Virus record (IMG/VR): IMGVR_UViG_3300027782_003601
Location: 112,193 to 176,192 of that record
Strand: one strand, 5' to 3'
Length of the DNA: 64,000 nucleotides
Source: a virus
In this document: in pieces, positions 1 to 64,000 of the stretch
How the letters are laid out: each line of letters starts with the position of its first letter
How positions within the stretch are numbered: position 1 is the first letter of the stretch
Notes under the pieces: model-generated
What the model was told of the DNA's origin: nothing
The model's database searches: none
Seen by the model: the letters and a program-made list of their open reading frames with translations, nothing else
Program-made: the position numbers and the translations under genes

Positions 1-10
1 TTCTGAAATT

Positions 11-802
11 ATGTCCACTAATAATTCGGTAGCAGAGAAGATTTTAAAAGAAAATTTTAATTCAAAAAAAGAACTTTCAAAAGAATTAAAATTATATCAG
101 TATCTTATCAACGAAAAATATAATTCAGAATCTAAAGCAGAACAATTTATTAATACAATTTGCGAAGCAAGAAAAAGATTAGATGAAAAAAAACTTATAA
201 AAGAAAAATATAATCTAATTAAACAATTAAAAGAAACTTATAATATTGATGAGTTTATCAAATCATCGGTATCCAATTATAAAACTCTTGCTTCAATTTA
301 CAAAATATTTGAAGTAGTTAGTACCGAAGAACAATACGACCCAACGGATATTGTTAGTTCCCGTTTTACTATTGCAGAAAACATTATCAATACATCTATT
401 CAGAACAAAGATTCAAAAATCAAAAATGCAGTATTAGAAGAATACAGAAAGCAAGATGAAGATTTAAGAGCAATTTCATATAAATTTTTAGTAGAAAATT
501 TTAACAAAAAATATAAAAATTTAACAAATGACCAAAAAAGTTTATTGAGAGAATATATTAATAATATCAATAATACTGGTAAATTAAATGCATATGTTTC
601 TGATGAAGTTTCTAAATTGATTGGTGGATTAAAAGAAGTTGGTGCTAAAATTACAGATAAAGTAACTAAAATTAAATTAGCAGAAACTATTTCCAATATT
701 AGAAAGATTAAATCAGCAAAAAGAATTAAAGAAGAACATCTTTCAGCAATGATGATGATTTATGAATTATTAGGAGAATTAAAAAATAGTTTAAATAAAT
801 AA
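11..802 (+). CDS. Uncharacterised helical protein of the head gene cluster
   Basis: No family was recognised. The 263-residue product is rich in Lys, Glu, Ile and Asn and is almost entirely predicted helix, with heptad-like stretches near residues 15-70 and 125-185 and a Lys-rich C-terminal third. It has no signal peptide or membrane segment. It is the first gene of a tightly packed run leading to the prohead protease, scaffold and capsid genes. T4-like phages often carry small core or accessory proteins here, between portal and protease, so a prohead-core or packaged role is inferred from position only. The ATG follows an A/T-rich leader without Shine-Dalgarno. Confidence 0.75.
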   Translation: MSTNNSVAEKILKENFNSKKELSKELKLYQYLINEKYNSESKAEQFINTICEARKRLDEKKLIKEKYNLIKQLKETYNIDEFIKSSVSNYKTLASIYKIFEVVSTEEQYDPTDIVSSRFTIAENIINTSIQNKDSKIKNAVLEEYRKQDEDLRAISYKFLVENFNKKYKNLTNDQKSLLREYINNINNTGKLNAYVSDEVSKLIGGLKEVGAKITDKVTKIKLAETISNIRKIKSAKRIKEEHLSAMMMIYELLGELKNSLNK

Positions 803-804
803 AA

Positions 805-1074
805 ATGGTAAATTATAGAATATTTAACGCAAAAGAATTTGTAGCAGCAGGTGCAGGAACATCTGGTTCTTTGGATAAAGCTTGGGGAGTAATGAGAGGT
901 TCGGCAGTATGTTCAGGTTCAATAACATTGGAGGGATTTGTAAATGCATCCGGTTCTAATCCAACTAGTAATCGTGCTACATTAAAATTAGAATCTTTAA
1001 TTCAAGGAGAACCCATTCCATGTTATGTTAGAGATATTACAGTAACAGTAGGAACTGCTTATTTATTAGCATAA
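805..1074 (+). CDS. Small Gly/Ser/Ala-rich protein, possible virion component
   Basis: This 89-residue protein starts two bases after the preceding stop. Residues 14-30 are Gly/Ala/Ser rich and the rest alternates short beta-like segments ending in a hydrophobic C-terminus. The composition looks like a small beta-sandwich virion protein such as a decoration or fibre-tip protein, but no specific family was recognised. There are two cysteines (near residues 32 and 73) and no signal peptide. Function is inferred only from its place in the head cluster. Confidence 0.6.
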   Translation: MVNYRIFNAKEFVAAGAGTSGSLDKAWGVMRGSAVCSGSITLEGFVNASGSNPTSNRATLKLESLIQGEPIPCYVRDITVTVGTAYLLA

Positions 1075-1086
1075 AATTATAAAGAT

Positions 1087-2196
1087 ATGCCATCAGTCAG
1101 TAAAGCACAGCAAAAATTTATGGGAATGGTTCATGCTGCCCAACAGGGTGATATGGAAAATCCATCACCCGAAGTTCAAAAAGCAGCAGATTCAATGTCT
1201 GATAAAGATGCCAAAGATTTTGCATCAACAAAACATAAAGGTTTACCTGACCATGTTAAAGAATTTATTATTAGAGAAGTTAGGGGTATTAAAACAATTA
1301 GTAAAGAGTATGGTGATATTGTAGACCAAATTCAAAAACATTTGGAATTATATAAACAAACAAAAGGAACTCCTGCTGAAAAACAACATATTCAACAATT
1401 AAAACAACTTAATGATAAAAAGAAATCATTGGCAGCTGAATTAGACCAAAAAGTTAGTGGGATGTATAAAGATGCGGAATTAAAAGTTGATGAAATAAAT
1501 GTTACTGGCAATATAGATGGATATAATACTCCATATGCATTTAGTGGTAAAGATGATGAAACATCTAAAGGAAAGAAACAAGCAGATTTAACTGGATATT
1601 CAGTAGTTAAAGAATCTTTAATCAAAGAAGATATAGATACTATGTACCTTGCTATGATTGTAATGGCACAAGCAGCAATACTAGGTGGTAATATTGGTAT
1701 GTTAGCCGGTAAATACGTTGATAGTAAAGGTGTATTTCCAAATATTGATGATATAAAAAGATGGTGGAAAGATAGAAAAGATGATAAAGCAGTTAAATCA
1801 ATCATAGCTAAAATAAAGAGTGACCCGGAAATGATTGCATTTTTCAAAATGTCTCAAACTCAACAAAGAGGGAAATTTAGAAAATTGGTTGCTACCAAAC
1901 TATCTCCGGATGAAATTCAATATTTGAATAGAATTAACAAAAGTGATTTACAAGAAAATCGTTGGGTAGCATTACGACAAGAAGAATCAACTCCAACTCA
2001 AAAAATAGGAAGAGGGATTTCAAATATAAATAAACAACTTAAAGAAATGGAACAATTTCTAAGTTGGTACGGTAAAATTAAAAATGAAAACGGAGTTTCT
2101 AATAAAAATTTCTGGAAAAGAACAAATTCTCATATTTATAATATAAAAGAGAGGTTGTTAAAATTAGACCAACAAATTCGTAAAATATCTGAATAA
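1087..2196 (+). CDS. DUF3008-like N-terminus with long helical C-terminal region
   Basis: The first ~60 residues match the pattern I associate with DUF3008: the start 'MPSVSKAQQKFMGMVHAAQQ', then an SMSDKDAKDFASTKHKGLP segment. That domain is common as a short phage protein of unknown function. Here it is fused to about 300 extra residues: a Lys/Glu-rich helical part (70-130), a hydrophobic stretch at about 186-208 that could be one membrane or buried helix, and a basic helical C-terminus. Its stop overlaps the next gene's ATG by one base (TAATG), so the two are probably translationally coupled. A packaged or prohead-core role is inferred from context. Confidence 0.7.
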   Translation: MPSVSKAQQKFMGMVHAAQQGDMENPSPEVQKAADSMSDKDAKDFASTKHKGLPDHVKEFIIREVRGIKTISKEYGDIVDQIQKHLELYKQTKGTPAEKQHIQQLKQLNDKKKSLAAELDQKVSGMYKDAELKVDEINVTGNIDGYNTPYAFSGKDDETSKGKKQADLTGYSVVKESLIKEDIDTMYLAMIVMAQAAILGGNIGMLAGKYVDSKGVFPNIDDIKRWWKDRKDDKAVKSIIAKIKSDPEMIAFFKMSQTQQRGKFRKLVATKLSPDEIQYLNRINKSDLQENRWVALRQEESTPTQKIGRGISNINKQLKEMEQFLSWYGKIKNENGVSNKNFWKRTNSHIYNIKERLLKLDQQIRKISE

Positions 2197-2756
2197 TGAA
2201 ATTACACCAATTAAAAGAGCTTGTTAAGCAAGTTGTAAGAGAAGAGGAAGATTACCAACAACTGTTTAAACATATGTTGGATAAATCGGGTAAATCAATT
2301 CCATCTATGTCCGATGATGAAAAAAAGAAATTCTTTAATGCAGTAGATACGGCATACAAAGCAAAATCGGAAGGTAGATTGCGAGGATATAACGAAGAAC
2401 AACTTAATGAAAAAAGTTTTAAAGCAAGTATTGGTAGACGTATTGTAGATGTGGGTGGTCAAAGTAAAGAACAATTTATTAAATATATGAAACATCGTGG
2501 ATTAATTCAAGTTTTTAAAACAAAAGATTTGAAAAATTCAGATTATTTTTATGTATATGAATCTGCAAACGAAGGAACAAACGAAGAAGAAATTAAATGG
2601 AATGCAGTTGAAAACGCAATCATTAACTTTCTAAAAATGAATACAAAGATTTTAGATAAAAGAGTTAAAGATAGAGATACTGATGGTGTTAAAGGTGGTT
2701 TACAATCAATAATTGATGGATTAACTAACGCACAACGTAGTTTAAAATTAAAGTAA
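2196..2756 (+). CDS. Head-cluster protein with N-terminal LKELVKQVVREE helix
   Basis: The 186-residue product is unrecognised. It opens with an amphipathic helix, QLKELVKQVVREE at residues 5-17, that recurs almost unchanged in the gene starting at 3366. In T4 several internal head proteins carry N-terminal capsid-targeting sequences that the prohead protease removes, so a targeting peptide is a reasonable but unproven reading. The middle (about 75-125) is a compact mixed alpha/beta stretch and the C-terminus is helical and basic. Start and stop overlap both neighbours by one base, indicating coupled translation with the protease gene. Confidence 0.7.
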   Translation: MKLHQLKELVKQVVREEEDYQQLFKHMLDKSGKSIPSMSDDEKKKFFNAVDTAYKAKSEGRLRGYNEEQLNEKSFKASIGRRIVDVGGQSKEQFIKYMKHRGLIQVFKTKDLKNSDYFYVYESANEGTNEEEIKWNAVENAIINFLKMNTKILDKRVKDRDTDGVKGGLQSIIDGLTNAQRSLKLK

Positions 2757-3346
2757 TGAGCAAGGGATTATTGATAGAGACGCATTTGTTTGAAGCAAAA
2801 ATACAAGAAGAATCTAACGGTACTTTACTTGTTAAAGGTGTTTTGCAAAGAGCAGGTGCTGAAAATCAAAATGGTAGAAGATACCCTAAAGAAATTCTTG
2901 AAAGAGAATGTAAAAAATATCAACAACTTATTAACGAAAGAAGAGCATTGGGTGAATTAGACCATCCAGATTCTCCCGTTATTAACTTAAAGAATGTATC
3001 ACATAACATTAGAGAAATTTATTGGGAAGGTGATGATGTATGCGGAGTAGTAGAAATCCTTTCAACACCATCTGGTAACATTTTAAAAGAATTATTAAAA
3101 AACAACATCCGTTTAGGTATTTCATCAAGAGGATTAGGTTCGGTAAAAGAATTAAAAGATGGAACTGTAATGGTAGCAGAAGATTTTGAATTAGTAGGTT
3201 GGGATTTTGTTTCAAACCCATCTACACATGGAGCATTTATGGCACCTGTAAACGAATCCAAACAATGGAAGAAGATTGCAGATGAGTGTGGTAAATGGTG
3301 TAAAGTACAAGATTTAATGAGGGAAATTCTAATAGAATTAAATTAA
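2756..3346 (+). CDS. 21: Prohead core protease, gp21-type (family S78/U9-like)
   Basis: This is the maturation protease that cleaves scaffold and capsid proteins inside the prohead. The 196-residue length suits T4 gp21-type enzymes. Recognisable blocks are the N-terminal 'NQNGRRYPKEIL' region (38-48), GELDHPDS with the probable catalytic His70, and GISSRGLGS with the probable nucleophile Ser123 or Ser124. A conserved 'DFELVGWDFVSNPSTHGAF' block follows. The His plus SSRG layout is that of the herpes-assemblin-like prohead protease fold. It lies upstream of scaffold and major capsid genes, as in T4. Its ATG overlaps the previous stop. Confidence 0.93.
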   Translation: MSKGLLIETHLFEAKIQEESNGTLLVKGVLQRAGAENQNGRRYPKEILERECKKYQQLINERRALGELDHPDSPVINLKNVSHNIREIYWEGDDVCGVVEILSTPSGNILKELLKNNIRLGISSRGLGSVKELKDGTVMVAEDFELVGWDFVSNPSTHGAFMAPVNESKQWKKIADECGKWCKVQDLMREILIELN

Positions 3347-3365
3347 TAAAAAAAACAATACAAAT

Positions 3366-3680
3366 ATGAAAGTAGTAGATTTGTCACCTGGAAAAAAAAT
3401 AAATACTCAACAATTAAAAGAACTTATTAAACAAGTTATTAGAGAAGAAAATTATCATAAAAAATTAGCTAAAGAATCATTAGAAGATTTGGATACAACA
3501 TTGCCAGTTGGTGTTGAAAGATATTTAGATAAGATGGTATCTCAAATTAAAGGAATGAATCTTAATCGTAAAAAAGAGATTCTTGTATTAGCAAAAGTAA
3601 TTGATGCTATGGGAATGGATAAGCAAGAATTAATGAGATACATCCAACAAATTAAGAAAAAAGATATTTTAGGAAAATAA
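3366..3680 (+). CDS. Small head-cluster protein with LKELIKQVIREE motif
   Basis: The product is a 104-residue helical, Lys/Glu-rich protein with no recognised family. Residues 17-28 (LKELIKQVIREE) closely match the N-terminal helix of the gene at 2196, which suggests a shared localisation or cleavage signal for prohead-internal proteins. The rest (40-100) forms two probable helices rich in Met, Ile and Lys. It sits directly after the prohead protease. A core or internal-protein role is inferred from position and the shared helix. Confidence 0.65.
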   Translation: MKVVDLSPGKKINTQQLKELIKQVIREENYHKKLAKESLEDLDTTLPVGVERYLDKMVSQIKGMNLNRKKEILVLAKVIDAMGMDKQELMRYIQQIKKKDILGK

Positions 3681-3684
3681 TACT

Positions 3685-4320
3685 ATGATACGTTTAAAAG
3701 ATTTACTTAAAGAATCAGAAGAGCTACAACAACTCCCAACTGAATTAAAAAGACACTTCTTAGAAATCATTTCAACTTATGGTCAACATAGAGAAGGAAT
3801 GACTAGAAAATCTGATATCAGACAAGTTGCAGAAACTTTAGGTGGTATTGCAGATGCAGCACAAGAATATACTTTGAGAGAAGGTGGTGATTGGTTTGAT
3901 AGAGTTACTATTAAACGTAATATGAGTGAGTTAAAAAAATTACAATCTGCATTTGAAAAAGAATCACTAGAAGCAAAAGCACAGGAACAAAGATTGGAAG
4001 CTCTATATGAAGATATGGGGAATGTGTTAGGAAGATATTTTGAGATAGCTAATGTTTCAGAAAAAGTTATGAAAGAAAGATTGGGTAGAACTTCAATTCA
4101 AGAAGCTAAAAAATACGATATAGGTTCTGGATGGATGGGAAATGGTTTAACTATTTGGAATAGAGCTGAAGAACAATATGGTGATTATAAAATAATTGCT
4201 CATATTGGTAAAGATGGTACTTTAAGTATAAGAGATAAAAAATTACCAAATGATATCAAGCAAATGTTCCAAACTTGGGCAGATACTATGAAAAAGGGTG
4301 ATAGACCAGCAACATACTAA
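3685..4320 (+). CDS. Uncharacterised head-cluster protein
   Basis: The 211-residue product is unrecognised. It begins MIRLKDLLKES, a shorter relative of the amphipathic N-terminal helices in neighbouring genes. A long helical region (about 15-135) is followed by a distinct C-terminal module from about residue 145 (GNGLTIWNRAEEQYGDYK) through an AHIGKDGTLSIRDKKLP segment, which reads as a small antiparallel beta unit followed by a helix. I have the impression that this C-terminal module occurs in other phage proteins, but cannot name a family. It lies four bases downstream of the previous stop, in the same head operon. Confidence 0.65.
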   Translation: MIRLKDLLKESEELQQLPTELKRHFLEIISTYGQHREGMTRKSDIRQVAETLGGIADAAQEYTLREGGDWFDRVTIKRNMSELKKLQSAFEKESLEAKAQEQRLEALYEDMGNVLGRYFEIANVSEKVMKERLGRTSIQEAKKYDIGSGWMGNGLTIWNRAEEQYGDYKIIAHIGKDGTLSIRDKKLPNDIKQMFQTWADTMKKGDRPATY

Positions 4321-4324
4321 TTAA

Positions 4325-4696
4325 ATGGAAGAGTTAGCATCATTATTATTACAAAGTAGAACTCAAGCTCATTCTTTCCATTGGGGAGTTAAAGGTATAG
4401 GTTCACATTCTGCACATTTAGCATTGGGTAATTACTACGATTCAATCGGTGAGTTGGTAGATGGATTAGTTGAAGCATATCAAGGTAAAGAAGGTTTGAT
4501 TCAAATTTCAGGAATTGGAACATTAGATAAAAATAATGATATTAAAAATATTATTAATTACTTTGAAACTCTTTGTAATTTAATTGCAAAATTAAGAAAA
4601 AATCCTAAATTGCAAGATTCTTGGATACAAAATGATATTGATACAATTGTATCTTTACTATATTCTACTAAATATAAATTGGTTAATCACCAATAA
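4325..4696 (+). CDS. Dps/ferritin-like four-helix protein
   Basis: This 123-residue protein resembles the N-terminal half of Dps (DNA-binding ferritin-like) proteins. The segment HSFHWGVKG (16-24) parallels the Dps 'HWNVKG' signature, and His19, His31, Asp46 and Glu50 reproduce the 12-15-4 spacing of the Dps ferroxidase ligands (Listeria innocua Dps His31, His43, Asp58, Glu62). It is shorter than typical Dps (about 150-180 aa) but long enough for four helices. Similar small phage proteins are classed as a domain of unknown function. It is the last gene before a terminator and precedes the scaffold gene. Iron binding or oxidation is inferred, not shown. Confidence 0.7.
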   Translation: MEELASLLLQSRTQAHSFHWGVKGIGSHSAHLALGNYYDSIGELVDGLVEAYQGKEGLIQISGIGTLDKNNDIKNIINYFETLCNLIAKLRKNPKLQDSWIQNDIDTIVSLLYSTKYKLVNHQ

Positions 4697-4725
4697 AATT
4701 TAGTAATATACAAAAAAATACTGAT

Positions 4726-4750
4726 AATTCCAAAGAAATTTGGAATTTTT
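4726..4750 (+). terminator. Rho-independent terminator after the Dps-like gene
   Basis: A perfect 9-bp stem (AATTCCAAA / TTTGGAATT) with a four-base loop is followed directly by a U-run. It lies 30 bases after the Dps-like stop and would end the small head-gene transcript. Confidence 0.7.
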
Positions 4751-4788
4751 CTTTAGTTTTCTAAAAAGTTATATACTTATTATTAAAT

Positions 4789-4807
4789 ATCCCATTCATT
4801 ATGGGAT
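4789..4807 (+). terminator. Second hairpin in the 224-base gap before the scaffold gene
   Basis: A 7-bp stem (ATCCCAT / ATGGGAT) with a five-base loop is followed by TACTTTTTA. It is weaker than the preceding terminator because the U-run is offset. It could be a back-up terminator or part of the scaffold-gene leader. Confidence 0.4.
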
Positions 4808-4818
4808 TACTTTTTATA

Positions 4819-4866
4819 GTTGATTAATGAATACCCTTCTTTATAAGGCGTGACCGAACAATCAAC
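4819..4866 (+). other. Possible structured 5' leader of the scaffold/capsid transcript
   Basis: An outer 7-bp stem (GTTGATT / AATCAAC) encloses an inner CCTT/AAGG hairpin and a GC-richer GGCGTGACCG patch that stands out in this A/T-rich gap. It ends 54 bases before the scaffold ATG. It is too short and lacks the arms of a tRNA. A leader structure affecting translation or stability of the most abundant head mRNA is a guess from position. Confidence 0.35.
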
Positions 4867-4920
4867 AGAATATCATTGGAGTTGTAATCAATAACTTCAC
4901 AAGTAAATCATAAAAAATAA

Positions 4921-6252
4921 ATGGCAAACTCAAAATTGTTAAAAGAAGCAATCGCCGATGCTAAAGCCGTAAAGGAAACCGCATTAGCAAACGCAAAATT
5001 AGCTCTTGAAGAAGCATTCACTCCAAGATTACAATCTATCTTATCTCAAAAGATGAGAGCAGAAGCAGAAGAAATGGAAAATGATGACCAAGAAGAAGCT
5101 ATGTATGAAGAATTGGATTCGTCAAACATTGGTTCAAAAGTAGGAACTGATGCGGCGGCAAATCCTGGAGCTCAACCAACATTAGATGCAGATACTGATT
5201 TATCAGTAGGTGTAGCTAAAGATAGTGGAAAACCAGAGCAAGCAGGAACTGACTACAGTAAAGTAGCAGACATCAACGAAGAAGATGATATGGGATATGG
5301 AGATGATGAAAAAGACCAAGAAATTGCTGAATTGAAAGCTAGATTAGCTGAATTAGAAGATGGCGGCGATGATTGGGCAGATGGTTTTTCTCCAGAAAAC
5401 GAAGAAGAAGACCCTTTTGCATCAATGAAAGGGGATGATAATTCTTATGGAATGGAAGATGAGGAAGATGACCATATGGAACCAGATATGGATAATATGG
5501 GTGGTGAAAGTGATAATGATGAAGATAATATGGATTTAGAATCTATTATCAGAGAATTAGAAGCACAATTAGGTGATGATGGAGAAGATGATGAAGAAAT
5601 GCCAAAAGAAGACCCTAATGCAGATAAAATTGCTGAATTAAAAAGACAATTGGCTGAATTAGAAGATGGTGGAGAAGATTGGTCAGATTCCGATGAACCA
5701 AAAACAGAATCTAAAAAATTAAGAGAATCACGTAGAAGATTAAGAGAAGATTATACCGATGGAGCTGAAGTTGGTACTGATGAAGACGGTGAAAAAGTAA
5801 TTGACTTAGAAGAAATTCTTCGTGAAATGGAAGATGATATGAAAGGTGGTTCGGAAGAAGATGATTCAGAAGAATTAAAATCAGATTTAGAAGAAGCATA
5901 CAAGACTATCAAATCATTACAATCAACTATTAATGAAGTTAATTTGTTAAATGCAAAATTATTATTCGCTAACAAATTGTTCAGAGCTCATAATATGACT
6001 AACGAACAAAAAGTTAAAGTAATTGAAACTTTGGATAGAACAAAATCAGTAAGAGAAGTTAAATTGGTTTACTCTACATTGGCAGAGAATTTCAAATACA
6101 CTTCATCAAACAAAATTGTTAAGAAATCAATCGCAGAAGGAATTGCAAGTAAAGTAACTAAATCTACTAAGCCAGCAGCTCAAAAACAAGTAATTTCGGA
6201 ATCTGTTGCAATTTCTAACAGATTTAAAAAATTAGCAGGTATTATTAAATAA
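4921..6252 (+). CDS. 22: Prohead scaffold / core protein, gp22-like
   Basis: The product is 443 residues and extremely acidic between about 45 and 310, with Glu/Asp runs and coiled-coil segments. It lies directly before the major capsid gene, the place and character of T4 gp22, the scaffold degraded by the prohead protease. An internal duplication is visible: (E/K)IAELK..LAELEDGG(D/E)DW at residues 134-152 and again at 236-254. The C-terminal 120 residues are less acidic and helical and may bind capsid or portal. Several L-x-E and I-x-E sites would suit T4-type prohead proteolysis. Identification rests on composition and synteny. Confidence 0.82.
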   Translation: MANSKLLKEAIADAKAVKETALANAKLALEEAFTPRLQSILSQKMRAEAEEMENDDQEEAMYEELDSSNIGSKVGTDAAANPGAQPTLDADTDLSVGVAKDSGKPEQAGTDYSKVADINEEDDMGYGDDEKDQEIAELKARLAELEDGGDDWADGFSPENEEEDPFASMKGDDNSYGMEDEEDDHMEPDMDNMGGESDNDEDNMDLESIIRELEAQLGDDGEDDEEMPKEDPNADKIAELKRQLAELEDGGEDWSDSDEPKTESKKLRESRRRLREDYTDGAEVGTDEDGEKVIDLEEILREMEDDMKGGSEEDDSEELKSDLEEAYKTIKSLQSTINEVNLLNAKLLFANKLFRAHNMTNEQKVKVIETLDRTKSVREVKLVYSTLAENFKYTSSNKIVKKSIAEGIASKVTKSTKPAAQKQVISESVAISNRFKKLAGIIK

Positions 6253-6275
6253 CGAAAAAACAATTTAATTTAAAA

Positions 6276-7937
6276 ATGAACTTAAAAAAATTAATGACAG
6301 GTGCTAACCCACAAAGCATTATGCTTGAGCAAACTAGAGGTTTGAAAGGCAAGTGGGAAAAAACAGGATTACTTGAAGGAGTAGGTTCTGAAACAACTAA
6401 GCATGGTATGGCAGTGATGTTAGAGAACCAAGCTAAGCAATTATTGGACGAGGCAACTCGTACAGGTACTTCAGCAGGTTCTGAAGAATGGGCAGGTGTT
6501 GCTCTTCCATTAGTAAGACGTATTTTCGGTTCTATCGCAGCAAAAGAATTTGTTTCGGTTCAACCAATGAACTTACCTTCAGGTCTTATTTTCTATATGG
6601 ATTTCAAATATGGTTCAACTGCAGGAAAAGATTCTAATAGACCAGCTTCTGGTTCTTCTTTATTTGGTGATGGTGGTACTTATGGTAAAGATTCTTTATC
6701 TCCAGCAGGTAACAAATTAGGTTCAACTCAAGCTACTACTGGTGGTTTGTATGGAGCAGGACGTTTTGGATACACAATCAATGATACTAAAGTTGCCGTT
6801 GCCGGTAAAACTATTGCAACTGCTTCATTGGCTGATATTTCTTTTGATTTAACTGATTCTACTATTTCTGGTGCATACGCAACAGGTCGTATTAAAAAAG
6901 TAACTGTACCTTTTACTGATTTATCAGGTTCTAGAGGTTCTGCTGACCAAAACGCAGTTAGAGCATTTGATTTTATCAACTCTGGTTCTGGATTTACATT
7001 CTTACCACAATATACTAAAGTTAATGGTGCTAACGTTGAATTCTTAGCTTATACTACTCTTAATACATCTACTGCATTTGGTGGAACTGTTGCAACTGTA
7101 GCAGGTGAGGTTGTTTATGTAGCTCAACCGGGTGCTGATAACAGAGGTGATTTTGAAGATAAAGGTTCTGATTTAGCTATTACAGAAATTGAATTAGAAT
7201 TAAAATCTGAGCCAATTGTGGCTAAGACTCGTAAATTGAAAGCAATCTGGACTCCAGAATTAGCTCAAGATTTAAATGCATATCACTCAGTAGATGCTGA
7301 AGCTGAATTAACTCAAATGTTATCTGAGTATATCTCATTAGAGATTGACTTAGAAATTTTAGAGATGTTGCAGCAAAACGCATTCACAACTGATTATTGG
7401 TCTGCAAAAGTTGGATACGATTTTAACTCAGCAACAAATACTTTCGCAATTGATTCTAACGCAGCTGCTGCAAGTGCTTACCAAAAGAGTAGTTGGTTCC
7501 AGACTTTGGGTATCAAATTACAAAAGGTATCTAATAAGATTCACCAATTAACAATGAGAGGTGGAGCAAATTTTGTCGTTTGTTCTCCTAACGTTGCAAC
7601 TATTTTAGAATCAATGAATGGTTTCTCAGCAAATCCTGGTAAAGATGCTTTACAATTTGCAGCTGGTGTAACTAACATTGGTCAAATTTCTAATAGATAC
7701 GATGTTTATAAGAATCCTTATATGACAGAAAACGTTATCTTATTAGGTTTCAAAGGTTCTAACTTCTTTGAGACAGGTGCGGTTTACGCTCCATATGTTC
7801 CGTTGATTATGACTCCATTAGTGTACGACCCAACTAACTTTACTCCACGTAGAGGTGTTATGACTCGTTACGCTAAGAAAATCGTAAGACCAGAATTTTA
7901 CGGTAAAATCATCGTTGATGGATTAGAGACTCTTTAA
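6276..7937 (+). CDS. 23: Major capsid protein, gp23-like
   Basis: This is the HK97-fold major capsid protein of the T4 group. At 553 residues it is close to T4 gp23 (521). The N-terminal MLEQTRGLKGKWEKTGLLEG block (16-35) is typical of gp23 homologues, as are LVRRIFGSIAAKEFVSVQPM near residue 80 and the C-terminal PRRGVMTRYAKK region. Residues about 110-280 are Gly/Ser/Thr rich and probably form the surface insertion. N-terminal processing by the upstream protease is expected from T4, though the cleavage site was not determined. A strong terminator follows, consistent with very high expression. Confidence 0.95.
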   Translation: MNLKKLMTGANPQSIMLEQTRGLKGKWEKTGLLEGVGSETTKHGMAVMLENQAKQLLDEATRTGTSAGSEEWAGVALPLVRRIFGSIAAKEFVSVQPMNLPSGLIFYMDFKYGSTAGKDSNRPASGSSLFGDGGTYGKDSLSPAGNKLGSTQATTGGLYGAGRFGYTINDTKVAVAGKTIATASLADISFDLTDSTISGAYATGRIKKVTVPFTDLSGSRGSADQNAVRAFDFINSGSGFTFLPQYTKVNGANVEFLAYTTLNTSTAFGGTVATVAGEVVYVAQPGADNRGDFEDKGSDLAITEIELELKSEPIVAKTRKLKAIWTPELAQDLNAYHSVDAEAELTQMLSEYISLEIDLEILEMLQQNAFTTDYWSAKVGYDFNSATNTFAIDSNAAAASAYQKSSWFQTLGIKLQKVSNKIHQLTMRGGANFVVCSPNVATILESMNGFSANPGKDALQFAAGVTNIGQISNRYDVYKNPYMTENVILLGFKGSNFFETGAVYAPYVPLIMTPLVYDPTNFTPRRGVMTRYAKKIVRPEFYGKIIVDGLETL

Positions 7938-7961
7938 TCTCAATCAATTAAAGTAACCATT

Positions 7962-7990
7962 AAGGGAGGACAGAAATGTTCTCCCTTTTG
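7962..7990 (+). terminator. Terminator after the major capsid gene
   Basis: Stem AAGGGAGGAC / GTTCTCCCTT (one G-U pair) with loop AGAAAT is followed by TTG and then TTTTA. The loop and loop-closing bases match the terminator after the tail-tube gene near 38.65 kb, so the two most abundant virion proteins share a terminator design. Confidence 0.8.
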
Positions 7991-8023
7991 TTTTATAGGA
8001 TATATCAGTTCTTTTTTATTTCT

Positions 8024-8033
8024 TATATTTATA
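8024..8033 (+). promoter_or_regulatory. Putative phage late promoter (TATATTTATA)
   Basis: Exact TATATTTATA lies 24 bases before the neck operon and just after the capsid-gene terminator. The same motif recurs upstream of other structural genes. No -33 box is visible, as in one-box T4 late promoters. Confidence 0.5.
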
Positions 8034-8057
8034 GGTGTAAAACTATAAATTTTCATT

Positions 8058-9254
8058 ATGTCTGTAAACACATACTGGTCAGGTTCAGTATCTGGCTCAT
8101 TTATATCGGGTTCATCTACTCCTTTTGGAATTTACGATTCGGATACTGGATTTAGAAATGATGCACCTAAAACTGCAACATGGGTAGCAAAGCGTTTAGG
8201 ATATCCAATTGTTAATATTGAATTGAATAATGACCAAATATTTGCTTGCTTTGAAGAATCTGTTTCAGAATATTCAGCACAAGTAAATCAATTTAATCTT
8301 CGTAATAACCTTGATATTTTAAGAGGTCAACCAAAGGGTAAAATTGCAAATTATTCTCAAACTCTTGTAGATGGTTCATATTTGCCAACATCAATTCGTA
8401 TGGCACAACAATATGGAACATTATCAGGTGTAGGAGGTTCAACTGCAATCAAAAAAGCATATATAACATTAACATCATCAGTTCAAGTATATGATTTGAT
8501 GACTCAAGCAACAGATAATGAAAGTAGTCGTTCTTTTGGGTTAATATTTAGTGGTTCATCAACTGTTGATGTTACAAAGGTATTTCACGAAGCAATTCCC
8601 GCAATTACTCGTTTCTTTGACCCATATTCGGTAGGTGCACAAGGTACGTTGAATTTAATGAGTGAGTTAGGTTTTGGTAATTATTCACCTGCTGCACAAT
8701 TCTTAATGATGCCTTTATATGAGGATGTATTGAGAATGCAACATATTGAATTTAATGACCATATTCGTAAATCAGCATTTACATTTAATATTGTAGATAA
8801 TAAATTAGAAATATTTCCCGTTCCAACTATAAATTCACCATCAAGAATATACTTTGAGTATATGAGTAGAGATGAATTTGAACATGATTCTCAAACTATT
8901 CAATCAGAATCACTTTCTGATTATTCAGATATTCCGTATGATTTTATTCAATATTCAAATATAAATGATGTTGGAGTACAATGGATTAGAAAGTATACAT
9001 TAGCACTCTCTAAGGAGTTGTTAGGAGCAATAAGAGAGAAGTATTCATCTATTCCTATACCTGATGCAGAAATCTCTTTAGATGGGGCAGCATTGAGAGC
9101 AGAAGCACAAGTTGAAAAAGATTATCTAATCACTCAATTAAGAGAAAATTTAGAAGAGATGAGTAGAAAAAATGTGATGGAAAATAAAACACATGAATCT
9201 AATCATCATCAAGAAATGTTAAGAAAAGTTCCATTAAAATTATATGTAGGATAA
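8058..9254 (+). CDS. 13: Neck / head-closure protein, gp13-like
   Basis: The 398-residue product is a probable neck protein connecting portal to tail. The region 'LGYPIVNIELNNDQIFACFE' (about 47-66) is the helix-entry pattern of head-tail adaptors, and the central part alternates Ser/Gly-rich beta segments with a helical core (about 185-290). The C-terminal ~70 residues are helical and charged. It heads the gp13-gp14-gp15 order normal for T4-like phages, directly downstream of the capsid gene. It is longer than T4 gp13 (309 aa). The assignment rests mostly on synteny plus the adaptor-like segment. Confidence 0.7.
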   Translation: MSVNTYWSGSVSGSFISGSSTPFGIYDSDTGFRNDAPKTATWVAKRLGYPIVNIELNNDQIFACFEESVSEYSAQVNQFNLRNNLDILRGQPKGKIANYSQTLVDGSYLPTSIRMAQQYGTLSGVGGSTAIKKAYITLTSSVQVYDLMTQATDNESSRSFGLIFSGSSTVDVTKVFHEAIPAITRFFDPYSVGAQGTLNLMSELGFGNYSPAAQFLMMPLYEDVLRMQHIEFNDHIRKSAFTFNIVDNKLEIFPVPTINSPSRIYFEYMSRDEFEHDSQTIQSESLSDYSDIPYDFIQYSNINDVGVQWIRKYTLALSKELLGAIREKYSSIPIPDAEISLDGAALRAEAQVEKDYLITQLRENLEEMSRKNVMENKTHESNHHQEMLRKVPLKLYVG

Positions 9255-9255
9255 T

Positions 9256-9711
9256 ATGCCAAAGTTTTCATTAGGTAGAGATTTAGATTTTTTTCATAGT
9301 ATTGCCAGAGAATTGGTAGATACTGTGATAGAAAATACATTTATATTATTTAAAGTAGATTTAAATGCTACAAAAGTAAATATTTACGGAGAAGCATTAG
9401 ATAAAACTTGGCATCCAGGTGTTGAATTATATGGTTTAGTTGATAAAGAACCTGAAGGAGTTTTATATGAAGGATTTGGTCCAGATTTAGTACAAGCTAT
9501 GACTTTTAAAGTTGATAAAGGATTGTGTGAAGAAAGAAACATATATCCCGAAATTGGTGATATTATACATTACGATGATTCCTATTATGAAATTGATAAT
9601 ACAAATGAAATTCAGTTTATAGCAGGTTCACCTGATAATAATTGGAGTATTGTAATTACGGCATTCCAAGTAAGCAAATCAACTCTAAATATAGAACAAA
9701 GAATAGATTAA
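9256..9711 (+). CDS. 14: Neck protein, gp14-like
   Basis: This 151-residue protein carries late-half features of gp14-type neck proteins: 'YPEIGDIIHYDDSYYEIDN' around residues 96-114 and a WSIVITAFQ strand near the end, with a beta-rich body. T4 gp14 is longer (256 aa), so this is a compact version. It lies two bases after the gp13-like gene and one base before the gp15-like gene, so all three are probably co-translated. Role: completion of the neck to which the tail attaches. Confidence 0.68.
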   Translation: MPKFSLGRDLDFFHSIARELVDTVIENTFILFKVDLNATKVNIYGEALDKTWHPGVELYGLVDKEPEGVLYEGFGPDLVQAMTFKVDKGLCEERNIYPEIGDIIHYDDSYYEIDNTNEIQFIAGSPDNNWSIVITAFQVSKSTLNIEQRID

Positions 9712-9712
9712 T

Positions 9713-10825
9713 ATGTCTACTAACCCATTAAGAAAATCCGATAGGATTCTACAATCAAAATCTACAAAAGAAGATATAAAACAAAGTATATCTCTTTTTG
9801 ATATAGATTATGCAATGATGTCTTATTTAGAAGATACGGCATTGCCTACATTAGATAATAATGGTGTTGGATTAAAAATACCTGTAATTTATGGTAATTC
9901 GGAAAGATGGAATGGTGCAAGAAGACAGGGTGTATTTAGAGATGATAAAGGTAAAATTCAATTACCTTTAATGATGATTCGTAGAACATCAATTGCAAAG
10001 GATGACCAAATGCCAATGCTAAATAGACATGTTTCATATTCCGGTATTACAAAATATTCAAAAGATAATAAATACGATAGATTTACATTATTGGGTAAAA
10101 ATGTACAACCTAAATATGAAATTTATAAAATACAAATGCCAGAATATGTTGAATTAAACTATGATTGTATGGTTTGGACTTCATATACAGAACATTTAAA
10201 TGCAGTAATAGAGCAATTACAATATACAGGAACTTATTGGGGAGATAAAGATAAATTTAAATTTAGAACAACTATTAGTGATTTTAATGTTGTAAATGAA
10301 GTTGGTGAGGGAACGGAAAGAATTAATAGAGTTGAATTTAGTTTATCAGTAAAAGCGTATTTACTTCCAGAAAAATTTGATGGTCAAAATACAACTAAAA
10401 AATCATTTTCTACAAAAAGAATTGTTGTTGCAACTGAAACCGATGTAACTGCAAATGGTAGATTAGAAGGGATGTTAACTACCCCATCTCCATATTATGA
10501 TAATAAAGATTTAATTGATTTTTTATCTATAAATAATAGTAAAACACAAAACCCAATTTCAAATAATACTATTACATTCACATCAATAAAAGCAATAAAA
10601 ACACCATCGCAATTGACATCGGTTGTAACTTCAGGAATGACATATGGTTCAGATGTATATGATATAAAATTATACATAAATGGTGTTAGAGTATTACAAT
10701 CAACTAAATTTACAGTTGTAATAAGTGCTACATCCATTGTGGTAACATTTTTGCCAGCAGGAATTGGATACAACGTAACATCTACAGATGAAATTGCAAT
10801 AACAGGTAAATTTATAGATGTATAA
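9713..10825 (+). CDS. 15: Tail completion / sheath stabiliser, gp15-like
   Basis: The 370-residue product contains the gp15 core at about 140-225: a 'NYDCMVWTSYTEHLNAVIEQ' helix, TYWGDKDKFKFR, then an ERINRVEFSLSVKAYLLPE block. These match the tail-terminator fold of gp15 relatives. The last ~110 residues are a Ser/Thr-rich beta extension absent from T4 gp15 (272 aa) that ends in an 'EIAITGKFIDV' strand and may be a surface decoration. The stop overlaps the next ATG (TAATG). It caps the tail tube and sheath before joining to the neck. Confidence 0.8.
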   Translation: MSTNPLRKSDRILQSKSTKEDIKQSISLFDIDYAMMSYLEDTALPTLDNNGVGLKIPVIYGNSERWNGARRQGVFRDDKGKIQLPLMMIRRTSIAKDDQMPMLNRHVSYSGITKYSKDNKYDRFTLLGKNVQPKYEIYKIQMPEYVELNYDCMVWTSYTEHLNAVIEQLQYTGTYWGDKDKFKFRTTISDFNVVNEVGEGTERINRVEFSLSVKAYLLPEKFDGQNTTKKSFSTKRIVVATETDVTANGRLEGMLTTPSPYYDNKDLIDFLSINNSKTQNPISNNTITFTSIKAIKTPSQLTSVVTSGMTYGSDVYDIKLYINGVRVLQSTKFTVVISATSIVVTFLPAGIGYNVTSTDEIAITGKFIDV

Positions 10826-11172
10826 TGAAACGAAATATTTTAGATATAACACAAACTATAAGTAGAAAACCTGGAAATGCAATATTAACACCTTATAATT
10901 TAAAGGATTCTACTTATTGGATTTTTGAAGCAAAGGGTTGGAGATTTAAATCTATTTTAAGAGAAATAGAATTTAGAGAAACTCAAAATAGATTAAATAT
11001 TCACATAAATACTCAAAATATAAGTCCAAAAGATTATATTGCAGAAGATGGACCTACTGGATTATTAATAAAATTTATAAAAAATAATTTTGAAATGTAT
11101 ATTATTGATGGGAACTCATTGGATGGTGGAGATTTTATAGAAATAAAAGGAGATATAGAAAAATATGCTTAA
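10825..11172 (+). CDS. Uncharacterised protein of the neck operon
   Basis: This 115-residue alpha/beta protein has no recognised family. It contains WIFEAKGWRFKSILREIEF (about 32-50), then beta segments. It overlaps the previous stop by one base and the next start by eight, so it belongs to the same co-translated neck operon. A structural or assembly role is inferred from context alone. Confidence 0.6.
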   Translation: MKRNILDITQTISRKPGNAILTPYNLKDSTYWIFEAKGWRFKSILREIEFRETQNRLNIHINTQNISPKDYIAEDGPTGLLIKFIKNNFEMYIIDGNSLDGGDFIEIKGDIEKYA

Positions 11173-11836
11173 TAAATTTTCATCAAATGCTAGAAAATTA
11201 AATAGAATCATTCCAAAAGTTAATTTTAACAATTTGAATGATTCTTTATATATTACTGCTAGTCTTTTAAATGTAGAATTACCATCATCATCTTCGTATC
11301 AATCTAATACACGACAAAACCCATTTGGTCCAACTGTTATTAATACAAATAATATTAATGATAGTTTGTATACAACTGCTAGTTTACAAAATATAGAATT
11401 GCCATCATCATCTTCATACCAATCGCATACTCGTTCTAATTCAAATCCAATAAAAGTTATAAACAACAAACAAACTATAGAAGATTTTCATAATGAAATA
11501 TTTGAACATAGTGTTAGATATGTTGAAAGAAAAGTTGATGAATTTAATAATGATTTAAATACATTAACAATGTATAATGTATTTTTAGATTATGGTACGG
11601 AAGGTGCTAATTCGGATAATTTTGAAATATTTGTGTTTGGATTGCAAATACCGGGAGATTATACAATTGTGGAAATAAATAATAATGTTGTAATAAGTTT
11701 AAATGATGAGTATATAGATTTTGATAATGTTACACTTGATGATATTTATGTTATAGGTAAAATAGTAGAAATTGGTTTGAATTCTGAAGATTATTTTGGT
11801 TTAACAACTGAAAATGATGAAAATATAATATTGTAA
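11165..11836 (+). CDS. Uncharacterised protein with a 40-residue internal repeat
   Basis: The 223-residue product has no recognised family. Two copies of a motif of the form LNDSLY-TASL-N-ELPSSSSYQS begin at residues 24 and 64, exactly 40 residues apart, so the N-terminal third arose by tandem duplication. Residues 110-215 are acidic and beta-rich. It lies between the neck genes and the first fibre gene, so it might be a connector or fibre-attachment protein. That is inference from position and low-complexity linker character. Confidence 0.6.
   Translation: MLNKFSSNARKLNRIIPKVNFNNLNDSLYITASLLNVELPSSSSYQSNTRQNPFGPTVINTNNINDSLYTTASLQNIELPSSSSYQSHTRSNSNPIKVINNKQTIEDFHNEIFEHSVRYVERKVDEFNNDLNTLTMYNVFLDYGTEGANSDNFEIFVFGLQIPGDYTIVEINNNVVISLNDEYIDFDNVTLDDIYVIGKIVEIGLNSEDYFGLTTENDENIIL
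11237..11434 (+). repeat. Two 120-nt-spaced coding repeats
   Basis: Two ~78-base copies start exactly 120 bases apart and encode the duplicated NDSLY...PSSSSYQS segment. The bases have diverged but the reading frame and spacing are kept. Confidence 0.7.
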
Positions 11837-11838
11837 AA

Positions 11839-13920
11839 ATGACAAATAAAAGTAAAAAAATATCGGATTTACCTTCATTAAGCCCCGCATCATTGGATAC
11901 GACTTATGTAGTTGGGATATCAGGTAGTACAACTTATAAGATTTCCATAAATCAATTAACATCTTCATTAGATAGTGTATTTGCAACCGATTTAGCAGCT
12001 GCTGCATTGAGTAGTTCAAATGCAATAATGTATCAGACAGCATCAGCGGCATCAACTTGGACATTTAATCACTTTTTGGCAACTAAATATCCTATTGTAA
12101 ATGTTTATGATAACAACGATAATATTATAATTCCACAATCAATAGTAGCAAACAATAGTAGTTCTTTAACAATAACATTTTCATCACCAAGAACAGGTAC
12201 TGCGGTAGCATCTAAAGGAGGATATGTAGGTTCGGCGGTAGGAAATGCCACAACCGCAAATGCATTAGCAACTGGTAGATTAATAAATAATACCCTATTT
12301 GATGGTACACAAAACATAACAATACCTAATTTAGTTTCGGGTTCAACCCAAATTTCATTAGCAGGTACATCTGATTATAATAGTTTATTTGCAGGGGTTG
12401 CATCATCAACGGCATCATTAAATGTATTTACTTCATCAATAAACAGATGGAGTAGTTCTTTAGCAACAACTGGTTCTAATACATTTATAGGAAATCAAAT
12501 AATAACTGGTTCTTTATTTGTTTCTGGAACTATATTACAAAATGGTGGTGGATTAGCAGTTCAAGATGGTACAATTTTATACCATAGTTCTTCTAATTGG
12601 TTTATTCCAACATCAACTGTTAGTACATCGGGTACAATTGCAACTTCAGTTGGTACTCAGTTTACATCGGCAATGATTGGTGCTAAATTAACCATACTAA
12701 GAGAAAGTAAAATAATAACCGCATTTACATCAAATACACAAGTAACGGTTGATTCTGCCTACTCACAAAACTATAGTTCAATTCCATCTGGTAGTTGGGG
12801 AGTTTGTAGTAAAGCATTTGAAATACAATCTGATAGCAGTATTTATTATTACAATAAAACTGGTGCAGTTGTTTTTGGTAAACGTTCCGATTCAAATGTA
12901 TATGCTGCTAATTTATTATCAACTTCCGGTGATTCATTTTATTTATTGGTAAATTCATTTGGAATAAATAAAAACTTTACTATAAATTGGTCTGATGATA
13001 CATCTGGTGTTAATACCAAAAGTATAGGTTTAAGAAGAAACAATACTGGTTCTTTAGAAATATATGATGGAAATACTGTAGATGGGGCGGTTGCAAATAG
13101 AAGAGATTTAATTGCTAGAGATATTACGGGTTCAAATGCTACATTTAGTGGTTCGTTTAATATAACTGGTTCATTAACAATGTCTGGTGATATTATACCT
13201 TCAGCAGACAATATTAGGTCATTGGGAAAAGCAAATTTTGATTATAATACTGTATGGGCAAGAAAAGTAAGAAGTTCGGGAGGATTAACATTCCAAACAG
13301 ATAATTATAATTTATATTCTGGCACATCATTTACAGAAATATTAAGAATTAATGCGGTATCTAGTAGTTTTATTTTTCAAAATGGAGGTACATTTAATGA
13401 TAATGGATATCGTATACAAATAAACGCATCTGGCTCTGCATCGGGTTCATTATTCGTATCCGGTTCATCTGTATTTTCTGGTTCAATTAATATTAGTAGT
13501 GGTTCAATTACAATGCCAAATAGACCTGCATTTAGAGTGTATGGAGCAGGTGGAGCAACTTCGGCAATAACTACATTATCTGGTAGTATGACAACAATTG
13601 ATTATAATCAAGGTGGTTGGGATAATACAACGGGCACATTTACTGCACCAATTGCAGGATTATATCAAGTAAATTTAGTTTGTAGAACAAATTCAAATTC
13701 AGGTTCGGCAGCACAAATTGTAGTATTTAAAAATAATACAGGTGGTGCTAGTGGAACTGCACAAGTAATGATAGAGTGGGCTTCAAATACAAGTATGAAC
13801 CACACAGGTGGTTCTACTATTTCTAAATTAGCAGTAGGAGATACATTAAAAGCAGTAGTATCGGTTGGAACAATTACATTTGATGCAAACGATAATTTTT
13901 CAGTAGCATATATTGGATAA
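11839..13920 (+). CDS. Tail fibre / adhesin with C-terminal C1q-like domain
   Basis: The 693-residue protein has three parts. An N-terminal region carries 'SKKISDLPSLSP' near residue 4, a common start for phage structural adaptors. A long Ser/Thr/Asn/Gly shaft follows, including cassettes found in other fibre genes of this window (residues about 58-220 and 395-445). From about residue 559 there is a C-terminal C1q/TNF-like beta-sandwich (FRVYGAGG, TAPIAGLYQVN, NFSVAYIG). C1q-like domains form trimeric knobs and often bind ligands, so this is probably a host-binding fibre. The gene follows the previous stop by two bases. Family identification of the tip is fairly secure; the receptor is unknown. 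Confidence 0.8.
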   Translation: MTNKSKKISDLPSLSPASLDTTYVVGISGSTTYKISINQLTSSLDSVFATDLAAAALSSSNAIMYQTASAASTWTFNHFLATKYPIVNVYDNNDNIIIPQSIVANNSSSLTITFSSPRTGTAVASKGGYVGSAVGNATTANALATGRLINNTLFDGTQNITIPNLVSGSTQISLAGTSDYNSLFAGVASSTASLNVFTSSINRWSSSLATTGSNTFIGNQIITGSLFVSGTILQNGGGLAVQDGTILYHSSSNWFIPTSTVSTSGTIATSVGTQFTSAMIGAKLTILRESKIITAFTSNTQVTVDSAYSQNYSSIPSGSWGVCSKAFEIQSDSSIYYYNKTGAVVFGKRSDSNVYAANLLSTSGDSFYLLVNSFGINKNFTINWSDDTSGVNTKSIGLRRNNTGSLEIYDGNTVDGAVANRRDLIARDITGSNATFSGSFNITGSLTMSGDIIPSADNIRSLGKANFDYNTVWARKVRSSGGLTFQTDNYNLYSGTSFTEILRINAVSSSFIFQNGGTFNDNGYRIQINASGSASGSLFVSGSSVFSGSINISSGSITMPNRPAFRVYGAGGATSAITTLSGSMTTIDYNQGGWDNTTGTFTAPIAGLYQVNLVCRTNSNSGSAAQIVVFKNNTGGASGTAQVMIEWASNTSMNHTGGSTISKLAVGDTLKAVVSVGTITFDANDNFSVAYIG
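12013..12060 (+). repeat. 48-nt direct repeat shared with the giant fibre gene (copy 1)
   Basis: These 48 bases are identical to 22112-22159 in the 2188-residue fibre gene and lie within a longer similar cassette of roughly 150 codons. They mark recent copying or recombination between fibre genes. Confidence 0.9.
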
Positions 13921-13929
13921 AATAAAATA

Positions 13930-14751
13930 ATGGCAATACAAATTACAAATGGATTTAGAGTACAAAGTACGAAAGATGGTATAACTGCTTTAACCGCCGG
14001 GATTTCGGCATTTCAAATTAAAACAGATTTTCCAACTGCAACCGATGGTTTATATTGGATACAAAACCCAAACATAAATAGTGGTAGTGCAGTTCAAGTA
14101 TATTGTGATATGACTACACTTGGTGGAGGTTGGACTTTAATTATGCAGAATAATTATTATGATTGGACTTTTTCAAATTGTTTGTTAAGAAATCAAACAT
14201 CAGCTCCTTCTACTTTGGCAGCAAATAATACATTAGGTAGTGCTGGTAGTAATGGTAATTATAGTATTATTGGTTGGGCGGATTATATTAAAAAATCGGC
14301 AAGTGGATTTGATTATATGTTAGATGCGCAATATAGAGGAAGAAATGGTGGTGCATGGACGGCTAATCAGCCATATAGTTTTGTAGGACAAGTTGATAAT
14401 GCAGCTTATAATGCTTCACCTTCAACTTATTTTGGTGGTGGTGGAAGTGTAATTTCAGGTAATGCTGGATTTCGTCAAGATATAACATTAATTTCTTCTT
14501 TTTATACTGGTGCAAGCGGTGTTGGGACTTGGAGTTATAGTGATGGTGGTATAGAAAAACGAATGCCGTGGTACGCAAATAATGGAAGTAACGCTTCATT
14601 TGTAGGTCAGGCTATCTTTACTACAACACATGATGATAATGGTTCGTGGTGGGGTACATTAATGATGACTGGTACTAATTTCTCCCCTGCACCTTGGCAA
14701 AATGATACCGGTGTAGGTAACCCCAATATTATTTGGTATTGGGTTAGATAA
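13930..14751 (+). CDS. Fibrinogen-like domain (FReD) protein, putative lectin-type adhesin
   Basis: The 273-residue product has the entry signature of fibrinogen C-terminal-like domains at about residues 40-75: 'GLYWIQNP', then VQVYCDMTTLGGGWTLIM, which parallels the G-x-Y-x-I...Y-C-D-M-x-x-x-GGGWT pattern. Later Trp/Gly-rich segments, such as NGSWWGTLMMTG and a terminal IIWYWVR, suit the same fold. In animals such domains bind acetylated sugars, and in phages they act as fibre tips. It lies between two fibre genes and probably binds a host surface glycan. The long middle insertion is unusual and the exact ligand is unknown. Confidence 0.75.
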   Translation: MAIQITNGFRVQSTKDGITALTAGISAFQIKTDFPTATDGLYWIQNPNINSGSAVQVYCDMTTLGGGWTLIMQNNYYDWTFSNCLLRNQTSAPSTLAANNTLGSAGSNGNYSIIGWADYIKKSASGFDYMLDAQYRGRNGGAWTANQPYSFVGQVDNAAYNASPSTYFGGGGSVISGNAGFRQDITLISSFYTGASGVGTWSYSDGGIEKRMPWYANNGSNASFVGQAIFTTTHDDNGSWWGTLMMTGTNFSPAPWQNDTGVGNPNIIWYWVR

Positions 14752-14760
14752 TTGATTTTT

Positions 14761-14770
14761 TATATTTATA
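14761..14770 (+). promoter_or_regulatory. Putative phage late promoter (TATATTTATA)
   Basis: Exact motif six bases before the next ATG. If used, the transcript would be leaderless or nearly so for that gene. Confidence 0.4.
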
Positions 14771-14776
14771 CATAAT

Positions 14777-15082
14777 ATGGCAAACTTAATAAGATTAAAA
14801 CAAATAGAGAGTGGTACAACGTTTACTGCATCCGTATTAAGTGTATTAAATGGTAATACTCTTAATAATATAACAATTGGAACAGCAAATTCTGATAGAT
14901 ATTCATTAATAGTTAGTGGAGCAGTGGCAATTGTGGATGCAAATAATTTACCAGATGGTGGTCTAAATGATATAGATACAAATGTACCTGGGCAATTATG
15001 GTTAAATGGTCAATCATTACCATTAGACCCATCTATTAGTGGAAGTGGTGTATCAAACATTATAGACCAGGGTGAATGGTAA
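14777..15082 (+). CDS. Small fibre-region protein
   Basis: This 101-residue Ser/Thr/Asn/Gly-rich protein has short beta-like strands and no recognised family. It starts 'MANLIRLKQIESG', similar in feel to fibre N-termini that dock on the virion, and ends with IIDQGEW, the same kind of ending (DGGSF, DAGTF) seen in the neighbouring fibre proteins. That shared ending may be an oligomerisation or attachment tail. Function is inferred from the region. Confidence 0.6.
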   Translation: MANLIRLKQIESGTTFTASVLSVLNGNTLNNITIGTANSDRYSLIVSGAVAIVDANNLPDGGLNDIDTNVPGQLWLNGQSLPLDPSISGSGVSNIIDQGEW

Positions 15083-15118
15083 AAAAAATTAATAAAATCA
15101 TTCATTAGTTATAAAACT

Positions 15119-15128
15119 TATATTTATA
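15119..15128 (+). promoter_or_regulatory. Putative phage late promoter (TATATTTATA)
   Basis: Exact motif in an 84-base gap, 38 bases before the next fibre gene. Confidence 0.5.
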
Positions 15129-15166
15129 GATTGAACACAATTATTGATAAAAAATAATTAAAAAAT

Positions 15167-17974
15167 ATGCCACAAATAATTAAACACAGAAGAGGTAGTT
15201 TAGAATCACTACCATCAATTACATCATCACTTCAAAGAGGTGAACTTGTAATAGCATCTGGCTCAACCAATTTAACCGCATCTAACGGTAATTCTATCAC
15301 TTTTGTTGTTCCTACCGATGGTACGATTCAAGCAACTAATAGAATTATAAGAGGAGCAGTAGCACCAAACGTATTTCCTGGTTCTACTTATGGTGGAATG
15401 TTGAATGGAGTTCCGTTTTATGCAAGTTCTTCAACTCAACTTCCTACTTTATTTTTATTAAATCAAGATGGAAATGAATCTATAAATTTAGTAGGTAACA
15501 TCCAACCATATAGTAGTTCGGTTGCAGCACAAATAGCAAATTTAAGTTCATCGGTTGGTACTGGTAATGTTGGAGCATCGGTTACAAGTTTAAACGCATA
15601 TACTGCATCCGCAGAACAAAAATTTGCAGCAATTGGATTAGTAACATCCTCATTAAATGCATATACTCAAAGTAATGATACTGTAAATACTAATCAAAAT
15701 AATAGATTAAGTAGATTAGAAGAATCAACTGCTTCATTAAATGCTTTTAGTGCATCTCAAAATACTAAAGATACAACACTCGCAACATATACAGGTTCAA
15801 TTGATACTAAGTTTACTGCAGTTGCGGCATCAACTGCATCATTGAATTTATTTACTTCATCAATAAATAATTTAGGATTTGCAACAACGGGTTCTAATAC
15901 TTTTAGAGGAACTCAGATTGTATCTGGTTCAATGTATATAACAGGCGATGTGGTTGTTTTTGGTTCATCATCAATGCAAACACTTTCTCAAAGTGTATTA
16001 AACATTGGAACTAATTTAATTACTGTTAATACGGCAAATCCACAATCTAGATTTGGTGGAATGGCTGTAATTGATTCTGGTTCATCACCATTGGTTTCAG
16101 GTTCAATATTATTTGATTCTCGTGATAATGAATGGGTATTTGTACATCAAGCTATATCTGGCTCACCTTTAACATCATCAATTTTCATTACAGGTCCTGA
16201 AACATTAAATAATTTAGGAAACGAAATAAGTTTAACTACTAATAGATTAACAAAAGCAAGTAATAATTCACACCTTTATGATTCTCAAATAACGGATGAT
16301 GGTTCAACGGTTTCAATTAGTGGTAGTTTACAAGTAACAGGTTCAGTAACTGCATCGGCATTCTTAGGAACAATAAGAGCAACAAATGGTATAGTATCTG
16401 GTTCTTCTCAAGTAGATGTAACGGCTACTACAAACTTTACAACATATAGTGGTTCGGTATCCGCATCATTGGCAGCAATAAATGCAAACGTTGGAGCAGG
16501 TGTAGGTATTTCTATAACCAACTTAAATGCATTTACTGCATCACAAATAGATAAAAACGCAACATTAGCAACTTATACGGGTAGTGTTAATAGTAGATTA
16601 AGTAATTTAGAAATTGCATCAGCATCGGCAATTAGTAGATTAGACCAATTATCAACTGATAGTGGTTCTCAAAATACAAGAATTACTACATTAGAAAATA
16701 AAGCAACAACTTTAGGAACTTATACCGCTTCAGTTGATGCAAAATTTGTATCAATCGGTGCAAGTACTTCTTCTTTAAATACTTATACGGCATCTGCTGA
16801 TAATAAATTTAGTGCAATACAATCATCAACGGCATCATTAAATGTATACACTCAATCTAATGATACAACAAATACTGCACAAAATGCTAGATTAACTGCA
16901 TTGGAAACCGCAACAGGTTCAAATACGGTTGTATCTCAATCAATATATTTAATTAACAACTATACTGGTTCAGCATTTTTATCTCAATCAGTTGTAAATG
17001 CTAGATTAACAGCATTAGAAATTGCTTCATCATCTTTAGAATTTTTTACCTCTTCACAAAATACTAAAAATAGTACATTAGCTCTTTATACAGGTTCTAA
17101 TGATACAAAGTGGAGTAATTTAGCAGTTTATACGGGTTCTATTGATACAAAGTTTGCAGCAGTTCAATCTTCTACAAGTTCATTAAACTTATTTACATCA
17201 TCTATATTGACAGCATTGACTGCAAGTGGTGTAAACTTAACTGCAAACGGAAACTTAACTGTAAATGGTAATTTAACGGTAGGTGGTACACAAACAATTG
17301 TAAACTCTACAACTGTTCAATTAGGTGATAATATAATTGAATTAAATGGCTCAAGCGTTGCAAATGGAGGTATTTATGTAAAAGACCCAACTGCTCCTAC
17401 AACAGGAACTGGTTCATTCTTATGGAATTCAACTGGTGATTTCTGGATAGCAGGATTAAGTGGTTCTGAGCAAAGAATATTAGTAGTGGGTTCAATGGGA
17501 GTTGTATCCGGTTCTTCTCAAATTAGTTTAGCAGGAACTTCTGATTATACATCTTTATTTACAGGTATTGCATCAGCAACCGCATCCCTAAATACTTTTA
17601 GTGGTTCTCAGGTAACAAAGGATTTAACACTCGCAACGTATACGGGTTCAATTGATACCAAATTTACAACATTAGGAACTTATACGGGTTCAATTGATAC
17701 AAAATTCACAGCAGTAGCGGCATCAACTGCATCTTTAAATACATTTACTGCAAGTTTAAGTTCTACATCACAAGTAACATTTGGTGGAGTAACATCTTCA
17801 TTCAATATAGCAGCAGCTAGTGTGAGTGGTTCTACTACTACTAAACGAATTGCATTTAGAGATACAACTGGTAAATTAGAATTAGTCCCATCAGCATCAG
17901 TAAATGGTGATTTTGTTCAATGGGATGGTGGAAGTTTTATAATGAGTAACATAATTGACGGAGGCTCATTCTAA
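15167..17974 (+). CDS. Large repeat-rich tail fibre protein
   Basis: The 935-residue protein is dominated by Ser, Thr, Ala and Asn. Its first ~120 residues ('IIKHRRGSLESLPSITSSLQ' onward) are paralogous to the N-terminus of the next gene and resemble virion-docking domains of phage fibres. The shaft consists of repeats built from blocks such as ASTASLN, YTGSIDTKF and LTALE, probably an elongated trimeric coiled/beta rod. Residues about 583-810 form a cassette nearly identical to part of the 2188-residue fibre gene. The chain ends NIIDGGSF. No enzymatic domain was seen. Role: extended fibre or shaft, with host recognition probably supplied by partner proteins. Confidence 0.78.
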   Translation: MPQIIKHRRGSLESLPSITSSLQRGELVIASGSTNLTASNGNSITFVVPTDGTIQATNRIIRGAVAPNVFPGSTYGGMLNGVPFYASSSTQLPTLFLLNQDGNESINLVGNIQPYSSSVAAQIANLSSSVGTGNVGASVTSLNAYTASAEQKFAAIGLVTSSLNAYTQSNDTVNTNQNNRLSRLEESTASLNAFSASQNTKDTTLATYTGSIDTKFTAVAASTASLNLFTSSINNLGFATTGSNTFRGTQIVSGSMYITGDVVVFGSSSMQTLSQSVLNIGTNLITVNTANPQSRFGGMAVIDSGSSPLVSGSILFDSRDNEWVFVHQAISGSPLTSSIFITGPETLNNLGNEISLTTNRLTKASNNSHLYDSQITDDGSTVSISGSLQVTGSVTASAFLGTIRATNGIVSGSSQVDVTATTNFTTYSGSVSASLAAINANVGAGVGISITNLNAFTASQIDKNATLATYTGSVNSRLSNLEIASASAISRLDQLSTDSGSQNTRITTLENKATTLGTYTASVDAKFVSIGASTSSLNTYTASADNKFSAIQSSTASLNVYTQSNDTTNTAQNARLTALETATGSNTVVSQSIYLINNYTGSAFLSQSVVNARLTALEIASSSLEFFTSSQNTKNSTLALYTGSNDTKWSNLAVYTGSIDTKFAAVQSSTSSLNLFTSSILTALTASGVNLTANGNLTVNGNLTVGGTQTIVNSTTVQLGDNIIELNGSSVANGGIYVKDPTAPTTGTGSFLWNSTGDFWIAGLSGSEQRILVVGSMGVVSGSSQISLAGTSDYTSLFTGIASATASLNTFSGSQVTKDLTLATYTGSIDTKFTTLGTYTGSIDTKFTAVAASTASLNTFTASLSSTSQVTFGGVTSSFNIAAASVSGSTTTKRIAFRDTTGKLELVPSASVNGDFVQWDGGSFIMSNIIDGGSF
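16916..17600 (+). repeat. ~230-codon fibre cassette shared with 24196-24870
   Basis: The translated segments (from ATGSNTVVSQSI through GTSDYTSLF) are almost identical to the counterpart in the giant fibre gene. The first half also recurs at about 32880-33240. The repeat supports intergenic recombination between fibre genes. Confidence 0.85.
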
Positions 17975-17985
17975 TAAAATAATTT

Positions 17986-18014
17986 AATCTCTTTTTAAAA
18001 AAATGGAGATTTTT
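17986..18014 (+). terminator. Weak hairpin-U terminator after the 935-residue fibre gene
   Basis: A 6-bp stem (AATCTC / GAGATT) with an A/T loop is followed by TTTT. It lies in the short gap before the next fibre gene. Confidence 0.45.
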
Positions 18015-18033
18015 AATAGTAATAACTAAATGA

Positions 18034-20040
18034 ATGGCTCCAATATTAAAACATAAACGTGGTAGTTTAGAAGGATTAGCAGCAATAACATCATCTTTAC
18101 AAAAAGGTGAATCGGTATTTGCATCTGGCTCATCTAATATATCTTCGTCAAACGGAAGTTCAATCACATTCATTGCAGCCGAACAAGGTAGATTGCAAGC
18201 CGTTAATAGAGTTATAAAAGGAACTACTGCACCAAATGTATTTTCAAGTTCTGTTTATGGAGGATTAGTAGATGGTGTTCCATATTATGCAAGTTCATCG
18301 GCAATAGTTCCTACATTATATTTGTTAGGAAATAATGGCAATCAAGCAATTGATTTAACTGGAAACATTAACGCATTTTCATCATCAGTTTCTCAACAAT
18401 TTCAAACTTTAAATGCATCAAGTGCTGTAATAGAAAAAGTATTTTATGTAAGTGAAGATGGGTTGGATACCAATGATGGTAAAAGTTTAGGAACTTCTTT
18501 TAGAACAATAAAACAAGCTACAATAGCAGCATCAGCTTCATTGGCATTAAATAATGTAATTCCGGTTTATAGACAAAGTATTCAAATCAAAAGTGGATAT
18601 TATGTAGAGGAAGCTCCAATAACAGTTCCTTCAAATGTTTCTATATTAGGAGATGATTTGAGAAGTGTTGTAATTAGACCTACAACTGGAACAAAAACCG
18701 AAAATTTATTCTTAATGAATAATGGTACATATTGTTGGGGATTAAGATTAGAAGGTTGTGAAATTGATGATTTAGATAACCCAAGAAAAGGATTCTTTTT
18801 TGCATATGCACCTGGTGCATATATTGTAACTTCTCCATATATTCAAAACTGTTCGGCAATATCAACACCTGCAGACAAATTCTATACACCATTGGATTAT
18901 GAAAATAATAACCCATTGATAGGAAACGGACCTGGTGGAATGATTATAGATGATTCGGTATTAGATGGATATTCACCACTTAAATCAATGATTGTAGATG
19001 CATACACTCAGGTAGCATTCAATGGTATTGGTATTTGTATTAGAGGTAGAGGATATGGGCAATTGGTATCATTCTTTACAAACTTTAGTAGTACTGGCGT
19101 ATTTTGTATTGATGGAGGACATGCTTCTTTATTAAACTCAAATACTACATTTGGTGATTATGGGTTAAGAGCACAAGGAAAGAGAATGTTAGTTAAACCG
19201 GATATTGCATCAGTATCCTCTTCAATAGATGTGAGTGGCTCTCTATTGATAAAAGCAGAAAAGGCAAATATACAATCCTATATGATAAGCAAATTAGTTT
19301 TATCGGGTAGTTACAATTATACATATATAAGTGGAAGTGGTAGTAATTATGCTGGGACAATCAAAGATAGTGGTTTGCTAATAGATGCAATCTCAGATGA
19401 TTTACTTGCTCCTAAAGCTAGTAGAACTTTTCAATTTACATCGGGCTTATTCAAAGGACAAGATATTTCAACCGGAAGTATTTATACATTATCTCCGGCA
19501 ACTGGTTCTACATTTGATAAAGGTGCGGTAACTGTGTTTCCATTGATTTCAAATACAAGTGGTTCTTTGGTAGGAGACTATATAAAATCATATGGATATA
19601 TGAAAGAATATATAATTAATGACCCTCAAAATAGGTTTACTACATTAAGTGTAAATGCTAAAAATAAAATAGGTCAGATGTTTGATGTAGTTTCAGATAC
19701 TCTTACACAAGTTGTTGTTCAAAACTCAGGTTCAAATTTATTAGAAGAATTTGGTTCATTGGTAACTTCAACTTCACATGATTTTTCATACGCAGGAGCT
19801 GGAGTAAACTTTTTAGCACTTCCTGTAAATCAAGGTGGTGTTGGTGAAACCAATTTTGATATTAGAATTTCCGAAATTAGTGGTGGTAGAGTATATCATA
19901 CATCAGGAGATGAAACAGGTGATTTTTATGCAGGTAATGATTTTATTATTAGACAACAAACGGGTACAATTGATGGTAGAACTTTTACAAAAGCTTTAGC
20001 AGCAAGATTTACTCCATTAAATTTAGCATTAGAAAGTTAA
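18034..20040 (+). CDS. Fibre/tailspike-like protein with pectin-lyase-type beta-helix
   Basis: The N-terminal ~120 residues ('ILKHKRGSLEGLAAITSSLQ' onward) are paralogous to the previous fibre gene. From about residue 135 the motif FYVSEDGLDTNDGKS.G..FRTIKQA opens a right-handed parallel beta-helix of the pectin-lyase type, with VPSNVSILGDD and repeated turns to about residue 400. Such helices in tailspikes bind or cleave surface polysaccharide. No catalytic acid pair could be assigned with confidence, so binding versus cleavage is open. The C-terminal region (500-668) is a further beta-rich module ending ARFTPLNLALES. The total length is 668 residues. Confidence 0.78.
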   Translation: MAPILKHKRGSLEGLAAITSSLQKGESVFASGSSNISSSNGSSITFIAAEQGRLQAVNRVIKGTTAPNVFSSSVYGGLVDGVPYYASSSAIVPTLYLLGNNGNQAIDLTGNINAFSSSVSQQFQTLNASSAVIEKVFYVSEDGLDTNDGKSLGTSFRTIKQATIAASASLALNNVIPVYRQSIQIKSGYYVEEAPITVPSNVSILGDDLRSVVIRPTTGTKTENLFLMNNGTYCWGLRLEGCEIDDLDNPRKGFFFAYAPGAYIVTSPYIQNCSAISTPADKFYTPLDYENNNPLIGNGPGGMIIDDSVLDGYSPLKSMIVDAYTQVAFNGIGICIRGRGYGQLVSFFTNFSSTGVFCIDGGHASLLNSNTTFGDYGLRAQGKRMLVKPDIASVSSSIDVSGSLLIKAEKANIQSYMISKLVLSGSYNYTYISGSGSNYAGTIKDSGLLIDAISDDLLAPKASRTFQFTSGLFKGQDISTGSIYTLSPATGSTFDKGAVTVFPLISNTSGSLVGDYIKSYGYMKEYIINDPQNRFTTLSVNAKNKIGQMFDVVSDTLTQVVVQNSGSNLLEEFGSLVTSTSHDFSYAGAGVNFLALPVNQGGVGETNFDIRISEISGGRVYHTSGDETGDFYAGNDFIIRQQTGTIDGRTFTKALAARFTPLNLALES

Positions 20041-20050
20041 AAAATAAATT

Positions 20051-20395
20051 ATGGCAACTACAATACCATTAAATAGGTTTAGATTACTTACAAAAGTTTT
20101 AGCTAGTGGAAGTAATACTCTATATCAACAAACGGATGATGTATCTACTATTATATTATCATGTCAAATAACAAATGTAACATCTAGCATTCAAAGTGCA
20201 AGTGTTCAAATACAAAAAAGTGGTTCGGCAGGAAGTATTACTCTTTTAAAAAACGGAGGAATACCACCAGCGGAATCATTAAATCCATTTGGAGGAAAAA
20301 TTGTATTAGAAACTTCCGATAAATTACTTATGTTAACCGCAACATCGGGTTCTTTGGAAGTAGTATTATCAGTATTAGAAAATGCAAATAATTAA
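20051..20395 (+). CDS. Small beta-rich fibre-region protein
   Basis: The 114-residue protein begins 'MATTIPLNRFRLLTKVLASG' and is composed of beta strands rich in Ser, Thr and Val. It has no signal peptide and no recognised family. The pattern of alternating strands (IILSCQITN, ASVQIQKSG, ITLLKNGG, IVLETSDKLLMLT) suggests a small beta-sandwich. It follows the beta-helix protein by ten bases and is probably an accessory fibre or collar component. That is inference from context. Confidence 0.6.
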   Translation: MATTIPLNRFRLLTKVLASGSNTLYQQTDDVSTIILSCQITNVTSSIQSASVQIQKSGSAGSITLLKNGGIPPAESLNPFGGKIVLETSDKLLMLTATSGSLEVVLSVLENANN

Positions 20396-20403
20396 TAGTA
20401 AAA

Positions 20404-20736
20404 ATGTCTAAATTAATAGGTAGAAAACCCATAGAAGTAAACATAACCGCTCAATCGGGTGGGGTTCTTCCTATATACAATAGTCAATACGGTGGCTGGG
20501 ATACTATTAGTAAAAATGATTTAATTTCAAGTAGTGTTCAATTAAGTGGTTCAAACACAATAATTGGAAATCAAATAATTAGTGGTAGTTTAAGAGTAAC
20601 TCAAACGGTATCTGCATCCCTATTTTCAGGTTCATTTTATGGTATAGGTGATATATTGGCATTTAGTGGTTCAGTAGCAACTAGATTGTATAATTTAGAA
20701 TTATCAGCATCAGTTTTAGATGCGGGAACATTTTAA
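20404..20736 (+). CDS. Small fibre-region protein with shared GNQIISGSL block
   Basis: The 110-residue product is unrecognised as a family. It starts 'MSKLIGRKPIEVNI' and contains the block SGSNTIIGNQIISGSL (about 49-64), which recurs with variation in all the large fibre proteins here. It ends SVLDAGTF, the same kind of terminal tail. It therefore seems to be a short derivative of the fibre family, perhaps an adaptor or a product of cassette shuffling. A terminator hairpin follows. Confidence 0.6.
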   Translation: MSKLIGRKPIEVNITAQSGGVLPIYNSQYGGWDTISKNDLISSSVQLSGSNTIIGNQIISGSLRVTQTVSASLFSGSFYGIGDILAFSGSVATRLYNLELSASVLDAGTF

Positions 20737-20755
20737 TATTTTTATTTATATTTAA

Positions 20756-20765
20756 TATATTTATA
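20756..20765 (+). promoter_or_regulatory. TATATTTATA motif upstream of the giant fibre gene
   Basis: Exact motif, but it sits immediately before a terminator hairpin and 59 bases from the ATG. It may be a chance match in A/T-rich DNA rather than a working late promoter. Confidence 0.25.
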
Positions 20766-20767
20766 AG

Positions 20768-20789
20768 GGTAGTATATACTACCTTTTTT
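20768..20789 (+). terminator. Perfect palindrome terminator before the giant fibre gene
   Basis: GGTAGTATATACTACC is a perfect 16-base palindrome followed by six T. It should end the upstream small-gene transcript and insulate the giant fibre gene. Confidence 0.75.
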
Positions 20790-20824
20790 GTTTTTATATA
20801 ATCTATTAAATATAGACCATAAAT

Positions 20825-23800
20825 ATGGCTCAAAGCATTATACTAAAGCGTTCAGCGCTTCAGGGGAAAGTTCCTACCACATCCTCACTTAGTTTAGGTG
20901 AAATAGCAATTAATACTTACGATGGTAAGCTATATTTAAATCGCTCTGGGTCAATACAATCTATACAAGAGATAATAACAACAAACGTAGTTAATACGGG
21001 TTCAATTACCCTAACTCAAACGGGTTCATTTGGTGAATTAGTAGTTTCACAAGATGGAAATTTTCAAAGAGATTTATATGTAACAAGAGATGTAATTACA
21101 AATGGTAGTTTAGATATACTATACGATGTATCTGCATCCGTATTCTTAGGAGCAATTAGAGCAACCAATGGTGTAATATCGGGCTCATCACAAATAACTT
21201 CATTGGGATTTATTAGTTCATCACAAACGATAAATACAGGTTCATTAGCAACTACGGGTTCAAATTCATTTAAAGCAGACCAACAAATAACAGGTTCTTT
21301 AGGAGTAAGTGGTGATATAACTGTATTGGGTTCAGTTAATGCAAGACAATTCAATATTGGTATAATTTCATCATCCGTTTTATACACATCAGGTTCTACC
21401 AAATTTGGAGATACCGGAGATGATATAATGAGTGTAACAGGTTCTTTACAAGTTAGTGGTTCATTAACTGTAACAGGTAGTGTTACTGCAGCAAACGGAT
21501 TTACAGGTTCATTATTTGGTACTGCATCTAATCTTAGTAATAGTGCTACTATTAGGACCAGTACTGCTGGTGGTCATGGATTTGGTATATTAACTCCCGA
21601 CACTACTATATATTTAACAGTTGGTATAAATGGTGGTAATGCTATAGCAAGTTCAGGAAATGTATCCGGAATTAGAACAATACCAACTCAAACAGGTACA
21701 GGTGGTGTAGTTGGAATTTATTCAAATCCAATATTAAGTGGTACTCTTCCCAATTCATCATCACTTACTTCAATACAAGCGGGAGTTAGAGCAGCAAATG
21801 CAAGTGCTTCGTATGGTAGAGCTTTAGAAGTAATTAGTCCTACCATAAATGGCACTTCTTCAATTAACATAAATACGGGTTTATACATTAACGCTCAAAG
21901 TGCTTCGGGTGTAACAACGGGATACGGTATTTATCAATCATCATCATTAGATTTAAATTACTTTGCAGGAAATTTGGGATTAGGACCTAATAAGATGTTC
22001 CCTACTGCTCAATTAGATATTTCTGGTTCTGCAATAATAACCGGTTCATTAGTTGTAACAAATGGTATTACGGGTTCTTTATTTGGTACGGCATCTTATG
22101 CATTAAACGGAAGTTCAAATGCAATAATGTATCAGACAGCATCAGCGGCATCAACTTGGGTATTTAACCATTTCTTAGCAACTCCATATCCTGTTGTAAC
22201 TGTTTACGATAATAATAATAGTGTAATCATACCTCAATCTATTGTTTCAAATGATAGTAGTTCTTTAACAATAACTTTTTCATCAGCAAGAACGGGAGTA
22301 GCAGTAGCATCAAAAGGTGGTTATGTTGGTTCATCGGTAGGAACTGCAACTGTTGCAAACGCATTGACAACGGCAAGGTTAATAAATGGAACTTCATTTG
22401 ATGGTACTCAAAATATAACAATACCAAATTTAGTTTCAGGTTCAACTCAAATTAGTTTAGCAGGAACTTCGGATTATGGTAATTTGTTTGGAGGTATTGC
22501 ATCGGCAACTGCATCATTAAACACATACACAGGCTCAGTTTCAGACCCTAAATTTGGAATTTTGTCAGTCGTATCAGGAGCATTAAATCAATTTACTGCA
22601 TCAATAAACGGATGGAGTGGTTCAATAGCAACAACTGGTTCTAATTCATTTAGAGGAACACAACAAATAACTGGTTCATTATCGGTAAGTGCAGCTATTA
22701 CAGGTTCAAATGGTAAATTTACTACTGGTATTTCAGCAGGTCAATTATCAACACCAACTATATCCACAATATCTGCATCATCCGCAGGTGGAACTATACC
22801 TGCAGGAACTTATTATTATAAAGTAGCGGCATTAGATTACAATGGTACTCAAACACCTGGAAGTAGTGAAGTTTCAACTACAGTAACAGGTTCAACGAGT
22901 AATATATTTTTATCTTGGAGTCTTATACAAGGAGCAAGTTCATATAGAGTATATAGAAGTACTACATCAAATACATATGGTTCATATGTTGCAGTAAATA
23001 ATGGTGTTAATGGAACATTTACAGATACAAACCAAGCCGTAACATCTGGGAGTATAGCTACACTAAATGATACTGGGTATGGATTTTTTGATGCATCCAA
23101 ACTTAGAACAAACAATATTACATTAGTTAATAATGGCATTGGCCAATTGGCTACAATAACATTTGAAAAATCAACTGATGGTGCGGCAATCAACGTTGCA
23201 GAATACTCATCTGATTCCACAATGTTTGAATTTAAAACAACCGATAATCCAGATGGTACTGGTGACTTTTTTCATTGGTTTACAGGAGATTATCAAAACC
23301 CAAGTTCAGGATGGAAACCACTTAAACTAACAAATTTTACAAATCAATTTGTTGCACAAAATACAAACTTTTGGAGTTCATTTAATTTACCATCAAATAC
23401 AGGATATTATACTACAAATGCTGATACTTTAGCAAATGCTACAATAAAAGCAGACCCATATACAAGTAACTCATATAGTTTATTAAAAGATAGTGGTACA
23501 GGTACTGGGATATTGAACGTAGAAATAAGTGGATTTACGGGAACCAGTATGAGAACTTACTGGATAAGTATTGCATCATCGACAACATTTGATTGGGGAA
23601 TTAATTCTCAAACATATGGAACTACATTAGGAACGGGCGTTATAATAACGGGAGCATTCCAAACATTAGATAATGGTCTTCAAATTAAATTATCAGCAGG
23701 TGGACATGTTGCCGGAGATAGATGGGCATTTAGAGCATTCCCAACACCTAAATTTGTTATTGGTAAATCAACTACTGGTAATGCACCTTTTGATTTATTA

Positions 23801-26800
23801 GGTAATGGATTGATTACGGGTTCATTAGGAATAACGGGTTCATTAGTAGTAACGGGTTCAATCATCGCAACAAATGGCATTACGGGTTCAATCGCAGCAA
23901 CTAATGGTGTTGTAAGTGGTAGTTCACAAGTAATTGGAATATTAAGTTCATTAAACACATATACTGGTTCAAATGATACTAAGTTTTCTACATTAGCAAC
24001 TCTTACAGGTTCAATTGAAACTAAATTTACATCAATAGGGGCAAGTACTTCTTCATTGAATACCTATACTGCATCTACTGATACTAGATTTAGTGCATTA
24101 CAAGCATCAACTGCTTCATTAAATGTATATACTCAATCCAATGATACGGTAAATACTACGCAAAATAATAGATTAACTGCGTTAGAAACTGCAACGGGTT
24201 CAAACACAGTTGTATCTCAATCAATATTTTTTATAAACAATTACACTGGTTCCGCATTCTTATCTCAATCGGTTGTAAATGCTAGATTGACTGCATTAGA
24301 AATTGCATCGGCATCTTTGGAGGTATTTACTTCTTCACAAAATACTAAAAATTTAACTTTAGCAACTTATACAGGTTCTAATGATACAAAGTGGAGTAAC
24401 TTAGCAATTTACACTGCTTCGGTTGATACAAAATTTGGAGCTATCCAATCAACTACGAATTCATTAAACTTATTTACATCATCTATATTGACAGCATTAA
24501 CTGCAAGTGGTGTAAACTTGACTGCAAATGGTAATTTAACAGTTCAAGGTAACTTAACAATTGCAGGAACTCAAACAATTATAAACTCTACAACCGTTCA
24601 ATTGGGTGATAATATTATTGAATTAAACGGCTCAAGTGTTGCAAATGGTGGTATTTTTGTAAAAGACCCAACTGCACCAACTACTGGTACGGGTTCATTC
24701 TTATGGGATTCAACAAACGACTTTTGGAGAGCAGGATTAAGTGGTTCTGAAAGTAGAATATTGGTAGTAGGTTCAATGGGTGTAGTTTCAGGTTCTTCTC
24801 AAATTTCAATAGCAGGAACATCAGATTATAGTAGTTTGTTTGGTGGAATAGCATCGGCAACTGCATCACTAAATTTATTCACATCTTCGGCGGCATTAAG
24901 ATTAACAAACTTAGAAACTACTTCAGCAAGTGTAAATATTTCATTAAGTAACTTAAACTCATTTAGTGCATCCGAAAATACTAAAGCTAGTACATTATCA
25001 ACCTATACAGGTTCTATTGATACTAAATTTACAGCAGTAGCAGCGAGTACTGCATCACTAAATTTATTCACATCTTCGGTAGCATTAAGATTAACAAACT
25101 TAGAAAGTACTTCAGCATCTGTTAATATTTCCGTAAGTAATATAAATACTTATACCGCAAGTGTTAGTAATTCAATACAACAATTAAGTTTAAAAACCGG
25201 TTCATATGCAACAACAGGTTCAAACGCATTTATAGGAAATCAAACTATATCGGGTAGTTTAACAATTGGTTCAGCATCAGTAGCAACGGAAAATACATTA
25301 TTAGTAGGACCAGCTCCAGCAGGAGGAAATGGAGAAGGTGGGCAAATTTTATTAGCAGCAAGTGGTGGATTATATACATCCGCTTCAATGTTTGATACTT
25401 ACCAAAATAGATTTAGAGTATTAAGAGGAACTAATGCTGCAAGTGATGCTGAATTTTTAAATATAAATTTATCTACAGGTCAATTAGGATTAAATAAATA
25501 TACAGGTTCGGGAGCATTCCCTGGAGCTTCTACTGGATATTTGGCAGTAGATAATGCAGGAAATGTTATAACTGTAACACCAAGCTCAACCGATTTAACT
25601 CAATTAAATTCATTTTCTGCTTCAGCAGCAATACGATTAACAAACTTAGAAACTACAACTGCGAGTTTAAATATTTCAGTAACAAACTTAAATTCTTATT
25701 CAGCAAGTGTAAGTAATTCAATATTAAATTTAAACGCATTTAGTGCAAGTAATGCAAATACTTCTTTAAACACTTATACGGGCTCTATTTCAGACCCTAA
25801 GTTTGTTCAGATTGGAGCAAGTACTTCATCATTAAATGGGTTTACATCTTCTGCGGCATTAAGATTAACAAACTTAGAAACTACTTCAGCAAGTGTAAAT
25901 ATTTCGGTAAGTAACTTAAACACATATTCCGCATCAGTAAGTAATTCAATACAACAATTAAATACATTTACTGCTTCAGCAGCAATACGATTAACGAACT
26001 TAGAAACAACTTCGGCAAGTGTAAATATTTCAGTAAGTAATTTAAATACATATTCAGCTAGTGTAAGTAATTCAATTCAACAATTGAGTACATTCACTGC
26101 AAGTAATGCAAATACTTCTTTAAACACTTATACGGGTTCAGTATCAGACCCTAAGTTTATTCAAATAGGGGCAAGTACTTCATCATTAAATGCATTTACA
26201 TCTTCTGCGGCATTAAGATTAACAAATTTAGAAAGTACTTCAGCATCTGTTAATATTTCGGTTTCAAACCTAAATACATATTCAGCTAGTGTTAGTAACT
26301 CAATACAACAATTAAATACATTTACTGCATCAATTGCACCGAGATTAACAAATTTAGAAACTACTTCGGCAAGTGTAAATATTTCAGTAAGTAATATTAA
26401 TTCTTATACTGCAAGTGTAAGTAACTCAATACAACAATTAAGTTCAAAAACTGGTTCATACGCAACTACTGGTTCAAACTCATTTAACGGAAACCAAATA
26501 ATAACAGGTTCGTTAACTGTAACATCATTGACAACAATTGCAACATCACTTACAACAAATAGTTCATCTTTTGTTTTAACAAGTGGTAGTAATTTAATTA
26601 TACAAAATGCAGGATTAGCGGAAATAACAGGCTCATTAAGAGTTTCGGGTTCTACTACAATAACAGGTTCGGTAAGTGTAAGTGGTTCAGTAACTGCAAC
26701 ATCATTTACTGGCTCACTATTAGGTACTGCATCTTATGCATTAAATGGTTCATCTAATGCATTTTTATACCAAACTTCATCGGCAGCATCTGTATGGACA

Positions 26801-27391
26801 TTTAATCACTACTTACAAACAAGATATCCTATTATTCAAATTTATGATAATACTGATAGTGTAATTATACCGCAATCAATAACTGCAGTAGATACCAATA
26901 CAACAACTATTACATTCTCATCTGCAAGAACAGGAACGGCAGTAGCATCAAAAGGTGGATATGTGGGTTCGGTTGTAGCATCGGCAACAATCGCATCATC
27001 ATCAGTATCAGCATCGGTAGCAACTACTGCATCATACGCAATATCTGCATCGGCAGCAGCAACTACTTTTTCAATAGGAGCAAGTTCTACAACATATGGT
27101 TCTTATATTAATACAATTCAAGGAGCAAATACAATTATATCAACCCCAACGGGTTCTTATAGTGGGGCATTCTATAAATATGTTGCAACAAGTGGTTCAA
27201 ATGCGAGAGCAGGGGAAGTAATGGCAATTTGGAATAACACAACAACTCAATTTACTGATGTAACTACAAACGATATAGGTTCAACAACAATGGTAACATC
27301 ATCGGTAGCATTATCAGCAGGAAGTGCAGTATTAAGTTTTACAACTAATACTAACGGATGGAATATAAAAACTTTTGTAACATACTTATAA
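20825..27391 (+). CDS. Giant repeat-rich tail fibre (2188 aa) with FN3-like insert
   Basis: The N-terminus 'LKRSALQGKVPTTSSLSLGE' followed by IAINTYDGKLYLN is the docking module common to phage fibres. About 2000 residues of Ser/Thr/Ala/Asn-rich shaft follow. Residues about 640-745 form an FN3-like domain (GGTIPAGTYYYKVAALDYNG...SWSLIQGASSYRVYRST). Two copies of a ~110-residue cassette (about 430-580 and 1975-2050) resemble part of the 693-residue fibre. Residues 1350-1880 are tandem LTNLE-T-SASVNIS blocks. The C-terminal ~100 residues (from FSIGASSTTYGS through GWNIKTFVTYL) form a knob-like domain frequent in phage fibres. It is likely the long host-contact fibre. Its repeats make it prone to recombination and to assembly error. 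Confidence 0.82.
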   Translation: MAQSIILKRSALQGKVPTTSSLSLGEIAINTYDGKLYLNRSGSIQSIQEIITTNVVNTGSITLTQTGSFGELVVSQDGNFQRDLYVTRDVITNGSLDILYDVSASVFLGAIRATNGVISGSSQITSLGFISSSQTINTGSLATTGSNSFKADQQITGSLGVSGDITVLGSVNARQFNIGIISSSVLYTSGSTKFGDTGDDIMSVTGSLQVSGSLTVTGSVTAANGFTGSLFGTASNLSNSATIRTSTAGGHGFGILTPDTTIYLTVGINGGNAIASSGNVSGIRTIPTQTGTGGVVGIYSNPILSGTLPNSSSLTSIQAGVRAANASASYGRALEVISPTINGTSSININTGLYINAQSASGVTTGYGIYQSSSLDLNYFAGNLGLGPNKMFPTAQLDISGSAIITGSLVVTNGITGSLFGTASYALNGSSNAIMYQTASAASTWVFNHFLATPYPVVTVYDNNNSVIIPQSIVSNDSSSLTITFSSARTGVAVASKGGYVGSSVGTATVANALTTARLINGTSFDGTQNITIPNLVSGSTQISLAGTSDYGNLFGGIASATASLNTYTGSVSDPKFGILSVVSGALNQFTASINGWSGSIATTGSNSFRGTQQITGSLSVSAAITGSNGKFTTGISAGQLSTPTISTISASSAGGTIPAGTYYYKVAALDYNGTQTPGSSEVSTTVTGSTSNIFLSWSLIQGASSYRVYRSTTSNTYGSYVAVNNGVNGTFTDTNQAVTSGSIATLNDTGYGFFDASKLRTNNITLVNNGIGQLATITFEKSTDGAAINVAEYSSDSTMFEFKTTDNPDGTGDFFHWFTGDYQNPSSGWKPLKLTNFTNQFVAQNTNFWSSFNLPSNTGYYTTNADTLANATIKADPYTSNSYSLLKDSGTGTGILNVEISGFTGTSMRTYWISIASSTTFDWGINSQTYGTTLGTGVIITGAFQTLDNGLQIKLSAGGHVAGDRWAFRAFPTPKFVIGKSTTGNAPFDLLGNGLITGSLGITGSLVVTGSIIATNGITGSIAATNGVVSGSSQVIGILSSLNTYTGSNDTKFSTLATLTGSIETKFTSIGASTSSLNTYTASTDTRFSALQASTASLNVYTQSNDTVNTTQNNRLTALETATGSNTVVSQSIFFINNYTGSAFLSQSVVNARLTALEIASASLEVFTSSQNTKNLTLATYTGSNDTKWSNLAIYTASVDTKFGAIQSTTNSLNLFTSSILTALTASGVNLTANGNLTVQGNLTIAGTQTIINSTTVQLGDNIIELNGSSVANGGIFVKDPTAPTTGTGSFLWDSTNDFWRAGLSGSESRILVVGSMGVVSGSSQISIAGTSDYSSLFGGIASATASLNLFTSSAALRLTNLETTSASVNISLSNLNSFSASENTKASTLSTYTGSIDTKFTAVAASTASLNLFTSSVALRLTNLESTSASVNISVSNINTYTASVSNSIQQLSLKTGSYATTGSNAFIGNQTISGSLTIGSASVATENTLLVGPAPAGGNGEGGQILLAASGGLYTSASMFDTYQNRFRVLRGTNAASDAEFLNINLSTGQLGLNKYTGSGAFPGASTGYLAVDNAGNVITVTPSSTDLTQLNSFSASAAIRLTNLETTTASLNISVTNLNSYSASVSNSILNLNAFSASNANTSLNTYTGSISDPKFVQIGASTSSLNGFTSSAALRLTNLETTSASVNISVSNLNTYSASVSNSIQQLNTFTASAAIRLTNLETTSASVNISVSNLNTYSASVSNSIQQLSTFTASNANTSLNTYTGSVSDPKFIQIGASTSSLNAFTSSAALRLTNLESTSASVNISVSNLNTYSASVSNSIQQLNTFTASIAPRLTNLETTSASVNISVSNINSYTASVSNSIQQLSSKTGSYATTGSNSFNGNQIITGSLTVTSLTTIATSLTTNSSSFVLTSGSNLIIQNAGLAEITGSLRVSGSTTITGSVSVSGSVTATSFTGSLLGTASYALNGSSNAFLYQTSSAASVWTFNHYLQTRYPIIQIYDNTDSVIIPQSITAVDTNTTTITFSSARTGTAVASKGGYVGSVVASATIASSSVSASVATTASYAISASAAATTFSIGASSTTYGSYINTIQGANTIISTPTGSYSGAFYKYVATSGSNARAGEVMAIWNNTTTQFTDVTTNDIGSTTMVTSSVALSAGSAVLSFTTNTNGWNIKTFVTYL
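22112..22159 (+). repeat. 48-nt direct repeat (copy 2, identical to 12013-12060)
   Basis: This is the exact partner of the repeat in the 693-residue fibre gene. A third, diverged copy of the surrounding cassette lies at about 26755-26975. Confidence 0.9.
24880..26450 (+). repeat. Tandem coding repeats of the fibre shaft
   Basis: Multiple near-identical units encode blocks such as LRLTNLETTSASVNISVSN, LNTYSASVSNSIQQL and NTYTGSVSDPKF. The same units reappear at about 31230-31860 in a separate fibre gene. Units differ mostly at third codon positions. Confidence 0.85.
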
Positions 27392-27407
27392 TAATAAACT
27401 AAAATAC

Positions 27408-27417
27408 TATATTTATA
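27408..27417 (+). promoter_or_regulatory. Putative phage late promoter (TATATTTATA)
   Basis: Exact motif 13 bases before the 44-residue ORF, downstream of the giant fibre gene. Confidence 0.45.
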
Positions 27418-27430
27418 ATAAATAATTAAG

Positions 27431-27565
27431 ATGATAATAGATAGTCCAAATTTATCGGGTTCGGTAATAATAAGTGGTAGTATAAATATACAACTACCTG
27501 CAACTGGAAGTAATATTCCTACTACAAATACAATCCTTGCATTATCAATTGCATATGGTGGTTAA
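27431..27565 (+). CDS. Short 44-residue fibre-region protein
   Basis: The small reading frame begins MIIDSPNLSGSVIISGS and ends AYGG. Its SGSVIISGS and LPATGSN content is the same Ser/Gly style as the surrounding fibre proteins. It starts 13 bases after a late-promoter-like motif and stops 24 bases before the next gene, filling an otherwise empty gap. It could be a real small adaptor or a leftover of a fibre gene. The composition and neat spacing favour translation. Confidence 0.5.
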   Translation: MIIDSPNLSGSVIISGSINIQLPATGSNIPTTNTILALSIAYGG

Positions 27566-27589
27566 AATAAAAATAAAATAAAAAAATAA

Positions 27590-28441
27590 ATGGCTAAGAA
27601 ACTAATTAGAACGTACACATTCACTCCGGCATCAAAGCAGATATCGTTTGATGGGTTTGTTAATTTAACCAATTTAGTATTAATTACCAACACCACTAGA
27701 AATACAATTATCTACAACTTTGCAGATGCTTCGTTGGGTGGTACATCTACATACAATGCAGCAACAAACAGAACAACTGTTACGTTGACATTTAACACAT
27801 CAACCGCAGGACATCTTGCAGCCGATAGTTTAATGATTTATGTAGATGATTTATTTAATACGTTCAGACCAGATGAAGCATATGCCGATGCTACCGATAA
27901 GTTAAGAGTTACAACTCCTCAGGCTTTAATTGATACGGACTTTGAATATGGTACTCAAATTTCTAAGTGGGAAAACTTAGGTATGACAAACAATAGACCA
28001 TTTGCATACGCAGTTCCAACTCAAATTCCAGGTGTTACTGCGATGAGTTTTCCAACGGGTTCTAGAATTGTAACGGCATCGTTATCGGCAGGAAATTTAG
28101 CACCGGCAAATGGTACTCCAATTACAATTCAAGATTCATTTTTAACATTAGCTAATGGTGTATATTTAATTGAAAGTGGTGGATTAACTCCTAACTTTAC
28201 ATATACTGCAAGAGGTACAAATACAACTGCAATAAGTGGTGTGTTTGACCCAAATAAAACAAATTTATTTAGAGGAACTACATATACATCAGCATCAATT
28301 GGTTTAGCACCAACAACATTTACTGCAACGGGTTCTTTAATAACTGTTCAAACTTCAGTTCCACATGGTTTACAAATTGGAAATGAAATTGCAATAACTG
28401 GTTCACAAGCATCTGCAAATCCACCAATGGTTCGTTTGTAG
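27590..28441 (+). CDS. Large virion structural protein, N-terminal part (interrupted)
   Basis: This is the first 283 residues of what looks like a ~1004-residue structural protein. It begins 'MAKKLIRTYTFTPASKQISF' and has beta-rich segments plus DDLFNTFRPDEAYADATDKLRVTTPQALIDTDFEYG (read in pieces), a pattern I associate with large structural proteins of T4-like marine phages. It ends at two tandem in-frame TAG codons. The downstream sequence continues in the same frame with the same protein style. See the separate lesion entry. As written, only this truncated product would be made unless the stops are bypassed. Confidence 0.7.
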   Translation: MAKKLIRTYTFTPASKQISFDGFVNLTNLVLITNTTRNTIIYNFADASLGGTSTYNAATNRTTVTLTFNTSTAGHLAADSLMIYVDDLFNTFRPDEAYADATDKLRVTTPQALIDTDFEYGTQISKWENLGMTNNRPFAYAVPTQIPGVTAMSFPTGSRIVTASLSAGNLAPANGTPITIQDSFLTLANGVYLIESGGLTPNFTYTARGTNTTAISGVFDPNKTNLFRGTTYTSASIGLAPTTFTATGSLITVQTSVPHGLQIGNEIAITGSQASANPPMVRL

Positions 28442-28450
28442 TAGCAAACT
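28427..28450 (+). other. Tandem TAG-TAG interruption with compensating frame change
   Basis: The flanking coding segments share one frame, but the 24 bases between them encode the expected peptide (NGSFVVAN) only in another frame. Adding one A at about 28427 and removing one T at about 28450 restores an open frame across both TAG codons. The pattern fits two sequencing or assembly errors or two real compensating indels. Confidence 0.7.
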
Positions 28451-30604
28451 GTTAAAGACCCAACAACTTTTTGTTATTATGCACCAGTTGCACCAACATC
28501 TTTATCGGGAACTATATCAAACATATTAATTTATGCAAGACCGCAAGCGGCATTCTTACATAGACCTTTTGATGGTGGAGTATTTTTTACATCAAATGGT
28601 TCTTCAAATTATGAACAAGCAATTAGACAAACAAGAAGATATTTCCGTTATCAATCAGGTAAAGGACTTCAAGTAAGTTCTGGTACAATTTTAAAACCAA
28701 ACTTACAAATTGATTCTTTAACTTCAATTGGTACAACTGTATACGTTCAAACAAAAGAACAACATAATATTCAACCTGGTACTCAAATAACTGTAACGGG
28801 TGCAAATGAATCAGCATATAATGGTACATTCAATGTAGCAAATATTACAGGATTTAATACATTTACTTATACTGCATTATCAACCCCATCATCAGCTACT
28901 GCATCTGGAATTTATTATATAAACCTTTCAAATTGGTACGGAGCAGTAAATAGATTGGGTATGTTTGATGAACAGAATGGAGCATTCTTTGAATTCAATG
29001 GTCAAGAACTATTTGCAGTTAGAAGAAGTTCAACATTCCAATTGGCAGGTGAGGTAACGGTAACGCAAGGTTCTCAAACGGTAACACAAACTAGTGTATC
29101 TTTCCCAACAACTTTTTCTAGACAATTAAATATTGGTGATTATATAGTATTAAGAGGGCAATCATATAGAGTACAAGATATTGCATCGGATACATCAATG
29201 ACTATTACACCATCGTATAGAGGAATGACTTCACAATATGTACTTGCATCAAAAACAATAGATTACAAAGTTCCACAATCTCAATGGAATTTAGATAAAA
29301 TGGATGGTACAGGTCCTTCCGGATATAATATAGACCTTTCCAGAATGCAAATGTTCTTTATAGACTATACTTGGTATGGTGCAGGAACAATTCGTTGGGG
29401 ATTAAGAGGAACTGAAGGTAGAATTACTTATGTTCACAGAGCTCCACAAAATAACGTAAACCAAGAATCTTGGATGAGAACCGGTAACTTACCTGCTAGA
29501 TATGAATCTAATACAACTCCTCCTATTACGGCATTATCCGCTTCATTAGCAGTTGGTGGAACAACTTTATTTGTTAGTAGTAGTACAGGATTCCCGGTAA
29601 GTGGTACATTATTAATTAGAAACTCAAATCAATATGAGTATGTAAACTATACTGGAACTGGTTCAACTTCATTTACCGGATTAACAAGAGGGCAATCTGG
29701 TTCTGCGGCATTGGCATTAACAATAGCAGTTGGAGCAAATACAGGTTCTGTAACAGGTTCGGCAAACTTACAAGTAGGACAAAGAATTATTAGTTCTTCT
29801 GCATTCCCTGACGGAACATTTATTACAAATATTAATGGTACTACATTAACTCTTTCTCAGGCATCAACTGCAACAAACCCAATAGTGGTAGCAGCACCAA
29901 TGGGAGGACAAAACTTACCATTTACATATTCGGCAACTGCACCAACTTCGGTAGAATTGGCATATCCAACTTTTGCACCTTCAATATCACATTGGGGTAC
30001 ATCGGTAATTATGGATGGTAGATTTGATGATGATAAATCCTTACTATTTACCTACGGACAGATTGCATCATCATCACTTGCAGTTGGACAAACCAGAGCT
30101 CTATTCTCAATTAGAGTAGCACCTTCGGTAGATAATGGTATTCCTGCATCTTTTGGAGCTAGAGAATTAGTAAATAGAGTTCAGTTGGTATTAAGACAAT
30201 TGGGTGTAGCGGTTAACTATACACCTGGTTCAGCCGTTCCAAACATTTTGATTAGAGCAAATTTGAACGGAACACCAAATTCAGCTAGTTTATGGACAAA
30301 CGCAGTAGGTAATGATACGGGAAGTGTAAACTCATCATTGGCTCAAATTGCAGACCACGCTCGTAGTGTAGTGCAAGTAATTGGTGGTGAAACAACCGCA
30401 GGATTCTTTGTGGAAGGTACTTCAACTACGGATTTATCACTTGTAAGAGATTTGGGTAACTCAATCTTAGGTGGTGGACAATCAACGGCTGATAGAGGTA
30501 TTTTTCCAGACGGTCCAGATGTCATAACATTTACCGCTACTAACGTAGGATTAACTGCGGCAAACATATTTTGTCGTGTATCTTGGACAGAAGCACAAGC
30601 ATAA
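28451..30604 (+). CDS. Large virion structural protein, C-terminal part
   Basis: This open segment continues the previous gene in the same frame (VKDPTTFCYYAPVAPTS onward). The first ATG inside it is at 28955 (GMFDEQNGAFFEFNG). Recognisable blocks include 'LFAVRRSSTFQLAGEV', GDYIVLRGQSYRV, and PQSQWNLDKMDGTGPSGYN followed by MQMFFIDYTWYGAGTIRWG and NLPARYE. I associate these blocks with large virion proteins of T4-like marine phages. The C-terminus (about the last 200 residues) is another beta-rich module ending CRVSWTEAQA. If translated alone from 28955 it would give 549 residues. Exact virion location is unknown; fibre-base or baseplate periphery is plausible. Confidence 0.7.
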   Translation, partial: VKDPTTFCYYAPVAPTSLSGTISNILIYARPQAAFLHRPFDGGVFFTSNGSSNYEQAIRQTRRYFRYQSGKGLQVSSGTILKPNLQIDSLTSIGTTVYVQTKEQHNIQPGTQITVTGANESAYNGTFNVANITGFNTFTYTALSTPSSATASGIYYINLSNWYGAVNRLGMFDEQNGAFFEFNGQELFAVRRSSTFQLAGEVTVTQGSQTVTQTSVSFPTTFSRQLNIGDYIVLRGQSYRVQDIASDTSMTITPSYRGMTSQYVLASKTIDYKVPQSQWNLDKMDGTGPSGYNIDLSRMQMFFIDYTWYGAGTIRWGLRGTEGRITYVHRAPQNNVNQESWMRTGNLPARYESNTTPPITALSASLAVGGTTLFVSSSTGFPVSGTLLIRNSNQYEYVNYTGTGSTSFTGLTRGQSGSAALALTIAVGANTGSVTGSANLQVGQRIISSSAFPDGTFITNINGTTLTLSQASTATNPIVVAAPMGGQNLPFTYSATAPTSVELAYPTFAPSISHWGTSVIMDGRFDDDKSLLFTYGQIASSSLAVGQTRALFSIRVAPSVDNGIPASFGARELVNRVQLVLRQLGVAVNYTPGSAVPNILIRANLNGTPNSASLWTNAVGNDTGSVNSSLAQIADHARSVVQVIGGETTAGFFVEGTSTTDLSLVRDLGNSILGGGQSTADRGIFPDGPDVITFTATNVGLTAANIFCRVSWTEAQA

Positions 30605-30617
30605 CATAGTAAACTCC

Positions 30618-30639
30618 ATTCGGGGATAGAGAACCGAAT
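30618..30639 (+). other. Hairpin between structural genes, no U-run
   Basis: A 6-bp stem (ATTCGG / CCGAAT) with a ten-base loop ends nine bases before the next ATG. Without a U-run it is a poor terminator. It may affect translation of the S74 fibre gene. Confidence 0.3.
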
Positions 30640-30648
30640 ATATAACAT

Positions 30649-33600
30649 ATGGCGAATGAATTTAAAGTAAAAAACGGTCTCATTGTAGATGCTGGTGGTG
30701 CACAAATAACAGGTGGCATCACCGGCTCTACAGACTTTAATACAATTGTAAATAAACCAACTCTAATTAGTAGTTCGGCGCAATTTAGTGGTGATAATAT
30801 TACGGGTTCAAATCTTAGAGCAACATCTGCAATTGTTTCACCAAACATTACTTATACAAGCCAATTAGGTACAAATGGTGGTGAAATAAGACTTCAACAA
30901 GCTGCATATAGAAATGGTAATCAAGTTATATTTCAATATAGTCATAATACAGATTCAAACGGGAGTAGAGATTTAGGATTTCGTAGAAATAATACTGGTT
31001 CTTTAGAAATATATGATGGTAATACCGTAGATGGTGCAGTAGCAAACAGAAGAGATTTAATTCTAAGAAACATTACAGGTTCCAATGCATTCTTTAGTGG
31101 CTCTGTTAACATAACTGGTTCATTAACGGCATCATTAGCAAATGGATATACTTGGGTTGGTGATGGTAATAACATTTCTGTTTTAGTAGCAACATCTTCA
31201 TTTACGGGTGGTTCAACCGATTTATCCCAATTAAATACATTTACTGCTTCAGCAGCAATACGATTAACAAACTTAGAAACAACTTCGGCATCCGTAAATA
31301 TTTCAGTTTCAAATCTGAATACATACTCAGCAAGTGTAAGTAACTCAATACAACAATTAAATACATTTACTGCAAGTAATGCAAATACTTCATTAAATAC
31401 ATATACGAGTTCAGTATCAGACCCTAAATTTGTTTCAATTGGTGCAAGTACTTCATCATTAAATTTATTTACATCATCTGCAGCATTAAGATTAACAAAC
31501 TTAGAAACAACTTCGGCATCCGTAAATATTTCAGTAACAAACTTAAATAGTTATTCAGCATCTGTAAGTAATTCTATTTTATATGTAAATACCGTTACTG
31601 CTTCGTTAAATACATTTACTGCTTCAGCAGCAATACGATTAACAAACTTAGAAACTACATCTGCATCTGTTAATATTTCAATAACAAATATTAATACATT
31701 TACTGCAAGTAATGCAAATGCATCACTAAATACATATACTGGTTCAATTTCCGACCCTAAGTTTGTACAAATTGGTGCAAGTACTTCTTCATTGAATGCA
31801 TTTACATCTTCCGCGGGATTAAGATTAACAAACTTAGAAACTACTTCGGCATCTGTAAATGGACACATTGCAGATATTAATTCTAAAACGGGCTCATACG
31901 CAAGAACAAATTCGGCAAATACATTTAATGGAACACAAATAATTAGTGGTGCATTATATATAACACAAGATTTAGTTGTATTAGGTTCATCATCTATTCA
32001 AAACATTAGTTCTTCAAATTTAGTTATTGGAACTTCATATGTAACATTAAATACATTTTCACCATTATCAAGATATGCAGGATTTAACTTTATAGATAGT
32101 GGTTCTGCTGGTTTATCTGGTTCATTATATTATGATTCAGTAGATGATGAAATAGTATTTGTTCATAGAGGAAATGGAACAAATGTAACATCATCACACA
32201 TTGTTATGGGTCCTGAAACTTATGATAACTTAGGTAATGAGACCTATATGGTAGTAAATAGAGTTCCAAAAGTTACTAATTTTGAACATATTGGTAATTC
32301 AAATATATCCGATACAGGTACTGAAATTTCATTGAATTCTTTAACATCGGTAACGGGTTCATTCATAGTAACAAATGGTATTACAGGTTCAATTAGAGCA
32401 ACAAACGGAGTAGTTTCAGGTTCAACTCAAATTAGTTTAGCAGGAACATCCGACTATACTTCTTTATTTGGTGGAATTGCAGCATCTACATCTTCATTAA
32501 ATACATTGACTGCTTCATTAGCAACAACATATGAAGGTAGAGCATCTGCAACTAAAACAATATTTTCAGGTTCATCTCAAATTTCAATAGCAGCAACTTC
32601 TGATTACACTTCTTTATTTGGGGGTATTGCATCAGCAACTGCATCTTTAAACGTATTTAGTGCATCCGAAAATGCTAAAAATAATACATTAGCAACTCTT
32701 ACAGGTTCTATTGAAACTAAATTTGCGGCATTTGGTGCAAGTACTTCATCTTTAAATGCATTTACCGCATCTATTGATAGTAGATTTAGTGCATTGCAAG
32801 CATCAACGGCATCACTAAATGTGTACACACAATCTAATGATACCCTAAATACTACACAAAATAATAGATTAACTGCATTAGAAAATTCAACGGGTTCTTC
32901 ATATTTTGTATCTCAATCTGTATATTTAATTAACAACTATACTGGTTCTGATGCAATATCTCAATCAGTTACAAATGCTAGATTGGCATCATTAGAAATT
33001 GCTTCATCATCTTTACAATCGTTTACTTCTTCGCAGAATACTAAAAATAGTACATTAGCTCTTTATACAGGTTCTGTTGATACTAAATGGTCTAACTTAG
33101 CGGTTTACACTGGTTCTATTGATACTAAGTTTTTAGCAGTTCAATCAACTACAAATTCATTAAACTTATATACGGCATCTGTATTAACCGCATTGACAGC
33201 AAGTGGTGTAAACTTGACTGCAAATGGTGCTTTATTGGTAACTTTGGATATTACAGGTTCTACTTTTAGAGGTGCAATTAGAGCAACAAATGGTGTAATT
33301 TCTGGTTCATCTCAAGTAGTTGGTTCTTCAATCACTACAAATACTATTACAATCGGTTCAACTTCAATTACATTGGGTGGAACTGCAACAACAATAGCTG
33401 GATTAACATCAGTAACTTCAACCGGATTTACGGGTGCTTTGACGGGTAATGCAGCAACTGCTACTACTGCAGTTTCTAGTCAATTTGTTGATTTATTGGC
33501 AGGAAGAACAGATTCTACTGCATACCCTGTTTTATGGGGAGTGAGTCAAGGAACTAATGGAACAACAGGTAATCCTAAAACATATGCGTTTTCATGTTCT

Positions 33601-33948
33601 AGTGTAACTATTACATCATCAACAGGTACTTTAACTGCTTCTGGATTAACAGAAACTTCTTCTAAGAGATACAAGGAAAATATTATACCTTTAGAAAACT
33701 CATTAAATAAGATAATAAAGTTAAGAGGAGTAAAGTATAATAAAATAGGAAACGATTCCCAAGAAATAGGAGTTATAGCAGAGGAGGTAGAGGAAGTAAC
33801 ACCTGAGTTTGTAGTTTATAATGATGAAGGTCAAGCAGACTCTGTTAATTATGGTAGAATGACTGCATTATTAATAGAGGGAATGAAAGAACAGCAAAAA
33901 CAAATAGAACAATTAAAAGCAGAAATAGAACTGTTAAAACAAAAGTAA
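30649..33948 (+). CDS. Tail fibre with C-terminal S74 intramolecular chaperone
   Basis: The 1099-residue fibre opens 'MANEFKVKNGLIVDAGGAQI', a known phage-fibre docking start. The shaft reuses cassettes from the other fibre genes (about residues 110-160, 200-405 and 740-870). The last 96 residues are a Peptidase_S74 / endosialidase-type chaperone: SSKRYKENI at 1004-1012, then LRGVKYNKIG, QEIGVIAEEVEEVTPEFV and a terminal coiled coil EQQKQIEQLKAEIELLKQ. In this family the chaperone trimerises the fibre and cleaves itself off at the Ser near its start, with a nearby Lys (here Ser1004/1005 and Lys1009). The mature fibre would therefore be about 1003 residues. Confidence 0.88.
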   Translation: MANEFKVKNGLIVDAGGAQITGGITGSTDFNTIVNKPTLISSSAQFSGDNITGSNLRATSAIVSPNITYTSQLGTNGGEIRLQQAAYRNGNQVIFQYSHNTDSNGSRDLGFRRNNTGSLEIYDGNTVDGAVANRRDLILRNITGSNAFFSGSVNITGSLTASLANGYTWVGDGNNISVLVATSSFTGGSTDLSQLNTFTASAAIRLTNLETTSASVNISVSNLNTYSASVSNSIQQLNTFTASNANTSLNTYTSSVSDPKFVSIGASTSSLNLFTSSAALRLTNLETTSASVNISVTNLNSYSASVSNSILYVNTVTASLNTFTASAAIRLTNLETTSASVNISITNINTFTASNANASLNTYTGSISDPKFVQIGASTSSLNAFTSSAGLRLTNLETTSASVNGHIADINSKTGSYARTNSANTFNGTQIISGALYITQDLVVLGSSSIQNISSSNLVIGTSYVTLNTFSPLSRYAGFNFIDSGSAGLSGSLYYDSVDDEIVFVHRGNGTNVTSSHIVMGPETYDNLGNETYMVVNRVPKVTNFEHIGNSNISDTGTEISLNSLTSVTGSFIVTNGITGSIRATNGVVSGSTQISLAGTSDYTSLFGGIAASTSSLNTLTASLATTYEGRASATKTIFSGSSQISIAATSDYTSLFGGIASATASLNVFSASENAKNNTLATLTGSIETKFAAFGASTSSLNAFTASIDSRFSALQASTASLNVYTQSNDTLNTTQNNRLTALENSTGSSYFVSQSVYLINNYTGSDAISQSVTNARLASLEIASSSLQSFTSSQNTKNSTLALYTGSVDTKWSNLAVYTGSIDTKFLAVQSTTNSLNLYTASVLTALTASGVNLTANGALLVTLDITGSTFRGAIRATNGVISGSSQVVGSSITTNTITIGSTSITLGGTATTIAGLTSVTSTGFTGALTGNAATATTAVSSQFVDLLAGRTDSTAYPVLWGVSQGTNGTTGNPKTYAFSCSSVTITSSTGTLTASGLTETSSKRYKENIIPLENSLNKIIKLRGVKYNKIGNDSQEIGVIAEEVEEVTPEFVVYNDEGQADSVNYGRMTALLIEGMKEQQKQIEQLKAEIELLKQK

Positions 33949-33949
33949 T

Positions 33950-34306
33950 ATGGAAATTAATTATACTTATAAGTTAGTAGGAGTAAAAAAAGTAAAATCA
34001 TTTGATGGATTAGATGATATTATTATCAGTGCGGATTTTATAATAAGTGGTGAAATACCAGGACTACCAAAATTTGATTGGGCATTAGGTAGTGTTCCTG
34101 TTGATATTCCTGACCCGCTAACTTTTAAACCTTTTGCGGAAATAACAGAACAAGACATTATAAGTTGGGTACAAAATTCGCAGCCTATAGCTCATGTAAA
34201 GGATAGTTTAAGAAGAAGTATTAATGAACGATTTAGTGGGATTGAATATGTTGCATGGAATAATGAACCCACCTTTATGGAGACACAAGACCCAATCATT
34301 TCATAA
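33950..34306 (+). CDS. Small protein next to fibre gene (DUF7936-like pattern)
   Basis: The 118-residue protein begins MEINYTYKLVGVKKVKSF, has a central hydrophobic/Pro segment (GEIPGLPKFDWALGSVPVDIP), and a helical C-terminus (ITEQDIISWVQNS, LRRSINERF). Short phage proteins of this layout, lying beside fibre genes, have an unassigned function; I suspect a family now listed as DUF7936 but cannot confirm it. It starts two bases after the S74 fibre stop. It may be a fibre-assembly chaperone or a small baseplate accessory. Confidence 0.6.
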   Translation: MEINYTYKLVGVKKVKSFDGLDDIIISADFIISGEIPGLPKFDWALGSVPVDIPDPLTFKPFAEITEQDIISWVQNSQPIAHVKDSLRRSINERFSGIEYVAWNNEPTFMETQDPIIS

Positions 34307-34309
34307 ATT

Positions 34310-34771
34310 ATGAGAATAAATAACCAATCATTACAGGGTTATACTGCTACTCAATCATCAACTATAGGATGGAAAGATTGTGCTTGCGGTAAATCTGGTA
34401 CTGCTACATATCAAAATCTTGGTTGTTTACAATTAGCTATAGCAAGTGGAAATCCTGAATTTTACTTTACAACATTTCAAGAAGAAATGGTTTCCAACAA
34501 TAGTGGAGCTGATATACGGCATATAGGATGGACTACGGGTTGGAGAGTTAATACAAGTGGTACTATAGATAATCCAACTGGTAATGGAGCTTGTTATTTT
34601 ATCCCTATGCAATACGATACTGATTCTGGTAATACAGACTGGTCTTATTGGGATATAACTACAAGAGCAATAACATGGAGGGCTTCAAGTTCAGCGGCTA
34701 TATCAACTACTGTGCAACGTGTGATTGTGTATAGTGAACGAATAGATTTAATAACATTATCCTGCGTATAA
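34310..34771 (+). CDS. Small virion-type protein, paralogue A
   Basis: The 153-residue product has no recognised family. It is Thr/Ser/Trp-rich and beta-like, with cysteines near residues 24, 26, 39 and 95 and a SGNPEFYF segment (around 46-53). It shares SGNP and a C-terminal pattern (W-[DN]-x-x-TR, then S/E-R-[IW]-D) with the third gene of this trio at 35247. Three consecutive genes of equal size with such similarity suggest diverged duplicates, perhaps receptor-binding tips exchanged with the fibres. Role is inferred. Confidence 0.6.
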   Translation: MRINNQSLQGYTATQSSTIGWKDCACGKSGTATYQNLGCLQLAIASGNPEFYFTTFQEEMVSNNSGADIRHIGWTTGWRVNTSGTIDNPTGNGACYFIPMQYDTDSGNTDWSYWDITTRAITWRASSSAAISTTVQRVIVYSERIDLITLSCV

Positions 34772-34772
34772 T

Positions 34773-35240
34773 ATGGCTGTTTTAAAATCAAGTGAAGGTA
34801 TATTTCTTAACAATTATTATAGCCTTAATAATAATTATGGATGTAAAATACATACATCAACTAGAACTTGGGCAGCATATGAAACGGGTATTAACATGTT
34901 TCAGATATACCAAAATGGTGCAACAAGTACTAGACAAACAATATCTATAGCTATAAAATGGGCAGCTATAAGAACATCGGGTTCTAAAACAGAATTACCT
35001 GCTCTTCATGCATCTGCTAGAGCTTCTTTAAATACTAATGGTACAATTAGTTTTGATTCTGGGTTTGATTGGCATGCTAATGGAGGTAACGGAATATTAT
35101 GGCCAAGCATTGGAATGGGTGGTTCTTCTTTATTTATAGGTGCAGATAATGGACAATCTACAGGAATAATTGCTTCAATATGGATGAGTATATGTGTTCT
35201 TGAATGGGATAAATTAGTAGTAAATCCTTATAGCGATTAA
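34773..35240 (+). CDS. Small virion-type protein, paralogue B
   Basis: The 155-residue protein is beta-rich and Ser/Gly/Ile/Trp-rich. It begins MAVLKSSEGIFLNN, similar to the third trio member (MARIIGSEGLIMNQ), and ends ICVLEWDKLVVNPYSD, resembling the ends of its neighbours. It is separated from the flanking genes by one and six bases. No enzymatic motif was seen. Shared size, start and end patterns suggest a tandem family of tip or decoration proteins, the middle being most diverged. Confidence 0.6.
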   Translation: MAVLKSSEGIFLNNYYSLNNNYGCKIHTSTRTWAAYETGINMFQIYQNGATSTRQTISIAIKWAAIRTSGSKTELPALHASARASLNTNGTISFDSGFDWHANGGNGILWPSIGMGGSSLFIGADNGQSTGIIASIWMSICVLEWDKLVVNPYSD

Positions 35241-35246
35241 ATTATT

Positions 35247-35678
35247 ATGGCAAGAATAATAGGAAGTGAGGGATTGATTATGAACCAAGCCAATGGTAAT
35301 GCATATTGGATGTTATACTCACGTGGTAAAAATGATGTTGGTCCTTATATCCGATTTACTGTTTCTAGTGGGAATCCTGCCGTACATGTTTTTGTTAAAG
35401 GTTATGCTGCATTTACTCAAACAAATGGTTCTTTTGATTTTAATACATCATCTACATACTTTTTAGGTTTTTATTGTGATACTAGTGGAGGTATAACCGC
35501 TAATACTGGTACTTCATGGGTTAGTGGAGCAAATCTGAGTTTTGGTTGGAATACAGCAACTAGACAAGCTGATTTATGGCTTTCTTCTTCTAGTAATGGT
35601 GGATTTCCCGGTAAAGCAAGTATGGAGTGTGAAATATTTTGTGATAGATGGGATTATGTTTCCATATCCAATTTATAA
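35247..35678 (+). CDS. Small virion-type protein, paralogue C
   Basis: The 143-residue product is the third member of the trio. Its start (MARIIGSEGLIMNQ) resembles paralogue B, and its middle and end (SSGNPAVHVFV, GWNTATRQADLWLSSSS, CDRWDYVSISN) resemble paralogue A. This mixed similarity supports common ancestry of all three. It is beta-rich with no signal peptide and no recognised family. It is followed by a 146-base gap holding a palindrome (35678-35689) and a late-promoter-like motif for the sheath gene. Confidence 0.6.
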   Translation: MARIIGSEGLIMNQANGNAYWMLYSRGKNDVGPYIRFTVSSGNPAVHVFVKGYAAFTQTNGSFDFNTSSTYFLGFYCDTSGGITANTGTSWVSGANLSFGWNTATRQADLWLSSSSNGGFPGKASMECEIFCDRWDYVSISNL

Positions 35679-35780
35679 AACAATTGTTTACTAATTATTT
35701 ATTATTTATATGTGTACAATTAACTACTACATAATATGATTGATATGTCAAAAAATATTTAATGTTTTGAAAATAATTTT

Positions 35781-35790
35781 TATATTTATA
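35781..35790 (+). promoter_or_regulatory. Putative phage late promoter (TATATTTATA) for tail sheath
   Basis: Exact motif 34 bases before the sheath ATG, in the 146-base gap. This is among the best candidates because a highly expressed gene follows. Confidence 0.55.
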
Positions 35791-35824
35791 TTGAGATAAT
35801 AAAATTTTTAAATTAGAATACAAA

Positions 35825-38074
35825 ATGGCAGACAAAATAGTATCACCAGGTGTTTTTACAAAAGAAAACGACCTATCATTTTTACAACAAGGTGTAGCTG
35901 ATATTGGTGCAGCATTTATCGGACCTTTTAAAGAAGGACCATTAGTTCCAACAATTGTTAATTCTCAAGCAGAATTTCAAACTTTGTTCGGAACAGTTGA
36001 TGATACATACTACACACCTTTAGCAGTACAATCATATTTAAGAGAAGCAGGAACTGCTACAATTTGTAGAGTTGGGGGGATTGGTGGATATACTGAAACT
36101 GCTCCTTTATTATTAACAGTAACATCGGGTTCTATATCGGCATCTCTTGGTATTATTTATGGTACTGCAAGTGGTTCAAATGCAGGATTTACAGGAACAA
36201 CTGTATCTGCAAATGGTTTTGGTGATTTTTTAATCTCTGGTTCAAACACAGGATTATTATCAGCATCATTAGACCCACAAGATACAAACGATATTGAAGC
36301 AGTATTTGGAACATCTCCATTTGGTTCTAAGAAACCATATGTTTATGGATTTTTCCAAAATGCATATTCAAATCAAGGACAAGCAATTGGGTATACAATA
36401 GCAGCAACTGCATCTGTAACTGTTTTAGGAAATCAATTATATACATTTGATGCACAGGAAGCTAAAACTCCATTTATTCAATCACAATTGATTTCTGGAG
36501 ATAGAACAAATCTTTTCCGTTTTGAAACAATTGGCGCAGGAAATGCGGCAAATACTAAAGTTAAAATTGCTATTACAAATATTAAAGCAGCAGGTTCTGT
36601 AAATGGTACTGATTATGGTATATTTACAGTTGTTGTTAGAGATGGCGCTGATACAAACAAAAAGAGAGTTGTATTAGAAACATTTGCTAATGTAAATTTA
36701 GACCCTAACTCACCTAACTTTATTAATAGAGTTATTGGAGATAGAAAAAGAACTATTGGTTCAGATGGTAAAATAACTGAAACAGGTGATTGGGTTAATA
36801 ACTCAAAATATATCAGAGTTACTGATATAAACTTAAATTCACCAGTTCAAGCAGTACCTTTTGCACATAATGCATATCAATTACCTATTTCTACATCAGC
36901 AGCAATTGGAAGTTTAATCCCATCCGCATCATTTGTTAGTTCTTCAGCAACACAATATGGTGGTATTGATTTAGATAATAATATAGATAATTCATTCTAT
37001 TTAAATCCAATTCCAACTGGAGCAGGTGTAGGTGGAAACGTTGTATTTGGTTTAGATTCCGTTAATGGTGGTGCATTATCAGTAGGTTCAACATCGGCAC
37101 AATTTTTAGTAGCATTCCAAGAAGGATTTAATGGTTTAGCACCAACAACACCTATCTATAAAGGAACTGATATTACCGCAGGAAACTCACAAGGATTTAA
37201 CCTTTCTACATCATTATCATCTGGTTCAATTGCATACGGAAAACATATATCGGCATTATCTAATCAAGATGAATACGATGTTAATATGATTGTAACTCCT
37301 GGTGTTATTAGAAGATTGCACACATCTGTAACAACTAATATTTTGGATATGGTTGAAGCAAGAAGTGATTGTTTCTACATTATGGATACAACTTCATATA
37401 CGGACACTATTTCACAAGCAATAACGCAAGCAGATGCAATTGATTCAAACTACGCAGCAACTTACTACCCTTGGATTAAAACTATTGATGTTAACACTAA
37501 CAAATTAATTGCAGTACCACCATCAGTATTATTACCTGGAGTATTTGCATCAAATGATAGAGTAGCAGCTGAATGGTTTGCACCAGCAGGTTTAAATAGA
37601 GGTGGATTGATTGGAGCAGTTTCTGTTCAAAATCGTTTAACTCAATCGGAAAAAGATACATTATATGATGGAAAAGTAAATCCTATCGTTCAGTTTCCAG
37701 GACAAGGCATCGTAGTGTTTGGACAAAAAACATTACAAGATAAACCATCTGCATTAGATAGAATTAATGTAAGAAGATTATTATTAACCGTTAGAAAATA
37801 CATCGCATCTACTTCAAGATATTTAGTGTTTGAACAAAATACTGCTGAAACTAGAAATAGATTTTTAAACATTGTAAATCCTTATTTAGAATCAATTCAA
37901 CAAAGACAAGGACTTTACGCATTTAAAGTTGCGATGGATGATTCAAACAACACACCAGATGTAATTGATAGAAACATTATGAAAGGAGCTATCTACTTAC
38001 AACCAACTAAGACAGCTGAATTCATTCAAATTGATTTCAACATCTTACCAACTGGCGCAGCGTTTAACGGATAA
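35825..38074 (+). CDS. 18: Contractile tail sheath protein, gp18-like
   Basis: The 749-residue product is the contractile sheath. Its N-terminus, 'VSPGVFTKENDLSFL' followed by AAFIGPFKEGPLVPT, is characteristic of gp18-type sheaths. So is the conserved C-terminal domain with DVNTNKLIAVPPSVLLPGVFASNDRVAAEWFAPAG (read in pieces), INVRRLLLTVRKYI and LYAFKVAMDDSNN. The middle (about 95-430) is Ser/Thr/Gly-rich and probably forms the protruding domains; T4 gp18 is 659 residues. It lies directly before the tail-tube gene, as in T4. Confidence 0.95.
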   Translation: MADKIVSPGVFTKENDLSFLQQGVADIGAAFIGPFKEGPLVPTIVNSQAEFQTLFGTVDDTYYTPLAVQSYLREAGTATICRVGGIGGYTETAPLLLTVTSGSISASLGIIYGTASGSNAGFTGTTVSANGFGDFLISGSNTGLLSASLDPQDTNDIEAVFGTSPFGSKKPYVYGFFQNAYSNQGQAIGYTIAATASVTVLGNQLYTFDAQEAKTPFIQSQLISGDRTNLFRFETIGAGNAANTKVKIAITNIKAAGSVNGTDYGIFTVVVRDGADTNKKRVVLETFANVNLDPNSPNFINRVIGDRKRTIGSDGKITETGDWVNNSKYIRVTDINLNSPVQAVPFAHNAYQLPISTSAAIGSLIPSASFVSSSATQYGGIDLDNNIDNSFYLNPIPTGAGVGGNVVFGLDSVNGGALSVGSTSAQFLVAFQEGFNGLAPTTPIYKGTDITAGNSQGFNLSTSLSSGSIAYGKHISALSNQDEYDVNMIVTPGVIRRLHTSVTTNILDMVEARSDCFYIMDTTSYTDTISQAITQADAIDSNYAATYYPWIKTIDVNTNKLIAVPPSVLLPGVFASNDRVAAEWFAPAGLNRGGLIGAVSVQNRLTQSEKDTLYDGKVNPIVQFPGQGIVVFGQKTLQDKPSALDRINVRRLLLTVRKYIASTSRYLVFEQNTAETRNRFLNIVNPYLESIQQRQGLYAFKVAMDDSNNTPDVIDRNIMKGAIYLQPTKTAEFIQIDFNILPTGAAFNG

Positions 38075-38086
38075 TTTTAAAAAACC

Positions 38087-38098
38087 ATATTTATTATA
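38087..38098 (+). promoter_or_regulatory. Variant late-promoter-like motif before tail tube gene
   Basis: ATATTTATTATA, one base expanded relative to the consensus, 26 bases before the ATG. Weak candidate. Confidence 0.25.
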
Positions 38099-38124
38099 GA
38101 GAATAACATTTAAATAAAAAGAAA

Positions 38125-38613
38125 ATGCCAGAAATATTAGAATTTGACAAGATATTTTATAAGAATTTTGAACCAAAACTTGGTAATAGATTCATTATGG
38201 AAATCAATGGTATAGAATCATACATTATCAAAACTGCAAGTAGACCAACATTTACTTCGGAAATAGTTGAATTAGACCATATCAACGTAAAACGTAAGAT
38301 AAAGGGAAAATCTAACTGGGATGATATGAACATCACACTTTATGACCCAATTGTTCCATCAGGAGCACAACAAGTTATGGAGTGGATTAGAACATCACAT
38401 GAATCCCTAACAGGAAGAGATGGATACGCTGCATTCTATAAGAAAGACATTACTTTTTATTTGTTAGGACCAGTAGGTGATAAAATTGAACAATGGACAA
38501 TCAAAGGAGCATTCATTACATCAGCAAACTTTGGTGATTTAGATTGGTCTTCAAATGACCCGGTTTCAATTGAATTAACTTTAACGTTTGATTACGCGGT
38601 ATTAGAGTATTAA
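38125..38613 (+). CDS. 19: Tail tube protein, gp19-like
   Basis: The 162-residue protein matches T4 gp19 in size (163) and pattern: 'FEPKLGNRFIMEINGIESYI' near residue 15, an ASRPTFTSEIVELDHINVKRK segment, and a C-terminal GDLDWSSNDPVSIELTLTFDYAVLEY in pieces. It polymerises into the inner tube beneath the sheath. The gene follows the sheath gene by 50 bases and is followed by a strong terminator. Confidence 0.93.
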   Translation: MPEILEFDKIFYKNFEPKLGNRFIMEINGIESYIIKTASRPTFTSEIVELDHINVKRKIKGKSNWDDMNITLYDPIVPSGAQQVMEWIRTSHESLTGRDGYAAFYKKDITFYLLGPVGDKIEQWTIKGAFITSANFGDLDWSSNDPVSIELTLTFDYAVLEY

Positions 38614-38638
38614 AATTAAATAAAGTAATTGAAATAAG

Positions 38639-38670
38639 AGGGGAGCAGAAATGTTCCCCTTTATTTTTTT
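38639..38670 (+). terminator. Terminator after the tail tube gene
   Basis: An 8-bp stem (AGGGGAGC / GTTCCCCT, one G-U) with loop AGAAAT is followed by TTATTTTTTT. The loop region matches the capsid-gene terminator. Confidence 0.8.
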
Positions 38671-38710
38671 AAAAATGTAATATATATTAATAAACACATT
38701 AAGTTATATT

Positions 38711-39523
38711 ATGGAAGAACAATTAGAACAACAAGTTACGAGAGGTTTAGGTACACCCCAAACTACAACTCAAAGAAACTTCCCATTTGCAACGGAAGTT
38801 ATTTCATTACCATCAAAAGGATTACCATATCCAGAGCATTCGCCATTATCAAAAGGAGAAATAACTCTTAAACTAATGACTGCAAAAGAAGAAGATATTT
38901 TAACTTCTACAAATTTAATTCGTAAAGGAATTCATTTGGATAAGTTATTAGAATCTATTGTAGTAGAGCCTGGTGTTAATATAAATGATATTTTAATTGG
39001 TGATAAAAACGCAATTTTGATTATTACAAGAATGTTGGCATTTGGACCTGAATATGAGGTTACTGTAACAGATTCTGAATCAGATGAGGATGTAATTATA
39101 AAAGTGGATTTATCTAAATTAAAAACAAAAGAAATTGATTATTCTTTATTAAATAGAAATAATGAATACGATTTTACATTGCCAAAATCAAAAAATGAAA
39201 TTAAATTTAAATTACTTACTCATGGAGATGAACTTGCAATTCAAAAAGATGTTGAAGCAAGTGAAAAAATATTAAAACAAGGTAATGAAATTACTACAAG
39301 ATTTAGAAGAATTATTACAGAAGTAGATGGTAATAGAGATTTAGGATATATTAGTAATTTTGTTTCAAATAGATTATTGGCAATGGATTCAAAAGCATTG
39401 AGAAAGCATATTTTAGAACTTACTCCTGATTTGGATTTAAATATGGAATATGAAAATTCAATAGGTGAGACGGAGGCTCTCCGAATCCCGTTTGGGGTTG
39501 ACTTTTTTTACCCTTCCGAGTAA
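38711..39523 (+). CDS. 26: Baseplate hub/tail assembly protein, gp26-like
   Basis: This 270-residue protein resembles the T4 base-plate protein family that includes gp26: 'FATEVISLPSKGLPYPEHSP' (about 26-45), a MTAKEEDILTSTNLIRKG block, then VEPGVNINDILIGDKNAILI. These proteins act in hub/tail assembly rather than as major virion parts. The gene overlaps the next reading frame by 59 bases, with a seven-T run inside the overlap. This arrangement recalls the two-frame tail-assembly chaperones found upstream of tape-measure genes in many tailed phages. The tape-measure gene follows one small gene later. Confidence 0.85.
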   Translation: MEEQLEQQVTRGLGTPQTTTQRNFPFATEVISLPSKGLPYPEHSPLSKGEITLKLMTAKEEDILTSTNLIRKGIHLDKLLESIVVEPGVNINDILIGDKNAILIITRMLAFGPEYEVTVTDSESDEDVIIKVDLSKLKTKEIDYSLLNRNNEYDFTLPKSKNEIKFKLLTHGDELAIQKDVEASEKILKQGNEITTRFRRIITEVDGNRDLGYISNFVSNRLLAMDSKALRKHILELTPDLDLNMEYENSIGETEALRIPFGVDFFYPSE

Positions 39524-39731
39524 TTATTCTGTAGTATTGCATCAAACCATTTTTCAAATGATTTATTATGCAAATGGTGGATTTAATTGGAACGATTTAT
39601 ATTTTATGCCAACTAAACTTAGAGAGTTTTATTGGAAAGAATTATTAAAAACAAAAGAAGAAGAAAGGGAGCAAATTGAAAAATCCAAACCATCAACTTC
39701 AAATAATTCATCTAAAACTAAAAGAAGATGA
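39465..39731 (+). CDS. 51: gp51-like baseplate assembly protein / frameshift extension
   Basis: This frame carries the block 'FQMIYYANGGFNWNDLYFMP' followed by LREFYWKEL, a pattern typical of the small gp51-type proteins that follow gp26 in T4-like phages. It has no good ATG: the first Met lies within the conserved block, and the only upstream start is a GTG at the position given, without a recognisable leader. Expression as a frameshift extension of the upstream gene is therefore attractive. The C-terminal tail (residues 62-88) is Lys/Glu/Ser-rich. The stop is one of only two TGA stops noted in this window. Confidence 0.7.
   Translation: MRRRLSESRLGLTFFTLPSNYSVVLHQTIFQMIYYANGGFNWNDLYFMPTKLREFYWKELLKTKEEEREQIEKSKPSTSNNSSKTKRR
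39503..39509 (+). promoter_or_regulatory. Candidate slippery heptamer (T7) for +1/-2 frameshifting
   Basis: In the upstream frame it reads GAC TTT TTT TAC, four codons before the stop. A +1 or -2 shift here would fuse the upstream product (266 residues) to the downstream frame for a total of about 339 residues. Confidence 0.45.
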
Positions 39732-39739
39732 TATTTATA
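39731..39739 (+). promoter_or_regulatory. Late-promoter-like motif (ATATTTATA)
   Basis: Nine of ten bases of the consensus, overlapping the preceding stop and 27 bases before the next ATG. Confidence 0.35.
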
Positions 39740-39766
39740 ATAAAAATATAAATAAAATAAGGTATT

Positions 39767-40024
39767 ATGCACAAAAAATTAATAGTAGAAGTTGATATCT
39801 TTGCCAAATTATTATCACTATTTTATGATAAAAAAGCAAAAGGTGAAGAAGATGATTTGGAAACGGTCATTGATTCATCCAATAATGTTGCATTTGATAA
39901 AGCATATAAAGCTTGGAAATCTGATAGTGAAAAACTATTAGTAAGTACTAAAAATTTATTAAAACAATCCGGAGAAAGTACTGCTAAGATAGATGCATTA
40001 TTAAAAAAATACCATAATTATTAA
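39767..40024 (+). CDS. Small helical protein before the tape measure gene
   Basis: The 85-residue, Lys/Asp-rich product is almost fully helical, with no recognised family. A hydrophobic patch VDIFAKLLSLFY (about 9-20) begins it. It lies between the gp26/gp51-like pair and the tape measure, so it may help tape-measure folding or be a minor hub part. Its start follows a late-promoter-like motif. Its stop is 11 bases before the tape-measure ATG. Confidence 0.6.
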   Translation: MHKKLIVEVDIFAKLLSLFYDKKAKGEEDDLETVIDSSNNVAFDKAYKAWKSDSEKLLVSTKNLLKQSGESTAKIDALLKKYHNY

Positions 40025-40035
40025 TAATATTATAG

Positions 40036-42765
40036 ATGGCTAAATCGGACAATCTTAATTCTAGATTACTTTCTTTGAAAGAAGAAACTGACCAACTGAA
40101 AGAAAATCAATTGCAGTTGAAAAAGTTATATGCGTTAGAAGATAAGATAACCAATACTCAATTCAAAAAAATAGAATCATTAGAAACTCAGAACAAAGAA
40201 TTAGAAAAATCTAAAAATAAATACGAAGTATTATTAAAATTACAAAAAGATAAGGCAAAAATATTAAAAGCTGAACTAAATGATTATGATGCTATTGATG
40301 CAAATTTAATTAGTATTGGCAATACTATAGGGAAAAATACAAAAGCATATCAGTTTCAAAAAGAAAAATTAGATAAAACAAAAGGTGTATTAGAAAGTAT
40401 TGGAATTGTTATAAGTAAGAATTCAAAAATTAGTAATAAGGATAAAGGCCAGATGGTAAAGGTCTTAAAAGCTTATAAACAAAACCAATCTTCAATTTTA
40501 GAAGCAAGTAAGTTAAAAATTAAAGGTAAAATAACTGAACAAGAGTATCTTAAAATTATTGAAGAATCTAGAAAAGCATATTCCGATGTAAGGTCTGAAA
40601 TTGAATTATCCGTTGATGCAAGTGAATTATTAGCACAAAACATTACTGATATGGATAATGAAATAAATTCATTTGCAAATTCGGCTAAAAAATCAGCATC
40701 GGTATTAAAAGGTTTTGAAAATTCAATAAATACAATAGCGGGTAGTGGTGTAGATGGTGTCAAAGAATTAGGAGATGTTTTAAAAATTGCCACTAATGGT
40801 GGAAAGGGGTTATCATTAGCATTGGGTGCATTAGCAGGTGTAGCCGCTGGTATGGCTTATAATTTTGGATTAATTGGTAATAAACTCGCTACAATAGCGG
40901 GATATGATTCAAAAATTGCCGGATTAACAGGAGAAATTGATGCAATAAATCAAAAAGTAAATATGGGTGTAAATGGTTTCGGAGAACGAAACTTTGTAAT
41001 GGAACAAGCAATGCTTGATTTTAATTCATCCGTACAACAAATGGGAGCTGCATTTAATGCAGCATCTAAAACGGCATTATTTGGTAATAAATTAGGTAGT
41101 GTTGGATATGGTGCTGCTCAATTACAATTAGCAGGAGTTAGTGCTGAAGAAATTTCAACTTCATTATCCGCTGCAAGTAATGTAATGGGTAAACGGTTAT
41201 CAAGTCAATTGGCTGCCGATATGGCAGTTATGTCAAAAAGAACAGGACAATCTGCTGAAAATCTTGCATCGGTTACAGAATACTTTATGAGAACGGATAA
41301 AGTAGGAGCAAAATCTGCAATTAATATGCAGGAAGGATTAAGAGCAATGGCGGATAGTGCTAAAGTTGATTTGGGCGGAGTAATGGAAGAGGTTGCAGAA
41401 GCATCAAAAGAAGCATTAGGATACCAAATTAAATCAGGTCCTGCATTAGCAAAACAAGTAATTTATGCAAAATCATTAGGTGTTTCATTTAATGATATAG
41501 CAAAAGCTGGTAAAAGTATGGTTTTGAACTATAAAGATAGTATCAAAAACGAAATGCAATTATCGGCAATGTTGGGTAGAAATGTAAATCTTTCAGAAGC
41601 CCGTTCTTTATTTGCACAAGGTAAAAACGATGAAGCATTAAAATCCATTCAAGCACAAGGTTTAGACCCTGCTAAAATGAATATGTTCCAACAAGAAGCA
41701 TTACAACAAGCGTTGGGTGGGTTGGACTTAAATTCAATACAGAAAGTTGCACAAAATCAAGCTAGAAGTGGAGGCAGTTTAACAGAAGGAAATGTAGGTA
41801 CTGGTAATAAAGAATTTTTATCTAGAGTAAAAGAAAGAGAGACTAGTTTAGCAGGAGCTAATGCTATGATTTCGGCAGCAACTGAATTACAAAGAATAGG
41901 ATTAAATGCTGCATCAGAACAACAAAAACAACAAGCTATTATAGATGATGTTGGGGGTATTGCAAAATTAATAAATGAAAGAGACCAACAAGGTTTTTTA
42001 AAGAATGCCGAAACAATGCTAACAACTGCTTTAATAAGTACTGTTGCAACTGTTGTTACAACTTTTTTAATGAATAAAGGTGGTGGGTTATTAAGTAAAT
42101 TTACAGGTAAAGGTATTGAAAAACCTCTTTCAAAAACGGCTGAAAAACCTCTTTTAAAAACGGCTGAAAAACCTCTTTCAAAAACGGCTGAAAAACAACT
42201 TACAAAACAAGCTGAAAAACAACTTGCAAAACAAGGTGGAAGAACCGCAGCAAAAGCTTTGGGAAAATCTTTACTTAAAAAAATACCATTTTTAGGACTT
42301 GGTATGGGTTTATTATTTGCAGGACAAAAAGCGCTTGCAGGCGATTTTACGGGTGCAGGATTGGAAGTGGCAAGTGGTGGGGCATCTATGATTCCTGGAT
42401 TTGGAACTGCTGCTTCTTTTGGAATAGATGCAGCAATTGCAGCTAGGGATATGGGAGCATTTGATAGTAAAAACCCAACTGCTACTGTTAAAAAACCAGG
42501 AACAGTTTCTGCAAAATCAGCTTCTGTGGTAGGAAAGTCATCATTAGTATTATCCGATGTTCAATATCAGACAAGATTACAAATGAAAATGGTTGAATTA
42601 CTTGGTACAAATGCTATATTATTACAATCAATTTTAGAAGAAACAGATAAAGATAAGAGTATTAAATTAAATGGAGTTAAATTAAATACCCAATTAATGT
42701 TTAATGCACGAAAGCAAATGGCAGTTTCAAGAAAAGAAGCAATAGGTACAAACGCATCTATGTAA
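40036..42765 (+). CDS. Tape measure / tail-length protein (gp29-position)
   Basis: The 909-residue protein has a long N-terminal coiled coil (residues 1-120). A Gly/Ala-rich hydrophobic segment (about 257-285, ALGALAGVAAGMAYNFGLIG) follows, then a helical mid-region and another hydrophobic stretch (about 655-680). From 695 to 734 there are five tandem 8-residue repeats. A Gly/Ala hydrophobic region near 755-815 and a helical C-terminus complete it. Size, helicity, hydrophobic segments and place (after the tube and gp26-like genes, before gp48-like) identify a tape measure. At 1.5 angstrom per helical residue it would span roughly 130 nm at most. No lysozyme domain was seen. Confidence 0.78.
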   Translation: MAKSDNLNSRLLSLKEETDQLKENQLQLKKLYALEDKITNTQFKKIESLETQNKELEKSKNKYEVLLKLQKDKAKILKAELNDYDAIDANLISIGNTIGKNTKAYQFQKEKLDKTKGVLESIGIVISKNSKISNKDKGQMVKVLKAYKQNQSSILEASKLKIKGKITEQEYLKIIEESRKAYSDVRSEIELSVDASELLAQNITDMDNEINSFANSAKKSASVLKGFENSINTIAGSGVDGVKELGDVLKIATNGGKGLSLALGALAGVAAGMAYNFGLIGNKLATIAGYDSKIAGLTGEIDAINQKVNMGVNGFGERNFVMEQAMLDFNSSVQQMGAAFNAASKTALFGNKLGSVGYGAAQLQLAGVSAEEISTSLSAASNVMGKRLSSQLAADMAVMSKRTGQSAENLASVTEYFMRTDKVGAKSAINMQEGLRAMADSAKVDLGGVMEEVAEASKEALGYQIKSGPALAKQVIYAKSLGVSFNDIAKAGKSMVLNYKDSIKNEMQLSAMLGRNVNLSEARSLFAQGKNDEALKSIQAQGLDPAKMNMFQQEALQQALGGLDLNSIQKVAQNQARSGGSLTEGNVGTGNKEFLSRVKERETSLAGANAMISAATELQRIGLNAASEQQKQQAIIDDVGGIAKLINERDQQGFLKNAETMLTTALISTVATVVTTFLMNKGGGLLSKFTGKGIEKPLSKTAEKPLLKTAEKPLSKTAEKQLTKQAEKQLAKQGGRTAAKALGKSLLKKIPFLGLGMGLLFAGQKALAGDFTGAGLEVASGGASMIPGFGTAASFGIDAAIAARDMGAFDSKNPTATVKKPGTVSAKSASVVGKSSLVLSDVQYQTRLQMKMVELLGTNAILLQSILEETDKDKSIKLNGVKLNTQLMFNARKQMAVSRKEAIGTNASM
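42118..42237 (+). repeat. Five tandem 24-nt repeats in the tape measure gene
   Basis: Five consecutive 24-base units encode EKPLSKTA-type octapeptides (EKPLSKTA, EKPLLKTA, EKPLSKTA, EKQLTKQA, EKQLAKQG). The first three are nearly identical, so slippage or unequal recombination probably changes copy number. Confidence 0.92.
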
Positions 42766-42781
42766 TAAATTTTAATAACTC

Positions 42782-42790
42782 ATATTTATA
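42782..42790 (+). promoter_or_regulatory. Late-promoter-like motif (ATATTTATA)
   Basis: Nine bases of the consensus (preceded by C), 19 bases before the next baseplate gene. Confidence 0.4.
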
Positions 42791-42809
42791 GTAAATCAAT
42801 AAACTATAA

Positions 42810-44129
42810 ATGCCTACAATATTAGAACTTTTTAATTCTGGAAAAAAAGAATTATACGATAAAGAAATTATTCGTATAGAAAGTAAAGGATTAATTAATC
42901 CACCAAGAGTAGCAGCATTAGCAGCATCTTCTCCAAATACCCTTGCAGATTTAGTAGGTGGTCAATTAGCGGGAACAATTGGTGGAACTGCAAATAGACC
43001 TTCGGATACAATATTTAAAAAATATAATCCATTAGCTAAACCAATTACATTAACTGCCGCAACAACTGCTCAATTGCAAGATGTAGTTGAACCTGGTAAA
43101 GATTATGTGGTAAAACAAAACCCATCTCCGTCTTCAATTATAAATGATTTAGCAAAAGGAGGAGTATCGGCACAAAATGTTGTAACTAATTTGGCAATTC
43201 ATGATTTAAATAAATATGGAAATAAAAATGGTTTAAAAAAATTAGGAGATTCTTTAAAAAATAAAACTAATAATACCGTTTATACAAACATAAAACCATT
43301 TTCAACACATTTAAATGGAAAGCAAAGAGATAAAACACAATTAAAAACATGGGATATGTCAAATGAAGATTTGAACACTATTTCATATTTTGAAGATGAT
43401 AAGCAATTAAAAAATTGGATAAATGAAAATCGTTTTCAAAATCAAGTTACAATAACATTTCAAAAATATGGTAATAAAACAATAATTCCATTTGTAGGAG
43501 CAATAAGTGGAATAAGTGAAGATATACAACCTGAATGGAGTAATTTTAAATATGTAGGTTCACCATTTAAAACATATAGATATGGTGGAGTTGAACGTTC
43601 TGTAAAGTTTAATTTAAAATTATACTACATGGGAGTTGATGGAAAACAAACAATGGTTAAAAAAGTAAATTATCTTAAATCTTTAGCGTTTCCTGATAAT
43701 GAAATTTCTGAAATAACATATGGTACTAATCAACAATCAAATCAATACGCATTTTCACCAAATTTAGTATTATTTTCAATTGGTGATTTATATAAAAATA
43801 TGTTTGGATATATGGAAAGTTTATCAATTAGTATAGATGATAATACGGTTTGGTCAAATTTTAATCCAACAAATGAATCTCGTGGTGATAATGAATTATA
43901 TCCATCTGTAATTGATGCATCTATTGGAATAAAAATAATTGAAAATCACAAAACTGAAAAAGATGGAACTATTACTAAATACAAATATAATTTTGATGGT
44001 AGAGGTGATACTTTTATAAAAGAAGAAAAAAAACCAGGAAATCCATTTAATTCAGATGGTTCAATTAAAAATAAAGAAATTAAACAAACATCTGTAAATA
44101 TTACGCCACCTGTAATAAAATACCCATAA
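42810..44129 (+). CDS. Baseplate-tube junction protein, gp48/gp54-like
   Basis: The 439-residue product has a C-terminal half resembling gp48/gp54-type tail-tube initiators: 'FKYVGSPFKTYRYGGVERSV' near residues 246-265, a FNLKLYYM strand, KVNYLKSLAFP, and LFSIGDLYKNMFGYMESLSISIDD in pieces. The N-terminal ~170 residues are Ala/Thr/Asn-rich and probably flexible. The position after the tape measure is right. Whether it equals gp48 or gp54 cannot be decided from sequence alone. The final base of the stop overlaps the next ATG. Confidence 0.72.
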   Translation: MPTILELFNSGKKELYDKEIIRIESKGLINPPRVAALAASSPNTLADLVGGQLAGTIGGTANRPSDTIFKKYNPLAKPITLTAATTAQLQDVVEPGKDYVVKQNPSPSSIINDLAKGGVSAQNVVTNLAIHDLNKYGNKNGLKKLGDSLKNKTNNTVYTNIKPFSTHLNGKQRDKTQLKTWDMSNEDLNTISYFEDDKQLKNWINENRFQNQVTITFQKYGNKTIIPFVGAISGISEDIQPEWSNFKYVGSPFKTYRYGGVERSVKFNLKLYYMGVDGKQTMVKKVNYLKSLAFPDNEISEITYGTNQQSNQYAFSPNLVLFSIGDLYKNMFGYMESLSISIDDNTVWSNFNPTNESRGDNELYPSVIDASIGIKIIENHKTEKDGTITKYKYNFDGRGDTFIKEEKKPGNPFNSDGSIKNKEIKQTSVNITPPVIKYP

Positions 44130-44431
44130 TGGCAAGTAGATACCAATATACAACTCAATTAACAACATATAATACTAAAAGAAAGTATTTAAGTTCTGTT
44201 ATATATCCTAAAATACAACCAACGGATAATGATATGTATATAATATCTGAATCAAGTGATAGATTGGATATATTAGCAAGTAAATATTATGGTGATAAAT
44301 CTTATTGGTGGGTAATATCAATTGCAAATAATTTAAATGATGCATCATATCATATACAACCAGGTCTTCAATTAAGAATTCCATCCGATTTATCTACCAT
44401 TTTAAGAAATTTTGACAAATTAAATAAATAA
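44129..44431 (+). CDS. LysM-like baseplate protein, gp53-like
   Basis: The 100-residue protein contains a LysM-type unit at about 36-88: MYIISESSDRLDILASKYYG, then DKSYWWVISIANNL, and PGLQLRIP. This is the pattern of baseplate proteins gp53 (T4) and gpX (P2), in which LysM may touch peptidoglycan or act as a structural hub clamp. It is shorter than T4 gp53 (196 aa) and lacks its N-terminal extension. It overlaps the previous stop by one base and precedes the hub-like gene by three bases. Confidence 0.75.
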   Translation: MASRYQYTTQLTTYNTKRKYLSSVIYPKIQPTDNDMYIISESSDRLDILASKYYGDKSYWWVISIANNLNDASYHIQPGLQLRIPSDLSTILRNFDKLNK

Positions 44432-44434
44432 GTT

Positions 44435-46702
44435 ATGTCAGTACCACATATAGAACCTCTTACAAAATGGGTTACAGATGAGTTAGATAGTAGAATTAAA
44501 AATCCAACTAATTTAATTAAAAGAATGCCATTTGTTATGCTTACATCTGCGGCAGTTGTAACAAAGCAAAAACAAACTCAAGAACAATTAAGAGAATCAT
44601 TTGTTAATAAAAACTATAATGGTGAATATTATGGGTGTGTTTTAGCAAATACAACCGATGTAAGTAGATTATATCAAATAGGTGAAAGTATAATTGGATA
44701 CGATTTAAAAGGTAAACCAATTAAAGTAATTGGTGAAACTAATAGAAAAACATCTGTACCATTAATTACTAGTTTAGAAATAGATACCGATGGTAATAAT
44801 AATACATTAAAAACTGCAACATTACAAATAAAAGTTTTTACATTAAAACAATTAGAAATGTTTGAATTGTTTTTTTTAAGACCAAGTATGCGAGTTTTGT
44901 TAGAATATGGTAGTAATTCTGATTTGGTTTCCGATAATACTCTTATTAAATCAAATATGTTTCCAAAAAATAATTATGATGATTTTATTCAACAATTTAC
45001 AGAATGGTTTTCACCACTGCCTAATGGTTGGAAAAAATCTAAAAAAAATTATTTAGAAAAATTAAAAGAAACAAAAGGAAATTATGATTATTGGGCTGGT
45101 CAAATTACTCAATTTTCATTTTCTATTGATGTAGATGGTACTTATAATGTTAGTTTAGAAGTTAGTGCAGGAAATGAATTAGTAACACAAATTCCTACCC
45201 AAGAAGCAAAGCCCGAAGGAAAGAAAAAAGCAAAAATTGAAAAAAATAATTATTTATCATATATTGCTAAAATAGAAGAAGATATTAACACTAAATTTGA
45301 TACATTTAAAAATAAAACAAAATGGGAAAAAGAATTTTTTAATTGGGATGCAGTAAATTTAGAAACAAAAGATAATGCAATATCAAAAGATGCATATATT
45401 TCATTTCGTTTAGCATTAGAAATTATAAATTCATTAAATACCGATGTTCATATTAGATATGGGACATACGATGGGGGTAAAGATATTATACCAATAACAT
45501 CTACCAAATATATCATGTCATCTTGGAAAGATTTTATTTTGCCTGGTGTTTTACCCAAAATAGAGGTAAATAAATTAACTGGAAAAATTGTAGTACAAAC
45601 TAAACCAATTAAAAAAAATGGTAAAGATGTATATGAGATTGTACCAAACGATTTAACTATATCTTCTACGATAAATGGGTACTCATTTAATGTAAGTGAT
45701 GAAAAAGATGCTATTAAAGATTATCAAATACCAACCGATGGAACTAATATAACTTTACCATATGTTGGAAATTTACTTAATGCATTTATAAAATATGATA
45801 CATTTGTAAAAATTCATAAAAATTCATTTACGGTTGCAGATGCAATAACTTCATTATTAGAAATGTTTAATTTACATATGTATGGATTATGTTATTTAGA
45901 ATTAGCATCCAGTGATGGAATTTTTTCAGATAGAAGTAAAGGGTTGACTATAATTGATAGAAAATTATTAAGAATAAAACCAAATACAAATGTTTATAGA
46001 TTTAAAGTTGGGGCAATAGATTCAATTGTTCGTAATTTTTCATTTAGTTTAGAAATGAGTACCCTAATGCAAGGCCAAGCATTATATTCATCTCAATTGG
46101 CAATTGCATCGGCAGGAAAAAAAATAGATGATTTAAAAGATAAAAATTTAAAATATCCAATGGAAGCATTTTCAAATGCAGATTTATCATATGCAAAAAA
46201 TGCAGATGGATATTATTCTATAAATTCAATTGAAGTTGAATTACAACATATATTGGCAAAAGAAAGAGAAGACAGAAATAAAGAACCAAATCCAACTGTT
46301 TCAACCGGAATTACTACAGATGATACAAACAAAGAAGAAAAAAATATTGTAGAAGAAGGAAAAAAAAATGAAGATATAATGAATGATAAATTCATTAGAT
46401 TTAAAATGTCAAAAAATGAAAAATCAAGTATTAATTTAATATATGAAGACCCACAATTATTACAATATCATTTACATAAACAAAGTGAACCAAATGCAGT
46501 TATGATTTCTCCCATAGAAATTACTCTATCAATTGATGGGTTAGCAGGAATAAGTTGTGGTCAATATTTTAATATAGATGGTGTTCCGGAAATATATAAT
46601 CAAAATGGAGTATTTCAAATTATGAATACAAAACAGGGAATTAATGAAGAAGGATGGTTAACTACTATAGTTGCAAATTGGCTACCAAAATATGAAATGT
46701 AA
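44435..46702 (+). CDS. Baseplate hub-like protein
   Basis: The 755-residue product has an N-terminal half with strands typical of hub proteins (SLEIDTDG, KTATLQIKVFTLKQLEMFELFF). The C-terminal segment reads 'ISPIEITLSIDGLAGISCGQ', then YFNIDGVPEIY, VFQIMNTKQGINEEGW and TTIVANWLP. That end pattern (PIEI-L-IDG--GI--G--F, then GW-T-I-A-W) is common to large hub/tail proteins of T4-like phages. Position after the LysM gene suits gp27-type hub function, but no lysozyme domain was found. The central ~300 residues are Lys/Asn-rich and unassigned. The stop overlaps the next ATG. Confidence 0.6.
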   Translation: MSVPHIEPLTKWVTDELDSRIKNPTNLIKRMPFVMLTSAAVVTKQKQTQEQLRESFVNKNYNGEYYGCVLANTTDVSRLYQIGESIIGYDLKGKPIKVIGETNRKTSVPLITSLEIDTDGNNNTLKTATLQIKVFTLKQLEMFELFFLRPSMRVLLEYGSNSDLVSDNTLIKSNMFPKNNYDDFIQQFTEWFSPLPNGWKKSKKNYLEKLKETKGNYDYWAGQITQFSFSIDVDGTYNVSLEVSAGNELVTQIPTQEAKPEGKKKAKIEKNNYLSYIAKIEEDINTKFDTFKNKTKWEKEFFNWDAVNLETKDNAISKDAYISFRLALEIINSLNTDVHIRYGTYDGGKDIIPITSTKYIMSSWKDFILPGVLPKIEVNKLTGKIVVQTKPIKKNGKDVYEIVPNDLTISSTINGYSFNVSDEKDAIKDYQIPTDGTNITLPYVGNLLNAFIKYDTFVKIHKNSFTVADAITSLLEMFNLHMYGLCYLELASSDGIFSDRSKGLTIIDRKLLRIKPNTNVYRFKVGAIDSIVRNFSFSLEMSTLMQGQALYSSQLAIASAGKKIDDLKDKNLKYPMEAFSNADLSYAKNADGYYSINSIEVELQHILAKEREDRNKEPNPTVSTGITTDDTNKEEKNIVEEGKKNEDIMNDKFIRFKMSKNEKSSINLIYEDPQLLQYHLHKQSEPNAVMISPIEITLSIDGLAGISCGQYFNIDGVPEIYNQNGVFQIMNTKQGINEEGWLTTIVANWLPKYEM

Positions 46703-47076
46703 TGTACGCAGATTTAATTAAAAATAAAAAATTACCATCATTAAATATACCACAGACGATTGTACCATCGCCAACGGAAAATGATTATGCAAAAGGTTTT
46801 ATAGAAAGATTTTTTACTCAAAAAGCAAATGATATAAACGGGTTTGTTTATGAAATAGACCAAAAAACTTATATAAAATTATTAAAAAATCCATATTGGA
46901 TATCTGAAAGTATTTATTGGAGAATAACTGGTCCTTTGGATATGGTATATAATGATAATGGTATGGTTATTGATAAAGGAGTATTTAATGGAAATACCGC
47001 ATCTATAAGATTGGGTGCAGAAAAAATAAAGAATTTAGGGTTATATCTACTTAACATTTTACAATTTCATAAATAA
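46702..47076 (+). CDS. Small baseplate-associated protein
   Basis: The 124-residue protein has a compact pattern: FIERFFTQKANDINGFVYEI (about 33-52), KLLKNPYWISESIYWRITGPL, GVFNGNTASIRLGAEKI, and a terminal hydrophobic LGLYLLNILQFHK. I have the impression of similar small proteins beside baseplate hub genes in other T4-like phages, but cannot name a family. It overlaps the hub-like gene by one base, which suggests coupled production. It is the last gene of the tail block before a promoter change. Confidence 0.6.
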   Translation: MYADLIKNKKLPSLNIPQTIVPSPTENDYAKGFIERFFTQKANDINGFVYEIDQKTYIKLLKNPYWISESIYWRITGPLDMVYNDNGMVIDKGVFNGNTASIRLGAEKIKNLGLYLLNILQFHK

Positions 47077-47078
47077 AT

Positions 47079-47109
47079 TTTGAAATGTAAATTATTTTTT
47101 GTATCTTTG
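47079..47109 (+). promoter_or_regulatory. Bacteroidota-type promoter before the PolA-like gene
   Basis: TTTG (47079-47082), 19-base spacer, TATCTTTG (47102-47109). This matches the Bacteroidota consensus TTTG-N19-21-TAnnTTTG. The ATG is only five bases past the -7 box, so the message would be nearly leaderless. Confidence 0.75.
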
Positions 47110-47114
47110 TAGAT

Positions 47115-48374
47115 ATGAATATAATTGAGAAAGATAAAGATTTACACCTATTAAATCCAAAGGAGATTTTACTGATAGTTCCTGTATGGAGTTCTCAAAG
47201 GGGGCATCAATCAATGTTTCCAATTTCATTTGTATATATAAAAACCAAAGATACGGATTTTATTTTAAATTTCCAACACATAGATGCAGATTCCGTTACT
47301 CCATTTCCAATATCCAAACTCTGCAATCCAAATACATTAGTATTAGGAAACCGATATATCCAATCAATCGGACTTGATTATGAGTGGGTATACTTTGAAT
47401 CAGTAGGTAAACCATTTGTATTTAATGATTTTGCAGAAACTCTTTTTAAAGGGTATAGAAACGATTATCTTTTTAACAACGATTGTATTCCTCTTATGAA
47501 GTGGTACGAACTCTTAAAATTAATACCTGAAGGTTTTGAGATAAAGAATTGGTATCGTAAGTATTCAGATTCAATCTCCTTATTAGGAAAAGTGGAAGGG
47601 GCGGGGGTTGCAGTTGAAGTGGAAAATTTTATTGATAGATTTAGCTTCAATTCCCACTACATCAATGAGGGTAAGGTACACACACAATACAATCCATATA
47701 CCATTACGGGTAGACCATCTAATAGACATTTAAACGTAAACTACTCTGCTCTTCCTAAAGGTGATGGGAGTAGGGGAACTATCATTAGTAGGTGGAGTTT
47801 TGGGAGTTTAATTGGATTTGATTATGAATCGTATCATATCCGTTTGATTGCGGGGTTGATAGGGTATAAGTTTCCAACGGGTATATCTGCTCACCAATAT
47901 CTTGCAAACCATTATGGGTGTGATTACGAAACCTCAAAGGGATTAACCTTTAAGTATTTGTATGGGGGGTTGGATGAATTTGCAAGAGGGATACCATTCT
48001 TTCAAAAAGTAGATTCATATATAGAAAGTTTGTATCAACGGTATGTAATTTCGGGTAAGTTAACGACACCTCTATTTAAAAGAGAAATCCAACATAACCG
48101 AATTGAATCACCTAATCAACAAAAAATATTTAACTATCTTCTACAAGCATTAGAAACTGAAATAAACTATATGAAGATGGTAGAGATGTTAGAATTTATG
48201 AGTGGGATGAAATCAAAAATTGTTTTATATACTTATGATGCATTCTTAATCGACACTCACCCATCGGAGAGGGAAAGGATTTTGAACCTCCTACCGACCA
48301 TTATAGAAAAAGGTGGATTCCCCGTTAAAGTAGAGGAAGGAAAGAATTATGATAATTTAGTTCATTTACAATAA
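47115..48374 (+). CDS. Compact family-A DNA polymerase-like protein
   Basis: The 419-residue protein carries PolA palm/fingers hallmarks in order: TGRPSN (198-203, cf. TGR-S), motif A DYESYHIR (Asp236, Arg243), motif B-like KGLTFKYLYGG (Lys275, Tyr283-Gly284), and motif C-like TYDAF (Asp375). The N-terminal ~170 residues do not show clear 3'-5' exonuclease acids, so proofreading is doubtful. It is much shorter than E. coli Pol I or T7 polymerase. T4-like phages usually use a family-B polymerase, so this may be an accessory or divergent replacement. It has its own host-type promoter and more G-runs than its neighbours, which hints at a separate origin. Confidence 0.75.
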   Translation: MNIIEKDKDLHLLNPKEILLIVPVWSSQRGHQSMFPISFVYIKTKDTDFILNFQHIDADSVTPFPISKLCNPNTLVLGNRYIQSIGLDYEWVYFESVGKPFVFNDFAETLFKGYRNDYLFNNDCIPLMKWYELLKLIPEGFEIKNWYRKYSDSISLLGKVEGAGVAVEVENFIDRFSFNSHYINEGKVHTQYNPYTITGRPSNRHLNVNYSALPKGDGSRGTIISRWSFGSLIGFDYESYHIRLIAGLIGYKFPTGISAHQYLANHYGCDYETSKGLTFKYLYGGLDEFARGIPFFQKVDSYIESLYQRYVISGKLTTPLFKREIQHNRIESPNQQKIFNYLLQALETEINYMKMVEMLEFMSGMKSKIVLYTYDAFLIDTHPSERERILNLLPTIIEKGGFPVKVEEGKNYDNLVHLQ

Positions 48375-48378
48375 AATT

Positions 48379-48388
48379 TATATTTATA
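48379..48388 (+). promoter_or_regulatory. Putative phage late promoter (TATATTTATA)
   Basis: Exact motif 30 bases before the next gene. It suggests that the two following genes are late or virion genes although they sit between polymerase and replication genes. Confidence 0.5.
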
Positions 48389-48418
48389 CAATATACAGAA
48401 ATACAAACATATAAAGGT

Positions 48419-48832
48419 ATGAAAAAAACTATATTGAAAGAAATTAAAGAAATGAATAAAATTGCAGGTACTAAAATGACCAAAGAGCAAGAAATTTCTT
48501 TTATTAAAAATCGTTTAAATGAATTAGAATTTAATTCTCAAAAAGAATTAGATGATTATAAAAAAAATCATAAAGTAAGACCTGGAACTAAATTAACAGT
48601 AGCACCTTTAACAAAAAGAATAGGTAATGCAGTTTCCAAAGGAACGGAAAAAGCTGCCGATGCTATTGGTAAAGTAATCTATACAACTAAATTAGGTAAT
48701 TCTACTATGAAAGGAGCACTTCGTATAGGAAACAAAGTTGCTAATAAATTAGGATTGGGTGGTATGACTGACAAAGAAAGTGATGCAGAAGTAGATGCAT
48801 GGAAAAGAATTTATAGTAAAAAGAAAAAATAA
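48419..48832 (+). CDS. Basic uncharacterised protein, possible packaged protein
   Basis: The 137-residue product is Lys-rich and mostly helical. Its N-terminal 50 residues resemble a coiled coil, and its second half is basic and Gly/Ala-containing (ALRIGNKVANKLGLGG). No family was recognised. A late-promoter-like motif upstream and overlap with the following 727-residue gene (AATG) suggest a virion or packaged role. The strongly basic charge would suit DNA contact. Both readings are inference. Confidence 0.6.
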   Translation: MKKTILKEIKEMNKIAGTKMTKEQEISFIKNRLNELEFNSQKELDDYKKNHKVRPGTKLTVAPLTKRIGNAVSKGTEKAADAIGKVIYTTKLGNSTMKGALRIGNKVANKLGLGGMTDKESDAEVDAWKRIYSKKKK

Positions 48833-51015
48833 TGTATCCAAATTTTGAAGAGATATTAGAAGAGTTAAGTTATAAGGTAGGGATTGTGGATTTAACAAAC
48901 GAATCCCACAAACAAATATTGGTAAAACTTTTAAGAGAAAGAGGTATAGATTCTGCACAACAACTTACAGATAGAGCATCTGTTGTATTTGAGTATATAA
49001 AAGAAGAAACTAAGAAAGACCCGGCACTTTCTGCAATGCCAAAAGATGGTGGTAAGTTGGTTTACTTTGGTAGTAAGGAAGCAAAAGCAGATGCATTAAA
49101 AGCAGGAACTCACACAGAACCAACATCTCCAAAAACAGCTACACCACAAACTGCACCAAAAGTAGATATTGGGGTTAGTAGTGCTGAAAAGAATGCAAAA
49201 CCAACTCCAACAGAACCAACAACCAAAACCGTAACAAAAGCACCTAAAGAATTAGATGACAAGCAAGAAAAAGTTAGACAAAATTTAAACAACGGAGATT
49301 TATCAGAACTTATTAAAACATCGGATGAAGTAAATGATTTAAGAGATAGGGGTATTGCGGGAGCAGGTGGTTCAGTTGCATCATACGGTGAAATGGCATT
49401 GACACGTGCTGCAAATGATTTAAAAGGAGATGGGTATTCTAAATTTAAAGAAACTAATAAAGAAGCAATTGAAGTAGAAAAGAAAAATATTCTTGCAAAC
49501 TCAAAAGCAAATGCTAGAAAAGTTAAAGAAGTTTCTAAACAATTGGGATATAAATTACCTGAAGATGAAGAAAAGGTTATTGAATATATTGCAGAAAGAA
49601 AAGTATATGGTGATTTAGAGTTAGAAAGATTAAAATCCAACCCTAACTCCCTTTGGCATAATAAAGGTACTAAAGGTTTTAATCAACCTGATGAAGCCAA
49701 AAAAGAAATCGCATTTAGAAACTGGGCTGATGCTGAATTTGATGGGGCACTTGCTACTTTATATGAGATTGAAAATAGTAGTAATATTGATACATCACAA
49801 CCATATCATGTAATTCAAAATAATCCATTAAAAGGTGGTGCAGATGATGCAATATATACTCATTTAATTGATAAGTTAGAAGAAGCAAAAAAATCTGGAA
49901 ATGCAGATGATATTAAACATTATGAACAAGAAATCAGAGCATTTGAGAAATTAGGATTCCATGATACTATGGCAATTGGTAAAGATAAAAATGGAAGAAC
50001 TACCATATTGCATATTACAAATAAAAAAGCAAATGATTTGAAAGATATGTGGGCAAACACTACTCCTGAGTATATGTTGGCTAGTATCATAAAACAATTT
50101 GGTCCAGAAGTATCCGAAGCAGTAGTAAATTTTGCAAAAGATGGTATTGAAAGATGCAAAGATGGTAAGCAAGCAACTAATAGAGCGTTTGCATCTATGA
50201 AAATTGATGAAAATTTTGTTAAAATTAGTGAAACTGAAGAAATGCAACCATATATGAATGCTTTAAAAGAACAAAAAGAATTCAATAAATGGGCTAAGTC
50301 AAACGGTGTGGATTTAGAAACGGCATCAAATGCGGAAGTTTTAGCAGCTACTCAACAATATATAAAATCGGAAGAAGCGAAAGGTAAAACAGTTGGTTAT
50401 AAAAAATTTGGTAAAGTTCTTACAAAAGTTGGTGAATTTGCACAAACTACAAAAATGAAACAAAAATATACTGATATAGATTTTAATTCAGAATCAGTTG
50501 CATCGGCAGTTAAGAATAAAAATGATGAAAAAGATTTAGTTTCAGCGGTTCATACCGATATGGTAAATGAAATTTCTAAAGCTGATAAAGAAAAAGGATT
50601 TCCAGATAAAGATGGAAATAATGGTCCTCACACAGAAGCATATATTACAACAGTATTTCATTCAATGCACTTTGATTTAATGGTTGAAAACTTTGATAAT
50701 AGTTTAGCAGCAGTAACTGGTATTAGAGGAAGTAGACCTGCTGATTTTAGAGGATGTTTAGCAGAATTAAGTGGATTTAAAGGAGATATTGAATCGGAAG
50801 AAGGAAGAGCAAAATTAAATCAACACCTATTAAAGAAGTGTAAAATAAACGCAACTACTGGATTTATTGAAATTACAAGTCCAAACGGAACGGTTTCATT
50901 AGCAGAAGATAGTTGGAGAACATCGGGTGAAAGTAAAAAAGTTGAGAAAAAATTAGGTGATGGGTTGAGTCAATGTGTTGCTTCAAAAGTAGATAGTAGA
51001 AAAAGTAGTAAATAA
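48832..51015 (+). CDS. Large uncharacterised late protein (727 aa)
   Basis: No family was recognised. Residues 1-60 form a helical domain (FEEILEELSYKVGIVDLTNE...ILVKLLRERG) of a sort seen at the ends of other phage virion proteins. A Thr/Pro/Lys-rich linker spans about 85-145. The remainder to about residue 720 is helical, charged and Asn/Lys-rich, with AVHTDMVNEI and TTVFHSMHFD His-containing stretches that do not form a known active site. The total length, the linker and the late-type promoter suggest a structural or injected protein. The gene overlaps the upstream one by one base. Confidence 0.65.
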   Translation: MYPNFEEILEELSYKVGIVDLTNESHKQILVKLLRERGIDSAQQLTDRASVVFEYIKEETKKDPALSAMPKDGGKLVYFGSKEAKADALKAGTHTEPTSPKTATPQTAPKVDIGVSSAEKNAKPTPTEPTTKTVTKAPKELDDKQEKVRQNLNNGDLSELIKTSDEVNDLRDRGIAGAGGSVASYGEMALTRAANDLKGDGYSKFKETNKEAIEVEKKNILANSKANARKVKEVSKQLGYKLPEDEEKVIEYIAERKVYGDLELERLKSNPNSLWHNKGTKGFNQPDEAKKEIAFRNWADAEFDGALATLYEIENSSNIDTSQPYHVIQNNPLKGGADDAIYTHLIDKLEEAKKSGNADDIKHYEQEIRAFEKLGFHDTMAIGKDKNGRTTILHITNKKANDLKDMWANTTPEYMLASIIKQFGPEVSEAVVNFAKDGIERCKDGKQATNRAFASMKIDENFVKISETEEMQPYMNALKEQKEFNKWAKSNGVDLETASNAEVLAATQQYIKSEEAKGKTVGYKKFGKVLTKVGEFAQTTKMKQKYTDIDFNSESVASAVKNKNDEKDLVSAVHTDMVNEISKADKEKGFPDKDGNNGPHTEAYITTVFHSMHFDLMVENFDNSLAAVTGIRGSRPADFRGCLAELSGFKGDIESEEGRAKLNQHLLKKCKINATTGFIEITSPNGTVSLAEDSWRTSGESKKVEKKLGDGLSQCVASKVDSRKSSK

Positions 51016-51037
51016 AATCGTTTTTAGTTTGTAATTT

Positions 51038-51047
51038 TATATTTATC
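51038..51047 (+). promoter_or_regulatory. Late-promoter-like motif (TATATTTATC)
   Basis: Nine of ten bases of the consensus, 25 bases before the next ATG. Confidence 0.35.
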
Positions 51048-51072
51048 CGTAAAGTTAATAAACTAATAATAG

Positions 51073-51480
51073 ATGAATACACAGTTATTATGTCTCTTTA
51101 CTACCAAAGAAGAACTAGATAAATCATTAGAATTCGTTCTAAACCAATATATACTTACAAATCCAAACGTTTTTGTATTAGAAAGCAAAACAAATTTAGG
51201 AGAACTTTACATTACATTTAATGTAGAAAAGGGTTCTTCCGCAATTTCTTCCGAATGGAAGACAATTTTAGTTCATAGAAAAAAACAATCCAATACAATC
51301 TACACTATCAACGCACTTAATGAAGTTGTTAAATCAAAAACAGGTGGTATGTTAGATAATACTTATCAATTAGAGTGGGATGAATACAAAAATTGTATCA
51401 TCACAACATCTCCAACAGGATACAAAAAAATTCCTACAAAAGTTTTTAAAGCAATTAATATAGATAATTTGGAAAATTAA
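51073..51480 (+). CDS. Uncharacterised 135-residue protein
   Basis: The product is an alpha/beta protein without a recognised family. It opens MNTQLLCLFTTKEELDKSLEFV, a strand-loop-helix start, and continues with strands such as GELYITFNVEKG, KTILVHRKK and NTIYTINALNEVV, ending in a Lys-rich segment. It lies at the transition from late to early genes, upstream of a host-type promoter that overlaps its last codons. Function is unknown. Confidence 0.6.
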   Translation: MNTQLLCLFTTKEELDKSLEFVLNQYILTNPNVFVLESKTNLGELYITFNVEKGSSAISSEWKTILVHRKKQSNTIYTINALNEVVKSKTGGMLDNTYQLEWDEYKNCIITTSPTGYKKIPTKVFKAINIDNLEN

Positions 51481-51499
51481 AATATTTTCCGTATATTTG
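51468..51499 (+). promoter_or_regulatory. Bacteroidota-type promoter
   Basis: TTTG (51468-51471), 20-base spacer, TATATTTG (51492-51499). The ATG follows five bases later. Confidence 0.7.
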
Positions 51500-51504
51500 T
51501 ATTA

Positions 51505-51834
51505 ATGAAAGCAGAAAAATTCGTCCCATTACAAATTTCGGAGAATAATCCAAACGAAGTATTTGAAAATCATAAAAAGGATATTGCAAAGGCAATAATT
51601 CTTGCAATAGATTATGCAATTAGAACTAGAAAAAAGAAGATTGATTTTGCTCAAATAAATGTTAAAGGTGTTCTTATTATTGCGCTTTCAATTAAAAATA
51701 ATGAATTTGGTGGATTAATAGCAGATAATTTAAAAATATTAGAAGAGGAGGAAGAATACGAAATATGTGCTTTAGCTTTAAAACTTAAAAACAAAATAGA
51801 TAAACAAAATGAAACAGTTACTAAAAAGGATTGA
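51505..51834 (+). CDS. Uncharacterised small protein of the early region
   Basis: The 109-residue product has no recognised family. It has a helical, Ile/Ala/Lys-rich core (DIAKAIILAIDYAIRTRKKK at about 26-45), a strand NVKGVLIIALSI, and an acidic run EEEEEY near 79-84. It is driven directly by a host-type promoter five bases upstream, so it is probably expressed early. Its stop is TGA, which is rare here, and the end overlaps the next small gene by 26 bases. Confidence 0.6.
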   Translation: MKAEKFVPLQISENNPNEVFENHKKDIAKAIILAIDYAIRTRKKKIDFAQINVKGVLIIALSIKNNEFGGLIADNLKILEEEEEYEICALALKLKNKIDKQNETVTKKD

Positions 51835-51934
51835 ATTTTGGTGTGATATTCACTTAGTGTATTTCCTATATAATGGAAACAAAACGGAAAAATATTATCA
51901 AATGTTAGAAAATAAATGGGGAATTAAAAAATAA
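51809..51934 (+). CDS. Short 41-residue early-region protein
   Basis: The reading frame begins MKQLLKRIEFWCDIHLVYFL, then YNGNKTEKYYQMLENKWG. The first half is an amphipathic, aromatic helix; the second is polar. It overlaps the previous gene by 26 bases and ends three bases before the next ATG, as expected for a translated small gene in a packed operon. No family was recognised. Confidence 0.5.
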   Translation: MKQLLKRIEFWCDIHLVYFLYNGNKTEKYYQMLENKWGIKK

Positions 51935-51937
51935 GTT

Positions 51938-52291
51938 ATGACAGAAACACAAATGCCTGAAGCAATTGCATATTGCGAAGAAATGTATCCACAAACAACG
52001 GATGAATTTAAAAATATTTTAGATGAGATGTATCTTACATTTTGTAAGAAACAAAGAAACTACGGACCTGGAAACATCTCAGTAGGAACTACTTTACAAA
52101 CCAAAGAAGATATTAAGTTATCATTAACAGGATTGTGGTTTAGACAAAACGATAAAATAAACAGATTAAAACAATTAGTAGTTATGGGGCAACCAGATGA
52201 AGTTGGAGAATCTGTTGAAGATACTTACCAAGACCTTGCCGTATATTCCGTAATTGCTCAATTAGTGAGTAGAGGAAAGTGGGCAAAATAA
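51938..52291 (+). CDS. DUF1599-like (nucleotide modification associated domain 1) protein
   Basis: The 117-residue protein has the pattern 'KKQRNYGPGNISVGTTLQTK', then LTGLWFRQNDKINRLKQLVV, and ESVEDTYQDLAVYSVIAQLV. This fits the MazG-related DUF1599 family, also called nucleotide modification associated domain 1. Members are predicted to act on nucleotides, often beside modified-DNA genes. The acidic residues in the ESVEDTYQDLA helix would be the metal-binding acids of the MazG-like fold. It lies just upstream of the gp32-like SSB gene. A role in shaping the dNTP pool is inferred. Confidence 0.7.
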   Translation: MTETQMPEAIAYCEEMYPQTTDEFKNILDEMYLTFCKKQRNYGPGNISVGTTLQTKEDIKLSLTGLWFRQNDKINRLKQLVVMGQPDEVGESVEDTYQDLAVYSVIAQLVSRGKWAK

Positions 52292-52293
52292 AG

Positions 52294-52325
52294 TTTGGAA
52301 AAGTGAAAAAAATATTGTATCTTTG
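52294..52325 (+). promoter_or_regulatory. Bacteroidota-type promoter of the SSB/recombination operon
   Basis: TTTG (52294-52297), 20-base spacer, TATCTTTG (52318-52325), followed by a ~90-base leader. Confidence 0.75.
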
Positions 52326-52341
52326 TTACAATAAAAGTAAA

Positions 52342-52380
52342 AAGGTTATATTTAGATATAGGTAATCATGATATAACCTT
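52342..52380 (+). promoter_or_regulatory. 10-bp hairpin in the gp32-like mRNA leader, possible translational operator
   Basis: A perfect 10-bp stem (AAGGTTATAT / ATATAACCTT) with a 19-base loop is followed by 43 bases of almost pure A/U up to the ATG. T4 gene 32 has a structured element plus an unstructured A/U tract for autogenous repression; the layout here is analogous. Function is inferred. Confidence 0.5.
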
Positions 52381-52423
52381 AAAATTTAAAACAATTTATT
52401 AACACTTAAAATTTAAAAAAGCA

Positions 52424-53275
52424 ATGGATATTTCATTAGCATTAAAGAGATTTAGCTCTCTTCAAACAAACACAAAGAAATCGGATTCAATCTGGAAACC
52501 GGCAAACGGAAAATCTCAAATCCGTTTAGTACCTTACAAATTTAATAGGGATAATCCTTTTATTGAATTGTATTTTCATTACAACATTAATAACAAAACT
52601 TATTTATCTCCAATTTCATTTGGTAGACCTGACCCAATCGTAGAGTTTGCAGAAAAACTTAAACGTACAGGTGATACAGATGATTGGAAAGCAGGTAAGA
52701 AGATGGAGCCAAAATTAAGAACATTTGCACCAGTTATTGTTAGAGGTAAAGAAAATGAAGGTGTAAAATTTTGGGGATTTGGTAAGACTGTATATCAAGA
52801 TATTTTAGGATATATTGCAGACCCGGATTATGGTGATATTACAGACCCACATTCAGGACGTGATATTGTATTAGAAGTAGTATCTGCCGAAGAATCAAAT
52901 GCAGCATACCCAACAACTACAATCAGAGTTAAACCTGCGGTATCTAAAATTTTATCAGATGCAGAAGCAGTAACTGAATTATTGAACTCACAAAAAGATA
53001 TTACGGAATTATATTCTGAATTATCTTATGCAGAATTGAAATCAGTATTAGAAAATTGGCTAAACCCAACTGCAGGAGCAAATGGAGATAGTGATGAGGT
53101 TGTTGCTGAATTAGAAGCACCAAAATCAAAACCATCCGGCATCATTCCCGAATCAAAACCAGTAATAGATACACTACCTTGGGATGATGGAATTTCTTCA
53201 GCTCCCGCACCAAAAGCAGCAGTAACAACAAAAGATGATGTTACTTCGGCATTTGATGATTTATTTAACAACTAA
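52424..53275 (+). CDS. 32: Single-stranded DNA-binding protein, gp32-like
   Basis: The 283-residue protein is the probable replication SSB. The N-terminal segment 'SIWKPANGKSQIRLVPYKFN' with FIELYFHYNIN and TYLSPISFGRPDPIVEFAE matches the OB-fold core of gp32-type proteins from T4-like phages. The T4 zinc-binding cysteine/histidine cluster is not evident. A low-complexity Pro/Ala/Asp linker (about 220-265) leads to an acidic tip DDVTSAFDDLFNN, the usual protein-interaction tail. UvsX, exonuclease and helicase follow. T4 gp32 is 301 residues. Confidence 0.85.
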   Translation: MDISLALKRFSSLQTNTKKSDSIWKPANGKSQIRLVPYKFNRDNPFIELYFHYNINNKTYLSPISFGRPDPIVEFAEKLKRTGDTDDWKAGKKMEPKLRTFAPVIVRGKENEGVKFWGFGKTVYQDILGYIADPDYGDITDPHSGRDIVLEVVSAEESNAAYPTTTIRVKPAVSKILSDAEAVTELLNSQKDITELYSELSYAELKSVLENWLNPTAGANGDSDEVVAELEAPKSKPSGIIPESKPVIDTLPWDDGISSAPAPKAAVTTKDDVTSAFDDLFNN

Positions 53276-53287
53276 AAAAAGTTACAA

Positions 53288-54391
53288 ATGGCAAAAAGAG
53301 AAGATGATTTAGCAAGTTTACTTGCCGATTCTCTAAACAAACAAAATAAGGATGGGAAGATTGCCTATTTCTTAGACGATGATAGTTCGGATGCACCGAC
53401 AAACGTCAAAGATTGGTTATCTACGGGAAACGCAATGTTAGATGTTGCAATCTCAAACAGACCTTATGGTGGATTGCCAGTTGGTAGAATAACAGAAATA
53501 ACGGGTTTAGAGCAGAGTGGAAAATCTCTGCTCTCTGCCCATTTATTAGCTGAAGCACAACGTAAAGGTGGTGTTGCAGTTCTGATTGATACCGAAACCG
53601 CAGTTAGTAGAGAATTTTTAGAAGCAATTGGAGTGGATATTTCCAAACTCCTTTATGTTTCAGTAGATACCGTTGAAGGTATTTTTGAAGCTTGTGAAAC
53701 AATTATTGAGCAAGTTCGTAAGGGTGATAAAGATAGACTAGTTACAATCGTAGTAGATTCAGTAGCAGCAGCATCTTCAAAGAAAGAGATGGAAGCTGAT
53801 TATGATAAAGACGGTTACGCAACTGATAAGGCAATCATCATTTCAAAAGCAATGAGAAAGATTACCAATATGATTGGTAGACAATCTATTGCGTTAGTAT
53901 TCACAAACCAATTAAGACAGAAGATGAACGCAATGTTTGGAGACCCGTGGACAACATCGGGTGGTAAAGCATTGGCATTCCACGCATCTGTTAGATTGAG
54001 ATTGAAGAATATGGGACAATTAAAAGCAGGAGATAGAATCGTAGGTATTAAGGTTCGTTGTCAGGTTATCAAAAACAGAATGGGACCTCCTTTAAGACAC
54101 GCAGATTTTGATATTTTCTTTGATAGAGGTATTGATAATTATGGTGGATGGATTTCAGTTATGAAAGAGCAAAAATTGGTAAAACAAGGTGGTGCTTGGT
54201 ACACATATACTGATATTGCTTCAGGTGAAGAAATTAAATTTCAAGCAAAAGACTTTGTATCTATTTTAGAAGATGAGGAATTGAAAGACCAAATCTATCG
54301 TAGAATTTGCGAAGCAACTATTTTACAATACAAAACATCAGCATCAGAGGAAGTTGAAATAACAACGGATGAAGGCAATGAGTCAGATTAA
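53288..54391 (+). CDS. uvsX: UvsX/RecA-type recombinase
   Basis: The 367-residue ATP-dependent strand-exchange protein has Walker A GLEQSGKS at 73-80, a VLIDTETA block with the catalytic-type Glu after it, a Walker B-like TIVVDSVAA near 155, and 'IALVFTNQLRQKMNAMFGDP', the loop region of RecA-type proteins. The C-terminal domain is acidic (ending TTDEGNESD). It follows the SSB gene by 12 bases. In T4 UvsX drives recombination-dependent replication with gp32 and UvsY; no UvsY-like gene was seen here. Confidence 0.93.
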   Translation: MAKREDDLASLLADSLNKQNKDGKIAYFLDDDSSDAPTNVKDWLSTGNAMLDVAISNRPYGGLPVGRITEITGLEQSGKSLLSAHLLAEAQRKGGVAVLIDTETAVSREFLEAIGVDISKLLYVSVDTVEGIFEACETIIEQVRKGDKDRLVTIVVDSVAAASSKKEMEADYDKDGYATDKAIIISKAMRKITNMIGRQSIALVFTNQLRQKMNAMFGDPWTTSGGKALAFHASVRLRLKNMGQLKAGDRIVGIKVRCQVIKNRMGPPLRHADFDIFFDRGIDNYGGWISVMKEQKLVKQGGAWYTYTDIASGEEIKFQAKDFVSILEDEELKDQIYRRICEATILQYKTSASEEVEITTDEGNESD

Positions 54392-55436
54392 CAGAAGGTA
54401 TTTAGATATACTAAAACAAATAGATAAAGAACATAATGAATTTGGTGATTTACATCGTAACTCCAAAACATTAATTATTGATGGTCTTAATACTTTCATT
54501 CGTTCTTGGTCAACTGCTCCAAATCTTAATGATAATGGAGACCACATAGGAGGCATAGTCGGTACTTTAAAAAGTATCGGCTACGCAATCCGTACAATCA
54601 ATCCTACCCGATGCATTATTGTATTTGATGGTAAAGGTGGTAACAAAAGCAGACAAGATATATACTCTGGTTACAAAGCAGATAGAGGCAACAACAAAAT
54701 CAAAATGAGATTGAATCGTGCTGCATCTGTTGAAATGAATCCGGAAGAGGAAAGTCAATCTATAAGAAGACAAATGGTCGGATTAGGTGAATTACTGTCT
54801 TCTTTACCAGTATCCATTATGATTTATGATGGGATTGAAGCGGATGATGTTATTGCTTATATTACTACTCAATTAAAAAAAGAAGATGAGAAGATTGTGA
54901 TAATGAGTTCCGATAAAGATTTCATTCAATTGGTAAATAAAGATGTGAGTGTTTATTCGCCATCTAAAAAGAAAATCTATAATATACCAGAAGTGGTAGA
55001 AGAATTTGGTATTCATCCACACAATTTTATCAATTTCAGAATGATTGATGGTGATAAATCTGATAATTTAAATGGGTTACCTGGATTAGGATTAAAAACA
55101 ATTATAAAAAACTTTCCAATATTAAGTGAAGAAACGGTACAAACTACTGAATCTTTATTAGAATTTATCAAAGAGCAACCAAAGAAAACAAAAGCTTACG
55201 ATTTATTTGAAAATAACTTGGAAATATTAAAAAGAAATCGTAAATTGATGCAATTATCCGAACCAGAATTTAGTGGTACTCTTCGTATGAAGATTATAGA
55301 TAGATACAACGAAAATACTGTTAAGTTTGATAAGCAAGGTTTCTTAAAATTGGGATTAAAGCATAAAATATTAGATGCATTCCCTAACATAACCGATTGG
55401 TTACAAAGTACATTTTTACACATTTCACAATTTTAA
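54378..55436 (+). CDS. 5'-3' exonuclease / flap endonuclease (T4 RNase H-like)
   Basis: The product is 352 residues from this ATG; an alternative ATG nine bases upstream adds MKA. FEN/5'-nuclease features in order are: KTLIIDGLNTFIRS (about 23-36), CIIVFDGKGG, a basic SRQDIYSGYKADR arch, 'GIEADDVIAYITTQL', IVIMSSDKDFIQL, and DGDKSDNLNGLPGLGLKT, the helix-hairpin-helix region. The metal-binding Asp/Glu residues are present. It probably removes RNA primers and flaps on the lagging strand. It overlaps uvsX by 14 bases. The C-terminus is followed within five bases by the groES ATG. Confidence 0.9.
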   Translation: MSQINRRYLDILKQIDKEHNEFGDLHRNSKTLIIDGLNTFIRSWSTAPNLNDNGDHIGGIVGTLKSIGYAIRTINPTRCIIVFDGKGGNKSRQDIYSGYKADRGNNKIKMRLNRAASVEMNPEEESQSIRRQMVGLGELLSSLPVSIMIYDGIEADDVIAYITTQLKKEDEKIVIMSSDKDFIQLVNKDVSVYSPSKKKIYNIPEVVEEFGIHPHNFINFRMIDGDKSDNLNGLPGLGLKTIIKNFPILSEETVQTTESLLEFIKEQPKKTKAYDLFENNLEILKRNRKLMQLSEPEFSGTLRMKIIDRYNENTVKFDKQGFLKLGLKHKILDAFPNITDWLQSTFLHISQF

Positions 55437-55441
55437 AACAA

Positions 55442-55750
55442 ATGGCAGAAGAAAGATTAGCAAAACCGTTAGGAGATAGAGTTCTTCTAACAGAATTAGA
55501 ATCAGAGGTTTCACAAACAGCAGGTGGCATTATTATACCTGATTCGGTTAAAAACGAAGATATTAAAAGAGCAAAAGTAGAATCAGTAGGACCTGGTATT
55601 TACACACAATCTGGAACATTGATTCCAATGAATTTAGAAGTAGGTGATGAAGTAATAATTCCACCATATCATCAAGGATTGGAAATTAAAGTAGGAGGTA
55701 ACAAATACATCCTATTAAGAGAATCAGAAATTTTAATGGTAGTTAAATAA
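55442..55750 (+). CDS. groES: GroES-type co-chaperonin
   Basis: The 102-residue protein begins MAEERLAKPLGDRVLLTELE and has the GroES landmarks: a mobile-loop SQTAGGIIIPDSVK segment, KVESVGPG, GDEVIIPPYHQGLEIKVGGNKY and a terminal ESEILMVVK. The ATG chosen removes 15 upstream residues that lack GroES similarity. T4 supplies its own co-chaperonin gp31 for capsid folding; this GroES homologue probably pairs with the host GroEL in the same way. It is embedded in the recombination/replication operon. Confidence 0.93.
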   Translation: MAEERLAKPLGDRVLLTELESEVSQTAGGIIIPDSVKNEDIKRAKVESVGPGIYTQSGTLIPMNLEVGDEVIIPPYHQGLEIKVGGNKYILLRESEILMVVK

Positions 55751-55771
55751 TTTAAACAAAACACGGAACAT

Positions 55772-55990
55772 ATGAAGTGTATTAAAAGTAAAGAAGGAGA
55801 AATCCGCAGAGTAAAAGAAGAGGAAGCAGATTTAAAAGTATTACAATATGGTTGGGTGTTTGTTCCTAAATCAGAATGGAAAGCATTACGAAAACCAAAG
55901 AAAACCGACGTAGTTAACGACCAAGCTACCGACGTAGCTGAATTATCAATTGAGGAAAAAAGATTAGCTAGAAAGAAAAAAAATAAATAA
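55772..55990 (+). CDS. Small basic protein before the helicase gene
   Basis: The 72-residue protein begins MKCIKSKEGEIRRVKEEEADL and has a YGWVFVPKSEWK segment (about 26-37). Its C-terminal tail is Lys/Arg-rich (EEKRLARKKKNK). It overlaps the helicase ATG by one base. No family was recognised. The coupling with the replicative helicase suggests a replication accessory, but nothing in the sequence proves it. Confidence 0.55.
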   Translation: MKCIKSKEGEIRRVKEEEADLKVLQYGWVFVPKSEWKALRKPKKTDVVNDQATDVAELSIEEKRLARKKKNK

Positions 55991-57348
55991 TGGAAGCAGT
56001 AGATACATTGGTAAAGTATGGACAATCGTATCAATCTAAAGTAGTTGCTTCTCTTATATCAGATGTAAAATTTTTAGAGCAGGTAAGTGAAATCACCAAA
56101 GCCGCATTCTTTGAATCCGAAGCAAATAAATGGATTATAAACGAAGTAATTGATTACTTTGGTGAATATCGTGCAGTACCAACAATGGAGGTTTTCAAAA
56201 TCAAAGTTGGTACGATTGAGGATAAAGGATTAAAACAAACAATTATTGAACAACTTAAAAATGTGTATCAACAATTGGAGGCAAATGATTTGCCTTATGT
56301 TAAAAACGAATATCTTACATTTGCTAAAAATCAAAAAGTAAAAGATGCTCTTTTAAAATCTGTTGAATTATTAAAGTTAGGTCAATACGATAGAATTATT
56401 GACACTATGACAGCAGCATCCAAAGTAGGTGTTGAATCCGATTTAGGTTTAGATTACATTGAAGAATTTGAATCAATTATGGAGGACGTAAAAAGAGATT
56501 CAGTACCTACTGGATGGGATGTGATTGATGAACTAATGGATGGTGGGTTAGGACCAGGAGAATTGGGAGTAGTTATGGCGCCATCTGGAATCGGTAAGAG
56601 TTGGTTTTTATCTAAAATAGCTTGTTCAGCATTACAAAGAGGAATTGATGTATTACATTATACATTGGAATTATCTGAAAGTTATGTAGGTCAAAGATAT
56701 ACAACAATCCTTACTAATATTGGAACATCCGAACATAAGGATAGAAAGGATGAAGTTATTAGAAAAATTAAAGCAGTTCCTGGTAGAGTTCGTATTAAAT
56801 ATTATCCACCACAATTCGCATCAGCTAAAACCCTATCTGCTCACGTTGAGAAGATGAGACAAATTGGTTTTAATCCAAAACTTATTATTATTGATTATGC
56901 CGATTTATTAAAATCCGGAAATGGTAGTAGAGATGGGTTGTATGCAGAGTTGGGTGGAATCTATGAGGAGTTGAGAGGATTGAGTGGTATTGCTAAAATA
57001 CCCATATGGACTGCAACACAAACTAATAGAGCAGCAATTGACCACGAGGTTATTCAAGCAGATTCGGTTGGGGATTCTTATAAGAAAGTTCAAACTGCTG
57101 ATTTTATTATGAGTGTTAGTAGAAAGACTAAAGATAAGTTATCAAACACAGGTCGTATTCACATCGTTAAAAATCGTTTTGGACCAGATGGATTAACATT
57201 TCCTGCAAAGATTGATACGTTTACAGGTGTTATGGATGTGTTTGCAGCTTCATCCGCAGATGGTATGGCATCTACTAGAGATAGTAAAAATGGAGAGGGA
57301 TTGGAAAAGAAATTACTACACAAAAAGTATGTTGATAATATGGGATAA
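55990..57348 (+). CDS. 41: Replicative DnaB-type helicase, gp41-like
   Basis: The 452-residue hexameric helicase has an N-terminal helical domain (1-155) and a RecA-type motor domain. Walker A is APSGIGKS at 197-204, preceded by GPGELGVVM. 'DVLHYTLELSESYVGQRYTT' is the H1a-H2 region, LIIIDYADLLKSG the Walker B/H3, and TQTNRAA plus an arginine-finger-like KNRFGPDG block come later. It unwinds the fork, acting with a primase not present in the window. It is the last gene before an 87-base gap that precedes nrdB. Confidence 0.92.
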   Translation: MEAVDTLVKYGQSYQSKVVASLISDVKFLEQVSEITKAAFFESEANKWIINEVIDYFGEYRAVPTMEVFKIKVGTIEDKGLKQTIIEQLKNVYQQLEANDLPYVKNEYLTFAKNQKVKDALLKSVELLKLGQYDRIIDTMTAASKVGVESDLGLDYIEEFESIMEDVKRDSVPTGWDVIDELMDGGLGPGELGVVMAPSGIGKSWFLSKIACSALQRGIDVLHYTLELSESYVGQRYTTILTNIGTSEHKDRKDEVIRKIKAVPGRVRIKYYPPQFASAKTLSAHVEKMRQIGFNPKLIIIDYADLLKSGNGSRDGLYAELGGIYEELRGLSGIAKIPIWTATQTNRAAIDHEVIQADSVGDSYKKVQTADFIMSVSRKTKDKLSNTGRIHIVKNRFGPDGLTFPAKIDTFTGVMDVFAASSADGMASTRDSKNGEGLEKKLLHKKYVDNMG

Positions 57349-57435
57349 TTGTATAAAATTTTCTAAAGAAAACGGAAAATTTATGAAATGATTACATAGT
57401 TATAACTACACTTTGAACAACAAATTTTAAAAAAT

Positions 57436-58449
57436 ATGAGCAAATTATTTACCGAAAGGATACCATACAAACCATTTGAATATCCTATTTATTACACAGA
57501 TGGTTGGTTACAACAAGCTCAGGCATTTTGGTTGCATACTGAAATTTCAATGCAAGGAGATGTTAAAGATTGGAACGAAAATCTATCAGCAGAAGAAAAG
57601 CATTTAGTTGGAAATATTCTTTTGGGTTTTGCTCAAACAGAATGCGCAGTTTCCGATTATTGGACAGGTATGGTTACTAAATGGTTTCCAAAACATGAAA
57701 TTAGACAGATGGCTATGTTATTTGGTTCACAAGAAACAATTCATTCAGTTGCATATTCTTATTTAAATGAAACATTAGGATTAGATGACTTTGCAGGATT
57801 TTTGCATGATGATTCAATGAAAGCTAGATTTGAAAACTTAACTCAAACTACGGCAGATTGGACACCTGAAGATTTACAAAAAAATGTAAAAGCAAGAATT
57901 GAAGTAGCAAAAAGCTTAGCAATCTTTTCAGCATTCACAGAGGGAGTAGCTCTTTATTCATCATTTGCAGTTCTTTATAGTTTCCAAATGAGAAACAAAT
58001 TGAAAGGAATTGGACAACAAATGAAATGGAGTGTTAGGGATGAATCATTACATTCAAAGATGGGATGTCAATTATTCAGACATATGTGTAGTGAATATCC
58101 TGAATTGTTAGAAGAAGCAAAATCTGCAATCTATCAAGCAGCACACATTATGCAAGGGTTGGAGTTTAATTATATTGATAAGATTTTTGAAATGGGTGAT
58201 TTAGAAAATCTTAAAAAAGAAGACCTTAAAAACTTCATTTCACAACGAATTAACGAAAAATTAGGAGAATTAGGTTATAATCCTACACCCGGAGGAGATG
58301 AGTATTTTACTTACAATGCAGAATCGGCAAATCAATTGGAATGGTTTTATAATCTTACCGGTGGCGTTACACATACTGATTTTTTTGCTATGAGACCTAC
58401 CGATTATTCAAAACCAGGTGAAGGTGAAGATTGGGGAGATATATTTTAA
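57436..58449 (+). CDS. nrdB: Ribonucleotide reductase small subunit, class Ia-type
   Basis: The 337-residue protein houses the di-iron/tyrosyl-radical centre. Ligands are visible: Asp42 (MQGD), Glu100 and His103 (SQETIHS), a Glu in AFTEGVALY, and the RDESLHS Glu/His pair. Tyr107 sits at the position of E. coli Tyr122 relative to the ETIH motif (E-T-I-H-S-x-x-Y), so a Tyr radical is expected rather than a class Ic variant. It is somewhat shorter than E. coli NrdB (376 aa). It is followed by nrdA seven bases later, the reverse of the common A-B order. Confidence 0.95.
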   Translation: MSKLFTERIPYKPFEYPIYYTDGWLQQAQAFWLHTEISMQGDVKDWNENLSAEEKHLVGNILLGFAQTECAVSDYWTGMVTKWFPKHEIRQMAMLFGSQETIHSVAYSYLNETLGLDDFAGFLHDDSMKARFENLTQTTADWTPEDLQKNVKARIEVAKSLAIFSAFTEGVALYSSFAVLYSFQMRNKLKGIGQQMKWSVRDESLHSKMGCQLFRHMCSEYPELLEEAKSAIYQAAHIMQGLEFNYIDKIFEMGDLENLKKEDLKNFISQRINEKLGELGYNPTPGGDEYFTYNAESANQLEWFYNLTGGVTHTDFFAMRPTDYSKPGEGEDWGDIF

Positions 58450-58456
58450 TTAAATT

Positions 58457-60238
58457 ATGAGAAATTACGGAGAAGAATTAGGCTGGCAAATAAATGTAGA
58501 TTTTCCAGACTGGGGAAATAATGAGGTATATGTAAAAACTATATCTAAAGGATATTTACAATATGGTGAGAAACCAAAGGATGCCTATTGGCGTGTATCT
58601 ACAAAAATTGCACAACGATTAGGAAAACCACAACTTGCTACAAAGTTTTTTGATTATATTTGGAAAGGGTGGTTGTGTTTAGCAACGCCGGTATTATCAA
58701 ACACAGGTACAGATAGAGGATTACCAATCTCTTGTTTTGGTATTGATGTTGGAGATAGTATCTATGAGATTGGCTCAAAGAATTTAGAATTAATGTTGTT
58801 AGCAAAGCATGGTGGTGGTGTTGGTATTGGTATAAATCAAATCAGACCGGCGGGTACAAAGATTACAGGCAATGGTACATCGGATGGTGTAGTTCCATTT
58901 TGTAAGATTTATGATTCAACTATCCTTGCTACAAATCAAGGTTCAGTTCGTAGAGGTGCAGCATCTGTAAATATGAACATTGAACACAAAGATTTTGAAG
59001 ATTGGTTAGAGATTAGAGAACCAAAAGGTGATGCAAACCGTCAATCTTTAAACTTACATCAATGTGCAGTAGTTGGTGATAAGTTTATGAGAAAGTTGCA
59101 AGAAGGAGACCCGGAAGCTCGTAGAAAATGGAGTAAACTATTACAAAAAAGAAAAGCAACTGGTGAACCTTATATTATGTTTAAGGGTAATGTAAACAAA
59201 CAAAATCCAGAAGCATATAAAAAGAACGGATTGAAAGTTCATATGACAAACATTTGTTCTGAAATAGTTTTACACACAGATGAATCGCATTCATTTGTAT
59301 GTTGCCTTTCATCTTTAAATTTAGCTAAATACAATGAATGGAAAGATACTGATTTAATTTATACATCTACAATCTTTTTAGATGGTGTATTAGAGGAGTT
59401 TATCCAAAGAGCTAAAGGATTGACTGGATTTGAAAATTCAGTTCGTTCTGCATCAAAAGGAAGAGCATTAGGATTAGGGGTTTTAGGATGGCATACATAC
59501 CTACAACAAAAGGGTATTCCATTTGAAGGATTGTCAGCACAATTTGAAACTCGTAAGATATTTTCTCAAATGAAAATTGAATCAGAAAGAGCAAGTAGAG
59601 ATATGGCATCTGAATACGGAGAACCCTTATGGTGCAGAGATACGGGTTTCCGTAATACTCATTTAAGAGCAGTAGCACCGACGGTATCTAACTCTAAATT
59701 GAGTGGTAATGTAAGTAGTGGTATTGAGCCGTGGGCAGCTAATGTATTTACAGAACAAACTGCAAAAGGAACATTCATTCGTAAAAATCCAGAGTTAGAA
59801 AGGGTGTTAAGAAAGATGAGTAAAAACACCAAAGAAGTTTGGGATAAGATTTTAGCAGATGAAGGATCTGTACAAGATTTGGACTTTTTAGATGATTGGT
59901 GTTTTTCAGATGGTAAATTAGTTGAATGTAACGAAATATCAATAGATGAAAGAGCACATAGAGCTAGTTCGGTTAAAGATGTATTTAAAACATTTAAAGA
60001 AATTAATCAATTGGATTTAGTAAGACAAGCAGGTGTAAGACAACAATATATTGACCAATCAGTTTCATTAAATCTGGCATTCCCTGCAACCGCAGAACCA
60101 AAATGGATAAACAATGTAACAATGACCGCTTGGAAAGAAGGTGTAAAAACCCTATACTATATGAGAACTGAAAGTGTATTAAGAGGAGATATTGCTGCAA
60201 GAGCAATGGATGAGAATTGTGTTAGTTGTGAAGGTTAA
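58457..60238 (+). CDS. nrdA: Ribonucleotide reductase large subunit, lacking ATP cone
   Basis: The 593-residue catalytic subunit is short (E. coli 761 aa) because the N-terminal ATP-cone domain is missing, so overall-activity inhibition by dATP is probably absent. Active-site elements are present: Cys93 (ISCFGIDVGDS) and Cys282 of the reducing pair, Asn265-Cys267-Glu269 (NICSEI, cf. E. coli N437/C439/E441), the TLYYMRT double Tyr for radical transfer, and a C-terminal CVSC (588-591) that takes electrons from thioredoxin. A thioredoxin gene lies nearby. It makes deoxyribonucleotides for phage replication. Confidence 0.95.
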   Translation: MRNYGEELGWQINVDFPDWGNNEVYVKTISKGYLQYGEKPKDAYWRVSTKIAQRLGKPQLATKFFDYIWKGWLCLATPVLSNTGTDRGLPISCFGIDVGDSIYEIGSKNLELMLLAKHGGGVGIGINQIRPAGTKITGNGTSDGVVPFCKIYDSTILATNQGSVRRGAASVNMNIEHKDFEDWLEIREPKGDANRQSLNLHQCAVVGDKFMRKLQEGDPEARRKWSKLLQKRKATGEPYIMFKGNVNKQNPEAYKKNGLKVHMTNICSEIVLHTDESHSFVCCLSSLNLAKYNEWKDTDLIYTSTIFLDGVLEEFIQRAKGLTGFENSVRSASKGRALGLGVLGWHTYLQQKGIPFEGLSAQFETRKIFSQMKIESERASRDMASEYGEPLWCRDTGFRNTHLRAVAPTVSNSKLSGNVSSGIEPWAANVFTEQTAKGTFIRKNPELERVLRKMSKNTKEVWDKILADEGSVQDLDFLDDWCFSDGKLVECNEISIDERAHRASSVKDVFKTFKEINQLDLVRQAGVRQQYIDQSVSLNLAFPATAEPKWINNVTMTAWKEGVKTLYYMRTESVLRGDIAARAMDENCVSCEG

Positions 60239-60252
60239 TAAATAAACATTTT

Positions 60253-60981
60253 ATGGGTGAGAACATATCAAGTAAAAACAAAGAATTGACTGAAAAAATA
60301 AAAGAAGAATTAATTGATAAACCAAAAGGACCAATTAAGTTTCAGATACAATTAAACGAAGAACAAAAAGAAGCAAAAGAAAAAATATTAAATAACGCAA
60401 TTACAATCCTAAGTGGTAAAGCAGGTAGTGGTAAAACGCTTTTAGCTTGTCAAGTAGCATTGGATATGTTATTTAAAAAAACAGTTCATAAAATTATCAT
60501 CACTCGTCCAACGGTATCAAAAGAGGAGATTGGATTTTTACCAGGTGATTTAAGAGAAAAAATGGAGCCGTGGATGCAACCCGTATATTCCAATTTTTAT
60601 CAATTATATAACAAAGAAAAAATTGATAAAATTTTAGAAAACGGACAAGTTGAAATTGTACCCCTTGCATTTATGCGAGGTAGAACATTTTTGGATTCGT
60701 TTATTATTGTAGATGAAGCACAAAATTGTACCAATGACCAGATGGAAATGATTACATCTCGTTTAGGTTTACGAAGTAAAATGGTTGTATGTGGTGATTC
60801 ACAACAAGTAGATTTAAAGTATAAAGGAGAAAGTGGATTTAAGTTTTTAGTAACTGCTGCAAAGAAGATTAAAGATATGGATTCCCAAACTTTATTAGTA
60901 AATCACAGGCATCCAGTAGTAGATGCATTATTAGATGCATATGATGAATTTAAAGAAAAACAAAATAAAGAAGGAAAATAA
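60253..60981 (+). CDS. phoH: PhoH-like ATPase
   Basis: The 242-residue P-loop protein has Walker A GKAGSGKT at 55-62, 'KIIITRPTVSKEEIGFLPGD' after it, FIIVDEAQNCTNDQMEM as Walker B, and MVVCGDSQQVDL as the sensor motif, all in PhoH order. PhoH-like genes are widespread in marine T4-like phages. The biochemical role is unsettled; ATP binding and an RNA-helicase-like fold are known for relatives. It has no RNA-binding KH or PIN domain here. It starts 14 bases after nrdA and ends two bases before thioredoxin. Confidence 0.92.
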   Translation: MGENISSKNKELTEKIKEELIDKPKGPIKFQIQLNEEQKEAKEKILNNAITILSGKAGSGKTLLACQVALDMLFKKTVHKIIITRPTVSKEEIGFLPGDLREKMEPWMQPVYSNFYQLYNKEKIDKILENGQVEIVPLAFMRGRTFLDSFIIVDEAQNCTNDQMEMITSRLGLRSKMVVCGDSQQVDLKYKGESGFKFLVTAAKKIKDMDSQTLLVNHRHPVVDALLDAYDEFKEKQNKEGK

Positions 60982-60983
60982 TT

Positions 60984-61256
60984 ATGATTAGTGTAAAAAA
61001 ATTCTCCGCAAGTTGGTGCGGCCCATGCAAAACTTTAAAACCAATTTTTGAAGATGTAAAAAATGGTTATGGTAATGGAATTGTTCAATTTGAAGAATAT
61101 GATGTAGATGAATCGTCCGATGTTGCATCTAAATATAGTATCCGTTCAGTGCCAACTGTTATTATTGAAAAAAATGGTAAAGAAGTGGGTAGATTTGCAG
61201 GTGTTCAATCTAAACTTGCTTATGTAAATTTAATCAACGAACATATATTAAAATAA
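60984..61256 (+). CDS. trx: Thioredoxin
   Basis: The 90-residue thioredoxin-fold protein has the active site SASWCGPCKTLKP (Cys12, Cys15). It keeps the SIRSVPTVIIEKNG loop with the cis-Pro (VPT) and a C-terminal GRFAGVQSK. It is a short but complete thioredoxin. It probably re-reduces the NrdA C-terminal CVSC pair, given its place two genes downstream. It could also serve as a general reductant. Confidence 0.93.
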   Translation: MISVKKFSASWCGPCKTLKPIFEDVKNGYGNGIVQFEEYDVDESSDVASKYSIRSVPTVIIEKNGKEVGRFAGVQSKLAYVNLINEHILK

Positions 61257-61265
61257 AATAAATTT

Positions 61266-61499
61266 GTGATTATCAAAAAAATTGGTTATATTAGAAGTAT
61301 GTTAAGAGGTGAAGCGCATCCAATGCACAAATTGACTGAAGAGCAAATATTGCAAATCAGAGATTTATGGAAAATAGGTCATAGAAATATTAGAGTTATA
61401 TCCAGAAACTATGGAGTTTCACCTGCTAATATAAAAAAAATAGTTACGAACAAAACATGGACACACATGATAAAGTGGCCTTATGAAAGAACTCAATAA
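61266..61499 (+). CDS. Small HTH protein, related to homing-endonuclease DNA-binding tails
   Basis: The 77-residue product starts at GTG; an ATG at codon 12 (61299) is an alternative. It contains 'GEAHPMHKLTEEQILQIRDL' then a helix-turn-helix (VISRNYGVSPANIKKIVTNKTW). This layout is typical of the C-terminal DNA-binding unit of phage HNH/GIY-YIG homing endonucleases. No nuclease domain is attached, so it may be a remnant or a stand-alone regulator. It overlaps the following Mom-like gene by 17 bases. Confidence 0.6.
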   Translation: MIIKKIGYIRSMLRGEAHPMHKLTEEQILQIRDLWKIGHRNIRVISRNYGVSPANIKKIVTNKTWTHMIKWPYERTQ

Positions 61500-61514
61500 G
61501 TTATATTGTGATAC
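61483..61514 (+). repeat. Direct repeat at start of Mom-like gene 1
   Basis: This 32-base segment matches 62231-62262 at 29 positions, including 20 identical bases in a row. It marks the edge of the tandem duplication, 748 bases from its partner. Confidence 0.9.
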
Positions 61515-62247
61515 ATCAAAATTAGTTGTAAGGCAAGTAAACAAAAATATAGCAAAAGATATCATTGTCAATAACCATTATAGTGGTATATGGACGAAGG
61601 TATCTTATGCTATTGGTTTGTTTCATGTATCAAATGATGAACACAAATTCTTTGGTGGAGTTAATGAAAAACTTATTGGAGTAGCTTGTTATGGTGACCC
61701 AGTTGGTAGACATTCCGGCGCATCAATTTCGGAACTATTGGATAGAACTGAAGTATTGGAATTGACACGATTATTTGTATTTGATGGATATGGTTCTAAC
61801 ATTGAAAGTTGGTTTGTTGGTAAATCATTTGAATGGTTGAGAAAAAATGTACCACATATTAAAGCATTGGTATCATATTCAGACCCAAAAGCAGGTCATT
61901 TAGGAACTGTATATCAAGCAACAAATTGGATTTATCAAGGAAATAGAATCAGACCAAATGATAGTTGGTCTTTTAAATGGAGTGAGGATGATGAATGGCA
62001 TCATAGTAGAACATCATTTGTAAGATATGGTACTAATGACCCAAAAGCAATTCAAACAATGGTATCAATGCCATTTTGGATTAAGAAAGAACCGAGAAAA
62101 CATCGTTATGTTTATATACTTTTGAATGGTAGAGAAAGAAAGAAATTATTAAAATCTTTAAAGTATCCATCATTACCATACCCAAAAGCAAAGGAGGAAT
62201 TTATTGAAGAAATACATAAATTAGAACCAATTGAAAGAATTAAATAA
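61483..62247 (+). CDS. Mom-like putative DNA adenine modification protein, copy 1
   Basis: The 254-residue protein shows the pattern of the Mom family (GNAT-like fold; phage Mu Mom adds a methylcarbamoyl group to adenine N6). Features are NNHYSGIW (30-37), IGVACYGDP, EVLELTRLFVFDGYGSN, 'ALVSYSDPKAGHLGTVYQAT', NWIYQG, and a terminal basic RKHRYVYILL. Mom helps a phage evade restriction. Substrate and reaction are inferred by similarity and could differ. It is followed by a diverged tandem copy. The start MKELNKLYCDTSK is shared with that copy. Confidence 0.65.
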   Translation: MKELNKLYCDTSKLVVRQVNKNIAKDIIVNNHYSGIWTKVSYAIGLFHVSNDEHKFFGGVNEKLIGVACYGDPVGRHSGASISELLDRTEVLELTRLFVFDGYGSNIESWFVGKSFEWLRKNVPHIKALVSYSDPKAGHLGTVYQATNWIYQGNRIRPNDSWSFKWSEDDEWHHSRTSFVRYGTNDPKAIQTMVSMPFWIKKEPRKHRYVYILLNGRERKKLLKSLKYPSLPYPKAKEEFIEEIHKLEPIERIK

Positions 62248-62262
62248 GTTATATTGTGATAC
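62231..62262 (+). repeat. Direct repeat at start of Mom-like gene 2
   Basis: Partner of 61483-61514. The upstream gene's stop region is duplicated with it, which explains the identical 17-base overlaps. Confidence 0.9.
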
Positions 62263-63034
62263 GAGCAAAGTATCTATTAGAGAAATCAATAGTAATGTAG
62301 CCAAAGAGATTATAGTTAAAAAACACTATACTCACGCTTGGACTGCTTGTAGATATGCATTAGGTATATTTTACAAAACTGATAATCAAAATGTAATTGG
62401 TGATGATGAAATCCTAATTGGATGTATGGTTTATGGATTTCCAGTAGGAGCTAGAGCATCTACATCGGTATGTGAGGGATTGACAAAAGATAACATTTTA
62501 GAATTGACACGATTATATTGCGATGATGGTTATGGTTCTAATATTGAATCATACTCATTAGGACAATCATTCAAATGGTTTAAAGAAAATGATAAAGCAA
62601 TTAAAGTATTAATTTCTTATGCAGATAATGGACAAGAACATTTGGGTGGTATTTACCAAGCAACAAATTGGATTTATCAGGGATTAAATACAGATATTGC
62701 TTTAATGCCAAATTATGGTATTTCATTATCGGATTCCCCATTCAAATGGATTCATAGTAGGACTGTATTTACCAAATGGGGTAGTGGTAATTTAGAACAT
62801 CTTCGTAGAGAAATCGGTAAAGATGGTTATAAACAATTTTGGAGAAGAGAAGAGCCACCAAAACATAGATACATACAAATCATAGGAGCAGATAAAAAAG
62901 ATAAAAAAGATTTGATTAAGAGGTTAAAACATGAGGTTAGACCCTATCCTAAGAATGCTAGAGAATACAATAAAGGAGTAGAAATGCACACTACAATAGA
63001 ACCGGATTCAGAAATATCCGTTAAGTTTTGGTAA
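62231..63034 (+). CDS. Mom-like putative DNA adenine modification protein, copy 2
   Basis: The 267-residue paralogue of the preceding gene has the same blocks: KKHYTHAW, IGCMVYGFPVG, ILELTRLYCDDGYGSN, VLISYADNGQEHLGG, IYQATNWIYQGL, and KHRYIQII. The start is a TTG aligned with the ATG of copy 1, and no nearer Met exists. The copies are well diverged in protein, with a different loop around residues 150-200, so they may recognise different sites or substrates, or act as a heteromer. It overlaps the end of copy 1 by 17 bases, the same overlap copy 1 has with its upstream gene. Confidence 0.62.
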   Translation: MKELNKLYCDTSKVSIREINSNVAKEIIVKKHYTHAWTACRYALGIFYKTDNQNVIGDDEILIGCMVYGFPVGARASTSVCEGLTKDNILELTRLYCDDGYGSNIESYSLGQSFKWFKENDKAIKVLISYADNGQEHLGGIYQATNWIYQGLNTDIALMPNYGISLSDSPFKWIHSRTVFTKWGSGNLEHLRREIGKDGYKQFWRREEPPKHRYIQIIGADKKDKKDLIKRLKHEVRPYPKNAREYNKGVEMHTTIEPDSEISVKFW

Positions 63035-63058
63035 TACCAATAATTTTTCGTATATTTG
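63027..63058 (+). promoter_or_regulatory. Bacteroidota-type promoter before the ParB-like gene
   Basis: TTTG (63027-63030), 20-base spacer, TATATTTG (63051-63058). It overlaps the end of Mom-like copy 2. Confidence 0.75.
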
Positions 63059-63063
63059 ATAAC

Positions 63064-63077
63064 ATTGTTGCAACAAT
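63064..63077 (+). promoter_or_regulatory. 14-bp palindrome at the expected start of transcription
   Basis: ATTGTTGCAACAAT is a perfect palindrome beginning six bases past the -7 box, a typical position for an operator. The ParB-like product encoded downstream, or the small HTH protein, could bind it. This is a positional inference. Confidence 0.45.
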
Positions 63078-63109
63078 AGTGGTTAATCAACACTTAAAAC
63101 TGATTAGAA

Positions 63110-63153
63110 AAGGTCATTATCTTTGTGGTAATAAGCACCCGAACTTGGACCTT
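63110..63153 (+). other. Leader hairpin of the ParB-like mRNA
   Basis: A 6-bp stem (AAGGTC / GACCTT) closes a 32-base loop that contains a second TATCTTTG-like box (63118-63125) without a good -33 partner. It may be a leader structure or a second weak start site. Confidence 0.3.
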
Positions 63154-63184
63154 AAATTTATTAAATAACTAAAAAAGACTAAAA

Positions 63185-64000
63185 ATGTCAAAAACAAAAC
63201 AAAACGCTCCCGTCATTGAAGGCGTTACCGAAAAATTTGATGAATTATACCCTGTAAACTTATTAACATATGGGGAAGATAATTATGATTTGTATTACGA
63301 TAAAGATGATAGTTCGTATTATACAGATTTAAAAGCATCCATATATGACTATGGATTAAAATCTCCAATACTTGTATATTCAACAGATGAAGTTAAATCT
63401 GGAAATACAAGATTGAGAGCGTGTATTGAATTAGGATATGAATATATTCCTATTGTTCGTTCAATATTAGATAAGCCAAAGGATAAATTTTCTAACCTTA
63501 TGGCTTTACAAATGGAAAATCAAACCAGACCTAGTAATCTTCGTAGACAATACAACCAAATATACAAAACCATTTCAGCATATGAACAGGTTAATAATAA
63601 AACTTGTTCGGCTAATATTATTGAAAAAGAGATTTGTACAGCTGCACAAATGAGTTACAATCAATATAAAAATCTTTCTACTTTAGAATCAAACAGACCT
63701 GATTTATTTCAACGAGTAATTGATAGTAATGGTTCTAAACTTTCCCCTGGAAAAGCTATTGAGCTAATGAAGCAAGATTTATTAAAATCAAAACAACTTA
63801 ATATATCCAAAGCTTTAGAAAACGCTGTTACTAGAGAAGATGTAACATATGCAGTTAATGCTGTTTCAAATGCATTAAATACAATGTTTGGTGTTAAAAT
63901 TAATGGTAGAGATGGTAGTCAAATTAATGCATTCAATAACATACAACAAAATACAATAGGTGGTTTAGTTCATGAAGTATTTACTAATGCTATTGCACAT
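63185..64000 (+). CDS. ParB-like nuclease/partition-domain protein (runs off window)
   Basis: At least 272 residues are present without a stop. The N-terminal domain has the ParB/Sulfiredoxin-type pattern: a strand with a DYGLKSPILVYS helix-strand, then SGNTRLRACIELGYEYIPIV (72-91), in which the G-N-T-R-x-R motif is the nucleotide-binding box of ParB. A helical middle follows (NQTRPSNLRRQYNQIYKTIS), similar to ParB DNA-binding regions. A further region (about 240-272) leads off the end and may be a nuclease or other effector domain. It has its own promoter and a palindromic operator-like site. The role is uncertain: DNA binding, CTP hydrolysis or nuclease. Confidence 0.75.
   Translation, partial: MSKTKQNAPVIEGVTEKFDELYPVNLLTYGEDNYDLYYDKDDSSYYTDLKASIYDYGLKSPILVYSTDEVKSGNTRLRACIELGYEYIPIVRSILDKPKDKFSNLMALQMENQTRPSNLRRQYNQIYKTISAYEQVNNKTCSANIIEKEICTAAQMSYNQYKNLSTLESNRPDLFQRVIDSNGSKLSPGKAIELMKQDLLKSKQLNISKALENAVTREDVTYAVNAVSNALNTMFGVKINGRDGSQINAFNNIQQNTIGGLVHEVFTNAIAH

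Follow-up and report, generated by a model that had tools for sequence, protein, structure and literature searches.

Positions 38711 to 39731 of the window (the whole stretch of DNA analyzed here, 64,000 nt, which spans positions 112,193 to 176,192 of the virus record IMGVR_UViG_3300027782_003601 and reaches the end of that 176,192-base record) appear to hold one tail assembly chaperone gene with two readings. Comparison with related sequences makes it very likely, with a probability of about 0.86, that programmed +1 ribosomal frameshifting on a stretch of seven T's gives rise to a minor, long form of the chaperone. The majority of ribosomes would end at 39521 and release a short form of 270 residues. 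In a minority, the peptidyl-tRNA-Phe positioned on a UUU of the run in the P site would slip forward by one base and re-pair with the overlapping UUU (or UUC in some relatives), and the ribosome would read on to 39728, making a long form of 339 residues that has an additional C-terminal domain. If the two forms act like gpG and gpGT of lambda, the short one would serve to coat the tape measure protein and the long one to bring in tail tube subunits.

The features of the chaperone locus described here lie on the plus strand. The 0-frame ORF, ORF1 (38711 to 39523, 270 aa), encodes the putative short form (TAC-N, with a role like that of lambda gpG). The downstream frame, taken from its GTG codon, extends from 39465 to 39731 (88 aa) and overlaps ORF1 by 59 bases, in agreement with the initial annotation. 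The T7 run, read as TTT_TTT_T, is located at 39503 to 39509 behind a C at 39502, and the local reading is GAC TTT TTT TAC CCT TCC GAG TAA, with four codons between the two Phe codons and the unshifted-frame stop (TAA, 39521 to 39523). Slippage of the P-site tRNA-Phe from UUU to UUU in the +1 direction would make ACC the next codon. The resulting +1-frame extension (39510 to 39731, 73 aa plus the stop) would form the C-terminal domain of the long form, with a role like that of lambda T. The computed fusion has the 339 residues that had been estimated, with the junction ...GVDFF|TLPSNYS....

ORF1 belongs to the family T4_baseplate (PF12322; 8.9e-7, 29.2 bits against a cut-off of 24.5) and also matches PHROG 150 (1.4e-8). 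The same Pfam profile matches both T4 gp26 (8.8e-64) and T4 gp51 (3.9e-52), so that these two proteins are paralogs. Since PF12322 includes both T4 proteins, ORF1 is not exclusively a gp26, a correction to the earlier label “gp26-like”. AlphaFold gave a confident fold for the short form (pLDDT 85.8); single-sequence folding returned a useless model (pLDDT 32.7). When the short-form model was compared with 350,542 PDB chains, the top match was the HK97 tail assembly chaperone 2ob9, at an E value of 0.72 that is below significance and a TM-score of about 0.46 on the target. Its named matches in BFVD are largely T4-type baseplate hub proteins, and that of SP-15 is among the best.

The +1 frame encodes a conserved domain of about 70 residues that is homologous to a small cyanophage protein called “gp51”. 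In profile comparisons with hhalign, the domain of the window scored 91.7% against the cyanophage domain, and the cyanophage domain scored 97.6% against the C-termini of T4-type gp51 proteins; the direct comparison of the +1 domain with these C-termini was not significant (6.4%). It is through the cyanophage gp51 that the +1 domain is homologous to the C-terminus of T4 gp51.

The genes at the locus occur in the order sheath, tube, chaperone, small ORF and tape measure. The tail tube protein (gp19 type) is encoded at 38125 to 38613 (PF06841, 5.8e-11; PHROG 4542, 1.7e-31), the small ORF (85 aa) at 39767 to 40024 has no family match in Pfam or PHROG, and a probable tape measure protein of 909 aa is encoded at 40036 to 42765. 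The match of the latter to PHROG 167 is weak (0.0043), and immuto, LIS04 and SP-15 have their annotated tape measure gene at the corresponding position. The two overlapping frames are thus located a short way before the tape measure gene, as in G/GT-type loci, and annotated phages have the orthologous order. The initial proposal of a two-frame tail chaperone upstream of the tape measure gene is supported by the overlap, the gene order and the conserved slippery site. HTVC008M and phiM12 likewise have a small ORF between chaperone and tape measure. Shortly before the tail sheath gene, at 34310 to 35678, the window contains a row of three ORFs, each about 150 residues long, that are possibly fibre- or decoration-like. 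Neither a second PF12322 gene nor a second copy of the downstream domain was found in the 176 kb record, and no tRNA that might act on the T7 site was found within the window.

To assess conservation of the site, we compared two sets of loci. A scan of viral contigs yielded 80 relatives and a search of annotated phages yielded 12 records, eight of which were examined; the usable loci of this first set numbered 88, including the window. A wider set of 185 loci added the relatives of immuto and of LR756508, while scans with SP-15, GXN1 and RM378 as queries gave almost no further loci. The relatives are mainly metagenomic contigs that are kin to one another, and raw counts are therefore not independent; for this reason thinned counts are given as well. 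The exact T7 stands in the same frame at 82/88 loci of the first set, far more often than chance would give, and is followed there by the same domain, encoded in the +1 frame. Across the wider set, an in-frame UUU at codon 1 or 2 of the site, followed by a pyrimidine and with the domain in the +1 frame, was found at 183/185 loci. The two codons of the site are TTTTTT (126 loci), TTTCTT (36), TTCTTT (16), TTTCTA (5), TTCTTG (1) and TTCCTT (1). After thinning to 90, 70 and 50% identity, which left out the last two loci (L270 and L275), UUU-pyrimidine was present in all of the 112, 39 and 11 representatives. In 179/185 loci the +1 frame remains open beyond the site for 40 codons or more, and the other six are four contig ends together with L270 and L275. 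Toward its end, the first frame thus carries a conserved slippery site, as in G/GT-type genes. The alignment of relatives that the initial annotation had proposed as a check shows that relatives down to about 27% identity keep the site and the overlap and likewise have no usable start. One relative (L282) has the site AAC TTT TTT TTC with eight T's, the only such case seen among relatives of the +1 type.

The site is also constrained at the level of nucleotides. When codon changes were mapped on a tree of the 185 upstream proteins, the second Phe column, TTT in 142/142 loci, showed 0 synonymous changes and the first Phe column (TTT in 167/185) showed 4, compared to 8 to 22 synonymous changes in six other conserved Phe columns that served as controls. 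TTTTTT is preceded by C, G or A, and by T in 0/126 loci. From codon usage, a base other than T would be expected at about 29 of the 82 T7 loci of the first set; after thinning to 70% identity it is found at 32/32, against an expectation of about 11/29 where T is possible. A T in front of TTTTTT would create U_UUU_UUN, and its absence thus avoids -1 slippage. In front of TTC TTT, where a -1 heptamer cannot form, T does occur (5/16 loci). The canonical -1 heptamer (X_XXY_YYZ) is accordingly absent from the 126 TTTTTT relatives, and the domain lies in the +1 frame.

One candidate stimulator was recognized upstream of the run. The window carries GGGG at 39494 to 39497, in which a Gly codon GGG begins 9 nt before T7, and GGG is used at this place in 107/162 of the Gly-bearing relatives, as compared to 2 to 16 of 146 to 185 at other conserved Gly columns. 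The GGG is spaced 5 nt from the first Phe codon and 8 nt from the second and is missing in some lineages. It may act as a Shine-Dalgarno-like stimulator or as a stimulator of another kind, although its spacing differs from the 3 nt of prfB. RNA structure was considered as a stimulator and dropped: no consistent conserved structure was detected upstream or downstream of the site, with a mean z of about -1, and of near zero downstream in the window and its closest relatives. This lack of a conserved RNA structure weighs against the +1 reading, as does the intrinsically lower slipperiness of UUU_U relative to CUU_U in bacteria (PMC5009743). On the other hand, UUU_Y is itself a known +1-prone site in bacteria (PMC5009743).

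The initial annotation had left the direction of the shift open between +1 and -2, which lead to the same frame. In a -2 shift, of the direction seen in Mu, the tRNA-Phe on the second UUU would move back two bases within T7 and the product would contain an extra Phe. Perfect re-pairing is available for this on T7, and the first Phe codon is mostly TTT as well, so that the T7 group taken alone is compatible with -2. On TTC TTT (16 relatives) and TTT CTA (5 relatives), re-pairing of the P-site tRNA is impossible at -2 and permitted, on UUU or UUC, at +1. These 21 relatives come from several separate lineages (L048, L086, L087 and the L260 group) and keep the domain in the same frame; the sites without T7 that fit +1 only are TTC TTT T, TTT CTA and TTC TTT CGT. 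At the 36 TTT CTT loci, +1 fits on UUU_C or CUU_U while -2 could occur with a G.U pair at the first position. The ambiguity is therefore largely settled for +1, and we consider a -2 shift to be very unlikely. The same variants bear on slippage of RNA polymerase along the T run, by which an mRNA with one U fewer or two more would give the fusion by normal translation. A T7 homopolymer in an AT-rich genome is a plausible substrate; however, TTT CTT, TTC TTT and TTT CTA break the homopolymer, and 57 relatives with runs of only three or four T's have the domain in the same frame. In addition, none of the 126 relatives with TTTTTT has a T ahead of the run, which is thus not extended in the 5' direction. 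We regard transcriptional slippage as extremely improbable.

A further possibility is that the domain is a separate protein that starts at a GTG or TTG through translational coupling at the overlap. The window alone is ambiguous in this respect, as its +1 frame contains the GTG at 39465 to 39467 that had been proposed as the alternative start, and TTG codons at 39492, 39498 and 39537 as well; the GTG is present but, contrary to the earlier claim, is not the sole candidate. Among the relatives, the GTG is missing or interrupted by a stop in many cases, and 61/185 lack any ATG, GTG or TTG in the stretch from the last +1-frame stop to the conserved block, which makes frameshifting the simplest route to the domain. 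A +1-frame stop directly precedes the run in 22/88 loci of the first set. Independently started downstream genes do exist. In L270 (TTC TTG) and L275 (TTC CTT), the only two loci without UUU-pyrimidine, the +1 overlap is lost and the domain starts at its own ATG a few bases past the stop; the two may share one loss event. L088 has a separate downstream gene with the overlap TAATG. This is the pattern that would be expected if the slippery tetranucleotide makes the fusion. Separate initiation would also leave the codon-level conservation of the T's and the missing T before the run unexplained, and we judge it to be highly improbable.

The +1 reading places the window beside systems in which a short and a long chaperone are made by other means. 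In T4, two paralogous genes of the same PF12322 family encode the short gp26 and the long gp51, whereas the window has one gene and a +1 shift. T4 gp26 ends in ...LKEFFELL, where the slippery Phe-Phe is located, and gp51 resembles gp26 with a C-terminal extension that runs about 48 residues beyond the PF12322 match and, through the cyanophage domain, resembles the +1 domain of the window. Cyanophages (Kyanoviridae, such as S-PM2, which has a 57-residue “gp51” after gp26) possess the same two-part gene, with a Phe-Phe junction and the homologous small domain before the tape measure position. In contrast to the clade of the window, where the domain is in the +1 frame and T never precedes TTTTTT, the S-PM2-type loci have T_TTT_TTC with the domain in the -1 frame (80/80), several of them without an ATG. 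Sites of the form T_TTT_TTN were also seen in Aeromonas 65, Vibrio PVA8, Stenotrophomonas YB07, phiM12 and HTVC008M. In the last of these, a Pelagibacter phage (L287), the site is AGT TTT TTT TAA, a longer T run that ends in the stop, with the domain in the -1 frame.

Taken together, these comparisons make it probable that the long form of the PF12322 chaperone is made in three ways at the same Phe-Phe junction, and that the direction of the shift correlates with the presence or absence of a T as the single base just before the run. The proposed users of +1 at UUU_Y are the clade of the window, the Flavobacterium immuto phages, Microcystis phage Mel-JY01, Bacillus SP-15 and others; those of -1 at U_UUU_UUN are the cyanophages, phiM12, Aeromonas 65 and Vibrio PVA8; and T4 would represent the two paralogous genes.

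Outside this family, lambda gpG/gpGT likewise comprises a short and a long form from one gene, made by a frameshift that lies directly before the tape measure gene, although the shift is -1 at another slippery site; the likeness is one of gene organization. At the homologous site Streptococcus phage GXN1 has UUC_UUU_CGU, which resembles UCC_UUU_CGU, the site of the +1 shift of influenza PA-X (PMC3498833); the tetranucleotide logic is the same while protein or host is unrelated. A +1 shift is very likely in a tail gene of HSTV-2 as well (PMC5009743), in an unrelated protein or host, and we liken it to the window by direction only. Compared to PA-X and HSTV-2, the T7 form with a frequent upstream GGG is specific to the clade of the window.

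T4 gp26 and gp51 have been listed as hub assembly chaperones, gp51 being absent from the final particle (PMC3004832), and a major review listed T4 as the exception to the tail-chaperone frameshift, which is conserved otherwise (PMC5009743). The work of Vladimirov, Gautam and Davidson (2022) is known to us through citing papers. Its title, as cited in PMC10885494, presents T4-type gp26/gp51 as tail assembly chaperones and suggests a mechanism other than frameshifting; according to PMC10885494, it assigns one short and one long chaperone gene to T4-like phages, and PMC12846349 credits it with poly-T -1 signals in these phages. The remark in the initial annotation that the T4-type pair is not usually described as two-frame tail chaperones needs correction in that gp26/gp51 of this type have counted as tail assembly chaperones since 2022; the +1 shift itself is new. 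In the literature searched we found no paper on a +1 shift at UUU-pyrimidine in the branch of the window, and the novelty is limited to this shift and to its contrast with -1 at the homologous site.

Contigs carrying the chaperone family were binned with Bacteroidota genomes in 3/5 cases (L280 to L284, labelled Winogradskyella, Flavobacteriales, Sphingobacteriales, an uncultured bacterium and a Woesearchaeota archaeon). These are probably mis-binned phage DNA, and the binning gives a hint of Bacteroidota hosts.

In the records of immuto, LIS04, SP-15 and GXN1 (L081, L083, L084 and L086), the downstream domain is unannotated or is present as a short fragment. A frameshift would explain why this part of the gene is commonly missed, and frameshift-aware re-annotation would recover the chaperone domain in these four phages. 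A large branch of T4-type phages appears to use +1 frameshifting, on a simple UUU-pyrimidine site without obvious RNA structure. With its natural variants, the site offers a set of mutants already made for the study of +1 slippage in bacteria, and the alternation of -1, +1 and gene duplication at a single homologous position would open the evolution of recoding to direct tests.
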